From Candidatus Phascolarctobacterium caballi (GTDB lineage Bacteria; Bacillota; Negativicutes; Acidaminococcales; Acidaminococcaceae): a stretch of DNA of 40,132 nt. Of the stretch, positions 1-40,132 are shown one piece after another. The stretch lies in contig JAGHTS010000059.1 of assembly GCA_018065225.1 (NCBI GenBank), positions 1-40,132 on the forward strand, read 5' to 3'. The position numbers and the translations under genes were made by a program. The notes beneath the pieces were generated by a model. That model saw only the letters and a program-made list of their open reading frames with translations. It did not search any database and was not told the DNA's origin. Position 1 is the stretch's first letter. Each line of letters starts with the position of its first letter.

Positions 1-327
1 GATAATGTTATAGTTTGTGGCCATGCCCGGGTATTGGCGGCAAAAAAATTAGGATTTGAAGAATTACCCTGTGTGATAGTGACAGATTTGACTGAAGAGC
101 AAATCAGGGCTTACCGGATAGCAGATAATCAGGTGGCGGCATACGCAACATGGGACGAAGAACAACTGCAGGCGGAATTGGATGCTCTCGGTTTGGATTT
201 GAGCGATTATGGATTTGAGATTGGCAAAGAATTGGAAAACAGTGCCGCCGAAATTCAAGTAACGGATTTTGACGACACAGAGTTTGATACAGAATGCCCT
301 TATTGTGGGTTCAGGTTCAACAGATGA
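1..327 (+). CDS. ParB-like nuclease-domain protein, 3' part
   Basis: The reading frame is open from base 1, and its start lies beyond the left edge. It contains the ParB/sulfiredoxin-fold signature with CGHARV near the edge and then EEQIRAYRIADNQVA, followed by an acidic linker and a C-terminal CPYCGF zinc-like pair. From codon 32 on it is identical to the gene cut by the right edge (39818-40132), so the two pieces form one gene in the circular molecule. The family includes phage ParB-like proteins that precede DNA methyltransferases. Their exact role is unsettled: DNA binding, nuclease activity or methylase specificity have been proposed. The first 93 bases differ from the right-end copy, which suggests a mixed population or a mosaic join. 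Confidence 0.85.
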   Translation, partial: DNVIVCGHARVLAAKKLGFEELPCVIVTDLTEEQIRAYRIADNQVAAYATWDEEQLQAELDALGLDLSDYGFEIGKELENSAAEIQVTDFDDTEFDTECPYCGFRFNR

Positions 328-1346
328 AGTATAGTGTTAAATGGAGATTGGCTGATCTGCATCCGGATAAACCAGTGAAGGTATTTACGACCTTCAGTTG
401 TGGCGGCGGCAGTTCAATGGGTTACAAAAGAGCAGGGTTTCAGGTAATCGGAAACTGCGAAATAGACCCCAAAATAAACGAACTGTATCAAAGAAACCAC
501 CACCCAAAGTACAATTTCTGCATGGACATCAGGGAATTGGTTAAAAAGGAAGATTTACCGGAAGAATTATATGGAATAGATATTTTGGACGGTTCGCCAC
601 CCTGCTCCACATTCAGTATGGCAGGTGACAGGGAAAAAGCATGGGGAAAAAAGAAAGTATTTCGCGAGGGACAAAAAGAACAGACCCTTGACGATTTATT
701 CTTTACCTTCCTTGACTTGGTGGAAAAATTAAAACCCAAAGCAGTTGTGGCGGAAAATGTAACAGGATTGCTGAAAGGCAACGCCAAAGGATATGTCAAT
801 CTTATAATTAAGAGATTTAAGGAATTAGGATATAATGTTCAAATATTCCTGCTAAATTCAGCATTTATGGATGTCCCCCAAAGACGTGAGCGTGTATTCT
901 TCATAGCGAACAGAATGGGGTGGCCAAAGCTGAAGATAGAAATAAATGAGCCGGTAATCCCGTTCGGGAAAATAAGAACAAAGGATGGTGGAAGAAAACC
1001 AAAAGAAGGAACCAATACCGAGTGGCTGATTAGGAATGCTGCCAAAGAAACAAATTGCAGTATGATACAAAAGAGGTTAGGGCGAAAGCTTAAATTTTAC
1101 AATCAGACAATCCTGCATGACAATGAAGTGCCAATGACACTGACAGCAGGAACAATACCACTCAGGGCATGTGACGGAACATATTGCACGGTGGAAGACA
1201 TAACCGCAATACAGACATTCCCTGTGGACTATGACTATGGGAAGAGGTCGGCCAATACAGCATGTTATGTATGCGGAATGAGCGTGCCACCCAATATGAT
1301 GGCACATATAGCAGACGTGCTATGGTCACAATGGTTTCAAAAGTAA
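324..1346 (+). CDS. C5-cytosine DNA methyltransferase (Dcm family)
   Basis: This 340-residue protein shows the ordered motifs of m5C methyltransferases: FTTFSCGGGSS (SAM-binding motif I, residues 21-31), GSPPCS with the catalytic cysteine at residue 94 (motif IV), AENVTG (motif VI), QRRERVFFIA (motif VIII) and a C-terminal GMSVPP (motif X). It would methylate cytosine in the phage DNA, most likely to evade host restriction. The ATG at 324 overlaps the stop of the preceding ParB-like gene, so I prefer it to the ATG at 294. No cognate endonuclease is adjacent, so it is an orphan phage enzyme. The target sequence cannot be read from the sequence. Confidence 0.93.
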   Translation: MKYSVKWRLADLHPDKPVKVFTTFSCGGGSSMGYKRAGFQVIGNCEIDPKINELYQRNHHPKYNFCMDIRELVKKEDLPEELYGIDILDGSPPCSTFSMAGDREKAWGKKKVFREGQKEQTLDDLFFTFLDLVEKLKPKAVVAENVTGLLKGNAKGYVNLIIKRFKELGYNVQIFLLNSAFMDVPQRRERVFFIANRMGWPKLKIEINEPVIPFGKIRTKDGGRKPKEGTNTEWLIRNAAKETNCSMIQKRLGRKLKFYNQTILHDNEVPMTLTAGTIPLRACDGTYCTVEDITAIQTFPVDYDYGKRSANTACYVCGMSVPPNMMAHIADVLWSQWFQK

Positions 1347-1386
1347 ATGAAATCATATAATAATAACAAGGCAAAAGGCAGGGCAA

Positions 1387-1713
1387 ATGGTAACAGAAAA
1401 GCAAAAAGCAAATCTCGTAATGTTCAAGAAGGGCGAGAGCAGAGCGAGAGAGTGCGGCAAGAAAGGAAAGAAAGCTTCAGATGAAACCAAAGCCAGAAAG
1501 AAAAGATTAAGGGAAATAGCAGAGATAATGTTCAGGTTGCCGTTGAGGGGTGACGGACAGCAGGTAGAACTGGAAGAGGTCAAGAGCTTGCAAGAGGCGG
1601 CAGCAATGAACATGTCAGTAGCAGAGGCAAGTGTGGCCGCAGTGATACGAAGGGTATTGACAGGCGATATTAAAGCGGCAGAACTGTTGTATAGGATTGT
1701 TGGAGAGATATAA
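1387..1713 (+). CDS. Small basic protein of the packaging region
   Basis: This 108-residue protein has a lysine/arginine-rich N-terminal half containing a GKKGKKASDETKARKK stretch, and a helical C-terminal half. Such short proteins with a KKG-K-AS pattern often sit just before terminase genes in Firmicutes phages and are sometimes labelled small terminase-like. Here a better TerS candidate follows at 1823, so the role is uncertain and could be DNA binding during packaging. The ATG is preceded by a weak purine-rich AGGCAGGG. A shorter overlapping frame begins at 1347 but has no ribosome site. Confidence 0.6.
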   Translation: MVTEKQKANLVMFKKGESRARECGKKGKKASDETKARKKRLREIAEIMFRLPLRGDGQQVELEEVKSLQEAAAMNMSVAEASVAAVIRRVLTGDIKAAELLYRIVGEI

Positions 1714-1761
1714 CAGGTCTTTTTATTTTGGCGAGGGGTATGTTTTGGAATTTGGAAGGAA

Positions 1762-1798
1762 GAAAACGCAGACCGGGTTGGGAGTTTTCTTTTTTTTT
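1762..1798 (+). terminator. Possible rho-independent terminator before TerS
   Basis: A six-base stem GAAAAC/GTTTTC (1762-1767 with 1784-1789) closes a GC-rich loop and is followed by a run of nine T. The stem is weak, so it may be only partial attenuation within the late operon. Confidence 0.35.
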
Positions 1799-1822
1799 CA
1801 CTTCAAGAAAAAGTAGTAAAAA

Positions 1823-2209
1823 ATGACGACAAAAGCAAAGAAAACAACTAAAAAAAGCACAAAAAAAGCAGTTTCGGCGAAAATTAAGGACGAAAATAAG
1901 GCAAAAATCCTTGAAGATTTGATTTGGTCGGAAAAGGAACAGTGCGAAAGTGTTTGTGAAATTAACCGGGGGCTTATATCTCAGTATTGCCGGTTCGCAG
2001 TTATGGCTGACGAACTATCGGCGGATATTGAAAGAGGGATGAGGGAAGGAACGGAAACCCAATCAGGAATCATTGGGAAACTGGACATTTACGAAAAATT
2101 GAACAAACAAGTCCTTTCTCTGTTCAAAGTGTTGGGTCTGAACAGCATTAAAGATAAACTGGCTACTCAAAGAAATCAATTTTTGGCGGCGTTGGAAGAT
2201 GACGATTAA
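1823..2209 (+). CDS. Terminase small subunit, P27-like
   Basis: This 128-residue protein has a very lysine-rich N-terminus (residues 1-25), then a helical body whose C-terminal part (GKLDIYEKLNKQVLSLFKVL, then GLNSIKDKLA) resembles the P27/phiC31 small-terminase pattern of an oligomerising helix followed by a short LGL turn. TerS recognises phage DNA and presents it to the large subunit. It lies one HNH gene upstream of TerL, the usual order in HK97-like phages. The stop overlaps the start of the HNH gene. No clear Shine-Dalgarno sequence is seen. The family assignment rests on pattern and position only. Confidence 0.7.
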   Translation: MTTKAKKTTKKSTKKAVSAKIKDENKAKILEDLIWSEKEQCESVCEINRGLISQYCRFAVMADELSADIERGMREGTETQSGIIGKLDIYEKLNKQVLSLFKVLGLNSIKDKLATQRNQFLAALEDDD

Positions 2210-2618
2210 ACGACGGTGCAATAACTGCCATGAGTTGTATGAAGGGCGGCATTGCCCGGTATGCAGTAAAAAGTTTGCTGCCAAGTCGGATAAAAGGCGG
2301 TTGGAAAAGGACGAACAACGGCGAATATACAAAAGCCGATTGTGGGAGAAATGCCGGAAGAACGTCCGGCTGAGATACAGCGATTATGATATTTGGCTTT
2401 TGGCGGTGGGGATTAAAAGGGTATGTGCTAAACCATATATTCACCACATAATCCCTCGTGACGAAGACCCGGATTTGACATTCAACCTTGATAATCTGAT
2501 TACGGTTAGCAAAGAAAGCCATGAGCAGATTCACCAATGGTATAAAACTGACCGGGCGGCGGCAATGGCCAGAATCAATAAAGGGATAAAGGAATACAGG
2601 GAGTATGGCGGTAACTAA
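2199..2618 (+). CDS. HNH endonuclease of the packaging module
   Basis: This 139-residue protein begins with a zinc-knuckle pair (CNNC and CPVC, residues 7-22). Its C-terminal HNH core reads IHHIIPRDEDPDLTFNLDNL and then HEQIH, with the two histidines, the Asn-Leu-Asp-Asn segment and the final His expected of a beta-beta-alpha-metal nuclease. HNH proteins beside terminases are needed for DNA cleavage during packaging in HK97-type phages, which probably applies here and would favour cohesive-end packaging. It overlaps TerS by 11 bases and TerL by 14 bases, so translation is coupled. Confidence 0.88.
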   Translation: MTIKRRCNNCHELYEGRHCPVCSKKFAAKSDKRRLEKDEQRRIYKSRLWEKCRKNVRLRYSDYDIWLLAVGIKRVCAKPYIHHIIPRDEDPDLTFNLDNLITVSKESHEQIHQWYKTDRAAAMARINKGIKEYREYGGN

Positions 2619-4458
2619 GGAAGATGTATTAGCGGTAGCATTGCCTAAGGAACTGGAAGAGTTTATTGGGGATTATTATGTTGCTTTAACAAAAAGGGCT
2701 GACATAGGATTACTCGGTGAATCAGAGTTTCGGTGCTTTAGGCGGTACGTGCAAATGTACCAAAGCCACATGTACCAATTTGATGGTCAGGGCTTGCGGC
2801 GAATGTTCCGCTTTATAGGACTAATAATATATATAGACGAAGACGGGAAACCTCACCGGCTGAAGTTATATCCTGCACAGAAATTTATGCTGTGTGGGAT
2901 TTTTAGTTATAAGACCGAAGACGGGCGGTATGTAGTCAACGAGGCCAACCTATATGTAGGAAGAAGAAACGGGAAATCATTCCTGTTGGCGGCTTTGCTC
3001 CACTACCTAATGAACGGCACTAAGTATAAGAATGAACGGTTGATATTGGCATCGTGCAAAGGCCAGAATGCCACAATCTGCTTTGGCGAGTTCGCAAACG
3101 CTACAGATACGAACCCTGACCTGAAGGAATTGTACACCAACATTAACCGGACATCTTGCTATGCACGGTCGGGGGTTACCGGCAATACATTGGAAATGTT
3201 CCGGACAGGTGCCGGGGCTAAAAAGACATTGGACGGATTCACCAATAAGGTGGCGGTCATAGACGAAGAGATGCTTTGCGATGAAATAATAACAAAGACG
3301 ATTCAGGGCGGACAAACTTCGTTCCAAGACCGCTTGTTGGTCACAATGTCCACAGCTCAATTCACGGTTGGTGGAGAAAACCACAAGAAATGGATACGGC
3401 TACGCAAGCAACTATATGAGAATGCACTTGCTGACAATCAGTTTCTGTTTTTGGCCGAACCCGACGCAGAAGATTTGGCGGCCAAAGATTATGCCAATAT
3501 AAACCTATGGGGCAAAGCAAATCCGTGTTTGTTGTTTGAAAATGACGGGTACACCATAAAAAAACACATAAAAAAGACATATTTACAAATGGCAAAAGAA
3601 GCGGTCAACAAAAAGGGTTTTGATTTGCAGAATTTCATTACAAAGAATTGTAATGTGTGGTATTCCGCTGAAGAAAGGTCGCTCTGTACCTACGACCAAA
3701 TGAAGGCCTGCGAAGTCAATTATGGATTTGACGACCTCGTGGCGGTCGGGTATGTGAACTGGTATTTAGGAATAGACCTTAGTCAGGTACTGGATTTGTC
3801 AAGCGTGGCCATAATGACATATTACGGGGTGGACGAAGAGGGAAAGATAGTACCGCCGGAAATAACCCCGGCAAAATGGCGACTAATGATACACGTCCTG
3901 AGTTGGTTGCCTAAAAATCGGCTGCAACAACATATTGATACTGACCAATTCAGCTACATGGATTATGTGGACAAGGAATTGTTTCTGTGCACAGGCGGCG
4001 GTGGGGACAACATTGACACAACCCAAATATATGAACACATTGCCAATATGTTAGAAACCAAAGGAATCAACATAGTCACCACCACGGCAGACCCATATAA
4101 CTTTGCCGGGGTGCAGGACAGATTTGACGATATCAGCGAAACGGTTATTCTGCAGAATCAAACGCCTAAGGCATTGAGCCAATATATAGAGGCATTTGGC
4201 AAAGCATGGAAGGATGGCACCATTGCTATCCAAAAGGGCGGGGAAGAAATATTGGAAAAAGCCATGACTAACAGTTTGCTTGTCAGGAATAGCAGCGGCT
4301 ATTATTCAGTGGAAAAAATGACACTCCGGGCAGACAGCAATATCAGAATTGACCCGGTGGATGCCTCGCTGAATGGGTTTATTGCGGCTTATATTGACCA
4401 TAACAAAGCAGAGGCGAGCGGTGATCAGATTGTTGAAGAGTGGCTTAATAATTTATAG
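2605..4458 (+). CDS. terL: Terminase large subunit (packaging ATPase/nuclease)
   Basis: This 617-residue protein pumps DNA into the prohead and cuts it. The ATPase domain has a Walker A-like GRRNGKS at about residues 119-125 and a Walker B VAVIDEE near residue 215. The C-terminal RNase H-like nuclease domain begins with GIDLSQVLDLSSVAIM, supplying the first metal-binding aspartate. Length and domain order match the Terminase_1 family of HK97-like phages. It starts inside the HNH gene and leads directly into the connector gene. Confidence 0.95.
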   Translation: MAVTKEDVLAVALPKELEEFIGDYYVALTKRADIGLLGESEFRCFRRYVQMYQSHMYQFDGQGLRRMFRFIGLIIYIDEDGKPHRLKLYPAQKFMLCGIFSYKTEDGRYVVNEANLYVGRRNGKSFLLAALLHYLMNGTKYKNERLILASCKGQNATICFGEFANATDTNPDLKELYTNINRTSCYARSGVTGNTLEMFRTGAGAKKTLDGFTNKVAVIDEEMLCDEIITKTIQGGQTSFQDRLLVTMSTAQFTVGGENHKKWIRLRKQLYENALADNQFLFLAEPDAEDLAAKDYANINLWGKANPCLLFENDGYTIKKHIKKTYLQMAKEAVNKKGFDLQNFITKNCNVWYSAEERSLCTYDQMKACEVNYGFDDLVAVGYVNWYLGIDLSQVLDLSSVAIMTYYGVDEEGKIVPPEITPAKWRLMIHVLSWLPKNRLQQHIDTDQFSYMDYVDKELFLCTGGGGDNIDTTQIYEHIANMLETKGINIVTTTADPYNFAGVQDRFDDISETVILQNQTPKALSQYIEAFGKAWKDGTIAIQKGGEEILEKAMTNSLLVRNSSGYYSVEKMTLRADSNIRIDPVDASLNGFIAAYIDHNKAEASGDQIVEEWLNNL

Positions 4459-4467
4459 GGGGTAAAA

Positions 4468-4773
4468 ATGGTAACAGTTCAACAGGTAAAGGATTATTTA
4501 AGGATTCCTTTTAACGACGACGACACCGCCATTCAGGCGATGCTTGACGCAGGGAATGCTTATTTAGTGAATGCCATAGACGATTGCCTGATTAAGTACA
4601 CCCAAAATGAAGGGTTTAGGAAACAGGCGGATGATTGGATTTTACGCTACTGGATGCCAGTAGCTTATAACGACCGTGAAGGTCAGGGGGCGGAAGGACT
4701 TGGTTATGTTGCCCGGTCTGTGTTGACCCAATTGCAAATGTATGAGGTGGAGGTGCCAAATGATAGCAATTAA
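4468..4773 (+). CDS. Head-tail connector protein, gp6-like
   Basis: This 101-residue protein opens with VQQVKDYLRI followed by an acidic DDDTAIQAMLDAGNAYL helix, the typical start of HK97 gp6-like connector proteins that form a ring below the portal. The SD GGGGG precedes the ATG by a short spacer. It lies between TerL and the protease, whereas in most HK97-like phages gp6 follows the capsid gene. The head module has therefore been rearranged. Confidence 0.7.
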   Translation: MVTVQQVKDYLRIPFNDDDTAIQAMLDAGNAYLVNAIDDCLIKYTQNEGFRKQADDWILRYWMPVAYNDREGQGAEGLGYVARSVLTQLQMYEVEVPNDSN

Positions 4774-5395
4774 GGGCGAATTATTCGAAAGTGAAGAAAT
4801 GACTGCGGTGGCGGAAGAAATCCGCACTACACCGGAAGACGTGGAACTGGTTGTGAACAGTCCCGGTGGGGATGTATTTGTGGGGCTGGATATTGCAAAC
4901 GCAATTTTGAATTGCACACATAAAGTCACAGCCACAGTAGAAACCATTGCTGCAAGTGCGGCGGCGGTAATTGCGGTGGCTTGTGATAAGGTCAAAGTAG
5001 ATAAGAACAGCATTATTATGCTGCACTACTGCTGGACAATAGCAATGGGGGACAAGCAGGAAATGGAGCAACAGGCAAAAGCGATGGAAACCATTGATAA
5101 TGTGCTGTTGTCCATTGTTAGCGAACATTGCAAAGACCCTGAAGGGTTGAAAGCAAGAATGGATGCCGGCGACGTATGGCTGACGGGTGAAGAGTTCGCG
5201 GAATTGTTTGACAACGTAGAACTTGTAGAAATTCAACGTCCGGAAGAAGGGAAAAAGGCGGCTTATGGCGGTCTTGGTGAATATATCGCCAAATTGAGGG
5301 CGGAAATTTCAACACTAAAGGCGGCAAAGGAAGAACCCAAGCCGGAATATAAGATTTCAGAAGAATTGAAGGCACTCTTAGAAGTGAAGATGTGA
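4760..5395 (+). CDS. ClpP-like prohead maturation protease
   Basis: This 211-residue serine protease of the ClpP/SppA superfamily has NSPGGDVF (residues 33-40), the nucleophile in IAASAA (Ser66) and the catalytic His in MLHYCW (His89). The C-terminal third is charged and helical and may act as a scaffold or capsid-binding tail. Phage ClpP-like proteases process the capsid protein's N-terminal delta region. I chose the ATG at 4760, which has GAGGTGGAGG just upstream, rather than the ATG at 4742. The gene overlaps the connector by 14 bases and is followed almost immediately by the portal. Confidence 0.92.
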   Translation: MIAIKGELFESEEMTAVAEEIRTTPEDVELVVNSPGGDVFVGLDIANAILNCTHKVTATVETIAASAAAVIAVACDKVKVDKNSIIMLHYCWTIAMGDKQEMEQQAKAMETIDNVLLSIVSEHCKDPEGLKARMDAGDVWLTGEEFAELFDNVELVEIQRPEEGKKAAYGGLGEYIAKLRAEISTLKAAKEEPKPEYKISEELKALLEVKM

Positions 5396-5396
5396 A

Positions 5397-6599
5397 ATGT
5401 TTGAAAAAATAAAAGCATTGTTAAGGGGCCCGGTTACCAAGCATTATCAACACCCAATTGCATTTGGGAGAGGTAGCACAATTAGGGTGGATGCTCATGG
5501 TGACCTGACCTACGCAACATGTATCGAAATCATAAGTAAATATATGGCTCAAATAAAGTGGGGCGTGTATTCCAAAGACAACGTAGAGGCCAAGCGTGCG
5601 GTGTCCCGGTGTAACAGGATGCTCAACTTTCAGCCGTGCGATGGAATCAACGCTTACGATTTTTGGCGGAACATGGAGCAACAGCGACTGGCAAAAGGAA
5701 ACGCATTTGCTTACATCAGGGGAAACAAGCTGATTCCGTTGCAACCGGAACGAATGACTATTTTTTGGGATAATGCCGGATTGTTTGCCGAAAAAAGAAT
5801 TATCTATCAGTATTCAGATGAGGTATCACAGCAAACATTGACCTTCTTACCCGAAGAAATCTTGCATTTCAAGGCCTACAGTGCCAACGGGATTGTAGGA
5901 CGAAGTGCCTTTGACGTCATGGTTGAAACCTTAAAAGCAAACGCCGAAGTGGAAGGAGCCATGCGAGGGGCGGTTAAATCCGGTGTAAGCGGTACCATTG
6001 TTGTGGAATTCACCGCAGATTTGGGCGAACAAAAGAAAAAGGCCTTGCAAGAAAAGGTCATGGAGCGACTGAAAGACAGTGAATCCAAATTCCTGTTGCT
6101 CCCACCGGGAATGAAAGCCGAAGTATTAGGAAATGACATAAGAGCTTACCACGAAACGCTGAAGAATGCCAATATTGAGGCAATCACAGCGTTTTTTGGT
6201 ATTCCGTTGGCTATGGTCAATAAAGGAACCGGGGCGGGTACCGCCACATTCAGCACTAATCAGCTGACGCAGTTCTACAACACCACGGTGCAACCGATTA
6301 TTTGCCATTATGCGGCGGAAATGAATGTCAAATTACTGACAACGGGTGAACAGTTAGCAGGGTGCTATTTTGATAGCTCAAATGATGCCTTTGAATTCTT
6401 GGATGCCCACGCCAAAGCCAGCGTGCTGACGAGCTATGTTGGCGGCGGTGTGCTGACACCCAACGAAGCAAGAACATCTTTGAAATATCCGCGAAGTAAT
6501 GACCCACAGGCGGACAAACTTAACTTCAGAGGCGGCAGCGGTGCCATAGGTGACGGTGCCGGAACTGGGGGGGAAGGAGGTAGACCGAATGGTTCTTGA
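5397..6599 (+). CDS. Portal protein, HK97 family
   Basis: This 400-residue protein has the HK97-type portal pattern: a short basic N-terminus (MFEKIKALLRG), a segment on residues mapping near FWRNMEQQRLAKGNAFAYI, and the conserved AFFGIPLAMVN followed by a Thr-Gly-rich loop and TQFYNTTVQPI near residue 290. The portal is the dodecameric vertex ring through which DNA enters. The C-terminus is glycine-rich. The gene starts one base after the protease stop and overlaps the next gene by 11 bases. Confidence 0.93.
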   Translation: MFEKIKALLRGPVTKHYQHPIAFGRGSTIRVDAHGDLTYATCIEIISKYMAQIKWGVYSKDNVEAKRAVSRCNRMLNFQPCDGINAYDFWRNMEQQRLAKGNAFAYIRGNKLIPLQPERMTIFWDNAGLFAEKRIIYQYSDEVSQQTLTFLPEEILHFKAYSANGIVGRSAFDVMVETLKANAEVEGAMRGAVKSGVSGTIVVEFTADLGEQKKKALQEKVMERLKDSESKFLLLPPGMKAEVLGNDIRAYHETLKNANIEAITAFFGIPLAMVNKGTGAGTATFSTNQLTQFYNTTVQPIICHYAAEMNVKLLTTGEQLAGCYFDSSNDAFEFLDAHAKASVLTSYVGGGVLTPNEARTSLKYPRSNDPQADKLNFRGGSGAIGDGAGTGGEGGRPNGS

Positions 6600-6966
6600 C
6601 GTGTTTAAGAATGTCACAATTGACGGAAAAGAATACAAACTGGGATTTCCTAATAAGGTCTTGTACAAGGCCGAAAGAGAATTATCTTGTGGCAATCTTA
6701 TCCGTGTTATGGCGTTTCCCCCACCCAGCATGGGAGACATATTTGTTCTGTTCAAATACGCGTTAATTGGCGGTGGCCATAAATTTACTGAAGAAGAATA
6801 TGACGACCTGTTCAATAATGCGATTGCCGAACTCGGCGGATATGTCGGCGTTTCTGAAATTATTTTAGCGGCGTTAGAACTTGCCGCACCATTGCAAGCA
6901 CAGAAACAAGCACAGAAGCAATCAAAAAAAGCGGAGGCACGGGAGCCGGTAAGTCCTACACCGTAA
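6589..6966 (+). CDS. Tail assembly chaperone, G-like
   Basis: This 125-residue protein contains a YKLGFPNKVLYKAERELS start and an FKYALIGGGHKFTEEEYDDL core, characteristic of short tail-assembly chaperones of Firmicutes siphophages (the lambda gpG role, keeping the tape measure soluble and recruiting tail-tube subunits). The C-terminus is Lys/Gln-rich and contains a slippery run of seven A. I chose the ATG at 6589, six bases after GGAAGGAGG, over the earlier in-frame ATG. The gene sits between portal and capsid rather than next to the tape measure, which is unusual. Confidence 0.65.
   Translation: MVLDVFKNVTIDGKEYKLGFPNKVLYKAERELSCGNLIRVMAFPPPSMGDIFVLFKYALIGGGHKFTEEEYDDLFNNAIAELGGYVGVSEIILAALELAAPLQAQKQAQKQSKKAEAREPVSPTP
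6924..6930 (+). other. Programmed -1 frameshift site in the chaperone gene
   Basis: The heptamer A AAA AAA lies in register with the G-like frame (codons TCA AAA AAA GCG). Slipping back one base continues as AGC GGA GGC and stays open through 7265, joining the G-like frame to the next open frame. This is the standard arrangement for producing the longer G-T form in siphophages. A downstream GC-rich segment could stimulate slippage. Confidence 0.6.
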
Positions 6967-7265
6967 CAGAAGTGTTGGAATCATACGAACCGATTGCACT
7001 GGGAGAACTTAACCTGACGATTGAGCAGTTTGGCGATTACACAATGAGTCAAATCAGTGCTCTGATTAAGGGGCTTAAACGTCGGCAGAAGTACACAGAA
7101 GACCTGTTCGTAATATTCTCCGCACTACCTGTTTATAAGTGCTTTGGGGGTAAAAATGCCCCCACCTATGAAGAACTGACTGCTTATAGGAACGGGGAAA
7201 AGAAACAGTCGGAAATGGATTTTTGGCGTGACGTTCTCACGCAGAAAGGAAAAAAGAAATGTTAA
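6930..7265 (+). CDS. T-like extension of the tail chaperone (made by frameshift)
   Basis: This frame is open without a good start codon or ribosome site; the only early starts are GTG/TTG at 6972-6977. After a -1 shift at 6924-6930 it adds about 111 residues to the G-like protein, including TMSQISALIKGLKRRQKYTEDLF and an acidic end. In lambda the corresponding gpT part binds the tape measure protein. Independent initiation at GTG 6972 cannot be excluded. The stop overlaps the first codons of the capsid gene. Confidence 0.55.
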   Translation, partial: SGGTGAGKSYTVTEVLESYEPIALGELNLTIEQFGDYTMSQISALIKGLKRRQKYTEDLFVIFSALPVYKCFGGKNAPTYEELTAYRNGEKKQSEMDFWRDVLTQKGKKKC

Positions 7266-8551
7266 AAAGTGAAGAAATCAGACAGGAATTTTTGAACCTG
7301 CAAAACTCTTTGAAAGCGAAAGCTGAGGCAAAGACAGTTGTTACTGAAGACGAGCAAAAGAAACTCGCCGAATTGAAAAAGTCCTTTGAAGATGCTCTTG
7401 CGGCAGAGCAAGCTGAACGGGACAAAATTGATTTGAAAGGGGATTTGAAAATGAACAAAGTTAATGGAAAAATGAATGACCGTGCGATGAAAAACAAAAT
7501 TCTGCGTGCGATTTTGAGGGGTGGTGAAATCACTGATGAAATGAGAGCGAGTGGTTATTTTGCCACAGTTGGCAGTTATGGCCAAATTGGTGTAATTACA
7601 GAAACTATTACTGGTGACCGTGGCGGTTACTTGGTGCCGGAAGAGTTTTTGGATGTTGAACGCAATGGGGAAGGCATTGGCATTGAAGTTCCCTGTCGCG
7701 TAGTTCCTGTAAATAAACCCACAGGCAAGATTCCTACATTTGACGTGACACAAGGTGCTGGTGATGGTAAGTTCCTATATACAATGGATGAATTGGCTGA
7801 AATGACCAAGACCCACGCATTGTTTGGACAGTTGTCCTATACATGTGTTGATAAGGGCGGTATTGTGCCTATCTCTAATAGAGTTTTGGACGATGCAGAC
7901 GCAGATATTGTGGCTATGGTGAGTGAATGCTTTAACACAGCGTCCTTGTACCAAAGGAGTGCTGATGTTTTGACTGCAGTTGAGGGCATTACCAACGTAA
8001 CAACTGAATACCTTGGCAGTGGCAAAACCTTTGGCGATAAAGAGGCAATGAAGGCATTTATTAAGACCATTCGTGCGACCTTAAAAGGAAAGAACCGGGC
8101 ATTTGCAAAGATTGTAATGTGCGATACTGACTTTGCAAAATTGGCTAACTTGCAAATGACCAATGGAGAATACTACTTGAAACCGATGGCTTATGACGCC
8201 AGCCGTTATATGGTAGAAGGTATTGAGGTAATTGCGGTTGACGACAAGTTGTTCACCAAGACGGTATCTGACACTACCACTGTTGGTGGATACTGCTTTG
8301 TCGGCAACTTCAATAAAGCTTGGTACATTAACCGTAAAGGATTGGAATTGGCTGCAAGCAATGAGGCAGGGTTCACCCAAGATGCGTTGCTGGTTCGTGG
8401 AATTAAACGTGGCGTTGCTAAGATATTGGATACTAACGCATTTGTTGTTATTCGTGAAGGTGCAGCACCCACTGCTGGCGGCGAAGGAGGCGGTGGTGAA
8501 GCTGGCGGTGGTGAAGCTGGCGGTGGTGCCGCTGGTGGCAATCCTGGTTGA
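7259..8551 (+). CDS. Major capsid protein, HK97 fold
   Basis: This 430-residue protein begins with a charged coiled-coil delta region (residues 1-75) that the ClpP-like protease should remove. The HK97-fold body follows, with the conserved TGDRGGYLVPEEF motif near residue 120 and a KPTGKIPTFDV P-loop segment. The C-terminus is a low-complexity Gly/Glu/Ala tail (about residues 400-430), which may be exposed or disordered on the capsid. An internal ATG at 7451 lies near the expected processing region but is probably not a start. A strong terminator follows the gene, as is common after highly expressed capsid genes. Confidence 0.93.
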   Translation: MLKSEEIRQEFLNLQNSLKAKAEAKTVVTEDEQKKLAELKKSFEDALAAEQAERDKIDLKGDLKMNKVNGKMNDRAMKNKILRAILRGGEITDEMRASGYFATVGSYGQIGVITETITGDRGGYLVPEEFLDVERNGEGIGIEVPCRVVPVNKPTGKIPTFDVTQGAGDGKFLYTMDELAEMTKTHALFGQLSYTCVDKGGIVPISNRVLDDADADIVAMVSECFNTASLYQRSADVLTAVEGITNVTTEYLGSGKTFGDKEAMKAFIKTIRATLKGKNRAFAKIVMCDTDFAKLANLQMTNGEYYLKPMAYDASRYMVEGIEVIAVDDKLFTKTVSDTTTVGGYCFVGNFNKAWYINRKGLELAASNEAGFTQDALLVRGIKRGVAKILDTNAFVVIREGAAPTAGGEGGGGEAGGGEAGGGAAGGNPG

Positions 8552-8560
8552 GATTGATTA

Positions 8561-8592
8561 TAAGGGTGGGAATTACCCCACCCTTAATTTTT
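8561..8592 (+). terminator. Terminator after the capsid gene
   Basis: A perfect ten-base stem TAAGGGTGGG/CCCACCCTTA (8561-8570 with 8577-8586) with a six-base loop is followed by ATTTTTA. It probably attenuates transcription so that capsid mRNA exceeds that of downstream tail genes. Confidence 0.8.
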
Positions 8593-8603
8593 AGGGGGTA
8601 AAA

Positions 8604-8972
8604 ATGGCGTTCAAACGGAATGCTGGACGGTTCGTCCACAAGATAGAACTATATAAGCCGGGGCAAAGTACGAGGGACGAGCTCGGTGGTCTAACTACCG
8701 GTGAACGGACATTGGCTGCTACCGTGTTTTCCATGTGCGAGCAAAAGAGTCAAACCCGGCAGGAAATTCTTGGCGATTATGTTAGCACAGCAACAAGATT
8801 CTTTGTTGTTCCAGATATCAGGACACTGTGCACTGGACTCAACAAAGATTGGGAGATTAAGTATAACGGATTAACCTACAAAATCAACGATATTACGTTG
8901 ATAGACGAGAGTGTACCGTATTATATCCAAATTACGGCCACCGCTCTTAATCCGGACGGGGGTGCAATATGA
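8604..8972 (+). CDS. Head-tail joining protein (SPP1 gp16 / Phage_H_T_join type)
   Basis: This 122-residue protein has RFVHKIELYKPGQSTRDELGG near the start and WEIKYNGLTYKINDI toward the end, the usual beta-barrel head-tail joining (stopper) pattern. Stopper proteins close the connector after packaging. The SD GGGGG is well placed before the ATG. The stop overlaps the next start as ATGA, so translation is coupled. Confidence 0.8.
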   Translation: MAFKRNAGRFVHKIELYKPGQSTRDELGGLTTGERTLAATVFSMCEQKSQTRQEILGDYVSTATRFFVVPDIRTLCTGLNKDWEIKYNGLTYKINDITLIDESVPYYIQITATALNPDGGAI

Positions 8973-9421
8973 GATATAGGGTTCCATTCTATTCGGTAGG
9001 CAAAGCGTTGTATGCTGCACTTGCCGAAATTGACGGTACAAAGTGGTTTCAGGCGAGCACAACGCCGGACGAAGTCAAAGCCCAATTCAAAGGGCGGAAT
9101 GAATATTTGTACGGGATAATCGGTTCCATTGCTGCGAATGTTGACGATAACAAGGACGTGGCAATATGGAGAGTGCCGGTTCAGCTGGAATTATATTCCA
9201 GTTACAAAGGCAACAAAGTATTGGCACAGGAAATTGAGGCGGTTGTTAATTACTTCAGTGATGCGGAGAAAACAATCATGGCAGAAAAACTTGCTGCAGA
9301 CGGGTTTTCCTTGATATCGCTGGAAATTAACGATATGTCAATCAACAGCCCGATTGATTCTGATGAGGGCTCATGGACAATGGGTGGTATGCAATTAGTG
9401 ATTTGTATAGGGCAGGTTTAA
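8969..9421 (+). CDS. Probable tail terminator / neck protein
   Basis: This 150-residue protein begins with a KALYAALAEIDGTKWFQ segment and has a beta-rich core (DVAIWRVPVQLELYSSYKG) and a helix before a last strand. This resembles the tail terminator (DUF3168-type) group. It lies exactly where a tail terminator is expected, between the stopper and the tail tube protein. The family call is based on pattern and position. Confidence 0.65.
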   Translation: MRYRVPFYSVGKALYAALAEIDGTKWFQASTTPDEVKAQFKGRNEYLYGIIGSIAANVDDNKDVAIWRVPVQLELYSSYKGNKVLAQEIEAVVNYFSDAEKTIMAEKLAADGFSLISLEINDMSINSPIDSDEGSWTMGGMQLVICIGQV

Positions 9422-9434
9422 GAGGAGATTAAAA

Positions 9435-10217
9435 ATGGCAATTATTATTGAAAAAAGTAAATTCCCTTCCTTTGCTGCATCTGTAGGACAGAGCGGTAAA
9501 AGGTGGCTTGTTTACTTGAATTATGGCGTAAACGCCACTGAGCAAAATCCTGTATGGACTATGTTGGGCGGAATAATCAACAACTCTGTCAATTTTAAGG
9601 CGAATGTTACTTCCAACAACACCAAAGATACAGGAATGTGGGAAGAAAGTGTAATCACCAGTAAGGGTGGTGAGGTTTCCTTTGAAGTTATCTTTAAGGC
9701 GGGCAATGAGGCACAGGCGGCGTTTGAAGAGTTTATGATTAACGACGAAATCACCAACGAAAAGAAAATGTTGGATATTGCAGTCGTTGATTTGGACGAA
9801 AGCGAATATTTCCGCTTGAAGATTGTTCCTTCAGCATGGAACCTTGTTGCCAATTCCAGCGACATGGTAACCAAATCTTTGACCGCAACAATCAACGGAA
9901 AACCTGAATACCATACAGGGTGGCTTAACCCTGATGAGAATGGTGTTCAACCTTCCGGCATTGTGGTATTTGACAAAGACCACGCAGAAGACAAGACCTT
10001 CAGCGTAAGCTTGGCCGATGGCGTAACTGTAACTGCAATCAAGAATGGCGATACAGCATTGACCAGTGGTACAGATTACAACTTGGCCAGCGGCACTCTT
10101 GTAATTAAGAGTTCCTATTTGGCAACCTGTGACAACGGAATTGTCACATTAACTGTGGCCTGCTCCGGCGGCAATAATCCGGAATTGACATTTGCGGTTA
10201 CCGGAACCGGGGAATGA
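9435..10217 (+). CDS. Major tail tube protein with C-terminal X2-like Ig domain
   Basis: This 260-residue protein has a beta-rich N-terminal tube domain of about 170 residues that includes EVSFEVIFKAGNEAQAAFEEF. The C-terminal segment (about residues 180-260) has the signature of X2/Ig-like domains: FSVSLADGVTVTAIKNGDTAL, then SGTDYNLASGTLVIKSSYLA and IVTLTV. Ig-like domains on tail tubes often decorate the surface and bind cell envelopes weakly. AAGAGGAG lies before the ATG. A terminator follows the gene, consistent with high expression. Confidence 0.85.
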   Translation: MAIIIEKSKFPSFAASVGQSGKRWLVYLNYGVNATEQNPVWTMLGGIINNSVNFKANVTSNNTKDTGMWEESVITSKGGEVSFEVIFKAGNEAQAAFEEFMINDEITNEKKMLDIAVVDLDESEYFRLKIVPSAWNLVANSSDMVTKSLTATINGKPEYHTGWLNPDENGVQPSGIVVFDKDHAEDKTFSVSLADGVTVTAIKNGDTALTSGTDYNLASGTLVIKSSYLATCDNGIVTLTVACSGGNNPELTFAVTGTGE

Positions 10218-10221
10218 TTAA

Positions 10222-10256
10222 TGAGGGGGTGTAAAAGCCCCCTCACTTAATTTTAT
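10222..10256 (+). terminator. Terminator after the tail tube gene
   Basis: The stem TGAGGGGG/CCCCCTCA (10222-10229 with 10238-10245) is followed by the T-rich CTTAATTTTATTT. It is likely to attenuate expression between the tail tube and minor tail genes. Confidence 0.75.
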
Positions 10257-10258
10257 TT

Positions 10259-10675
10259 ATGGAGAATATTAAGGAAAAGATACAAAAATTAATAGATGGT
10301 GGGTTTGCGGCGGAAGTGAATGCCGCCTGTAAGTATGCCCAAAATGAAACACGGGCATTTATTGCAAGAACACACCCACACACAGCATTTGGTGGAAAGA
10401 CCCTTGACGATAAGCAATTCGTTGCAGGGTTTTTTGATATTGCGGCCGAAAAAGTAAAGACCTCAATATATGCCACCTATTTTGCCCGTTGGTATAACAC
10501 CGGTGCATTTGGACGTGTTATACGGTACGGGAGCTACCGTGGAAGGAAAGCAACTAAATACCCACCACGGGGCAATTACTTTGAAAGCAACGCAAAAGCA
10601 ATAGAAGAATACTATTTGCGATGCGTGGATAGATATTTACAAAGGAGCTTGGACAAATGGCTACCGCAAAAATAG
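10259..10675 (+). CDS. Minor tail/neck protein, HK97 gp10-like
   Basis: This 138-residue basic protein contains ACKYAQNETRAFIARTHPHTAFGGKTL and a YARWYNTGAFGRVIRYGS stretch followed by an Arg/Lys-rich turn. The pattern recalls HK97 gp10-like tail-completion proteins, although those usually precede the tube gene. No Shine-Dalgarno sequence is visible before the ATG. The 3' end overlaps the tape measure gene by 19 bases. Confidence 0.5.
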   Translation: MENIKEKIQKLIDGGFAAEVNAACKYAQNETRAFIARTHPHTAFGGKTLDDKQFVAGFFDIAAEKVKTSIYATYFARWYNTGAFGRVIRYGSYRGRKATKYPPRGNYFESNAKAIEEYYLRCVDRYLQRSLDKWLPQK

Positions 10676-12693
10676 TAATTGAGACAATGGCCAAGAATGA
10701 AGGCCTACAGAAACTGAATACAGAGTTAGCTACGGGGTGCCAGAATTTAAAACAGGCACAGACAGAGCTCCGTAATTTGGAAAAAGCCACCAAAGGTGGT
10801 ACGACCGCAACCGCTGAACAAGCGGAACGGATGAAGGAATTAAACACAGAGATTATCCGTCAAAAACAGTACAACGGACAGTTGAGCCGTGCAATTAATG
10901 AAACCACGGCTGAAATTAAAAAACAGGTCAGTGCAACCGGCGAGGCGAACGGGGCAACGGGTGTATGGTCTAAAGCGATGCAGACACTTGGTCTTAATAG
11001 CCAAACATTAAATACAGCACTTGGCGTGTTGGGCGGTAATATCCTAACCGGCATTGTTAATCAGATGAAGGATTTGGCGGTGGAAACTCTGAAGATTGGA
11101 GCTAACACCCAAAAATTTACTGCCACATTACAGGGTATGGGGTTAAGTGCTCAGGATGCCCTGACGACCTACAGGCAATTCAATGACGTAGCGAGGGATA
11201 CTAACTTTAATGCCGATAACGTATACGCCATAGGGCAACAGATGATGCTGTTGGGTCTTAACAGCAAACAGGCGGCTGACATGATGCGTTTGTGCGCGGA
11301 TGCTGGTGTTGGATTAGGCAAAGGACAACAGGGGGCGGAACAGATTGCCACCGCTATGGCCAAAATAGCAGCCACCGGCAGAATGGGTAACAGGGAACTG
11401 GATGCCTTAAAAATGTCTGGTATTAACGTTGCCCAGATATTGGCCAACAAGACAGGCGAAAGCATTGCCGATATAGAAAAGGCGTTGGCAAAAGGAGCGA
11501 TTAACGGACAAGAGGCCTTTGCAATCTTGGCTGAATATATGCAGACAAAGTTTGCCGGAGCAATGGCAAGAAGTAAGCAAAATGTCATTGACACTTGGGG
11601 CGATTTATCCGGCAATATGGAAGCGATTATGGGTGTGGTCGGGAAAAGTATTTTTGATGCCTTTTACCAGAGCGAAATCATACAAGAACTGGTTGACCTT
11701 ACCCAATCCTTTTTAACGATGCTCCGTAGTGATGGAACCGGAATATTAAGCGACTTTGGTGAAATCGGCAAATGGGCTTTGGGGCTGATTGGTGACGGAT
11801 TAGGTTTTATAAGCACCACCATTAAGGCGGTTGTTCTTGTAATTCACGAAATGTATGACGGATTCAGAAAAATGTGTAGTGACGTCATAGATTGGCTGAC
11901 CGACCTTTGCAAACCGCTTATTGAGGTGTACAACTGGATTAAGAAGATTGTCACAGGCATAGGCAAGCAGATTAAGGAAGATATTGACAAAGCGTGGAAC
12001 AAAACATTTACAAATAGCAGGAAGGATGACGCGGTGACAATTCCCGGCGGTAATAAAGCGGCAGGGGATAACTTCAGCGGTCTTATTGCCTCTTATGGCA
12101 ATTTGGAAAAGTCACAAAAAACCGCAATTATTAACCAAAAGAAATTCAACGAAAGCACTAAAGAAACCATTGATTGGGGCAAGAAATTGTCTGATTCTTT
12201 TAGCGGACTGGCAAACACACTATTCAACGACTCTGCCAATTTATTCAGTTCCTTTGCGGATATGTTTAGCGATTTCATTCAGGACATTTGCAAACAACTT
12301 TTAGAACTTTACGTAAAGGGAATGATGGTCAAAGGTTTAGGGCTCTTTGGTGGTGGCGGTAGCAGCATTATTAGCGGGGCTGATTTTGGTTTGGGACCAA
12401 TTCCAGCATTTGCCGGTGGCGGCATAGCCAGTGGATGGGCGAAGGTCGGGGAAAATGGCCCTGAATTAATCCATGTGGGAAGTCCCAGCAGGGTTATGAC
12501 CGCATCTGAATCAGCAACTATGAGCGGTGGATGCAATGTAACTGTAGAAATTATAAACCAAAGTGGACAGCAACTGCAGGGAAAACAAGGTACGCCTCAA
12601 TATGACGCTAAAGGGGTTGTAATACCAGTTCTTTTAGAGGCGATTGGGGAAAACTATATGGGAATTAACAGGTTTTTGAAAGGACCAAGATAA
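10657..12693 (+). CDS. Tape measure protein
   Basis: This 678-residue protein has a coiled-coil N-terminus rich in Gln/Glu/Lys, a central hydrophobic tape-measure region with the conserved TGRMGNRELDALKMSGI motif near residue 250, membrane-like segments (ALGLIGDGLGFI, AVVLVIHEM) and a Gly-rich C-terminal part with AFAGGGIASGWAKVGENGPELI, a known tape-measure ending. At about 1.5 angstroms per residue it predicts a tail of roughly 100 nm. AAAGGAG precedes the ATG. No second lysozyme domain is seen. Confidence 0.93.
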   Translation: MATAKIVIETMAKNEGLQKLNTELATGCQNLKQAQTELRNLEKATKGGTTATAEQAERMKELNTEIIRQKQYNGQLSRAINETTAEIKKQVSATGEANGATGVWSKAMQTLGLNSQTLNTALGVLGGNILTGIVNQMKDLAVETLKIGANTQKFTATLQGMGLSAQDALTTYRQFNDVARDTNFNADNVYAIGQQMMLLGLNSKQAADMMRLCADAGVGLGKGQQGAEQIATAMAKIAATGRMGNRELDALKMSGINVAQILANKTGESIADIEKALAKGAINGQEAFAILAEYMQTKFAGAMARSKQNVIDTWGDLSGNMEAIMGVVGKSIFDAFYQSEIIQELVDLTQSFLTMLRSDGTGILSDFGEIGKWALGLIGDGLGFISTTIKAVVLVIHEMYDGFRKMCSDVIDWLTDLCKPLIEVYNWIKKIVTGIGKQIKEDIDKAWNKTFTNSRKDDAVTIPGGNKAAGDNFSGLIASYGNLEKSQKTAIINQKKFNESTKETIDWGKKLSDSFSGLANTLFNDSANLFSSFADMFSDFIQDICKQLLELYVKGMMVKGLGLFGGGGSSIISGADFGLGPIPAFAGGGIASGWAKVGENGPELIHVGSPSRVMTASESATMSGGCNVTVEIINQSGQQLQGKQGTPQYDAKGVVIPVLLEAIGENYMGINRFLKGPR

Positions 12694-12694
12694 A

Positions 12695-13036
12695 ATGGAT
12701 TTTCCAAACATTAAGCCGCCGCCTTATGGTGGCATTGAAGAAGAATATGAAGACAACTCTTTGATTACAGAGTATGAGGACGGGTCGCAACAATCACGTA
12801 AAAAAATGCCGCGTTCCCGAAGGATATTCACTTTGACGTGGAAGATATTAAGCGACGCGGATTATCAGACACTCAAGAACTTTATTGTCAATACGGCGGT
12901 GCACGCTTGCAATGTTTTTAATTGGACAAACCCTTTGACAAATGAGGTTATTGAGGTGCGGTGTACGAAGTTCAACAAATGGAAGGCGATATACCACGGT
13001 TGGTGGACAGGCGATATAGAACTGACGGAAGTGTGA
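12695..13036 (+). CDS. Minor tail protein, lambda M-like
   Basis: This 113-residue protein carries FTLTWKILSDADYQTLKNF and then CNVFNWTNPLTNEVIEVRC, the pattern of short distal-tail proteins (lambda gpM group). It follows the tape measure directly and precedes an L-like protein, which is the lambda order M-L-K-I-J. It would help start tail-tube growth at the tip complex. Confidence 0.7.
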   Translation: MDFPNIKPPPYGGIEEEYEDNSLITEYEDGSQQSRKKMPRSRRIFTLTWKILSDADYQTLKNFIVNTAVHACNVFNWTNPLTNEVIEVRCTKFNKWKAIYHGWWTGDIELTEV

Positions 13037-13037
13037 T

Positions 13038-13643
13038 ATGGGATTATTACTATCAAGCATAGGGAAAAAAGAAAAGAATAAATTAAGCACTGACAGCCAG
13101 TTTGCTATATTGCTCAAAATCAACTTGGCTGAAGAAGTCAACCTTTGCTATTCAAATCAGGACATATATTGGGATGGCAAGAATTGGGTGGCGTTCCCTA
13201 TGAAGATAGGGGATAACACGGAAGACAATACCGGCAGTGACCCGAACCTAACCCTGCAAGTGGACAATGTGTCCAGAGCGTTACAGGGGGCGATTCAAAA
13301 TGGGGGCGGCGGTGTCGGCACCAAAGTCCAATTGTATGTGGTTAACACCAAAAATTTAGCTTCAGCCACGGCTGAATTTGACGACGAGTACGTGGTTATA
13401 AATACCAAAGAGAATTATCAATATATTAATTTCACTTTGGGAAATGAATATTCTGCCCGGACACGTAGACCGCTGGACAGGTATTTCAAAGATTTTTGCC
13501 CATTCAAGTATAAGGGAATACGGTGTGGGTACTGTGGGGATAAGGCAACCTGCAACAAGACCTTATTGGATTGCCGTGAGCATGGCAATTCTGCAAGGTT
13601 CGGTGGGTTCCCCGGCATAGACCAAAAAGGGATTTATATGTAG
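13038..13643 (+). CDS. Minor tail protein, lambda L-like, probable Fe-S protein
   Basis: This 201-residue protein ends in a cysteine-rich domain: CPFKYKG (Cys154), CGYCGDKATC (Cys163, 166, 172) and then Cys179, followed by ARFGGFPGI. Lambda gpL carries a C-terminal [4Fe-4S] cluster bound by a very similar set of cysteines and ends in the same RFGGFPG-type motif, so I infer an Fe-S cluster here. The N-terminal part (DGKNWVAFPMKIG, then a Gly-rich loop) matches the gpL/phage tail-hub group. It starts one base after the M-like gene. Confidence 0.82.
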   Translation: MGLLLSSIGKKEKNKLSTDSQFAILLKINLAEEVNLCYSNQDIYWDGKNWVAFPMKIGDNTEDNTGSDPNLTLQVDNVSRALQGAIQNGGGGVGTKVQLYVVNTKNLASATAEFDDEYVVINTKENYQYINFTLGNEYSARTRRPLDRYFKDFCPFKYKGIRCGYCGDKATCNKTLLDCREHGNSARFGGFPGIDQKGIYM

Positions 13644-13651
13644 GGGGAATT

Positions 13652-13930
13652 ATGGAACAACTGATTTTAGATTATTTAGCGAAGGTATTGGAACCACAGG
13701 CACTGGTTAATCTTTGCATTTTGGCGGTTCTAATCAAAATGATAGGTGCTATCCGGTCAGGATTGTTGGCTGACATAACACGCATACATTCAGGAGCAAC
13801 CAAAAACGGCTGCATCCGCAAAGATACCCTGAGAATAGTGGAAGATTGTTATGCCAAATACAAAGGCCTTTGGGGTGACGGTTTTGCGGATGCCATTATG
13901 AGCGAAATTAGAGGGCTACCGTTGAAATGA
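13652..13930 (+). CDS. Unknown small protein between L and K
   Basis: This 92-residue protein has a hydrophobic N-terminal segment (residues 16-33, ALVNLCILAVLIKMIGAI) that may insert in a membrane, and a soluble helical remainder. I do not recognise it. Its SD AGGGGG is well spaced and its stop overlaps the next start as ATGA. It could be a holin-like or tail-tip accessory protein, but nothing confirms either. Confidence 0.6.
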   Translation: MEQLILDYLAKVLEPQALVNLCILAVLIKMIGAIRSGLLADITRIHSGATKNGCIRKDTLRIVEDCYAKYKGLWGDGFADAIMSEIRGLPLK

Positions 13931-14202
13931 TTAACAAGATTAAAGGGATGCTGGCAAATATATCCTTTACACCCTACATTACGGCCATTGTGGTGTGTTA
14001 TGCACTTTTTGTGGCGGTGGCTGCGTTTTTGTGGCTGGCACGGTGGCTGGGATATATGACTTATGCCGGAGGCCTGCAAGACCTTACTAATTTCATTCAA
14101 ACAATGGTGGCCACTAACACGGTCAACTGTGTTTATTCCATTGCCAGAGGTTTGGCGGATAAGAATAATAACGGGGTGCCAGATGTATTTGAAAAAGATT
14201 GA
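13927..14202 (+). CDS. Small membrane protein with calcium-loop-like C-terminus
   Basis: This 91-residue protein has a strong transmembrane stretch at about residues 17-38 (ITAIVVCYALFVAVAAFLWL) and ends in DKNNNGVPDVFEKD, which matches the DxNxNGxxD calcium-binding loop of dockerin/EF-hand-like repeats. A single loop beside the end may bind calcium. It is translationally coupled to the preceding gene and overlaps the K-like gene. The function is unknown. Confidence 0.6.
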   Translation: MINKIKGMLANISFTPYITAIVVCYALFVAVAAFLWLARWLGYMTYAGGLQDLTNFIQTMVATNTVNCVYSIARGLADKNNNGVPDVFEKD

Positions 14203-14629
14203 CGACCTGATAGGTATTCCATTTGTGGGCGGTGGCCGTGACCCCAATAAAGGGTTAGATTGCTACGGATTAGTGATGGAAGTATTCCGCAGATATGGTT
14301 ACGAACTGCCGGAATACACGGACGCAGTCAGGGAATGGAATAACGAGAAAAGGTGTCATGAATTTTATACCGAACAAAAATCACGGTACTGGAAGGAAAT
14401 TAAGAACCCTACAGTACCGTGTTTAATTGCTTTTTCGTTTAATGTTCCACGTGGAACGGTCAACCATAGCGGTGTCTATATCGGCGATGGCAAATTTATT
14501 CACACAAGGGAACGGGTGGGGGCTTGCATAGAGTCAATTAACAACCCTGCGTGGAGAAGATTGATAGAGGGATATTATGAGTGCACGATTAACGGTAGTA
14601 AGGAATCCAATAATACCGGAAAAGAATAG
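14183..14629 (+). CDS. Tail tip NlpC/P60 peptidase, lambda K-like
   Basis: This 148-residue protein has the NlpC/P60 cysteine nucleophile in GLDCYGL (Cys27), the histidine in VNHSGVYIGDG (His95) and a further FIHTRE. This fold cleaves peptidoglycan stem peptides, and in tails it probably opens the cell wall during DNA entry. I chose the ATG at 14183, which overlaps the preceding gene, because residues encoded upstream of it do not belong to the family. It overlaps the J-like gene by 53 bases. Lambda K also carries a JAB domain, which is absent here. Confidence 0.85.
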   Translation: MYLKKIDDLIGIPFVGGGRDPNKGLDCYGLVMEVFRRYGYELPEYTDAVREWNNEKRCHEFYTEQKSRYWKEIKNPTVPCLIAFSFNVPRGTVNHSGVYIGDGKFIHTRERVGACIESINNPAWRRLIEGYYECTINGSKESNNTGKE

Positions 14630-17600
14630 ATATGTTGGAGAGTTCCCGTTCAAGACCATAGGCGAGGCAAGAGCATGGCTGGACGGACAGGAAGTTAATA
14701 TCACCGTTGATAACTGGCTTGTTACAGATGATTATGAACCAAAAACAGGGGAAATGGTCTTGATAATGCCTGTCATTGGTAAGGGCGGTGGAAAATCCGT
14801 CTTTGGTGTTGTGGCAATGGTGGCATTGGCGGTAGTTTCTCATGGTATTGCAACAGGCGGATGGTTGGCTGGTGCCGGTATTGCTGCAGGCACTACGGCG
14901 GCTTATGGAATTGCGGCAGCCACATTGTTCATTGGCGGTACCTTGATAAGCAGGTCGATGACCAGTGGTGCCAAAGCGGATGTCGGTAGGCACGATTACG
15001 AGAATAACGCAACCTATTCTTGGGGCGACCCACAGACAATGGAAGGTCAGAATAATGCCATAGCCGAAACCTATGGTAAGGTTCAAAGTGCAGGTCAAAC
15101 ACTGGGAAAATTCGTTTCTTTAAGTGGTAATGACGAAGTATTGAATTGGCTGGTGGGATGCGGTAAGGGCGAGTTGGATATTACCGATATCAAACTGAAC
15201 GACAACCCCATTGAGTATTACAAAAATATTTCCTGCGAAATTCGTAGGGGAACAAATGACCAAGAAATAATTAGTAATTTCAACGATACCTATTTTACCG
15301 AAAATGTGTCCGCATTAATGAGCGGTAGTACACCAGTTGTAAGACAGGCACAAGGAACTGCAACAGAGGGATTGATATATAAGATTTCCTGTGATCAAGG
15401 CCTGTATTATGCCAATGATGACGGGGGATTAAGTACAGCGTGGGTAAGAATTCAAATGGATTACCGGTTGCACGCTGCACCCGGCGAAGAAGAGAATCCG
15501 TGGACAGTTTGGCAAACGGTTCAGATATCAGGAGCACAGAATAACGCTCTGCGTAGAGAATACAGATTGGACAATCTCCCTGCAGGTCAATACGATATCC
15601 GGACAACCTGCGTGGGGCGTTCCCATAGTGAATCAAGCTCACGTGCAGGGGTTAAGGTATGGCTTAATTCCATAACCAGTATTGTTTATGATGATTTTGT
15701 GTATCCGGGCATTGCCCTAATAGGAATTAAGGGATTAGCCACAGACCAGCTGAATGGTTCCCCGACAATTAAATTCATTAAAGAGCGAAAATTCATTTGG
15801 GCGTACAATCCTAACACAGGCATGTACGAAGAGCAACCTGCCAATAATCCGGCATGGGCGGCTTATGACATGTTGCATCAAGCCCAAAAGGTAATGAATA
15901 TTAACACCGGGAAATATGAATTTGTTTTTCGGGGTGTTGACAAAAACCATATTCTATACGACCAGTTCAAGGAATGGGGTGACTGGTGTGAAGATATGGA
16001 TTTGCACATCAATCTTGAGATTTGCGAAACAGGGGAAATGCTTGACCTGATTAACAGCAAGATTGCTTGTATTGGTCGTGGGTTGGTTATTAGATTTGGC
16101 ACCCGTTATGGGGCTAAATGGTCACACGCTCAAAACCCGGTTCAGATGTTCGGCATGGGCAATATAGTCAAAGATACCTTTGAGGAAAGTTTCCTGAGTA
16201 TTGATGACCGGGCGAATGCGGTGGAGATAACATTCACGGATGCCGAAAGGGATTACCAACGCCGGACAATCACCGTATTTGGGGAAAATTACAATACGGA
16301 TGCCACAGAAAAGGTTGCACAGGCAACATACGATGGGATTACCAGTTATGAGCAGGCCTTCCGTGAGGGTATGTATCAGCTGGCATGCAACAAATATTTA
16401 TTGCGGACGGTGTCTTTTGACGCTGACGTGGACAGTATTGCTTGTACGGTTGGTGACGTTATTGTAGTTTCCCATGACATTGTACAGGCGGCTTATTCAG
16501 GAAGAATAAGTAAGGTGGTAGGACGTGTGGTTACGTTACCAACCGTTGACCCGGTGGACACAACCCAAAGCTATAAACTCATGTACAGGTCGAGCGAACA
16601 CGACACATTGGAAGAATATGACGTGTCCGTGGCATATAACGAGAATAACGAATTAGAGGCAACCATATTAGGCGAGATTGACCCCGACCCTGCACCTGCA
16701 GTCAATGATATATATGATTTGGCACTGGTGACAATGGGGCGGAGAATGTTTACAATTCAAAGCATTACAAGGTCAAGCGAGTTTCGGCGTCACATTGAGG
16801 CGTTGGAATATAACGCTCAGGTCTATTCCGAAGATTACGATATTCCTGAAATAGAATACAGCAGAGGCGGTGACGTGGCACAGAATGTTACAGGTCTTTC
16901 TTGTGCTCAAGTTGCCTATGTCCGCAAGGACGGAACGCGGGCAAGCCAACTCAATGTGTCGTGGGTAGAGGCGGTGGGCGGTGGTCACTACAACGTCTAT
17001 ATCAGTACCAACGGTAAGGATTGGACACCAATAGCAACTAACACCAGTAAGGTTCAGGTCAAAGCTGACGTTCAACCGTGGACAACCTATTATGTTAAGG
17101 TTGTAACTATATTGGGCGTTAGTCAAAGTAGTGGGGTTGTTGAATATCCTGTTCCGCCGGGAGATGATGTCTTACCGCCGAATGTTCTACAGCTTGATTG
17201 TGAGGTACTGAAGGACGGGACAAGGAGATACCATTGGGATTTCAATTATCCTGAACCAAATGATATTGCCGGGTTCAAAATGAAATATTGTCATGGTACG
17301 GGAGGTAACTGGAACATTGCGGACGATGTTCAAGACGGGTTGATAACAGCCCAACCATACGAGGCAAAGACAATCCGACAGGGTACACATACCATATTCA
17401 TTAAAGCGGTAGATAACGCAGGGCAGGAATCACCATTGCCGGCAACCTGCATAATCAATTTCGGAAAACCTTTGGAAGAGAATGTTTTGGAAACCAAAGA
17501 TTTCAGCGAAAACGGTTGGGGAGAACTGAATTTTGGCGAATTTTGGGATGAAGATGAAAATAAAGAGTTTTGGAACCCCAACGAAGAAACAGATTTTTGG

Positions 17601-18236
17601 GTAAATCATTCACACAACGGAACAGCAAGAGGTTGTTATGTTGGAGCAGACAACAAGATTTATACAGATACTACCGATAGTTATTGGGCTAACCCCGGCG
17701 ACAATAAATGGACGGGCGAAGACGACTACGAATGGACAGCACAATATTGTGACTTCTATGTAGATTTCACGCACGTAGCACAGGCAAGCGGTTATTGGTG
17801 GTTGGATTATGAGATTTCCGGGACTTTCAATATTTATTATTGGATTAACAACGATGGCATTAAGAAACAGTACAACACAAGAATTAAAGTTAATGCCGGG
17901 GATGTTATCCACATAAGTGTTGAGGGAACCGCAAATATGATTATTGTCAGTTCGCTGGTGTCGATTATTGATGTTCCCGACCGGGTAGAACACTTTGAAA
18001 GCATCGATATCAGCAGTGAGGGGACAGAACTGCCGATAAAGACACCAAACTACAAGACAATTACAGTTCATTTGGACAGCTTACCGCTGGAGAACAACGA
18101 AGAGGTCTATTTGGAAGAAATCAGTAAGGAACCATCAATAATCAGATTACGCAAAAAAGATGGAACACCGATAACTGCAACAGCCAAGAGAATCACTTGG
18201 CAGGGATACGAAAGAGAGGTTATTAGCAATGGCTGA
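14577..18236 (+). CDS. Central tail tip protein, lambda J-like with I-like N-terminus
   Basis: This 1219-residue protein starts with an I-like region holding a Gly/Ala-rich hydrophobic hairpin (about residues 65-120, AMVALAVVSHGIATGG and AAATLFIGGTLIS). The J-like body follows, with YSWGDPQT and ETYGKVQSAG motifs, a hub domain around residues 400-750, and fibronectin III-like segments near residues 780-960 (LNVSWVEAVGGGHYNVYIS and WTTYYVKVV). The C-terminal 250 residues are Trp/Asp/Asn-rich and may reach the receptor. In lambda, J determines adsorption. The stop overlaps the next gene by eight bases. Confidence 0.9.
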   Translation: MSARLTVVRNPIIPEKNRYVGEFPFKTIGEARAWLDGQEVNITVDNWLVTDDYEPKTGEMVLIMPVIGKGGGKSVFGVVAMVALAVVSHGIATGGWLAGAGIAAGTTAAYGIAAATLFIGGTLISRSMTSGAKADVGRHDYENNATYSWGDPQTMEGQNNAIAETYGKVQSAGQTLGKFVSLSGNDEVLNWLVGCGKGELDITDIKLNDNPIEYYKNISCEIRRGTNDQEIISNFNDTYFTENVSALMSGSTPVVRQAQGTATEGLIYKISCDQGLYYANDDGGLSTAWVRIQMDYRLHAAPGEEENPWTVWQTVQISGAQNNALRREYRLDNLPAGQYDIRTTCVGRSHSESSSRAGVKVWLNSITSIVYDDFVYPGIALIGIKGLATDQLNGSPTIKFIKERKFIWAYNPNTGMYEEQPANNPAWAAYDMLHQAQKVMNINTGKYEFVFRGVDKNHILYDQFKEWGDWCEDMDLHINLEICETGEMLDLINSKIACIGRGLVIRFGTRYGAKWSHAQNPVQMFGMGNIVKDTFEESFLSIDDRANAVEITFTDAERDYQRRTITVFGENYNTDATEKVAQATYDGITSYEQAFREGMYQLACNKYLLRTVSFDADVDSIACTVGDVIVVSHDIVQAAYSGRISKVVGRVVTLPTVDPVDTTQSYKLMYRSSEHDTLEEYDVSVAYNENNELEATILGEIDPDPAPAVNDIYDLALVTMGRRMFTIQSITRSSEFRRHIEALEYNAQVYSEDYDIPEIEYSRGGDVAQNVTGLSCAQVAYVRKDGTRASQLNVSWVEAVGGGHYNVYISTNGKDWTPIATNTSKVQVKADVQPWTTYYVKVVTILGVSQSSGVVEYPVPPGDDVLPPNVLQLDCEVLKDGTRRYHWDFNYPEPNDIAGFKMKYCHGTGGNWNIADDVQDGLITAQPYEAKTIRQGTHTIFIKAVDNAGQESPLPATCIINFGKPLEENVLETKDFSENGWGELNFGEFWDEDENKEFWNPNEETDFWVNHSHNGTARGCYVGADNKIYTDTTDSYWANPGDNKWTGEDDYEWTAQYCDFYVDFTHVAQASGYWWLDYEISGTFNIYYWINNDGIKKQYNTRIKVNAGDVIHISVEGTANMIIVSSLVSIIDVPDRVEHFESIDISSEGTELPIKTPNYKTITVHLDSLPLENNEEVYLEEISKEPSIIRLRKKDGTPITATAKRITWQGYEREVISNG

Positions 18237-19056
18237 AAGGTCGCTTAAATTTAGTAATTACAATAAGTACAACGATACTACCCAAGGCCAGTACCAAGAG
18301 TATAGCCGGAATCAGAATAGTATTGTGACCGAAATGGCAGAGGCACTATTGTGGCAACCTTCCACAATGTACTCTGCCGGGCAGGTATGTATGTCCACCA
18401 AAATACCAAAAGGGAAATGGGCGGTATGTTCAGTTGCGGGCACCAGCGGGCAGGAAGAACCTGATAACTGGGATTCTACCACCCAAGACGGAACTGTAAC
18501 GTGGGTAATAAGGCCAATATCCGTGGTGGTGGACGGTTCAATTATTCAGGGCGGAACAAACCCTGTAACCGCGGCAGCCATTTATTTGGCTTTGTCGGGG
18601 AAACAGAATATAGCTGACCCTGCGGCACTGGCCATAGCGGACAGGAACGGTAATGAGATTAACTTTACAGGGGCAGGCATTAAATTAGTTTTGGGAAATA
18701 CTGCTGTTGCTCGTGCAATAGCAGATAAAGACGGTAATCCTATTGACGGTATTGTGGATGAAGAGCTGGACGGAGAAAGTACCCACGCAATACAAAATAA
18801 GGCGGTCTATGAGGCGATTGGTGCAGATGGGTTTCAGTTTACTGCCAGTCAACAAGCGGCTTTGACATATCAAGCGGCTTATGGTGGCGGAATCAACTAT
18901 TTATATACTCAAACAGGGTTGCCGGAACAGAAGGCGACCCTAAAAACCATAGTCCAAAAGCTGATTAACTTGAGCCATAGTCACACATTGGGGTCTTGGA
19001 ACTGCAACTGTAATTGTGACTGTGACTGCACATGTGACTGTTCAGGGGGGGAATAA
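18229..19056 (+). CDS. Tail fibre-like protein with alternating-cysteine C-terminus
   Basis: This 275-residue protein has a virion-attachment-like N-terminus, then a module WQPSTMYSAGQVCMS followed by CSVAGTSGQEEP (about residues 42-75) that is related to repeats in the fibre at 20910, a GNEINFTGAG/DKDGNPIDG middle and a coiled region. Its last residues read WNCNCNCDCDCTCDCSGGE, with cysteines at every second position from 259 to 271. Such an end is unlike structural fibre tips. It could bind metal or be a substrate of the radical SAM enzyme encoded two genes downstream. The modification is inference. Confidence 0.75.
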   Translation: MAERSLKFSNYNKYNDTTQGQYQEYSRNQNSIVTEMAEALLWQPSTMYSAGQVCMSTKIPKGKWAVCSVAGTSGQEEPDNWDSTTQDGTVTWVIRPISVVVDGSIIQGGTNPVTAAAIYLALSGKQNIADPAALAIADRNGNEINFTGAGIKLVLGNTAVARAIADKDGNPIDGIVDEELDGESTHAIQNKAVYEAIGADGFQFTASQQAALTYQAAYGGGINYLYTQTGLPEQKATLKTIVQKLINLSHSHTLGSWNCNCNCDCDCTCDCSGGE

Positions 19057-19821
19057 ATGAAGGTTTTTTATAAAAATGACAAAACGCAAAGACAATTAGG
19101 TTTTGAAAACAGTGGTGGCAAACTGACAGCCACTATGTATGTTCAGGAAGAAATCAAACAGGATGACAAAACCAAGATTGTTGAAAAGGTTGCTTTTTCA
19201 AAAACGTGGGAAATTGCAGAGTTATACAAGTTACGAACCAATTCCAATAATTTTACGGTAAAGGTATATTTTAATGATACCGCATTTACAAAAGTTATTC
19301 ACATTATGCCATCACGGGACAACATGAAGGAATATTGCAAGAATATGATTGTATCGGAGAATGGTGGACAGTCCAAAGGTATTGCGTTCTCGGTGTTCTT
19401 CAATGGCCCGGTTGATTGTTGCGTAGTAGTCAACAATTTCACTGTTAAACAATCAGCAGGAATTGAACTTGTAAAGAGTGATAACCCTGACAGGTCAGCA
19501 TTCCAATATTACCCTAATTTTTTGAATAACATGAAAAGGTTCAAAGCGAAACAAGAATTGCTGGCAAAGCTGGATTGCAACGATTCACTTTGTGGCAACG
19601 AGGCACAGGTCGATATCTTAACCAAGATTGTTAAGGCATTGGTGGAGCTGAACCCGGACAGGACAATTAGGGAAAAGGTGCCTGAACTGGATGCCTTCTT
19701 TGAGGCGGTGGACAGCACCAGTGTGCTGACCTTAAAAACCACCACTAAAGCCATTCAGGACATGAAAAAGCAAAAGGAGAATATAAGATATGCCCAACAG
19801 GAATATTTCCAAAACAAATAA
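19057..19821 (+). CDS. Unknown protein between the Cys-tail fibre and the radical SAM enzyme
   Basis: This 254-residue protein starts directly after the preceding stop, with a G-rich ribosome site. It has a beta-rich N-terminal half containing VAFSKTWEIAELYKL and FTVKVYFNDTAF, a CCVVV strand, and a helical Lys-rich C-terminal third (NFLNNMKRFKAKQELLAKL, AIQDMKKQKENIRY). It overlaps the radical SAM gene by 32 bases, so the three genes are co-translated. I recognise no family. It might be a virion protein, a fibre chaperone, or a partner that presents substrate. Confidence 0.6.
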   Translation: MKVFYKNDKTQRQLGFENSGGKLTATMYVQEEIKQDDKTKIVEKVAFSKTWEIAELYKLRTNSNNFTVKVYFNDTAFTKVIHIMPSRDNMKEYCKNMIVSENGGQSKGIAFSVFFNGPVDCCVVVNNFTVKQSAGIELVKSDNPDRSAFQYYPNFLNNMKRFKAKQELLAKLDCNDSLCGNEAQVDILTKIVKALVELNPDRTIREKVPELDAFFEAVDSTSVLTLKTTTKAIQDMKKQKENIRYAQQEYFQNK

Positions 19822-20899
19822 AGTTATTAAGATTTTTTTGGGTTCTGCCTGCAACTTCCAGTGTAAATATTGTGTGCAAACCAAAATAGCACAGGAAGTC
19901 CACACACAGCAGGATTTCTCGAAAATAAAAAAGTTTCTTATTGACGAACAGCCGGACAGAGTGTTGTTGTGGGGTGGGGAGCCCCTTTTGTTTTGGGAAA
20001 CATTTAAGGCCATAGCAGAATTTGTGGCTGAAAATTGCCCCAAAGCCGATATTATCACCATAACCAACGGTTCGTTGCTGACTATGGATAAAGTAGAATT
20101 TATCAATAAGTACAATATCGGCATAGGCCTGAGCAATGACGGAAGGCACACTATCAAGACCCGGAACAAGAATGTATTAGAAGATATGCATATTCTTGAT
20201 TGTTTTTTGGGAATAAAGCACAAAGGCATTTGCACGGTACTGACCCCCCTAAACTTTGACATTTACAAAGATATTTGGGGTTATTTTGACGAAGTGCTTA
20301 TGGGCGAAAGGGTCAATGTCAATATAGACCCGGTTAAGAATTGCACAGGGTTGGATATGTTTATTCCCTCTGATTCAGATATGGAAGTGCTGAAAAAGTC
20401 CGTCCATATTATGGGGGATAAATTTGTGGAGTCCATTCAAAAAGGCGACTACAACAGCAGGGAATATATCTTTTTTGAACGGATTATTAGCCACATTAAA
20501 CGAGGTATTTTTGACAGGGAAGATTTAAGCCCTCGTCTTTTGTGCGGTCACGGTCACAATATTATGACCATTGATTTACAGGGAAATATTTTTACCTGCA
20601 ACAATTCCGGCATAATCGTTGGAACCGTGGCAGACAAAGACAAAGCCAATGCCGAAATCAACAAAAGGGTTATCCCAGATAAAAAGTGTATGGAATGTCC
20701 ATACCTTAACATCTGCATACCCGGAACCTGCACCCTGATAACCAAAGATGAAAGGGAGCAGGAATGCCGGATAAGGAAGGTGTTTTACAAGGAATTGATT
20801 TCCCGATTATTCCAATTGGGTGCAAATGGTATTTTGGACGCAACCGCACCCAAACAGGCAAATCTTGACAGGGAAATGTGCCTGTATTCTATGACATAG
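19790..20899 (+). CDS. Radical SAM/SPASM enzyme in the tail-fibre operon
   Basis: This 369-residue protein has the SAM-cleaving cluster motif CNFQCKYC (Cys21, 25, 28), a WGGEP motif (residues 61-65) and a SPASM-type C-terminal domain with cysteines at 252, 270, 300, 303, 309, 314 and 326, enough for auxiliary Fe-S clusters. Enzymes of this layout install thioether, C-C or other crosslinks in peptides, or mature enzymes. No separate precursor peptide gene is visible nearby, but a protein with a seven-cysteine tail lies two genes upstream. It starts inside the preceding gene and ends ten bases before the shufflon fibre, so it belongs to the late operon. Confidence 0.92.
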   Translation: MPNRNISKTNKVIKIFLGSACNFQCKYCVQTKIAQEVHTQQDFSKIKKFLIDEQPDRVLLWGGEPLLFWETFKAIAEFVAENCPKADIITITNGSLLTMDKVEFINKYNIGIGLSNDGRHTIKTRNKNVLEDMHILDCFLGIKHKGICTVLTPLNFDIYKDIWGYFDEVLMGERVNVNIDPVKNCTGLDMFIPSDSDMEVLKKSVHIMGDKFVESIQKGDYNSREYIFFERIISHIKRGIFDREDLSPRLLCGHGHNIMTIDLQGNIFTCNNSGIIVGTVADKDKANAEINKRVIPDKKCMECPYLNICIPGTCTLITKDEREQECRIRKVFYKELISRLFQLGANGILDATAPKQANLDREMCLYSMT

Positions 20900-20909
20900 G
20901 AGATATAAA

Positions 20910-21902
20910 ATGGCAACACAATTACTTAATTACGATAATTTTACAAGGTTACAACATCCAAAAGAAAAAGAATTATCTGATTATTTTAAAAATCAAAATA
21001 TTGTGCTGGGTGAAGTTCAAAACGATGTTGAGAGTATGAAAACAGGCAAAGCGGACGCAACTAACCTAACCGACCACATCGAAGACGAAGGTAACCCCCA
21101 TAACGTTACCGCTCACCAAGTGGGAACTTTGACCGCCAGCGAAATCATAGAGGCAACGGGAATGCTTATGCGTTCTACCACATATATGGTAGGCGATATT
21201 TGTAAGGTTTCTTTATTGCCTAACAATTTCTATGTGGAATGTACCCAAGCAGGCACAACCAGTTCCACAGAGCCAACCTACACCCCTGTGCTTAATTCAG
21301 AGGTACTGGACGGAACAGCAAAATTTAAGGTGTACCGTTACGCGAACACCACAGAATTAGGTTTTATTCTGCGGAATACAGCGTATGTTGTTGGTGATGC
21401 CTGTTTTTCGGTTCAACTGCAACACAATATGACTTTGGTCTGCACCCAAGCAGGGACAACAGCAGGAACTGAACCGACAATAACCAACCCCGTAATGGGT
21501 ATGGTAATTTCGGACGGCACAGCCAAATTCACGATTAAGCCAACGGTGGCTGAATATTGCAACACCCAACCCACAACAACCAGTACCGCTTCCCCGTATA
21601 AACCAGTGGTCTGTATAGAGAATTATTACGATGAAGAAACGGGCGACTGGTATAGAAAGTACAGCGACGGTTTTATAGAACAGGGTGGGAGAATTGCTGC
21701 CGGTAGTGACAAACAATACACCGGAACATTCCTTATTCCTTTTTCTAATATTAATTACCAAATTTGTTATAGGGGCGTAGCAAGGAATAGTAATACAACT
21801 GCCACCCAATGGCAATGGATTGAAATTAACGCTATCTCTACTACCAGTTTTTGGGCAAAACAAATAAATTTCTACCGTGATTGGTATGCGTGTGGTTATT
21901 AG
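20910..21902 (+). CDS. Tail fibre adhesin, expressed allele of the shufflon
   Basis: This 330-residue fibre has an N-terminal attachment part, a fibre motif HIEDEGNPHNVTAHQVG (residues 56-72), and two related modules (about 85-141 and 152-209) sharing TTYMVGD/TAYVVGD, CTQAGTT-EPT and DGTAKF. A conserved lead-in WYRKYSDGFIEQGG follows. From Gln258 on, the sequence is the variable tip (73 residues), with LIPF in the core and WYACGY at the end, resembling gp53-like fibre C-terminal domains. The switch point CAGGGTGG is at 21681-21688. AGGAG lies before the ATG. Nine alternative tips follow downstream. Confidence 0.9.
   Translation: MATQLLNYDNFTRLQHPKEKELSDYFKNQNIVLGEVQNDVESMKTGKADATNLTDHIEDEGNPHNVTAHQVGTLTASEIIEATGMLMRSTTYMVGDICKVSLLPNNFYVECTQAGTTSSTEPTYTPVLNSEVLDGTAKFKVYRYANTTELGFILRNTAYVVGDACFSVQLQHNMTLVCTQAGTTAGTEPTITNPVMGMVISDGTAKFTIKPTVAEYCNTQPTTTSTASPYKPVVCIENYYDEETGDWYRKYSDGFIEQGGRIAAGSDKQYTGTFLIPFSNINYQICYRGVARNSNTTATQWQWIEINAISTTSFWAKQINFYRDWYACGY
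21681..21688 (+). repeat. Shufflon site 0 (expression site)
   Basis: CAGGGTGG encodes the first codons of Gln-Gly-Gly in the expressed fibre. The left side (ATAGAA) does not continue the palindrome, so only one outward-facing half-site is present, as expected for the outer boundary of the array. Confidence 0.85.
21681..21902 (+). other. Shufflon cassette C0 (currently expressed tip)
   Basis: This is the 3' part of the fibre gene, encoding 73 residues from QGGRIAAGSD to WYACGY. It converges on cassette C1, and the TAG stop (21900-21902) overlaps the C1 stop on the other strand. C0 and C1 form the first invertible segment. Confidence 0.85.
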
Positions 21903-22135
21903 TAACCATAAGCTATCCAATAACCAAAGACATTACGAGCGTCAGCCCCTCTTACTATACCTATATGCATAAACCCAGTGGTTGTTACAGACCCATTTTC
22001 CAATCCGGGTTCATAACTATCTGACGAAGTACCGCCACAATCTCCGAGCATGACAACTGGAGTTTTTTGAAACGGCAATATAAAACTAACTTGATGCCGA
22101 GTGTCACTTGCTTGTGTTCCAATTTTACCACCCTG
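21899..22135 (-). other. Silent shufflon cassette C1
   Basis: This open frame encodes 78 residues, beginning QGGKIGTQASD and ending GYWIAYGY, with ILPF in the core. It has no start codon or ribosome site and begins exactly at the CAGGGTGG of site 1. Inversion between sites 0 and 1 would place it in frame behind the constant fibre region. Confidence 0.88.
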
Positions 22136-22147
22136 CTATCAGGGTGG
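22128..22147. repeat. Shufflon site 1
   Basis: CCACCCTG-CTAT-CAGGGTGG is a perfect palindrome of two 8-base half-sites with a 4-base core. Each half starts the reading frame of the cassette leading away from it (C1 left, C2 right). Confidence 0.92.
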
Positions 22148-22388
22148 TATTTTAACCCCAAGCACTTGGGTAAGAATAGGAATTGGCAATTACAAAATAA
22201 CATTTCTTGTTCCTATGAACAACGTTGTTTTAGCACAAGGAACAGTTAAACAAACCGTAGCAGTTCCTTTTGGTTGGGCTGCTTTCGGTACAGTTACAAA
22301 TGTTAGTATTATTTTTACGCTTATGACAGTTGCAAATAGTTCAAGCGACCAATCAAATAATCTTTGGTGGCGAGTTTGTGGTTATTAG
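22140..22388 (+). other. Silent shufflon cassette C2
   Basis: This frame encodes 82 residues, beginning QGGILTPSTW and ending WWRVCGY, with FLVPM in the core. No start codon or ribosome site lies at its beginning. The stop overlaps that of C3. To be expressed it would need nested or successive inversions. Confidence 0.88.
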
Positions 22389-22609
22389 TAACCACAAGCG
22401 TAGTACCCCCTGCTGACCGCAGAAACAGGTACTGCCCTAAAAGAGGACGCAGATACTGCATAGATTTGGAGTTGCCACCATCCGGGGTTTGTTGTATATG
22501 AAGTTACATCTTGACCCAAATATCCTATTTTATATTTTGCGTTTTTGAACGGAACAAGCAATGTTCCGTCATAATATTGACTGGCGATGCCCGGTATCTT
22601 ACCACCCTG
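22385..22609 (-). other. Silent shufflon cassette C3
   Basis: This frame encodes 74 residues, beginning QGGKIPGIAS and ending RGYYACGY, with LLVPF in the core. It starts at site 2 and converges on C2. Confidence 0.88.
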
Positions 22610-22621
22610 ATAGCAGGGTGG
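22602..22621. repeat. Shufflon site 2
   Basis: CCACCCTG-ATAG-CAGGGTGG has the same arms as site 1 with the core reversed (ATAG instead of CTAT). Confidence 0.92.
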
Positions 22622-22823
22622 GTACTCAATAGGTGAAGGCAGTAAAAACTTGATTGTCCCATTCCAAAAAAGTTATGTTGCTGTAATTAGTGCTGTTGCA
22701 AGCGGTGATGTAAGATACGAAATCAAATTAGGAACAATAACATTGACTACTTTTAATGTTGTATATCATAGGTCTTCAACATCAGTAACTTGTAATTTTA
22801 ATTGGGTTGCTTATGGGTACTAA
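22614..22823 (+). other. Silent shufflon cassette C4
   Basis: This frame encodes 69 residues, beginning QGGYSIGEGS and ending NWVAYGY, with LIVPF in the core. It is the shortest tip. It overlaps C5 by four bases at the convergent stops. Confidence 0.88.
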
Positions 22824-23041
22824 TAACCGCAGCATCCCCATGTAACTAACTTATTGCTAACAGTAGTTCCCAAAGTAGCTACATATGAGCTTCCCTTAAA
22901 ATTTGTAAATGTTTTACTGTTTAAGGTTATTGAAAAAGGGCATGCCCCTTCAACAGCACCATACACCAAATATTTGGTAGCGGTAAAAGGTATAATAAGG
23001 GTAATTAAAGTACCTTCCTTAATATTGCTAATACCACCCTG
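22820..23041 (-). other. Silent shufflon cassette C5
   Basis: This frame encodes 73 residues, beginning QGGISNIKEG and ending VTWGCCGY, with LIIPF in the core. It starts at site 3. Confidence 0.88.
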
Positions 23042-23053
23042 ATAGCAGGGTGG
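23034..23053. repeat. Shufflon site 3
   Basis: CCACCCTG-ATAG-CAGGGTGG is identical to site 2 across all 20 bases. Confidence 0.92.
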
Positions 23054-23267
23054 TAAATTTAACAAGGCAGGTTTAGTTACAATTGTCTTGATTGTTAGCT
23101 TTTCTAACGTCAACTATTTTTTAAGTTGCGTACCAAGATATAGCGACCATTCAATATCCGCCCCGTTTGGAAGATTAGGTTTTAATAAAACGACAACAAC
23201 TTTCCAAAACGGAGCATCAACAACAAGTGGCGGTGTTCCCACAGATTGGTATGCTTGTGGTTTTTAA
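23046..23267 (+). other. Silent shufflon cassette C6
   Basis: This frame encodes 73 residues, beginning QGGKFNKAGL and ending DWYACGF. It is the only tip that lacks the Pro-Phe core pair (VSFSNVNY instead) and that ends in GF instead of GY. The frame is nevertheless intact. Confidence 0.88.
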
Positions 23268-23476
23268 TAACCGCAACAGCACCACCAATTTTGTGAAGCA
23301 AGATCAGATACACCAGCAATGCTAATTGCGGTATTCGTTTTCGCCAAACCGCCAATATTGCAATTGTGGGCTCCCAACGCAGTCCCTGATAACGCAGAAT
23401 AATTGTTGTGCAAGAATGGCATTAAAAAAGTTATGGTCTTAACTTGACCAGCATTTAGATATACACTACCACCCTG
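23264..23476 (-). other. Silent shufflon cassette C7
   Basis: This frame encodes 70 residues, beginning QGGSVYLNAG and ending NWWCCCGY, with FLMPF in the core. It starts at site 4 and its stop overlaps that of C6. Confidence 0.88.
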
Positions 23477-23488
23477 CTATCAGGGTGG
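23469..23488. repeat. Shufflon site 4
   Basis: CCACCCTG-CTAT-CAGGGTGG is identical to site 1 across all 20 bases. Confidence 0.92.
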
Positions 23489-23702
23489 GGTCATTTCGTA
23501 CAATGGTAGTAGTTCGGGAAATACATATCAATTTTTAACACCATTTTCAACAACCCATTTATATGTTGGTTGCACCTGCATAACAACTATGGATGCTTAT
23601 ATTGTTAGAAACATAACTCAAACTTCATTTATTGTCTCAGCAGGTACAAGAAATATTGGGTGGTTTGCCAACAATTTTATATGGTATGCGTCCGGTTATT
23701 GA
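23481..23702 (+). other. Silent shufflon cassette C8
   Basis: This frame encodes 73 residues, beginning QGGVISYNGS and ending IWYASGY, with LTPF in the core. The stop overlaps the end of C9. Confidence 0.88.
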
Positions 23703-23926
23703 TATCCACAAGCATAATACGAAACTATTCCTGTATTCTCGTCTTGATAATAAGTAAAACCGGTTCCGGTTCGTTTTTGCGGCACCCAATTAACAGAAGT
23801 CATACTTCCGCTCCAACCGTTTTCTATAGAGTAACAAAACAGCAAAGAATAATTATTATTGGAGAACGGGACAAGAAAAGTCAACGTGTAATATGTACGT
23901 CCAATGACAGGTCTGTACCCACCCTG
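23696..23926 (-). other. Silent shufflon cassette C9
   Basis: This frame encodes 76 residues, beginning QGGYRPVIGR and ending YYACGYQ. It has one residue beyond the usual terminal Gly-Tyr. The core reads FLVPFSNNNY, close to the expressed C0 (FLIPFSNINY). Confidence 0.88.
23919..23926 (-). repeat. Shufflon site 5 (distal boundary)
   Basis: This is a single CAGGGTGG half-site on the minus strand, preceded by AAGAG rather than a second arm. It marks the far end of the array, mirroring the single half-site at 21681. Confidence 0.82.
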
Positions 23927-23935
23927 CTCTTAATC

Positions 23936-23970
23936 AAATTTCAGTCGATTTAGAAAGTCGCTTGAAATTT
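23936..23970. other. Long hairpin at the distal end of the shufflon
   Basis: A near-perfect 16-pair inverted repeat (23936-23951 with 23955-23970, one mismatch and two G-T pairs in RNA) with a three-base loop lies just outside site 5. No T-run follows on the plus strand. It may limit readthrough, protect mRNA, or help position recombinase. Confidence 0.55.
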
Positions 23971-23997
23971 GGCTAAAAGCCGAAAGGAGAATAAAAA

Positions 23998-24378
23998 ATG
24001 AGTATTGGAACAAAATTGCCTAAACCCTGTCCACAAAATCAGTGGTTAGAGGCGAGAAAGTGGGCGATGGGGCATAATGCCACCATTGAAGACAAAGGGA
24101 ATTATTATGAGATTGTAGCCATTCCTGCACCGAGTGTTGAAGAACTGCAAAGTCAAAGACGGGGGGTCAGAGATAACTACCTGAATGGTATTGAATGGCG
24201 GGTTGACAGGTACAAAGACCAGTTGGCTTTGGGCATTCCCACAAATGACACAGAAACCACATACAGAGCGGTTTTGCAGTATATGCAGTACCTGAGGGAT
24301 TATCCAAACAATTTGGGCGGTAACTGGTGGGAAGAAGACCCTTTAACTTTCGAAAAATGGCTTGAAATCAATGGTTAA
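23998..24378 (+). CDS. Probable tail fibre assembly chaperone
   Basis: This 126-residue protein is rich in charged residues and tryptophan, with a helical central part (RDNYLNGIEWRVDRYKDQL) and an acidic WWEEDPLTFEKWLE end. Proteins with this ending and placement immediately after a fibre gene are commonly tail fibre assembly factors. AAAGGAG is well placed. Because it lies outside the array it would serve all ten fibre tips, so it presumably recognises shared features. No firm family match is claimed. Confidence 0.6.
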   Translation: MSIGTKLPKPCPQNQWLEARKWAMGHNATIEDKGNYYEIVAIPAPSVEELQSQRRGVRDNYLNGIEWRVDRYKDQLALGIPTNDTETTYRAVLQYMQYLRDYPNNLGGNWWEEDPLTFEKWLEING

Positions 24379-24403
24379 AGGGATTTTTAATGCGTTAATT
24401 TAA

Positions 24404-24491
24404 TTAGTAACAAATTAGTAACACGTTAAAAAGTGATAAATGCGTGGGTTAAAAGGAAAACAATTCTTGAATTAGTAACAGGTTAGTAACA
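24404..24491 (+). repeat. Four TTAGTAACA repeats upstream of the shufflon recombinase
   Basis: TTAGTAACA occurs at 24404-24412, 24415-24423, 24472-24480 and 24483-24491. Copies within each pair are 11 bases apart (one helical turn) and the pairs are 68 bases apart. They lie in the gap just before the recombinase gene, suggesting binding sites for a regulator or for the recombinase itself. Confidence 0.65.
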
Positions 24492-24514
24492 CAATATTAC
24501 CGGAGGTGGTAAAA

Positions 24515-25540
24515 ATGAAGTTACCGAACGGCTTTGGAAGTGTTACTAAATTAAGCGGAAACCGGAGAAAACCTTTTGCGGTTAGAAAGTGGATGTCGGG
24601 CAAACAGATTTATGCCGGAAGTTTCGAAACTTACGAACTTGCCATTGCGTACCTTATCAATTCCCAAAAGAGCCATAGTGCCATTGGCATTAAGAGAATG
24701 ACCTTTATTGAGGTGTACCGGCAAATGGCGGCAGAAAAATATGGCGACCTTGCGGAAAACAGTGTCAAGAATTATGAGGCGGCACTAAGGCATTGCGAAT
24801 TACTTTTTAATAAGCCCTTATGTGAAATTAAATTATCAGACCTGCAAAAGGTAATTTCCCAAATGGATGCCCAAAAGATAGGGTACGCAAGCCAAAGGAA
24901 ATGCCGGTCTTTATTCCACAATGTCTATGGCTACGCAATTAAGTATGAGATTGTGGACGTGGACTATTCCCAGTGGGTGGAGATTTGCAAAAGGGTGGTA
25001 TTGCACCCCAAGAAACCTTTTAACCGGCGGCAGCTCAACAGGGTTATTGCATTAGCTGAAGGGGATGGAGCGTTGGCACGGTGGGCAAAGTGTGTTGTTA
25101 TGCTTTGCTACAATGGATGCAGGGCAGGGGAATTTTTGAGCATAAAGAAAACAGACGTAAAATTGGGGCAAAAATTCTTTATTGTCCGGGAAAGCAAAAC
25201 TGAATCAGGGCGAAACAGGATTGTTCCCATTCATAAAAAATTATTACCTTATTATCAATGGTGGTATGAACAAGAGGGCTCAACCCTGATAAGCGAGAAC
25301 GGGGAACCGGTAACATATCAGCGGTTCAAAGCTCTTTTTGACAGGGTAATGAAAATAAGCCATTGCCACCACAGCCCCCATGAATGCCGCCATACTTTGG
25401 CAACATGGCTGGACGATGCCGGAGCAAATGAAGTTGCTACCAAAAAGATACTTGGCCACAGCGTGAAGGGAATAACCAAAGGTGTTTATACCCACAAGAA
25501 CCTGCACGAACTGAGAAAGGCAATAAACAAGGTAAAATAG
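24515..25540 (+). CDS. Tyrosine recombinase, probable shufflon invertase
   Basis: This 341-residue protein has an N-terminal arm-binding-like domain (GFGSVTKLSGNRRKPFAVRKW), a SAM-like core-binding domain, and the full tyrosine recombinase set: Arg203 (NGCRAGE), Lys228, His289 and Arg292 (HECRH), His315 (GHS) and Tyr325. GGAGGTG before the ATG at 24515 decides the start. A second recombinase with an attP beside it (27365-28465) accounts for lysogeny, so this one most likely inverts the fibre cassettes 0.6 kb upstream, as Rci does in plasmid R64. It ends in a strong terminator. Confidence 0.85.
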   Translation: MKLPNGFGSVTKLSGNRRKPFAVRKWMSGKQIYAGSFETYELAIAYLINSQKSHSAIGIKRMTFIEVYRQMAAEKYGDLAENSVKNYEAALRHCELLFNKPLCEIKLSDLQKVISQMDAQKIGYASQRKCRSLFHNVYGYAIKYEIVDVDYSQWVEICKRVVLHPKKPFNRRQLNRVIALAEGDGALARWAKCVVMLCYNGCRAGEFLSIKKTDVKLGQKFFIVRESKTESGRNRIVPIHKKLLPYYQWWYEQEGSTLISENGEPVTYQRFKALFDRVMKISHCHHSPHECRHTLATWLDDAGANEVATKKILGHSVKGITKGVYTHKNLHELRKAINKVK

Positions 25541-25545
25541 GTTAT

Positions 25546-25573
25546 AAGCCGTATCAACTGATGCGGCTTTTTT
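25546..25573 (+). terminator. Terminator after the shufflon recombinase
   Basis: A ten-pair stem AAGCCGTATC/GATGCGGCTT (25546-25555 with 25560-25569) with a four-base loop runs into TTTTTT. It separates the tail/recombinase genes from the lysis genes. Confidence 0.85.
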
Positions 25574-25594
25574 ATTGGAGAAAGGAGAATGAAA

Positions 25595-26137
25595 ATGAAA
25601 ATTGGGATTAATCCCGGACATGATACCGGGGGTCATGTCGGGGCGGTCAACCCGGCAAAGGGTGTTGACGAAGGACACATCGTCTTGCAGATTGGAATTT
25701 TGTTGCAGGAAATCCTTCAGCAAAAAGGCCATGAGGTTGTATTTATTCAGCAAGACAATTTGAGAGGCGAGGCACCTTATTTCAATTATAAAGATAGTGT
25801 TGTGGGGTTCCTGAATGCTCAGCATACAGACGTGAATATAAGCTTGCATTGCAACGCATGGCAGGGAGCTGACGAAGATGCCGAAGGCACGGAAACCTTT
25901 TATTACAGCACGAATGAAAAAGGGCTTGCACTTGCAGCAGATATTCAAACAGAGCTGGTAAGGTTGGGGTTTGCCAACCGTGGTGTCAAACACGGAGACG
26001 GACAATCTTTCGTAAGAGATACCACCGCAACCAGTGTGTTGGTTGAAATCGGTTTTATTCGCAACAGCCATGACGTGAATTTATTGTTGAATCATCAAAA
26101 AGAAATCGCAGAGGCAATTGCCAGAGCGATAAAATGA
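25595..26137 (+). CDS. Endolysin: N-acetylmuramoyl-L-alanine amidase (Amidase_3)
   Basis: This 180-residue protein is a single catalytic domain. Zinc ligands are His9 (NPGHD), Glu26 (DEGH) and His85 (SLHCNAW), and the catalytic Glu151 is in LVEIGF. It cleaves the bond between muramic acid and the stem peptide to release phage. No signal peptide or cell-wall binding domain is present, so export needs a holin. AAAGGAG is seven bases before the ATG at 25595, which I prefer over 25589. Confidence 0.92.
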   Translation: MKIGINPGHDTGGHVGAVNPAKGVDEGHIVLQIGILLQEILQQKGHEVVFIQQDNLRGEAPYFNYKDSVVGFLNAQHTDVNISLHCNAWQGADEDAEGTETFYYSTNEKGLALAADIQTELVRLGFANRGVKHGDGQSFVRDTTATSVLVEIGFIRNSHDVNLLLNHQKEIAEAIARAIK

Positions 26138-26151
26138 AAGGAGAATGAAAA

Positions 26152-26562
26152 ATGTTAAATTTGAACCCATTAAATCAAGTAGGTGTGTTTTTGTTTTTGG
26201 TCGTAGCGGTGCTGGTGGCGTATATTTATTGCCACTATATCAAGAGGGGGGAACCATTACCACCTTCTGATAAGGATTGGAAAAGAACACGTGATACCGT
26301 GGTTGCTGAGGCAATTAAAGATTTGGAAGAGTTTATTCAAAACTTCAAAAGAGATTTGGCTTTTAAGCGTGAACGACTGGATAATAATTTATCTATTATG
26401 TTTAAGCAACTTTGGAATGACGGGATATTTCAGTGGGGTTTTATTGCGGAATGCTTTAAGGAATTTGGGCGGCTGATTAACTGGAAGAAATACCGAGTTG
26501 TATATTGCATTATAATCCTTATTCTCTGCGGATTGTTCCTGTACTACGTGATTGGGGTATGA
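26152..26562 (+). CDS. Two-segment membrane protein of the lysis region
   Basis: This 136-residue protein has a transmembrane segment near each end (about 10-28, VGVFLFLVVAVLVAYIY, and 115-134, VVYCIIILILCGLFLYYVI) separated by a long charged helical part. It follows the endolysin directly with a good AAAGGAG. It is a holin candidate by position, but the large cytoplasmic or periplasmic middle is not typical of holins. Confidence 0.65.
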   Translation: MLNLNPLNQVGVFLFLVVAVLVAYIYCHYIKRGEPLPPSDKDWKRTRDTVVAEAIKDLEEFIQNFKRDLAFKRERLDNNLSIMFKQLWNDGIFQWGFIAECFKEFGRLINWKKYRVVYCIIILILCGLFLYYVIGV

Positions 26563-26566
26563 GGGG

Positions 26567-26827
26567 ATGAATAATGGTAAGAATTTTATTGTTATTCTGC
26601 TTGCTGCAGTTCTCGTTTTTGCCGCTGGCTATTGGGCAGGAATACATAGTGACGGACGCTCAGCTGACGAAGTTAGAAAACAAATTAATTCAGCTCAAAG
26701 CAATCAACAGTCAATTACAGGTTCAATTGGAACAGCTGCACAAGCAGTCAGCGAATCAGGAAGAGTCATTGAAGAACTTATCGATGGACTTCGACAAGTT
26801 CGCCGCCAGCCAGCACCGGAAAATTAA
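26567..26827 (+). CDS. Small membrane-anchored protein, possible spanin partner
   Basis: This 86-residue protein has an N-terminal transmembrane segment (residues 6-25, NFIVILLAAVLVFAAGYWAG) followed by a polar helical domain with DEVRKQINSAQ and SGRVIEELIDGLRQVRRQP. This is the layout of an inner-membrane spanin (Rz-like). A TTG at 26552 is an alternative start. It overlaps a second frame (26574-26894) over nearly its full length; both frames look protein-like. Confidence 0.5.
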   Translation: MNNGKNFIVILLAAVLVFAAGYWAGIHSDGRSADEVRKQINSAQSNQQSITGSIGTAAQAVSESGRVIEELIDGLRQVRRQPAPEN

Positions 26828-26894
26828 CGAGTTGAAACTGCAGAGGGTATTGCTTGTTTTTGGGGCTTTAGCGGCGGTATCGATTAAAAGATAA
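26574..26894 (+). CDS. Coiled-coil protein with signal-like N-terminus, overlapping frame
   Basis: This 106-residue protein has a hydrophobic signal-like start (residues 1-21, ending AIGQ), a Gln/Leu heptad region (TKLENKLIQLKAINSQLQVQL) and a short hydrophobic segment near the C-terminus. GAGGGG lies seven bases before the ATG, the best ribosome site in this spot. There is no lipobox cysteine, so it is not a classic Rz1 lipoprotein. The overlapping pair still resembles the embedded arrangement of spanin genes. Confidence 0.55.
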   Translation: MVRILLLFCLLQFSFLPLAIGQEYIVTDAQLTKLENKLIQLKAINSQLQVQLEQLHKQSANQEESLKNLSMDFDKFAASQHRKINELKLQRVLLVFGALAAVSIKR

Positions 26895-26900
26895 CAATAC

Positions 26901-26929
26901 TTGACGACCAAAAGAAAAAGAGGTATAAT
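26901..26929 (+). promoter_or_regulatory. Sigma70-type promoter in the attP region
   Basis: TTGACG (26901-26906), a 17-base spacer and a perfect TATAAT (26924-26929) form one of the strongest promoter matches in the window. No gene follows before the terminator at 26971-27006. The -35 box overlaps an integrase arm-type repeat (26902-26909, minus orientation). Confidence 0.75.
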
Positions 26930-26935
26930 AAAAGC

Positions 26936-27006
26936 ACCCTTTTTAGGGTTGCCAATTGCCTTGTTGGTATAGAAAGGTCGGGTGTACTGCTCGGCTTTTC
27001 TTTTTA
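26936..27006 (+). ncRNA. Probable small RNA of about 70 nt
   Basis: A start seven bases after the TATAAT and termination at the T-run would give a short transcript with three stem-loops: ACCCT/AGGGT (26936-26949), GCCAA/TTGGT (26951-26968) and the terminator stem. No reading frame fits. The promoter overlaps an arm-type site, so integrase binding could control it. Confidence 0.5.
26971..27006 (+). terminator. Terminator ending the lysis operon and the small RNA
   Basis: A 12-pair stem (26971-26982 with 26990-27001, including G-T pairs) and seven-base loop are followed by TTTTT. Confidence 0.8.
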
Positions 27007-27050
27007 ATTAGAAAATAAAAGGTCGTCAAACAGGTCGTCAGAACAAAAAT

Positions 27051-27085
27051 TTAGAGGGCTTTGGAATTTATCCAAAACCCTCTAA
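27051..27085 (-). terminator. Phage-borne terminator for the target tRNA gene
   Basis: A 15-base inverted repeat with one mismatch (27051-27065 with 27071-27085) lies just beyond the tRNA 3' end and, on the minus strand, is followed by ATTTTT. After integration it would terminate the restored host tRNA-Leu transcript. Confidence 0.65.
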
Positions 27086-27100
27086 ACCTTGATTGTTCTG

Positions 27101-27157
27101 TGGTGCCGGAGGCCGGAGTCGAACCGGCACGGTTGTTACACCGCTTGATTTTGAGAT
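27101..27157 (-). other. 3' part of a tRNA-Leu (attP core)
   Basis: On the minus strand the sequence reads from an anticodon loop CTCAAAA (CAA, Leu) through a long class II variable arm, a perfect T-arm (GCCGG-TTCGACT-CCGGC) and the acceptor strand to CCA. The 5' half is missing, so it is not a functional tRNA by itself. It is the segment that recombines with and restores a host tRNA-Leu gene. Confidence 0.85.
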
Positions 27158-27178
27158 ATAAAATTGGAATTTTGGAAA

Positions 27179-27223
27179 ATGGCTTAATGGTGCGGAAAAC
27201 CGCATTATTGAGCCATTTTTTTA
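27179..27223. terminator. Bidirectional terminator after integrase
   Basis: A long imperfect stem ATGGCT...TGCGG/CCGCA...AGCCAT (27179-27196 with 27200-27216) is flanked by TTTTTTT on the plus strand and by TTTT on the minus strand. It would stop integrase transcription from the minus strand. Confidence 0.7.
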
Positions 27224-27364
27224 TTTTTGATTTGATTAAATATTTTTGTTTTTTGCATCTTTTTGAAGCCAAAAGGTCGTCGGAAAAGTCGTCAACGATA
27301 CCGCTTGACTGATAGTCAAAATTTTGCAAAAAAATGGCTTAACCGTGCGGTGGAATTGGAAGAC

Positions 27365-28465
27365 CTATAATTTATTCAACAAGTCAAGTGTACTTTTGTC
27401 CATTTCGGGGGTGTGCTTAACGTATTTATTTAATGTCATGGCGACGGTGGAATGACCGAGTTTCGCCTGTATTTTTTTTGGGTTAATGTCATTCTCCGCT
27501 AAATAAGTTGCCACAGTAGCACGCAGGGAATGAAAGGTCATTTCGTCCGGGAAACCTAATACTTTACGTGCATCGCAAAAAGCACGGCTTAACGAATTGG
27601 GCATAAGAAAACCGCCTGTGCGAGATTGAAACACAAATGAATCAGGATTTATTTTTTTATTTTTTTCTTTATTAAAAGAAATCTGCTCTTGTAATAATTT
27701 TTTCATAACAGGGGGGATGGCGATTGCACGGATAGAGCTTTTGGTTTTCAATGAACCGACAATCCATTGACCATTATAAACCTTAATGCCACGTTCTACT
27801 ACAATATAATTTTCGTCCAAGCGCAAGTCCTTTATTTGCAGACCGCAGATTTCGCCGCGTCGCATTCCTGTGTTCCGGGCAAAGCGGAAAATTCTTTTCA
27901 TTTGCTGGCTGGGAATTGCATCCAACAAAATATCAAATTCCTCTTTGGTAAGGGTCAACCGTTCTTTGCTTTCATACTTAGGTTTATCGATGAAGTCAAA
28001 AGGATTTTCTTTTATAACCTTTTCTTTCCATGCTTGATGGAAAACCGCTTTTAAAAACACATAGAGCATCTGCTTTGTCCGCCTGCCGTCAACCGCCGCT
28101 TTCGGCTTAAAAGATAACAAAAATTGACGACTTGCAGGAACATTGACGGTGTCCATTTTCATTCTGGAAAAATTAGTTCCGGCAATATAATTCTTGATTA
28201 GGCAATCGTAAGTGTCAAGGGTAGAAGTGCCCGGGTCATTCTCCCGCCGTGCTTTCATGTAGTAGTCAATGAACGAACCCACAGAATATACATTACGGGA
28301 CAACCCTGAATATTTTAGCATTAACTTATTGATTTTTTCAGTCAACTCCACTTGCGTATCTGCGTACACATGCTTGCTGAACGCTTCCCCTGTAATTCCG
28401 TCATACAAAGTAATTTTTCTTTCAAACCGCCCGTCAGGGCGCTTTTTTATTTTCGGCTTATTCAT
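27365..28465 (-). CDS. int: Phage integrase (tyrosine recombinase)
   Basis: This 366-residue enzyme has an N-terminal arm-binding domain (KKRPDGRFERKITLYDG), a core-binding domain and the catalytic residues Arg202 (TGMRRGE), His312 and Arg315 (HSLR), His338 (LGHS) and Tyr348. It integrates the phage at tRNA-Leu. It overlaps the repressor gene by four bases (minus strand), so both are transcribed together in the lysogen. The attP lies just beyond its 3' end. Confidence 0.95.
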   Translation of the reverse strand: MNKPKIKKRPDGRFERKITLYDGITGEAFSKHVYADTQVELTEKINKLMLKYSGLSRNVYSVGSFIDYYMKARRENDPGTSTLDTYDCLIKNYIAGTNFSRMKMDTVNVPASRQFLLSFKPKAAVDGRRTKQMLYVFLKAVFHQAWKEKVIKENPFDFIDKPKYESKERLTLTKEEFDILLDAIPSQQMKRIFRFARNTGMRRGEICGLQIKDLRLDENYIVVERGIKVYNGQWIVGSLKTKSSIRAIAIPPVMKKLLQEQISFNKEKNKKINPDSFVFQSRTGGFLMPNSLSRAFCDARKVLGFPDEMTFHSLRATVATYLAENDINPKKIQAKLGHSTVAMTLNKYVKHTPEMDKSTLDLLNKL

Positions 28466-29067
28466 GGCAAAACCTTCTTTCTCACTTCAACAACTTCGCC
28501 ACATATTGTAACAGGCAAGGTCATAACTTCTTTACGGGTATATAACTTGGGCGGGAAAACATCGGTGTTATATGCCCGGAGTTCAATTCCATTGTCGCGG
28601 AAAAATACTTTTTTACAAGTCCCCTCATCTCCATTAACTAAAACAATGGCAACAGCACCGGAACGGACAACAGGCGTCTGCTTAACGATAACAATATCCC
28701 CCGGGGCAATGTAAGGCAACATACTGTCGCCGGTGATTTGCAGGGCAAAGAAATCTCCTTCCATTGCCACATTGGACGAAATCTCTTCCCAGTCAATAAT
28801 GTTCTCTTCTGCGGTTATGGGAATGCCGGCGGCGACGGTCCCAAGAACGGGAATACGAGTGCGAGCCGGTGCGACGGGTAAATTGTTATTAATAAGAGCG
28901 TCAACAGTCACCCCATAAAAATCCGCCAATTGGATAAGGCGGTCTTTTTTTGGATAATGAATACCACGCTCCCATCGTGAAATAGTGTTTTGCGGAACTC
29001 CCAAATGACGGGCTACTTCTATTTGGGATAATCCTTTTTCTTTTCGTATTTTTTCAAGGTTAGTCAT
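28462..29067 (-). CDS. CI-like repressor with LexA/S24 autocleavage domain
   Basis: This 201-residue protein has an HTH_3 DNA-binding domain (residues 1-60, LSQIEVARHLGVPQNTISRW) and an S24 peptidase domain: cleavage site Ala80-Gly81 (VAAGIP), nucleophile Ser115 (GDSM) and Lys152 in GTCKKV. It maintains lysogeny and should be cleaved with RecA after DNA damage, which makes the prophage SOS-inducible. A good AGGAGG lies upstream on the minus strand. Confidence 0.95.
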   Translation of the reverse strand: MTNLEKIRKEKGLSQIEVARHLGVPQNTISRWERGIHYPKKDRLIQLADFYGVTVDALINNNLPVAPARTRIPVLGTVAAGIPITAEENIIDWEEISSNVAMEGDFFALQITGDSMLPYIAPGDIVIVKQTPVVRSGAVAIVLVNGDEGTCKKVFFRDNGIELRAYNTDVFPPKLYTRKEVMTLPVTICGEVVEVRKKVLP

Positions 29068-29103
29068 ATATACCTCCTATCCACAAAACGGAATGTAGGC
29101 GTG

Positions 29104-29132
29104 ATTATATCAAGAAAAAAATAAAAAAACAA
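29104..29132 (-). promoter_or_regulatory. Leftward promoter for repressor and integrase
   Basis: On the minus strand TTGTTT (29132-29127) and a perfect TATAAT (29109-29104) are separated by 17 bases, about 40 bases before the repressor start. The -35 is a weak match, as is common for a regulated maintenance promoter. Confidence 0.6.
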
Positions 29133-29152
29133 CAAAAAAATTAAAAAAAGTA

Positions 29153-29180
29153 TTGACATTCTACGAGAAACGGATATAAT
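29153..29180 (+). promoter_or_regulatory. Early rightward promoter
   Basis: TTGACA (29153-29158) and TATAAT (29175-29180) with a 16-base spacer drive the early genes. An AAACGGA repeat overlaps the spacer, giving a clear means of repression in the lysogen. Confidence 0.8.
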
Positions 29181-29257
29181 ACAATTACACAACGCAAAAC
29201 GGATAATAAAGCACAAAAGCGTTGAGAAAAAAAGCACATACCGGAAGGGGTGAGAAA

Positions 29258-29476
29258 ATGGAAAAAATCAAAAAAGTTAAAAATGTCATAAGGGGCTTAA
29301 AGACACAATATCCGCTTGAAGAAATAACAATATTTACTGACGATGAAGTATTGTTCAGCGGTAAGTTGGACGCATGGGAACACCCAAACGACATGGCAAT
29401 GTTTGCATTTGAAGTGGGCGAAAGAATTTGTAAAAAGGTTATTACGTTCCACAGCAAAGCATTCATATTTACTTAA
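29258..29476 (+). CDS. Unknown early protein
   Basis: This 72-residue protein has a basic N-terminus (MEKIKKVKNVIRGLK) and a mixed alpha/beta body with EITIFTDDEVLFSGKLDAW. It is the first gene after the early promoter, the place of Cro- or antirepressor-type genes in many phages, but no helix-turn-helix is evident. The GGAAGGGGTG ribosome site decides the ATG at 29258. Confidence 0.55.
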   Translation: MEKIKKVKNVIRGLKTQYPLEEITIFTDDEVLFSGKLDAWEHPNDMAMFAFEVGERICKKVITFHSKAFIFT

Positions 29477-29599
29477 AAAGCACATACCGGGCAAAGCCCG
29501 TATGAATAAAGCCCCCAACGTGGCGTAGCAAGGCAATAGGTTCTGATGAGTGGCTTAAAACTTAACTATGTTGGGCGGCGGGGGCAGAAAGGAGTAGAA

Positions 29600-29848
29600 A
29601 TGCAACCATTATTGCTGAGTGTGCAAGATGCAAGCGAGTATTCAGGATTGAGCGTTGACGTAATTAAAGGTGAGGTGATTAATGGGAATCTGGACTATGT
29701 CATAACCGATAAGCGGCAGAAGGTTCTTATTCACCGCGTGTCATTGGACAACCGTGTTGCGGAAATGGCAAGAGTGCATGAGGTTATATCACCGACCCAA
29801 GCACGCAAAACTTACCGCGAAATCAAAGCAAGCCAAAAAAAGCAATAA
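29600..29848 (+). CDS. Helix-turn-helix protein, excisionase-like
   Basis: This 82-residue protein starts MQPLLLSVQDASEYSGLSVD, a winged-helix start typical of the excisionase/MerR-like HTH_17 group, followed by a basic helix and a C-terminal Lys/Gln tail. It is a plausible directionality factor for the integrase or an early regulator. AAAGGAG before ATG 29600 sets the start. Confidence 0.65.
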   Translation: MQPLLLSVQDASEYSGLSVDVIKGEVINGNLDYVITDKRQKVLIHRVSLDNRVAEMARVHEVISPTQARKTYREIKASQKKQ

Positions 29849-29852
29849 AAAA

Positions 29853-29872
29853 AGCACGTCGGCAAACGTGCT
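29853..29872 (-). terminator. Minus-strand terminator within the early region
   Basis: The stem AGCACGT/ACGTGCT is followed by TTTTTTT only when read on the minus strand. It may stop antisense transcription running toward the immunity region. Confidence 0.5.
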
Positions 29873-29908
29873 AATTTAAGGGCAATTATGCCCAGAAAGG
29901 ATATTTAT

Positions 29909-30106
29909 ATGATAACAAAATTGCGAAGAAATGTCAACACAGAGGCATTGTTAACCGGACTAATGCAATCTTATGCGAATGTGGGTGTTAATGTTATAGG
30001 TTTTTCACCCAAACCAACGCATGAAGATATTGCAGAGAAACGGTATCACAGATTAATGGCGGTCGTGATAGTTGCCGAAGTGCTGACATTATTTTATTGG
30101 TGGTAA
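29909..30106 (+). CDS. Small early membrane protein
   Basis: This 65-residue protein has a basic N-terminus and a C-terminal transmembrane segment (MAVVIVAEVLTLFYWW), so it is probably tail-anchored. The family is unknown. AAAGG is placed for the ATG at 29909 rather than the earlier ATG at 29888. Confidence 0.5.
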   Translation: MITKLRRNVNTEALLTGLMQSYANVGVNVIGFSPKPTHEDIAEKRYHRLMAVVIVAEVLTLFYWW

Positions 30107-30108
30107 CC

Positions 30109-30366
30109 ATGACGGTTAAAGAATTTTGCCAAATCCTTAACCTTGACGACTGCGGTGTACATTCAATAACAATTAGGGCGGTCAACGGAAATAAGATAAC
30201 CGAAGAACATTATAGCGATAGCGATTTCGGTTATGGTGAAGATTACGACTGCTACACCACAGTAACAGAGCGGCTGATAGGTGAATATGGGGATTGGCAG
30301 ATTATGGACGACAACTATATAACTTCGGATGGTTGCTTCGTCGTTGATTTAAGAAAGGCAGGGTGA
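30109..30366 (+). CDS. Unknown acidic early protein
   Basis: This 85-residue protein begins TVKEFCQILNLDDCGVHSITI and has a very acidic, tyrosine-rich middle (DSDFGYGEDYDCY). It resembles no family I can name with confidence. It overlaps neither neighbour and precedes another unknown gene by one base. Confidence 0.5.
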   Translation: MTVKEFCQILNLDDCGVHSITIRAVNGNKITEEHYSDSDFGYGEDYDCYTTVTERLIGEYGDWQIMDDNYITSDGCFVVDLRKAG

Positions 30367-30367
30367 A

Positions 30368-30625
30368 ATGGACAGAGAAACACAAGAAGTTTATAACAAA
30401 AAATCGGCGTTTGTCCGTGATTTCGGAGTGTTTTTGAAGGAACACAAAATTAGCGATGTTGTCTCGCTAAAATATCACTACAACACCGAAGGCAATCGTC
30501 GTGAATATGTTACGGTAACTTATTTTGACCCGATAACAGGGCAATACATTGACAAAAATGTCAACGTAACATTAGACAGCATACCGGCAATAATTTTAGA
30601 TATTACAAAATATGGGCTTTTATGA
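30368..30625 (+). CDS. Unknown early protein
   Basis: This 85-residue mixed alpha/beta protein has VSLKYHYNTEGNRREYVTVTYFD in the middle. No motif is recognised. It lies in a tight series of early genes and ends four bases inside the extended frame of the next one. Confidence 0.5.
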   Translation: MDRETQEVYNKKSAFVRDFGVFLKEHKISDVVSLKYHYNTEGNRREYVTVTYFDPITGQYIDKNVNVTLDSIPAIILDITKYGLL

Positions 30626-30648
30626 GCCAAAAGAAAGGAAAAAGGAAA

Positions 30649-31137
30649 ATGGCTAAACTTTATGAAATTTGTAATGAATTGGATGCAATAATCCAAGACG
30701 GCAAAGTGTTTGTGAGCACGGAAACAGGCGAGGTATTCACGCCTGACGCACTGGATGCGTTGAAGTTGGAAAAGGCAGAAAAGGTTGACAACTGCTTAAT
30801 GGTTATGCGGCAGTATGAAACCGATGCAGCGGGGATTGATTTGGAGATTGAACGGCTCACGGCATTAAAAAAACACTATGCCAGCCGTGCAAAATGGCTC
30901 AAAGAATATGTCAAGGATTGCCTGAACGGCGAAGAATTTAAAAGTGGTAAATTCAAAGTTACTTACCGGCAAAGCCGTGCGATCGTCTTTACCGATTGGC
31001 GGAAAGTGCCGGAGCAATATTTTAAAGACCAAACAGAGAAAGATATTTCAAAGGTGGCACTGATGGACGTGTTAAAGAATGGCGGCACCGTTCCGGGTGT
31101 AGTACTGGAAGAGAGAATTAATATGGTGGTGAAATGA
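30649..31137 (+). CDS. Gp157-like phage protein
   Basis: This 162-residue protein has the layout of the siphovirus Gp157 family: an N-terminal IICNELDAI-type helix (here LYEICNELDAI), a central coiled coil (IDLEIERLTALKKHYASRAKWL) and a C-terminal KVTYRQSRAIVFTDWRKVPEQYF segment. The family has been linked to phage defence or resistance in Streptococcus. Here it stands before the recombination gene, its common place. The ATG at 30649 has AAAGG upstream. Confidence 0.82.
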   Translation: MAKLYEICNELDAIIQDGKVFVSTETGEVFTPDALDALKLEKAEKVDNCLMVMRQYETDAAGIDLEIERLTALKKHYASRAKWLKEYVKDCLNGEEFKSGKFKVTYRQSRAIVFTDWRKVPEQYFKDQTEKDISKVALMDVLKNGGTVPGVVLEERINMVVK

Positions 31138-31856
31138 TAATGGGCGCAATAGAAATTTACAACAAAATGAAAACCCCGCCTACAAATGCACTTAGAAAAA
31201 TTGAAATCGGAACATTGAAGGGCAAAACCAACATTGACCCCCAATGGCGAATTCAGGTAATGACAGAAACCTTTGGCTTGTGTGGTGTGGGCTGGAAGTT
31301 CAATGTTCTTGACACCAAAGTGGAGCAGTGCCCCGAAGGTCAAAGGTTGGTTTATATGCAAATATCACTGCAGGTCAAGTCCGCTGAAGGTGAATGGTCA
31401 GAACCGATATATGCATATGGCGGAGACATGATTGTTGAAAAAAATAAGAATGGTCTTGTTCCTAATGACGAAGCATACAAAATGTGCTTGACTGACGCTT
31501 TGGGCAACGCAATGAGATATTTAGGAGTGGCGGCGGATGTTTATCAGGGAAAATTTGATAACAAGTACGAACGGCAAACGTGGAATAACCCCCCTAATTC
31601 AACGCAGGACACAAGTAAAAGCACAACCATACAAAATCCACCGTATGAGAAAAAACAAACAATTACAGCCCCATATACAACCCATACAGACGGGAAACTT
31701 ATGGTTAAGTCATTAAAAGACGGTTCATGGTTGGCTGTCGCACATATGAATAAAGCACAAATGGAATGGGCTTATAAATGCGAGAAATACGCAGAAGTTA
31801 AAGACGAAATCGCAGCTTTGGGAAAGATGAGTTTTGGGGCAGAATGGCAGAGTTAA
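31134..31856 (+). CDS. Rad52/Sak-like single-strand annealing protein (probable)
   Basis: This 240-residue protein has an N-terminal domain with DPQWRIQVMTETFGLCGVGWKF and a conserved DEAYKMCLTDALGNAMRYLGVAADVY motif, followed by a disordered Ser/Thr/Asn/Gln linker and a small C-terminal helix pair. This layout matches phage Rad52-superfamily annealing proteins, which pair homologous single strands during replication and recombination. The neighbouring HNH and NinB-like genes support a recombination cluster. The assignment is by pattern. Confidence 0.6.
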   Translation: MIMGAIEIYNKMKTPPTNALRKIEIGTLKGKTNIDPQWRIQVMTETFGLCGVGWKFNVLDTKVEQCPEGQRLVYMQISLQVKSAEGEWSEPIYAYGGDMIVEKNKNGLVPNDEAYKMCLTDALGNAMRYLGVAADVYQGKFDNKYERQTWNNPPNSTQDTSKSTTIQNPPYEKKQTITAPYTTHTDGKLMVKSLKDGSWLAVAHMNKAQMEWAYKCEKYAEVKDEIAALGKMSFGAEWQS

Positions 31857-32149
31857 GAGCGATACCGAAAAAAAAGAAAATAAAGCTTAGCGTGGGGCAG
31901 CAAATTGCCCTACGCAAGGCAATATTCGAAAGAGACCACTATTGCTGTGTTGTGTGTGGGAAAAAGGCACAGCACAGACATCATGAGCCGCCGGGAAGTA
32001 ATAAGACCGACAGAATAGAAACTGGTGTGGCTTTATGCGTAGAATGCCACAACATCAGACACAATGACCCGAACCGCAGCTTACAGTGGAAAAAGATAAT
32101 AGTTGATTATTTGAGGAATATATATGCTGATTACTACAAATCAAATTAA
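31844..32149 (+). CDS. HNH endonuclease of the recombination cluster
   Basis: This 101-residue basic protein has CCVVCGKKAQHRHHEPPG and then ALCVECHNIRH: two CxxC pairs framing an HNH core. It starts within the annealing protein gene and ends within the next gene. It could be a structure-specific or homing-type nuclease, but the compact size and coupling favour a recombination role. Confidence 0.8.
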   Translation: MAELRAIPKKKKIKLSVGQQIALRKAIFERDHYCCVVCGKKAQHRHHEPPGSNKTDRIETGVALCVECHNIRHNDPNRSLQWKKIIVDYLRNIYADYYKSN

Positions 32150-32660
32150 CTTCTTCAACGGTCTTATCCAGATAATACTGCCGGCAGGTCATATTGAGCA
32201 GGCAAACGATTTGGGACAAGCCCTTAACAAAGGTAAAAGATTGGTAGTAAAGATTGAGCCGGAAAAAAAGAAAAGGTCATTGAATGCAAACGCCTGTATG
32301 TGGGCAATGCTGAACGAGTTGGCAATTAAACTACATACCACAGCCGAGGAACTATACATTGAAGAGTTACGGAAATATGGTGTAAGGCATTACATTCCTG
32401 CTCTTCCTGAGAGCATACCAATATACGAGAAAGCGTTCAAGTTCGTTGAGGTGGTTGACAGGGAACCAATTGTAACGGGTAACAGACAAGATGCGGTTAC
32501 GTTGGCGGTGTATCTTGGCAGTAGCACTTACAACACGGCAGAGTTCAGCCGTTTGCTTGACGGCATTATAGAAGATGCCAAAGAGCAAGGGTGTATATAT
32601 ATAAGTCCCGAAGACAGGGATTTACTGATTGAAAGGTGGGGAAAAGATGGCGGCGAATGA
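32124..32660 (+). CDS. NinB-like recombination protein
   Basis: This 178-residue protein contains KKKRSLNANACMWAMLNELA and EELYIEELRKYG, the signature of the NinB/Orf family. Lambda Orf/NinB binds single-stranded DNA and helps recombination in place of host RecFOR. The gene is embedded between HNH and replication genes with overlaps on both sides. Confidence 0.8.
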   Translation: MLITTNQINFFNGLIQIILPAGHIEQANDLGQALNKGKRLVVKIEPEKKKRSLNANACMWAMLNELAIKLHTTAEELYIEELRKYGVRHYIPALPESIPIYEKAFKFVEVVDREPIVTGNRQDAVTLAVYLGSSTYNTAEFSRLLDGIIEDAKEQGCIYISPEDRDLLIERWGKDGGE

Positions 32661-33561
32661 TACCAAGAGATTCTACTGGTTGAAACTTCACAAAGATTTT
32701 TTCAAAAAACATGAAATAAAAATTGTTGAAGGAATGCCAAATGGTAAGGACTATGTCTTGTTCTACTTAAAATTGCTTGTTGAAAGTGTGAGCCATGAAG
32801 GGGATTTACGGTTTAGCGACACAGTCCCTTACAATGAGCAGATGCTGAGCATATTGACAGACACCAATATTGACGTGGTACGGTCAGCAATGAAAATCTT
32901 TACTGACCTAAAAATGATAGAGGTGCTTGACGATGCCACAATTCACATGGCAGAGGTGAATAAGTTAATCGGCAGTGAAACAGGAAAAGCACAAAGAATG
33001 AGAGAATATCGGGAAAAGATAAGTGCTACAGACGGGCTACAATCGGGCTACAATGTAGCCAAGAGATTAGAGATTAGAGGTAAGATATATAGTGGTGGTG
33101 GTAATAGTAGTGACACTTATAAAGTAAGCCAAGATTGTAAAAATAGATACTTAAGCAATACTGATAATTCCAGTAATCAACTTGATATAAATAATAAAGA
33201 TAAGACCACCACCGCCACCACCGTTGTTATGGAAGAATACGAAAAAAATATTGGCAAGCCAACACCTGCCATAGAGAAAAGAATCAAAGCATTGGTTGAA
33301 GAGGTTGGCGACAAAACGGTGATGGATGCCATAGAAGAGGCGGCGGCAATGAATATCAGAAATTATAAATACATGGCGGCAATTGCACGGGGTCATAAGG
33401 GGAAGAAGAAAGAAAGGCAAATTGAACCGGGCGACAAGGGGTACAAACATATTGACCCTAACTGCCCTGAGTGCAACGGAACGGGTGAAGCGGTAAGATA
33501 CATAGGCGGACGGGCTGATATGCCAGTGAAAATTGATTGTCCAATCTGTTGCAGGCATTGA
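32647..33561 (+). CDS. Replisome organizer / replication initiation protein
   Basis: This 304-residue protein starts with a phage replisome organizer winged-helix domain (RFYWLKLHKDFFKKHEIKIVE, then DYVLFYLKLLVES). It then has a low-complexity Asn/Ser/Thr linker (about residues 140-200), a helical domain, and ends in a zinc-binding CPECNGTGEA...CPICC motif. It should bind the origin and recruit host helicase. The linker coding DNA holds direct and inverted repeats that may be the origin. GGTGGGG precedes the ATG at 32647. Confidence 0.85.
   Translation: MAANDTKRFYWLKLHKDFFKKHEIKIVEGMPNGKDYVLFYLKLLVESVSHEGDLRFSDTVPYNEQMLSILTDTNIDVVRSAMKIFTDLKMIEVLDDATIHMAEVNKLIGSETGKAQRMREYREKISATDGLQSGYNVAKRLEIRGKIYSGGGNSSDTYKVSQDCKNRYLSNTDNSSNQLDINNKDKTTTATTVVMEEYEKNIGKPTPAIEKRIKALVEEVGDKTVMDAIEEAAAMNIRNYKYMAAIARGHKGKKKERQIEPGDKGYKHIDPNCPECNGTGEAVRYIGGRADMPVKIDCPICCRH
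33033..33220. other. Candidate replication origin inside the replication gene
   Basis: A tandem 11-base repeat CGGGCTACAAT (33033-33043, 33044-33054) overlaps the palindrome GGCTAC-AAT-GTAGCC (33046-33060). AGATTAG repeats and an AT-rich stretch follow, bordered by GGTGGTGGT and by CCACCACCGCCACCACC. Origins within replisome organizer genes are common in siphophages. The call is inference. Confidence 0.4.
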
Positions 33562-33572
33562 GAGGTGGGAAA

Positions 33573-33899
33573 ATGATTAAGACGGTAGAAGAAACAAATA
33601 ACTGCATCCGGTTAATTAATTCTATGCCTTATAACCAAAGAATTAGCAGAGGGGAATTAAGCAGGGCAACAGGATTAAGCGACCGAATTATGCGTAAGAC
33701 AATAGAACTGCTCCGGAAGGACGGGGAGTTCATAATCAATAATCAGTCCGGCGGTGGATATACACGGTTGGAAAAAACTGCTGAAAACGAAATCAAAATG
33801 ATGGAATGGGTAAAGCAGGAAAAAAGCCGGGCAATGAAAATCATTAAAAACTATATGCCGGTTGAATACTGGCTAAAAAATCAAAGGGCGTTATTTTAG
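33573..33899 (+). CDS. Winged-helix DNA-binding protein
   Basis: This 108-residue protein has a helix-turn-helix with RGELSRATGLSDRIMRKTIELLRK followed by the beta-wing GEFIINNQSGGGYTRL and a basic C-terminal helix. It lies directly after the replication initiator and may help origin function or regulate early genes. GAGGTGGG sets the ATG at 33573. Confidence 0.7.
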   Translation: MIKTVEETNNCIRLINSMPYNQRISRGELSRATGLSDRIMRKTIELLRKDGEFIINNQSGGGYTRLEKTAENEIKMMEWVKQEKSRAMKIIKNYMPVEYWLKNQRALF

Positions 33900-33913
33900 A
33901 AAGGAGAAAAGAA

Positions 33914-34096
33914 ATGAGCAAATGGGTTGAAATTCGGGAAGATGCTTTTATTAAATTTGAAAAAATAACGGGGCTTGAATTGACCCCGTTGGGAGATTTG
34001 TTTGTGGTAGTGGAAGGCAGATGCTACATAGTTAAAGAAAAGGCAACAAGAAAGGATTTGCTGGATTGGAAAAAGAAATTGGAGAAAGAAAAATGA
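33914..34096 (+). CDS. Unknown small protein
   Basis: This 60-residue protein has MSKWVEIREDAFIKF at the start, a short beta part (FVVVEGRCYIV) and a Lys-rich helical end. It has a good AAAGGAG and overlaps the next start as ATGA. No family is recognised. Confidence 0.55.
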   Translation: MSKWVEIREDAFIKFEKITGLELTPLGDLFVVVEGRCYIVKEKATRKDLLDWKKKLEKEK

Positions 34097-34338
34097 TAAA
34101 CATTGACGAATGCCCGGTTAAGCAGGGAGATATTATATGGGGAAATCGAGGTAAAAGAGTGGTGCTGGATACATTCCGTAGCGATAACAATTCAATGGAA
34201 TGGCAGTGTACATTTGCGGTCACAAAAAACCGCTGGAAACAAAAGGAAAAATATTTGAAAGGGTTGTACTTACGGAACATTGCGGAATGGGGGCATACCA
34301 AAATAAGAATGAACGCAAGGGTGGAGGGTTGGAAATGA
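34093..34338 (+). CDS. Unknown small protein
   Basis: This 81-residue protein starts MINIDECPVKQGDIIWGNRG and is Trp/Lys/Arg-rich. The start at 34093 overlaps the preceding stop, and AGAAAG serves as ribosome site. It could be a small nucleic-acid binding barrel but has no clear motif. Confidence 0.5.
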   Translation: MINIDECPVKQGDIIWGNRGKRVVLDTFRSDNNSMEWQCTFAVTKNRWKQKEKYLKGLYLRNIAEWGHTKIRMNARVEGWK

Positions 34339-34607
34339 GTGCAAGACAAGTGGTAAGAATAGATGTTTCCCAAAGAACATACGACCGCATAAAAAATGGC
34401 TTTCAACCTTTCCTGATTCTCCCGATAGCAAAGGGGGTTAATGGTGGCGATACGCTGTGGATTTACAAAAACAAAGGTGGAGCTCAAAAAATAAGTTGCT
34501 TTGTACTTGGCGAATGCGGCTATTGTCGTCAAAAAGGAGAAACAGAGGGAATGCAAGAAGGTTATATGATAGTAACGCTTAAAGGCGTACGGGAAGTTGA
34601 GGGGTAA
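34335..34607 (+). CDS. Unknown small protein, possibly PUA/ASCH-like
   Basis: This 90-residue protein has RIKNGFQPFLILPIAKGVNGGDTLWIYKN, then CFVLGECGYC and a final YMIVTLKGVR strand. The order of a GDTLWI strand and a final beta strand loosely recalls small PUA/ASCH-type phage proteins, but the match is weak. It is coupled to the preceding gene by ATGA. Confidence 0.45.
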   Translation: MSARQVVRIDVSQRTYDRIKNGFQPFLILPIAKGVNGGDTLWIYKNKGGAQKISCFVLGECGYCRQKGETEGMQEGYMIVTLKGVREVEG

Positions 34608-34609
34608 AA

Positions 34610-34633
34610 ATGGCAATGACTTTGACAAAATGA
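34610..34633 (+). CDS. Possible seven-codon leader peptide
   Basis: ATG GCA ATG ACT TTG ACA AAA TGA follows a GGGG ribosome site, and its stop overlaps the next ATG (34630). It may couple translation to the 47-residue frame, which lacks its own ribosome site, or it may be the remnant of a frameshifted start. Confidence 0.25.
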   Translation: MAMTLTK

Positions 34634-34773
34634 ATAAAGAGTGTGGATTTGAAGAAATAGAGGAATACTGCAAACTGTTTATTCCGCCTATGGTGTTGGA
34701 CGCTATTCGTGATTTGCAAATTCAAATAGTGCGGAATACAAGAGTAAAGGTGGTGATTGAGGGATGGAAATAA
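34630..34773 (+). CDS. Unknown 47-residue protein
   Basis: The frame starts MNKECGFEEIEEYC and ends VKVVIEGWK. It has no ribosome site of its own but overlaps a short leader-like frame upstream and the next gene downstream by ten bases. It fills what would otherwise be a gap in a gene-dense operon. Confidence 0.45.
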   Translation: MNKECGFEEIEEYCKLFIPPMVLDAIRDLQIQIVRNTRVKVVIEGWK

Positions 34774-35123
34774 ACATTAGCGAGTATATTGAAGGAATGA
34801 TTGCGGACAGAGTTAATGCGGCGACGGCAGGGTTAAAGCAAACAATTCTTGATTTGCAGAAAGAAAAGGTAGAGTTGGTTAAATATCTTAACGAGGAACA
34901 AGAGAAAATTCAAAAATTGCAAAAACGAAATTATTATTTACAACGGGTTCTGGACGGACACGGGATTAAATTAGTGTTCGTCGGCGATACATTGGTAAGT
35001 GTTGATAGCAAACCTAATAAGCGAATAGAAGAGTTGGAAAAAGAAAATGAAAAGCTGAAAGAACGCTGCGAGAATTACAAAACTTTGATTAGAGAGGCGA
35101 TGGGAAGGGGGAATACGTTGTGA
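34764..35123 (+). CDS. Coiled-coil protein
   Basis: This 119-residue protein has two long heptad regions (about residues 22-60, LKQTILDLQKEKVELVKYL and following, and 85-112, KRIEELEKENEKLKER) separated by a short beta hairpin. The function is unknown. GAGGG lies just before the ATG and the stop overlaps the next GTG. Confidence 0.6.
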   Translation: MEINISEYIEGMIADRVNAATAGLKQTILDLQKEKVELVKYLNEEQEKIQKLQKRNYYLQRVLDGHGIKLVFVGDTLVSVDSKPNKRIEELEKENEKLKERCENYKTLIREAMGRGNTL

Positions 35124-35533
35124 TTACTGTTAAAAAGCACGGAAGAGAGTGGCGACTGAGGGAATGCCAACGTTGTGGTAGCGAAGAAATAGACTTTATT
35201 GATGCAATAGATGCACCTGAGGCAAGAGTTCGATGCTCCAAATGTGGGGAGTCAACTGAGTGGTACAGTGGGACGGAGAATGCGGTTGAAGCGTGGAATA
35301 GTGGCGAAAAAATAGAAGAAATACGAACGATGGAACAGCTGTTTCAAAAACTAAAAAATACAGTGGAAAAAGTGCGAACGGTAGATTTTACAATAAAACT
35401 TACTGGGCGGTCTTTAGATGACTTTGAACGATTCATAAAAAGGGATTCTTCTGATAATTATATTCGCGGTTTTACCTGTACTATAGCTAATTATGGAAAT
35501 GGCAGACATATGGAATGTGAGGTGGAAATGTGA
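35120..35533 (+). CDS. Lar-like zinc-ribbon protein
   Basis: This 137-residue protein has CQRCGSEEIDFID and then RCSKCGESTEWY followed by AVEAWNSG, the pattern of Lar/restriction-alleviation-type zinc ribbons (C..C, C..C, then A..AWN). The family name comes from a protein that modulates type I restriction; here only the fold is supported. A C-terminal domain of about 70 residues is extra. The start is GTG at 35120. Confidence 0.65.
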   Translation: MITVKKHGREWRLRECQRCGSEEIDFIDAIDAPEARVRCSKCGESTEWYSGTENAVEAWNSGEKIEEIRTMEQLFQKLKNTVEKVRTVDFTIKLTGRSLDDFERFIKRDSSDNYIRGFTCTIANYGNGRHMECEVEM

Positions 35534-35880
35534 AAAAAATCATAAGAGAATGGTATAAATGTGAATATTGTGATTTGGAATGCCAAGACAGTGCAGTGAT
35601 TGAAGAGCACGAAAAGAAATGTTCGCAAAGATTAGTAGATGAGTTTAAGAAAACGAACAATTTTCGTGTAATGGCAAATTGCACTACCTGTAAAAATTTC
35701 TTTGACGGGTATAAAGATAACGTACATCATGTGCTGGAATGTAATTTATGTAATCTTGACGGGACAGAAGGAATGGCAAAACTAATAACTGATGGATTTT
35801 TTGGCACGCCATCGCCCAGAGAGTGTATTTGTGATAGGTATGAGGATAAGGATAGCAGTGAAAACAAAAAAATGTTGTAA
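35530..35880 (+). CDS. Zinc-finger protein with extra cysteines
   Basis: This 116-residue protein begins with a C2HC-type finger (CEYCDLECQDSAVIEEHEKKC) and has a second group (NCTTCKNFF, CNLCNL, CICDRY) typical of small metal-binding phage proteins. The start is GTG at 35530, overlapping the preceding stop. Its role is unknown; it may bind nucleic acid. Confidence 0.6.
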   Translation: MKKIIREWYKCEYCDLECQDSAVIEEHEKKCSQRLVDEFKKTNNFRVMANCTTCKNFFDGYKDNVHHVLECNLCNLDGTEGMAKLITDGFFGTPSPRECICDRYEDKDSSENKKML

Positions 35881-36145
35881 AGGGTGTGATGGTTATTCCG
35901 GCTGTACTTTGGTATGCGAAGAATATTTAGGAATTGCGGAACAAAGGAATGCTGAATATGAAGAAAGCACCAAACAATTTAAGTTTGGTAGAGCAAAGGA
36001 ATCAACAGGCAAAGGCAAGGTTTGCCCTATATGTGGGAAATTATTTTATCTGACAAAAGGTGGTCGCAAATACTGTAGCGACATTTGCCGACACGAGGCA
36101 AATATTTTAAGAGGAAGAAAGTGGAGGAAGGAAAATGGAAAATAA
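35858..36145 (+). CDS. Cysteine-rich zinc-ribbon protein
   Basis: This protein of about 95 residues has a CCKGCDGYSGCTLVC cluster at the start and a C-terminal CPICGKLFYLTKGGRKYC followed by CRHEA, resembling treble-clef zinc ribbons. I chose GTG 35858 because AAGGA is well spaced. ATG 35840 is possible. It overlaps the preceding gene by 23 bases. Confidence 0.55.
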   Translation: MKTKKCCKGCDGYSGCTLVCEEYLGIAEQRNAEYEESTKQFKFGRAKESTGKGKVCPICGKLFYLTKGGRKYCSDICRHEANILRGRKWRKENGK

Positions 36146-36341
36146 GTTTAAGTATGAAATCGGCAAAAAAGGTGTTATCAGTTTGGACGATGACCCGAAA
36201 ATGTCCAAAAATGGGGTAATAGTGGCAAGAAGTTATAACACGCTGGCAAAGGAAAATTGCTACTGTATCAGGTATGACGATGGTTGCTTGATTACCGATT
36301 TTGAAAGCAACATTGTGGAAGAAAAGGATTGGAAGGAATGA
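36135..36341 (+). CDS. Unknown small protein
   Basis: This 68-residue protein starts MENKFKYEIGKKGVISLDDD and is mostly beta with a cysteine pair (NCYCIRYDDG). No family is recognised. AGGAAGG lies before the ATG and it overlaps both neighbours. Confidence 0.5.
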   Translation: MENKFKYEIGKKGVISLDDDPKMSKNGVIVARSYNTLAKENCYCIRYDDGCLITDFESNIVEEKDWKE

Positions 36342-36481
36342 GAATAAATCCAAAGTTTTTTCCAACAGTAATGATATTGCTTGACTTATGCTCAGCGGTG
36401 GTGTGGGGGTATCACGGGAACATTAGGCAAGTTATTTACTGGGTGGCTGCGGCGGTGCTGACCGCAAGCGTGACTTATTGA
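36338..36481 (+). CDS. Small membrane protein, 47 residues
   Basis: The frame reads MRINPKFFPTVMILLDLCSAVVWGY and ends YWVAAAVLTASVTY, giving two hydrophobic segments around a short polar loop. This layout is common for tiny inner-membrane proteins in siphophage early regions. GGAAGG is well spaced and the start overlaps the preceding stop as ATGA. Confidence 0.65.
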   Translation: MRINPKFFPTVMILLDLCSAVVWGYHGNIRQVIYWVAAAVLTASVTY

Positions 36482-36492
36482 GGGGGTGCAGA

Positions 36493-36792
36493 ATGCGGTT
36501 TGTGGATAATCCGATAATTATTCAAATTTTTGCGATAATTGGTGGTGGAGCCGTGATATTTTGTTTAGGAACGATTGTTACAATCATTCTAAAAGAATTT
36601 ATAAAAAATGCACGGCAAGAAAAGGATATGGAATTGATTGAGGATATTAACCGATTATTAGACGAAAACGAAGAGCTTAGAGAACAAGTAAGAAGATGGG
36701 CTGAAAAAGCGAGAGAGGCGGTCAATAAATCAGGAATCAGATTAGGGGAAATAGAGGGGGTGCAAAATGATAAAGTATGTTGTAAAAATTGA
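36493..36792 (+). CDS. Membrane-anchored coiled-coil protein
   Basis: This 99-residue protein has a transmembrane segment (about residues 6-32, IIIQIFAIIGGGAVIFCLGTI) and then a charged coiled coil (LIEDINRLLDENEELREQV). AGGGGGTG sets ATG 36493. It overlaps the next small gene. The function is unknown. Confidence 0.55.
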   Translation: MRFVDNPIIIQIFAIIGGGAVIFCLGTIVTIILKEFIKNARQEKDMELIEDINRLLDENEELREQVRRWAEKAREAVNKSGIRLGEIEGVQNDKVCCKN

Positions 36793-36943
36793 CGGGAAAT
36801 ATCTGACAAGGTATGGAACGCTCACCGCAAAAAAGAGTTGTGCTGAAAGACACAAAGAATATGGGGACGCAGAATGTGCTGCGGACGAGTATGCAGATTG
36901 CCACGATTGTTATGCAGAGATTGAAGAGGTGGAATGTGATTAA
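36767..36943 (+). CDS. Small cysteine/acid-rich protein, 58 residues
   Basis: The frame starts MIKYVVKIDGKYLTRYGTLT and ends in a Cys/Asp/Glu-rich part (DCHDCYAEIEEVECD). GAGGGGGTG is an excellent ribosome site. Phage proteins of this size starting KYVVKIDGKYL are frequent and usually hypothetical. It overlaps both neighbours. Confidence 0.6.
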   Translation: MIKYVVKIDGKYLTRYGTLTAKKSCAERHKEYGDAECAADEYADCHDCYAEIEEVECD

Positions 36944-37223
36944 CTTAATTATTAAAGGGGTATTGCTTATGGGGCTTGGCTTTGGTTGTGGATGGACGGT
37001 TGACCAGTTCATGGAACAACCGATAGTGTACCTAAAAAGCGGCGGTCAGTTCACGAACTATTGCCAAATTGGAAATAGGTCAGATTATGACAGGGTAATC
37101 AATGTACGGAACGTGGCCACCATGAGAAAGGTGGAAAATAACAGGTTGGTCATTGATGGCAATTTGAACATTCTATTTAAGGACGATGAAGAACGGGAGA
37201 AATTTATAAATGTTTGGCAATAA
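36936..37223 (+). CDS. Signal-anchored small protein
   Basis: This 95-residue protein starts at GTG 36936 after GAGGTGG. It has a hydrophobic N-terminus (INLIIKGVLLMGLGFGCGW) and a soluble domain (VYLKSGGQFTNYC...DDEEREKFI). A cysteine near the end of the hydrophobic part could be a lipobox (GFGC), so a lipoprotein is possible. The function is unknown. Confidence 0.5.
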   Translation: MINLIIKGVLLMGLGFGCGWTVDQFMEQPIVYLKSGGQFTNYCQIGNRSDYDRVINVRNVATMRKVENNRLVIDGNLNILFKDDEEREKFINVWQ

Positions 37224-37542
37224 ATACCATTCACGAAAAACGACCATTGACGGCATTACTTTTGACAGCAGAAAAGAGGCGAACTATTACTGCCAACTGA
37301 GAATGCTATTGAAGGGGAAGGTAATTAAGGGATTCCGAAGACAGGTCAAGTTTGAACTGCAAGAGGGGTACACACGGAACGGAGAAAAGGTAAGACCGAT
37401 TTACTACGTGGCAGATTTTGTGGTGGAATATAAAGACCGTGTTGAGGTTGTGGACGTGAAGGGAATGCGGACTGACGTCTATAAACTCAAAAAGAAATTG
37501 TTGCTTAAGAAATACCCGGAAATGATTTTTGTGGAGGTATGA
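37210..37542 (+). CDS. DUF1064-family nuclease-like protein
   Basis: This 110-residue protein has FDSRKEANYYCQLRMLLKGK and then YYVADFVVEYKDRVEVVDVKGMRT, with the E..D..D.K residues of a restriction-endonuclease-like (PD-(D/E)xK) core. DUF1064 proteins are common in phage replication modules and may act as resolvase-like nucleases. It overlaps both neighbours. Confidence 0.8.
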   Translation: MFGNKYHSRKTTIDGITFDSRKEANYYCQLRMLLKGKVIKGFRRQVKFELQEGYTRNGEKVRPIYYVADFVVEYKDRVEVVDVKGMRTDVYKLKKKLLLKKYPEMIFVEV

Positions 37543-37949
37543 TGGATAATATCAAAGCACTGTACGAAGTTAAAGCCAAAAGGTTGGCATATCAACGGTG
37601 GACATTGAAGGTTGAGGTTATAAGAGCCAAACTTGAATATCCTGCCGGTAGCATGGGGGGCGAAAAAAGCGGCTCCCCCACTAATGTCAACACGATAGAA
37701 TATACTCAGGCGGAATACGTTGACACAGTGAGGGCGATGGATAAGGCAAAAGAGGCGTGGAAAATGGCAGAGGCGAGGGCATTAACCGTTATTGCTAAAC
37801 TGACAGACCCAGTACAGACCACAGTTCTACAGATGCGATTCATTGATTTTATGCCATTTGACAAAATTGCAACAGCAATAGGATATTCTGAAAGACAAGT
37901 AATAAGGATAAACCTAAAAGCGATAAAAAAAATAAAAAGATGTCACTAA
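37539..37949 (+). CDS. Sigma70 region 4-like late regulator
   Basis: This 136-residue protein has a helical N-terminal half and a C-terminal helix-turn-helix (VLQMRFIDFMPFDKIATAIG, then YSERQVIRINLKAI) like sigma region 4 and ArpU/DUF1492-type phage regulators. It is the last early gene, just before the late operon, which fits an activator of late transcription. Three ATGTCA repeats start at its stop codon. GGAGG sets the start at 37539 or 37542. Confidence 0.78.
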   Translation: MMDNIKALYEVKAKRLAYQRWTLKVEVIRAKLEYPAGSMGGEKSGSPTNVNTIEYTQAEYVDTVRAMDKAKEAWKMAEARALTVIAKLTDPVQTTVLQMRFIDFMPFDKIATAIGYSERQVIRINLKAIKKIKRCH

Positions 37950-37965
37950 ATGTCATTGAATGTCA
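37940..37965 (+). promoter_or_regulatory. Triple ATGTCA repeat, candidate late activator site
   Basis: ATGTCA occurs at 37940-37945, 37950-37955 and 37960-37965, exactly ten bases apart on one helical face. A -10-like TATACT lies at 37987-37992. The position between the sigma-like gene and the late operon suggests binding by that regulator. Confidence 0.6.
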
Positions 37966-37997
37966 GTATAGGTAAGTGATATTATTTATACTGAACA

Positions 37998-38053
37998 AAA
38001 ACCGTAGAGAGGAACTTTGGTTCCGCAACCACAAGTGCCTTTTCTGCGGTTTT
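37998..38053 (+). other. Branched hairpin in the late leader
   Basis: AAAACCGTAG pairs with CTGCGGTTTT (37998-38007 with 38044-38053) around an inner GGAAC-TTTG-GTTCC hairpin. The last stem base pairs are T-rich, so it may be a terminator for early transcripts or a structured leader of the late mRNA. Confidence 0.5.
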
Positions 38054-38084
38054 ATATTGGTTTTTTACAAGGCAAGAGGTAAAA

Positions 38085-39353
38085 ATGAAAATTGAAAAAG
38101 TGAAATTGTGTGACCTCGTCCCGGACAATCGGAACGCCCGGTCGCACAGCGAGCGAAACATTATCGAGATAATGAAATCGCTTGAAGAACATGGCCAGTA
38201 CAGACCCTTTGTTGTCCAAAAAGGAACAAACAGGGTTTGTGTCGGGAATGGAATGTTGGCGGCTATGCTGCGGTTAGGTATGACTGAAGGCGATGCGGTC
38301 ATTAAAGAACTGACGGACGAACAATTCACCCGTTTGGCTTTGGCTGATAACCGAACAGCCGAACTTGCAGAATGGAATGACGACATTCTCAAAGATTTGC
38401 TTAAAGAACTGGACAACCCAATAGGGTGGACACAAGAAGAGGTGGCCATGATATTGGATGCTGGAAAAAAGGAAATCGTACAGGATATTCCTCCGGCTGT
38501 TCAGGCAAAGACAAAATCCAAAACAGGGGAACTGTGGCGGATGGGTGAGCATATTCTTATGGTGGGAGATGCCACCAACAAAAAAGACGTAGAGACATTG
38601 TGCAAGGGTAAGACGGTGGACTTGTTCCTGACCGACCCACCCTACAATGTGAATTACACCAAAGGAACAGCCGGAACCATAGAAAATGACAATATGGAAT
38701 CGGCAGCGTTTTTGGCATTTTTGGTTGATTCATTCAAGGCGGCGGATGCGGTGCTGAAGTCGGGCGGTGCATTTTATATTTGGCACGCAGACCTAAACGG
38801 CAACCCGTTCCGTGCGGCGGTGGCCACAGTGGGGTGGGAACTAAAACAAATACTGATTTGGAAGAAAAATCACTTCACTCTTGGGCGACAAGATTATCAA
38901 TGGCAACATGAACCCTGCTTGTATGGGTGGAAATCTGGAGCGGGGCATTACTTTATAAACGAACGTATAAATGCGACAATATTGGAGAAAACAAATGAAA
39001 AAGAGCTAAAAGATTATACCAAAGCGGAATTAATTGACTTGCTTAATACTATAAAGGCATTAGACAGTACGGTGTTAAGTTATGATAAACCAGTCCGCAG
39101 TGCAGAACACCCGACAATGAAGCCGGTGGAACTCATTGCCCGGGAAATCAAAAACAGCACCAAACCAAAACAGACCATACTGGACACCTTCGGTGGAAGT
39201 GGAACAACAATGATTGCGGCAGAGCAATTGGGGAGAAATTGCCTTATGATGGAGATTGACCCCCATTATGCTGACGTGATTATCAGAAGGTGGCAGAACT
39301 TCACTGGCAAGCAAGCCGTGAATATGGCCACTGGGAAAAAGTTTGGAAAGTGA
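38085..39353 (+). CDS. ParB-like domain fused to adenine/N4-cytosine DNA methyltransferase
   Basis: This 422-residue protein has an N-terminal ParB/Srx domain (LCDLVPDNRNARSHSERNI, then VGNGMLAAMLRLG and LADNRTAEL) and a C-terminal beta-class methyltransferase with DPPYNV (motif IV) before DTFGGSGTTMIAAEQLG (motif I), so it modifies the amino group of adenine or cytosine. It probably protects phage DNA from host restriction and is first in the late operon. A second methyltransferase (324-1346) follows, giving two kinds of marks. Confidence 0.92.
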   Translation: MKIEKVKLCDLVPDNRNARSHSERNIIEIMKSLEEHGQYRPFVVQKGTNRVCVGNGMLAAMLRLGMTEGDAVIKELTDEQFTRLALADNRTAELAEWNDDILKDLLKELDNPIGWTQEEVAMILDAGKKEIVQDIPPAVQAKTKSKTGELWRMGEHILMVGDATNKKDVETLCKGKTVDLFLTDPPYNVNYTKGTAGTIENDNMESAAFLAFLVDSFKAADAVLKSGGAFYIWHADLNGNPFRAAVATVGWELKQILIWKKNHFTLGRQDYQWQHEPCLYGWKSGAGHYFINERINATILEKTNEKELKDYTKAELIDLLNTIKALDSTVLSYDKPVRSAEHPTMKPVELIAREIKNSTKPKQTILDTFGGSGTTMIAAEQLGRNCLMMEIDPHYADVIIRRWQNFTGKQAVNMATGKKFGK

Positions 39354-39359
39354 GGGCTT

Positions 39360-39815
39360 ATGAAAGTTATAAACAAGGCAATTGGGAAGATATACCCATA
39401 TAAAAACAACCCCCGGCATAATGCCAATGCCATTGAATATGTGGCAAGTAGCATTAGGCGGTTTGGGTTCAATAACCCTATTCTGATAGATAAGGATGGG
39501 GTAATAATCAGCGGACATACAAGGTATGAGGCGGCCAAAATATTAGGGCTGAAGAAAATACCGTGTGTTATGGCCGAAGATATGACTGAAGAGCAAATTA
39601 AGGCCTTCAGGTTAGTGGACAACAAAGTAGGCGAGCAGTCCACATGGGATTGGGAAAAACTTCAAACGGAACTACAGGCAATTACCGGGCTGGACATGGA
39701 AAAGGAATTTGGGTTTGAGAAAATAGACCTTACACCACCGGAGCCAAAGACAAAGCCGGAAAAGAATGAGTATGAATGCAAATGCCCGAAATGCGGCAAA
39801 AAGTTTGAGGTGTAA
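39360..39815 (+). CDS. ParB-like nuclease-domain protein
   Basis: This 151-residue protein has NPRHNANAIEYVASSIRRFGF, then ISGHTRYEAAKILG and EEQIKAFRLVDNKV, the ParB/Srx fold signature, and ends with a CKCPKCGKKF zinc pair. It is a paralogue of the next gene and of the N-terminal domain of the preceding one. It starts seven bases after the methyltransferase stop. Confidence 0.85.
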   Translation: MKVINKAIGKIYPYKNNPRHNANAIEYVASSIRRFGFNNPILIDKDGVIISGHTRYEAAKILGLKKIPCVMAEDMTEEQIKAFRLVDNKVGEQSTWDWEKLQTELQAITGLDMEKEFGFEKIDLTPPEPKTKPEKNEYECKCPKCGKKFEV

Positions 39816-39817
39816 CC

Positions 39818-40132
39818 ATGAAAATTAAAATATTAAAGATTGAAGAAATAAAAGAGTATGCCAACAACCCCCGAAAGGTTGACAAATCGGTAAAAGCATT
39901 GATTAAGTCAATCAAACAATTCGGGTTCAGGATTCCGTTGGTAGTGGATAAGGACAATATCATAGTTTGCGGTCATGCACGTGTAATTGCGGCAAAGAAA
40001 TTAGGACTAAAAGAATTACCCTGCGTGATAGTGACCGATTTGACCGAAGAGCAAATCAGGGCTTACCGGATAGCAGATAATCAGGTGGCGGCATACGCAA
40101 CATGGGACGAAGAACAACTGCAGGCGGAATTG
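39818..40132 (+). CDS. ParB-like nuclease-domain protein, 5' part
   Basis: The 105 codons visible begin KIKILKIEEIKEYANNPRKV and include VCGHARVIAAKKLG and EEQIRAYRIADNQV. The reading frame runs off the right edge and continues in frame at base 181 of the window, giving a protein of about 153 residues. It is a tandem paralogue of the preceding gene. GAGGTG precedes the ATG. Confidence 0.88.
   Translation, partial: MKIKILKIEEIKEYANNPRKVDKSVKALIKSIKQFGFRIPLVVDKDNIIVCGHARVIAAKKLGLKELPCVIVTDLTEEQIRAYRIADNQVAAYATWDEEQLQAEL

Follow-up and report, generated by a model that had tools for sequence, protein, structure and literature searches.

A radical SAM/SPASM enzyme paired with a cysteine array in a phage fibre module: a putative maturase of fibre tips

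Peptide chemistry by radical SAM enzymes has been described for secreted natural products and for a few cofactors of enzymes, and the ranthipeptide and sactipeptide maturases form thioether cross-links on peptide precursors. Several described systems bear on the phage locus reported here. PapB, an enzyme with radical SAM and SPASM domains, targets Cys and Asp/Glu residues of a ribosomal peptide and accepts Cys-Xn-Asp with n from 0 to 6 (PMC9413430). CteB, the SCIFF maturase (PDB 5wgg), has a SPASM domain with one Aux I cysteine missing; at the open site of its Aux I, a cysteine of the substrate is bound (PMC6231123). In anSME the Aux I ligands are Cys255, 261, 276 and 330 (PMC6231123). Among viruses, pelagimyophages carry radical SAM cassettes near tail-fibre genes, in host-recognition clusters (PMC7029224), one T4-like marine virus has 12 radical SAM genes (PMC5332604), and phage radical SAM genes frequently appear in lists of auxiliary metabolic genes (PMC9301287, for example). 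Here we describe a phage radical SAM/SPASM enzyme encoded in a tail operon, close to a fibre-like protein that ends in an alternating cysteine array.

The fibre module and its radical SAM/SPASM enzyme

The window, that is, the whole stretch of 40,132 nucleotides that was analysed (contig JAGHTS010000059.1 of assembly GCA_018065225.1, Candidatus Phascolarctobacterium caballi, family Acidaminococcaceae), holds a near-complete temperate phage with genes for terminase, portal, capsid, head closure, tail tube and tape measure, as well as for L, NlpC/P60, J, integrases, endolysin and methyltransferases. A second copy of a 60-mer from the window end lies near the window start. The features discussed below are:

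14577 to 18236, plus strand: J, the central tail protein (tip attachment protein), with which the fibre module begins (PHROG 31, E 1e-126)
18229 to 19056, plus strand: fibre-like protein of 275 aa with the C-terminal cysteine array; proposed substrate
18934 to 18999, plus strand: pre-array motif ATLKTIVQKLINLSHSHTLGSW, candidate enzyme-recognition segment (recurrent pattern before arrays)
19000 to 19041, plus strand: array of alternating cysteines, NCNCNCDCDCTCDC, with 7 Cys and followed by the last 4 residues of the protein (direct reading)
19057 to 19821, plus strand: companion protein of 254 aa, family unassigned, with an N-terminal beta region and a C-terminal helical region
19790 to 20899, plus strand: radical SAM/SPASM enzyme of 369 aa, ATG start, intact (PHROG 1802 family)
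19850 to 19873, plus strand: CX3CX2C radical SAM cluster motif, CNFQCKYC (invariant in 30 homologues)
20543 to 20767, plus strand: SPASM domain with seven cysteines, without the fourth anSME-type Aux I cysteine (invariant in 30 homologues)
20910 to 21902, plus strand: the fibre gene that follows, 330 aa, with a Gp53-like region at the C-terminus (weak PF21882, tail PHROGs)
24506 to 25540, plus strand, and 27365 to 28465, minus strand: the two tyrosine integrase genes of the window phage

The genes of the module are tightly packed. J overlaps the fibre-like gene by 8 nt, the latter joins the companion gene with zero gap, the companion gene overlaps the radical SAM gene by 32 nt, and 10 nt separate the radical SAM stop codon from the start of the next fibre gene. 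A preliminary description of this DNA had the enzyme co-translated with fibre genes, and the two overlaps, the gapless junction and the short spacing bear this out. J contains FNIII-A_GpJ (PF24801) and PF13550 domains, both above cut-off, and the adjacent genes examined around the array are tail or unassigned genes. The fibre-like protein and the downstream fibre have a repeated fibre domain in common (BLASTP E 2e-5), and both weakly match phrog_20658. Given this gene context and domain similarity, the array protein would be located in the virion.

The product of the radical SAM gene passes the cut-off for Pfam Radical_SAM (PF04055; 35.6 bits versus 29.5) and matches PHROG 1802 over residues 4-352 (E 3.6e-36), a family matched by 18 of 18 aligned homologues too. 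Its radical SAM motif consists of C21-X3-C25-X2-C28, with GGEP at residues 62-65, and the SPASM cysteines are C252, C270, C300, C303, C309, C314 and C326, in the pattern C-gap-GX4C-gap-CX2CX5CX4C-gap-C. The motif cysteines, GGEP and the SPASM cysteines do not vary in either of two alignments, one of 18 and one of 30 homologues; within a wider set of 125 family members, all seven SPASM cysteines are present in 117, and a Cys between SPASM Cys1 and Cys2 occurs in only 3. The AlphaFold model of the enzyme (pLDDT 83, pTM 0.84), compared with the PDB by Foldseek, matched CteB best (5wgg, E 8e-14), and also anSMEcpe, ChlB and TigE; the nearest solved enzymes are CteB, TigE and anSME. The intact ORF, the PF04055 match, the invariant cysteines and the model thus uphold the earlier view that the gene encodes a complete radical SAM enzyme with a seven-cysteine SPASM domain.

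The window enzyme passed none of the NCBIfam equivalog cut-offs. The nearest NCBIfam family is PapB (NF047865) for 18 of 18 members, the window enzyme scoring 80.9 bits against a cut-off of 340, and against TIGR03942 (anaerobic sulfatase maturase) it scored 40.2 bits, below the cut-off of 349.45. An RRE is absent from it: about 10 residues precede the core, and the CteB alignment begins at CteB residue 90. In a quick tree of 125 enzymes, a thinned set in which 86 are array-linked, the window enzyme was divergent (at most 28% identity to the others) and grouped, on a long branch, among the array-linked enzymes (SH-aLRT 84-88).

The companion protein has no match in Pfam, NCBIfam or PDB. Its conserved part is the C-terminal helical region, which carries the motifs NDSLxxxEAQVDxL and KxxxRxxQxxY. 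Homologues (E≤1e-4) mostly adjoin a radical SAM gene, including those in Achromobacter phages JWF and 2-1, both of them isolates. These two phages share the gene order of the window, with J, a small ORF, an array fibre fused to Hint, the companion and the radical SAM enzyme. An iterated companion profile reached only about 25 radical SAM loci, so the companion is not universal. Its model (pLDDT 63, poor in the N-terminal half) gave no informative match with Foldseek and VIA-align, the best hit being helical with Z 5.4. A role as adaptor or chaperone is our guess.

Downstream of the enzyme, the region 20910-23950 resembles a shufflon, with about nine alternative C-terminal segments of alternating orientation following the fibre gene 20910-21902. 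Most segments end in ...(A/C)CGY or a variant and begin near a PPCYQGG/QGG stretch, which is encoded by the palindromic repeat CCACCCTGCTATCAGGGTGG with arms up to 97-100% complementary. One of the two tyrosine integrases may serve this fibre shufflon, and the adjacent recombinase 24506-25540 may be the invertase.

The cysteine array and its pairing with the enzyme

The fibre-like protein ends in ...TLKTIVQKLINLSHSHTLGSW-NCNCNCDCDCTCDC-SGGE. Since TGC and TGT codons, as well as AAC and AAT codons, are mixed within the array, it is not a DNA microsatellite. Mixed synonymous cysteine codons were found in 94 of 145 arrays, which sets these arrays apart from perfect hexanucleotide microsatellites without a radical SAM gene. 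Among 129 non-redundant arrays the first X residue is Asn in 122 and the second in 116, and later X positions drift, with Asp, Ala, Lys, Val, Gln, Arg and Tyr among the residues. The same tail is carried by unrelated protein bodies, about 30 clusters of them (E<1e-5 and at least 50% coverage, giving 30 clusters), with the window body alone in its cluster; single-linkage clustering was dropped, as it merged nearly all bodies into one. Ahead of NCNC we observed the motif [A/G]GTYTLxxLLQxLVNxSHxH in 13 of 147 array contexts with otherwise unrelated bodies, in phages of Acidaminococcaceae, Sutterellaceae and Elusimicrobiota and in uncultured viruses. Arrays that are not terminal are followed by a Hint (PF05203, PF01079 or PF13403) or Peptidase_S74 (PF13884) domain. 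Both of these are self-cleaving classes; therefore, going by domain identity, every arrangement would yield a mature protein that ends in the array.

Two loci have very long arrays of the NCNCKCKCQCKC... type with 25-27 repeats (L290, 2924-3718; L298, 3811-4518), which precede a C-terminal region (Peptidase_S74 in L290) and lie about 6-7 kb from the enzyme. Two kinds of repeat proved to be decoys, with no radical SAM gene: arrays of the (DC)n type, whose first residue is D, and, in other members of the class, perfect AATTGT/AACTGT microsatellites. In six class genomes, perfect AATTGT, AACTGT or AACTGC repeats read NCNCNC in one frame, and no radical SAM gene is linked to them.

We analysed the linkage of array and enzyme in both directions. 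Starting from arrays in IMG/VR (N-starting, and either C-terminal or followed by Hint/S74), a homologous radical SAM gene was found on the same strand at 72 of 86 loci among the matches listed, a count that, like all linkage counts given here, is not one of independent cases because the samples contain near-copies of the same phage. All of the remaining 14 loci, again among the matches listed, have less than 4.5 kb of downstream sequence. All 59 genomes of the host family together yielded 9 array places, in 6 genomes, each about 3 kb or less from a radical SAM gene, and a control search of the same genomes with the reversed pattern gave 0 matches. One of the arrays (G006:C1:616) and its enzyme are on either side of the junction of a 3,057,042-bp contig that is taken here as circular.

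For the opposite direction, GTDB and IMG/VR were searched with the 18-member alignment, which was used as query because the window enzyme alone and J alone found zero relatives in viral contigs. Among 116 loci scoring at least 200 bits and having at least 4.5 kb of upstream sequence, 89 had arrays of at least four repeats and 11 had short arrays (100/116 with an array), and 16 had none; arrays were rare on the opposite strand. Where position was scored, the array gene was upstream of the enzyme in 169 of 181 loci, at a median distance of 1.4 kb. Two class-level radical SAM loci examined later, with no prior knowledge (L326 and L327), both have an array immediately upstream, and L327 shows the pre-array motif again. 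Of ten large upstream ORFs sampled, 8 match tail, tail-spike or tail-fibre families. Within the host family, homologues of the enzyme (26-32% identity) occur in other Acidaminococcaceae prophage tail operons, next to proteins that end in NCNCDCDC-type arrays or to CQxCQ-repeat proteins. The pairing was found in phages and prophages of Acidaminococcaceae, Beta- and Alphaproteobacteria, Elusimicrobiota, Desulfovibrionaceae and Verrucomicrobiota, and in many uncultured viruses.

The preliminary description had named homologues in unrelated pathways, with no link to tail genes, as evidence that would speak against it. Such homologues form a minority only, within the 16 loci without an array, several of which are chromosomal Variovorax, Ramlibacter or Sulfuritalea genes with no evident tail operon. 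Seven loci with enzyme relatives in Variovorax, Ramlibacter, Sulfuritalea and similar genomes have neither arrays nor evident tail genes; these relatives possibly serve a different, cellular use. Four fecal 'phage' contigs (H1-H3, H13) were rejected as family members, being bacterial SCIFF-type or other radical SAM loci, and were kept as outgroups only.

This minority outside tail operons, together with the listing of phage radical SAM genes as auxiliary metabolic genes, is what could be said for a moron or metabolic gene that came to lie in the tail operon by chance. That reading is strongly disfavoured, with hardly any probability left to it, by the linkage of enzyme and array across many phage groups in both search directions and by the translational coupling of the enzyme to the fibre module. 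Very improbable, too, is a role of the array proteins as free RiPPs of the phage, with bacteriocin-like or signalling activity, rather than as parts of fibres. Some array proteins are indeed only 65-120 aa long, sometimes three in tandem (L087, L104, L114), and the window tail weakly matches an NCBIfam family of Cys-rich bacteriocins (E 0.41). Most, however, lie in tail operons and are 200-650 aa long, and collagen-like or S74 fibre domains occur in some of them; the window protein has a domain in common with the next fibre; and the adjacent genes that were examined include neither a transporter nor a leader protease.

Some loci contain a second radical SAM enzyme. Across nine loci of Acidaminococcaceae prophages, CQxCQ-repeat proteins are found, as are an ORF of about 278 aa, a free-standing Hint-like ORF that shows no obvious catalytic Cys1, and an additional radical SAM enzyme, which makes up a clade of its own at 100% support. 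Separately, five loci of environmental phages have a second radical SAM/SPASM enzyme of about 335 aa near the array-linked one.

Proposed modification of the array

The enzyme is probably a dedicated maturase of the C-terminal cysteine array of the co-encoded fibre, acting through thioether cross-links at the tip. The parts of this proposal differ in strength: from the sequence data we strongly infer that the array is the substrate of the enzyme, and we suggest, with less certainty, the thioether chemistry, a position of the array at the distal end of the fibre, and a function in adhesion or in stabilizing the tip. The preliminary description had reasoned that a virion protein is the substrate; this is now strongly supported by a candidate, the NCNCNCDCDCTCDC tail, and by the two-way co-occurrence, and the array and the companion, both of which it had missed, are to be added. 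The chemical modification as such, and the hardening or tuning of an adhesin that it had also put forward, are predictions.

The proposed course of events is as follows. In late expression, the fibre-like protein 18229-19056, the 254-aa companion and the enzyme would be made together from their coupled genes. The enzyme, perhaps with the companion as adaptor, would recognize the segment just ahead of the array and, with SAM and its auxiliary Fe-S clusters, would cross-link the NCNCNCDCDCTCDC cysteines to residues nearby through thioether (S-C) bonds. This would lock the C-terminus covalently into a compact tip, and the fibre would then be built into the virion. Thioether cross-links are favoured because the Cys261 equivalent is absent, because CteB has an open Aux I site and because PapB tolerates a range of spacings; the PapB range puts spacings as short as those of the array within chemical reach. 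The variation among later X residues speaks against Asp or Asn as the strict acceptor at every site. Linkage to the alpha-carbon, or modification of the conserved NCNC head only, would fit the variable X better.

A cysteine-centred reaction that ignores X would likewise fit its variability beyond the first two sites, and anSMEcpe ranks near the top of the enzyme's matches in structure as well as in sequence. The array might thus be modified in another way, by conversion of cysteine to formylglycine as in anSME, by epimerization or by other C-C/C-X bonds. We regard this as unlikely. For the anSME-like version, the fourth Aux I cysteine (Cys261) is missing, with any Cys at this place in just 3/125 members, the anSME motif or consensus is absent from the window array, and TIGR03942 scores about 40 against about 349. 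Were formylglycine formed, the array would be one of aldehydes, a reactive, covalent adhesin.

Still less likely, to our mind, is an array that works unmodified, as a trimer tip that binds metal or Fe-S or is linked by disulfides, with the enzyme acting indirectly (for example, in metal loading) or on some other tail protein. In a trimeric tip, strands with alternating CxC could stack on one another, other phage spikes have HxH iron sites, and some SPASM enzymes have non-peptide substrates. Against it, we know of no requirement for a radical SAM enzyme in simple metal loading, the enzyme tracks the array and not any single tail protein body, and its nearest relatives are peptide maturases.

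Returning to thioether maturation, we lean towards a generalization of it, in which PHROG 1802-type enzymes put S-C cross-links on the C-terminal NC arrays of fibres and Hint/S74 cleavage, where it is needed, leaves the array terminal, as a widespread and undescribed class of post-translational modification in virions.

Comparison with known enzymes and systems

We found no description of the array-enzyme pairing, or of virion modification linked to a radical SAM enzyme, in the open-access literature searched. On our reading, radical SAM chemistry would here apparently be built into virus particles, as a RiPP-like modification of an adhesin tip, and the pairing would point to a widespread viral way of chemically finishing fibre tips. 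It would offer a function for the large uncharacterized phage family PHROG 1802, and maturases that work without a leader, on large proteins ending in a simple repeat, could be useful for protein cross-linking. The reading also makes a clear prediction for mass spectrometry of virions.

PHROG 1802, a phage 'radical SAM domain-containing protein' of the category other, is the same protein family as the window enzyme, and its description gives no function, substrate, array link, companion or tail context. The pelagimyophage cassettes lie near tail-fibre genes, and no substrate, array or modification was proposed for them (PMC7029224). Hint and Peptidase_S74 fibre-processing domains stand directly after the array in several relatives, whereas the window fibre has neither and its array is already C-terminal. 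The marks of a free-peptide RiPP cluster are a short precursor, a leader and a protease or transporter; here the array is on a 275-aa fibre-like protein.

Among the enzymes, anSMEcpe (4k36-4k39) is a close structural match of similar length that, like the window enzyme, has no RRE, and it modifies a cysteine in the precursor of a folded protein. Its Aux I, however, is fully ligated by four cysteines, and the phage family is without the second (the Cys261 equivalent). CteB is like the window enzyme in the missing Aux I cysteine, but has an N-terminal RRE domain of about 90 residues that the window enzyme does not have. PapB shares the combination of radical SAM and SPASM domains and is the best NCBIfam match; its substrate is a short PapA-like precursor with CX3D/E motifs, in contrast to the period-2 NC/DC array that ends the 275-aa fibre of the window phage.
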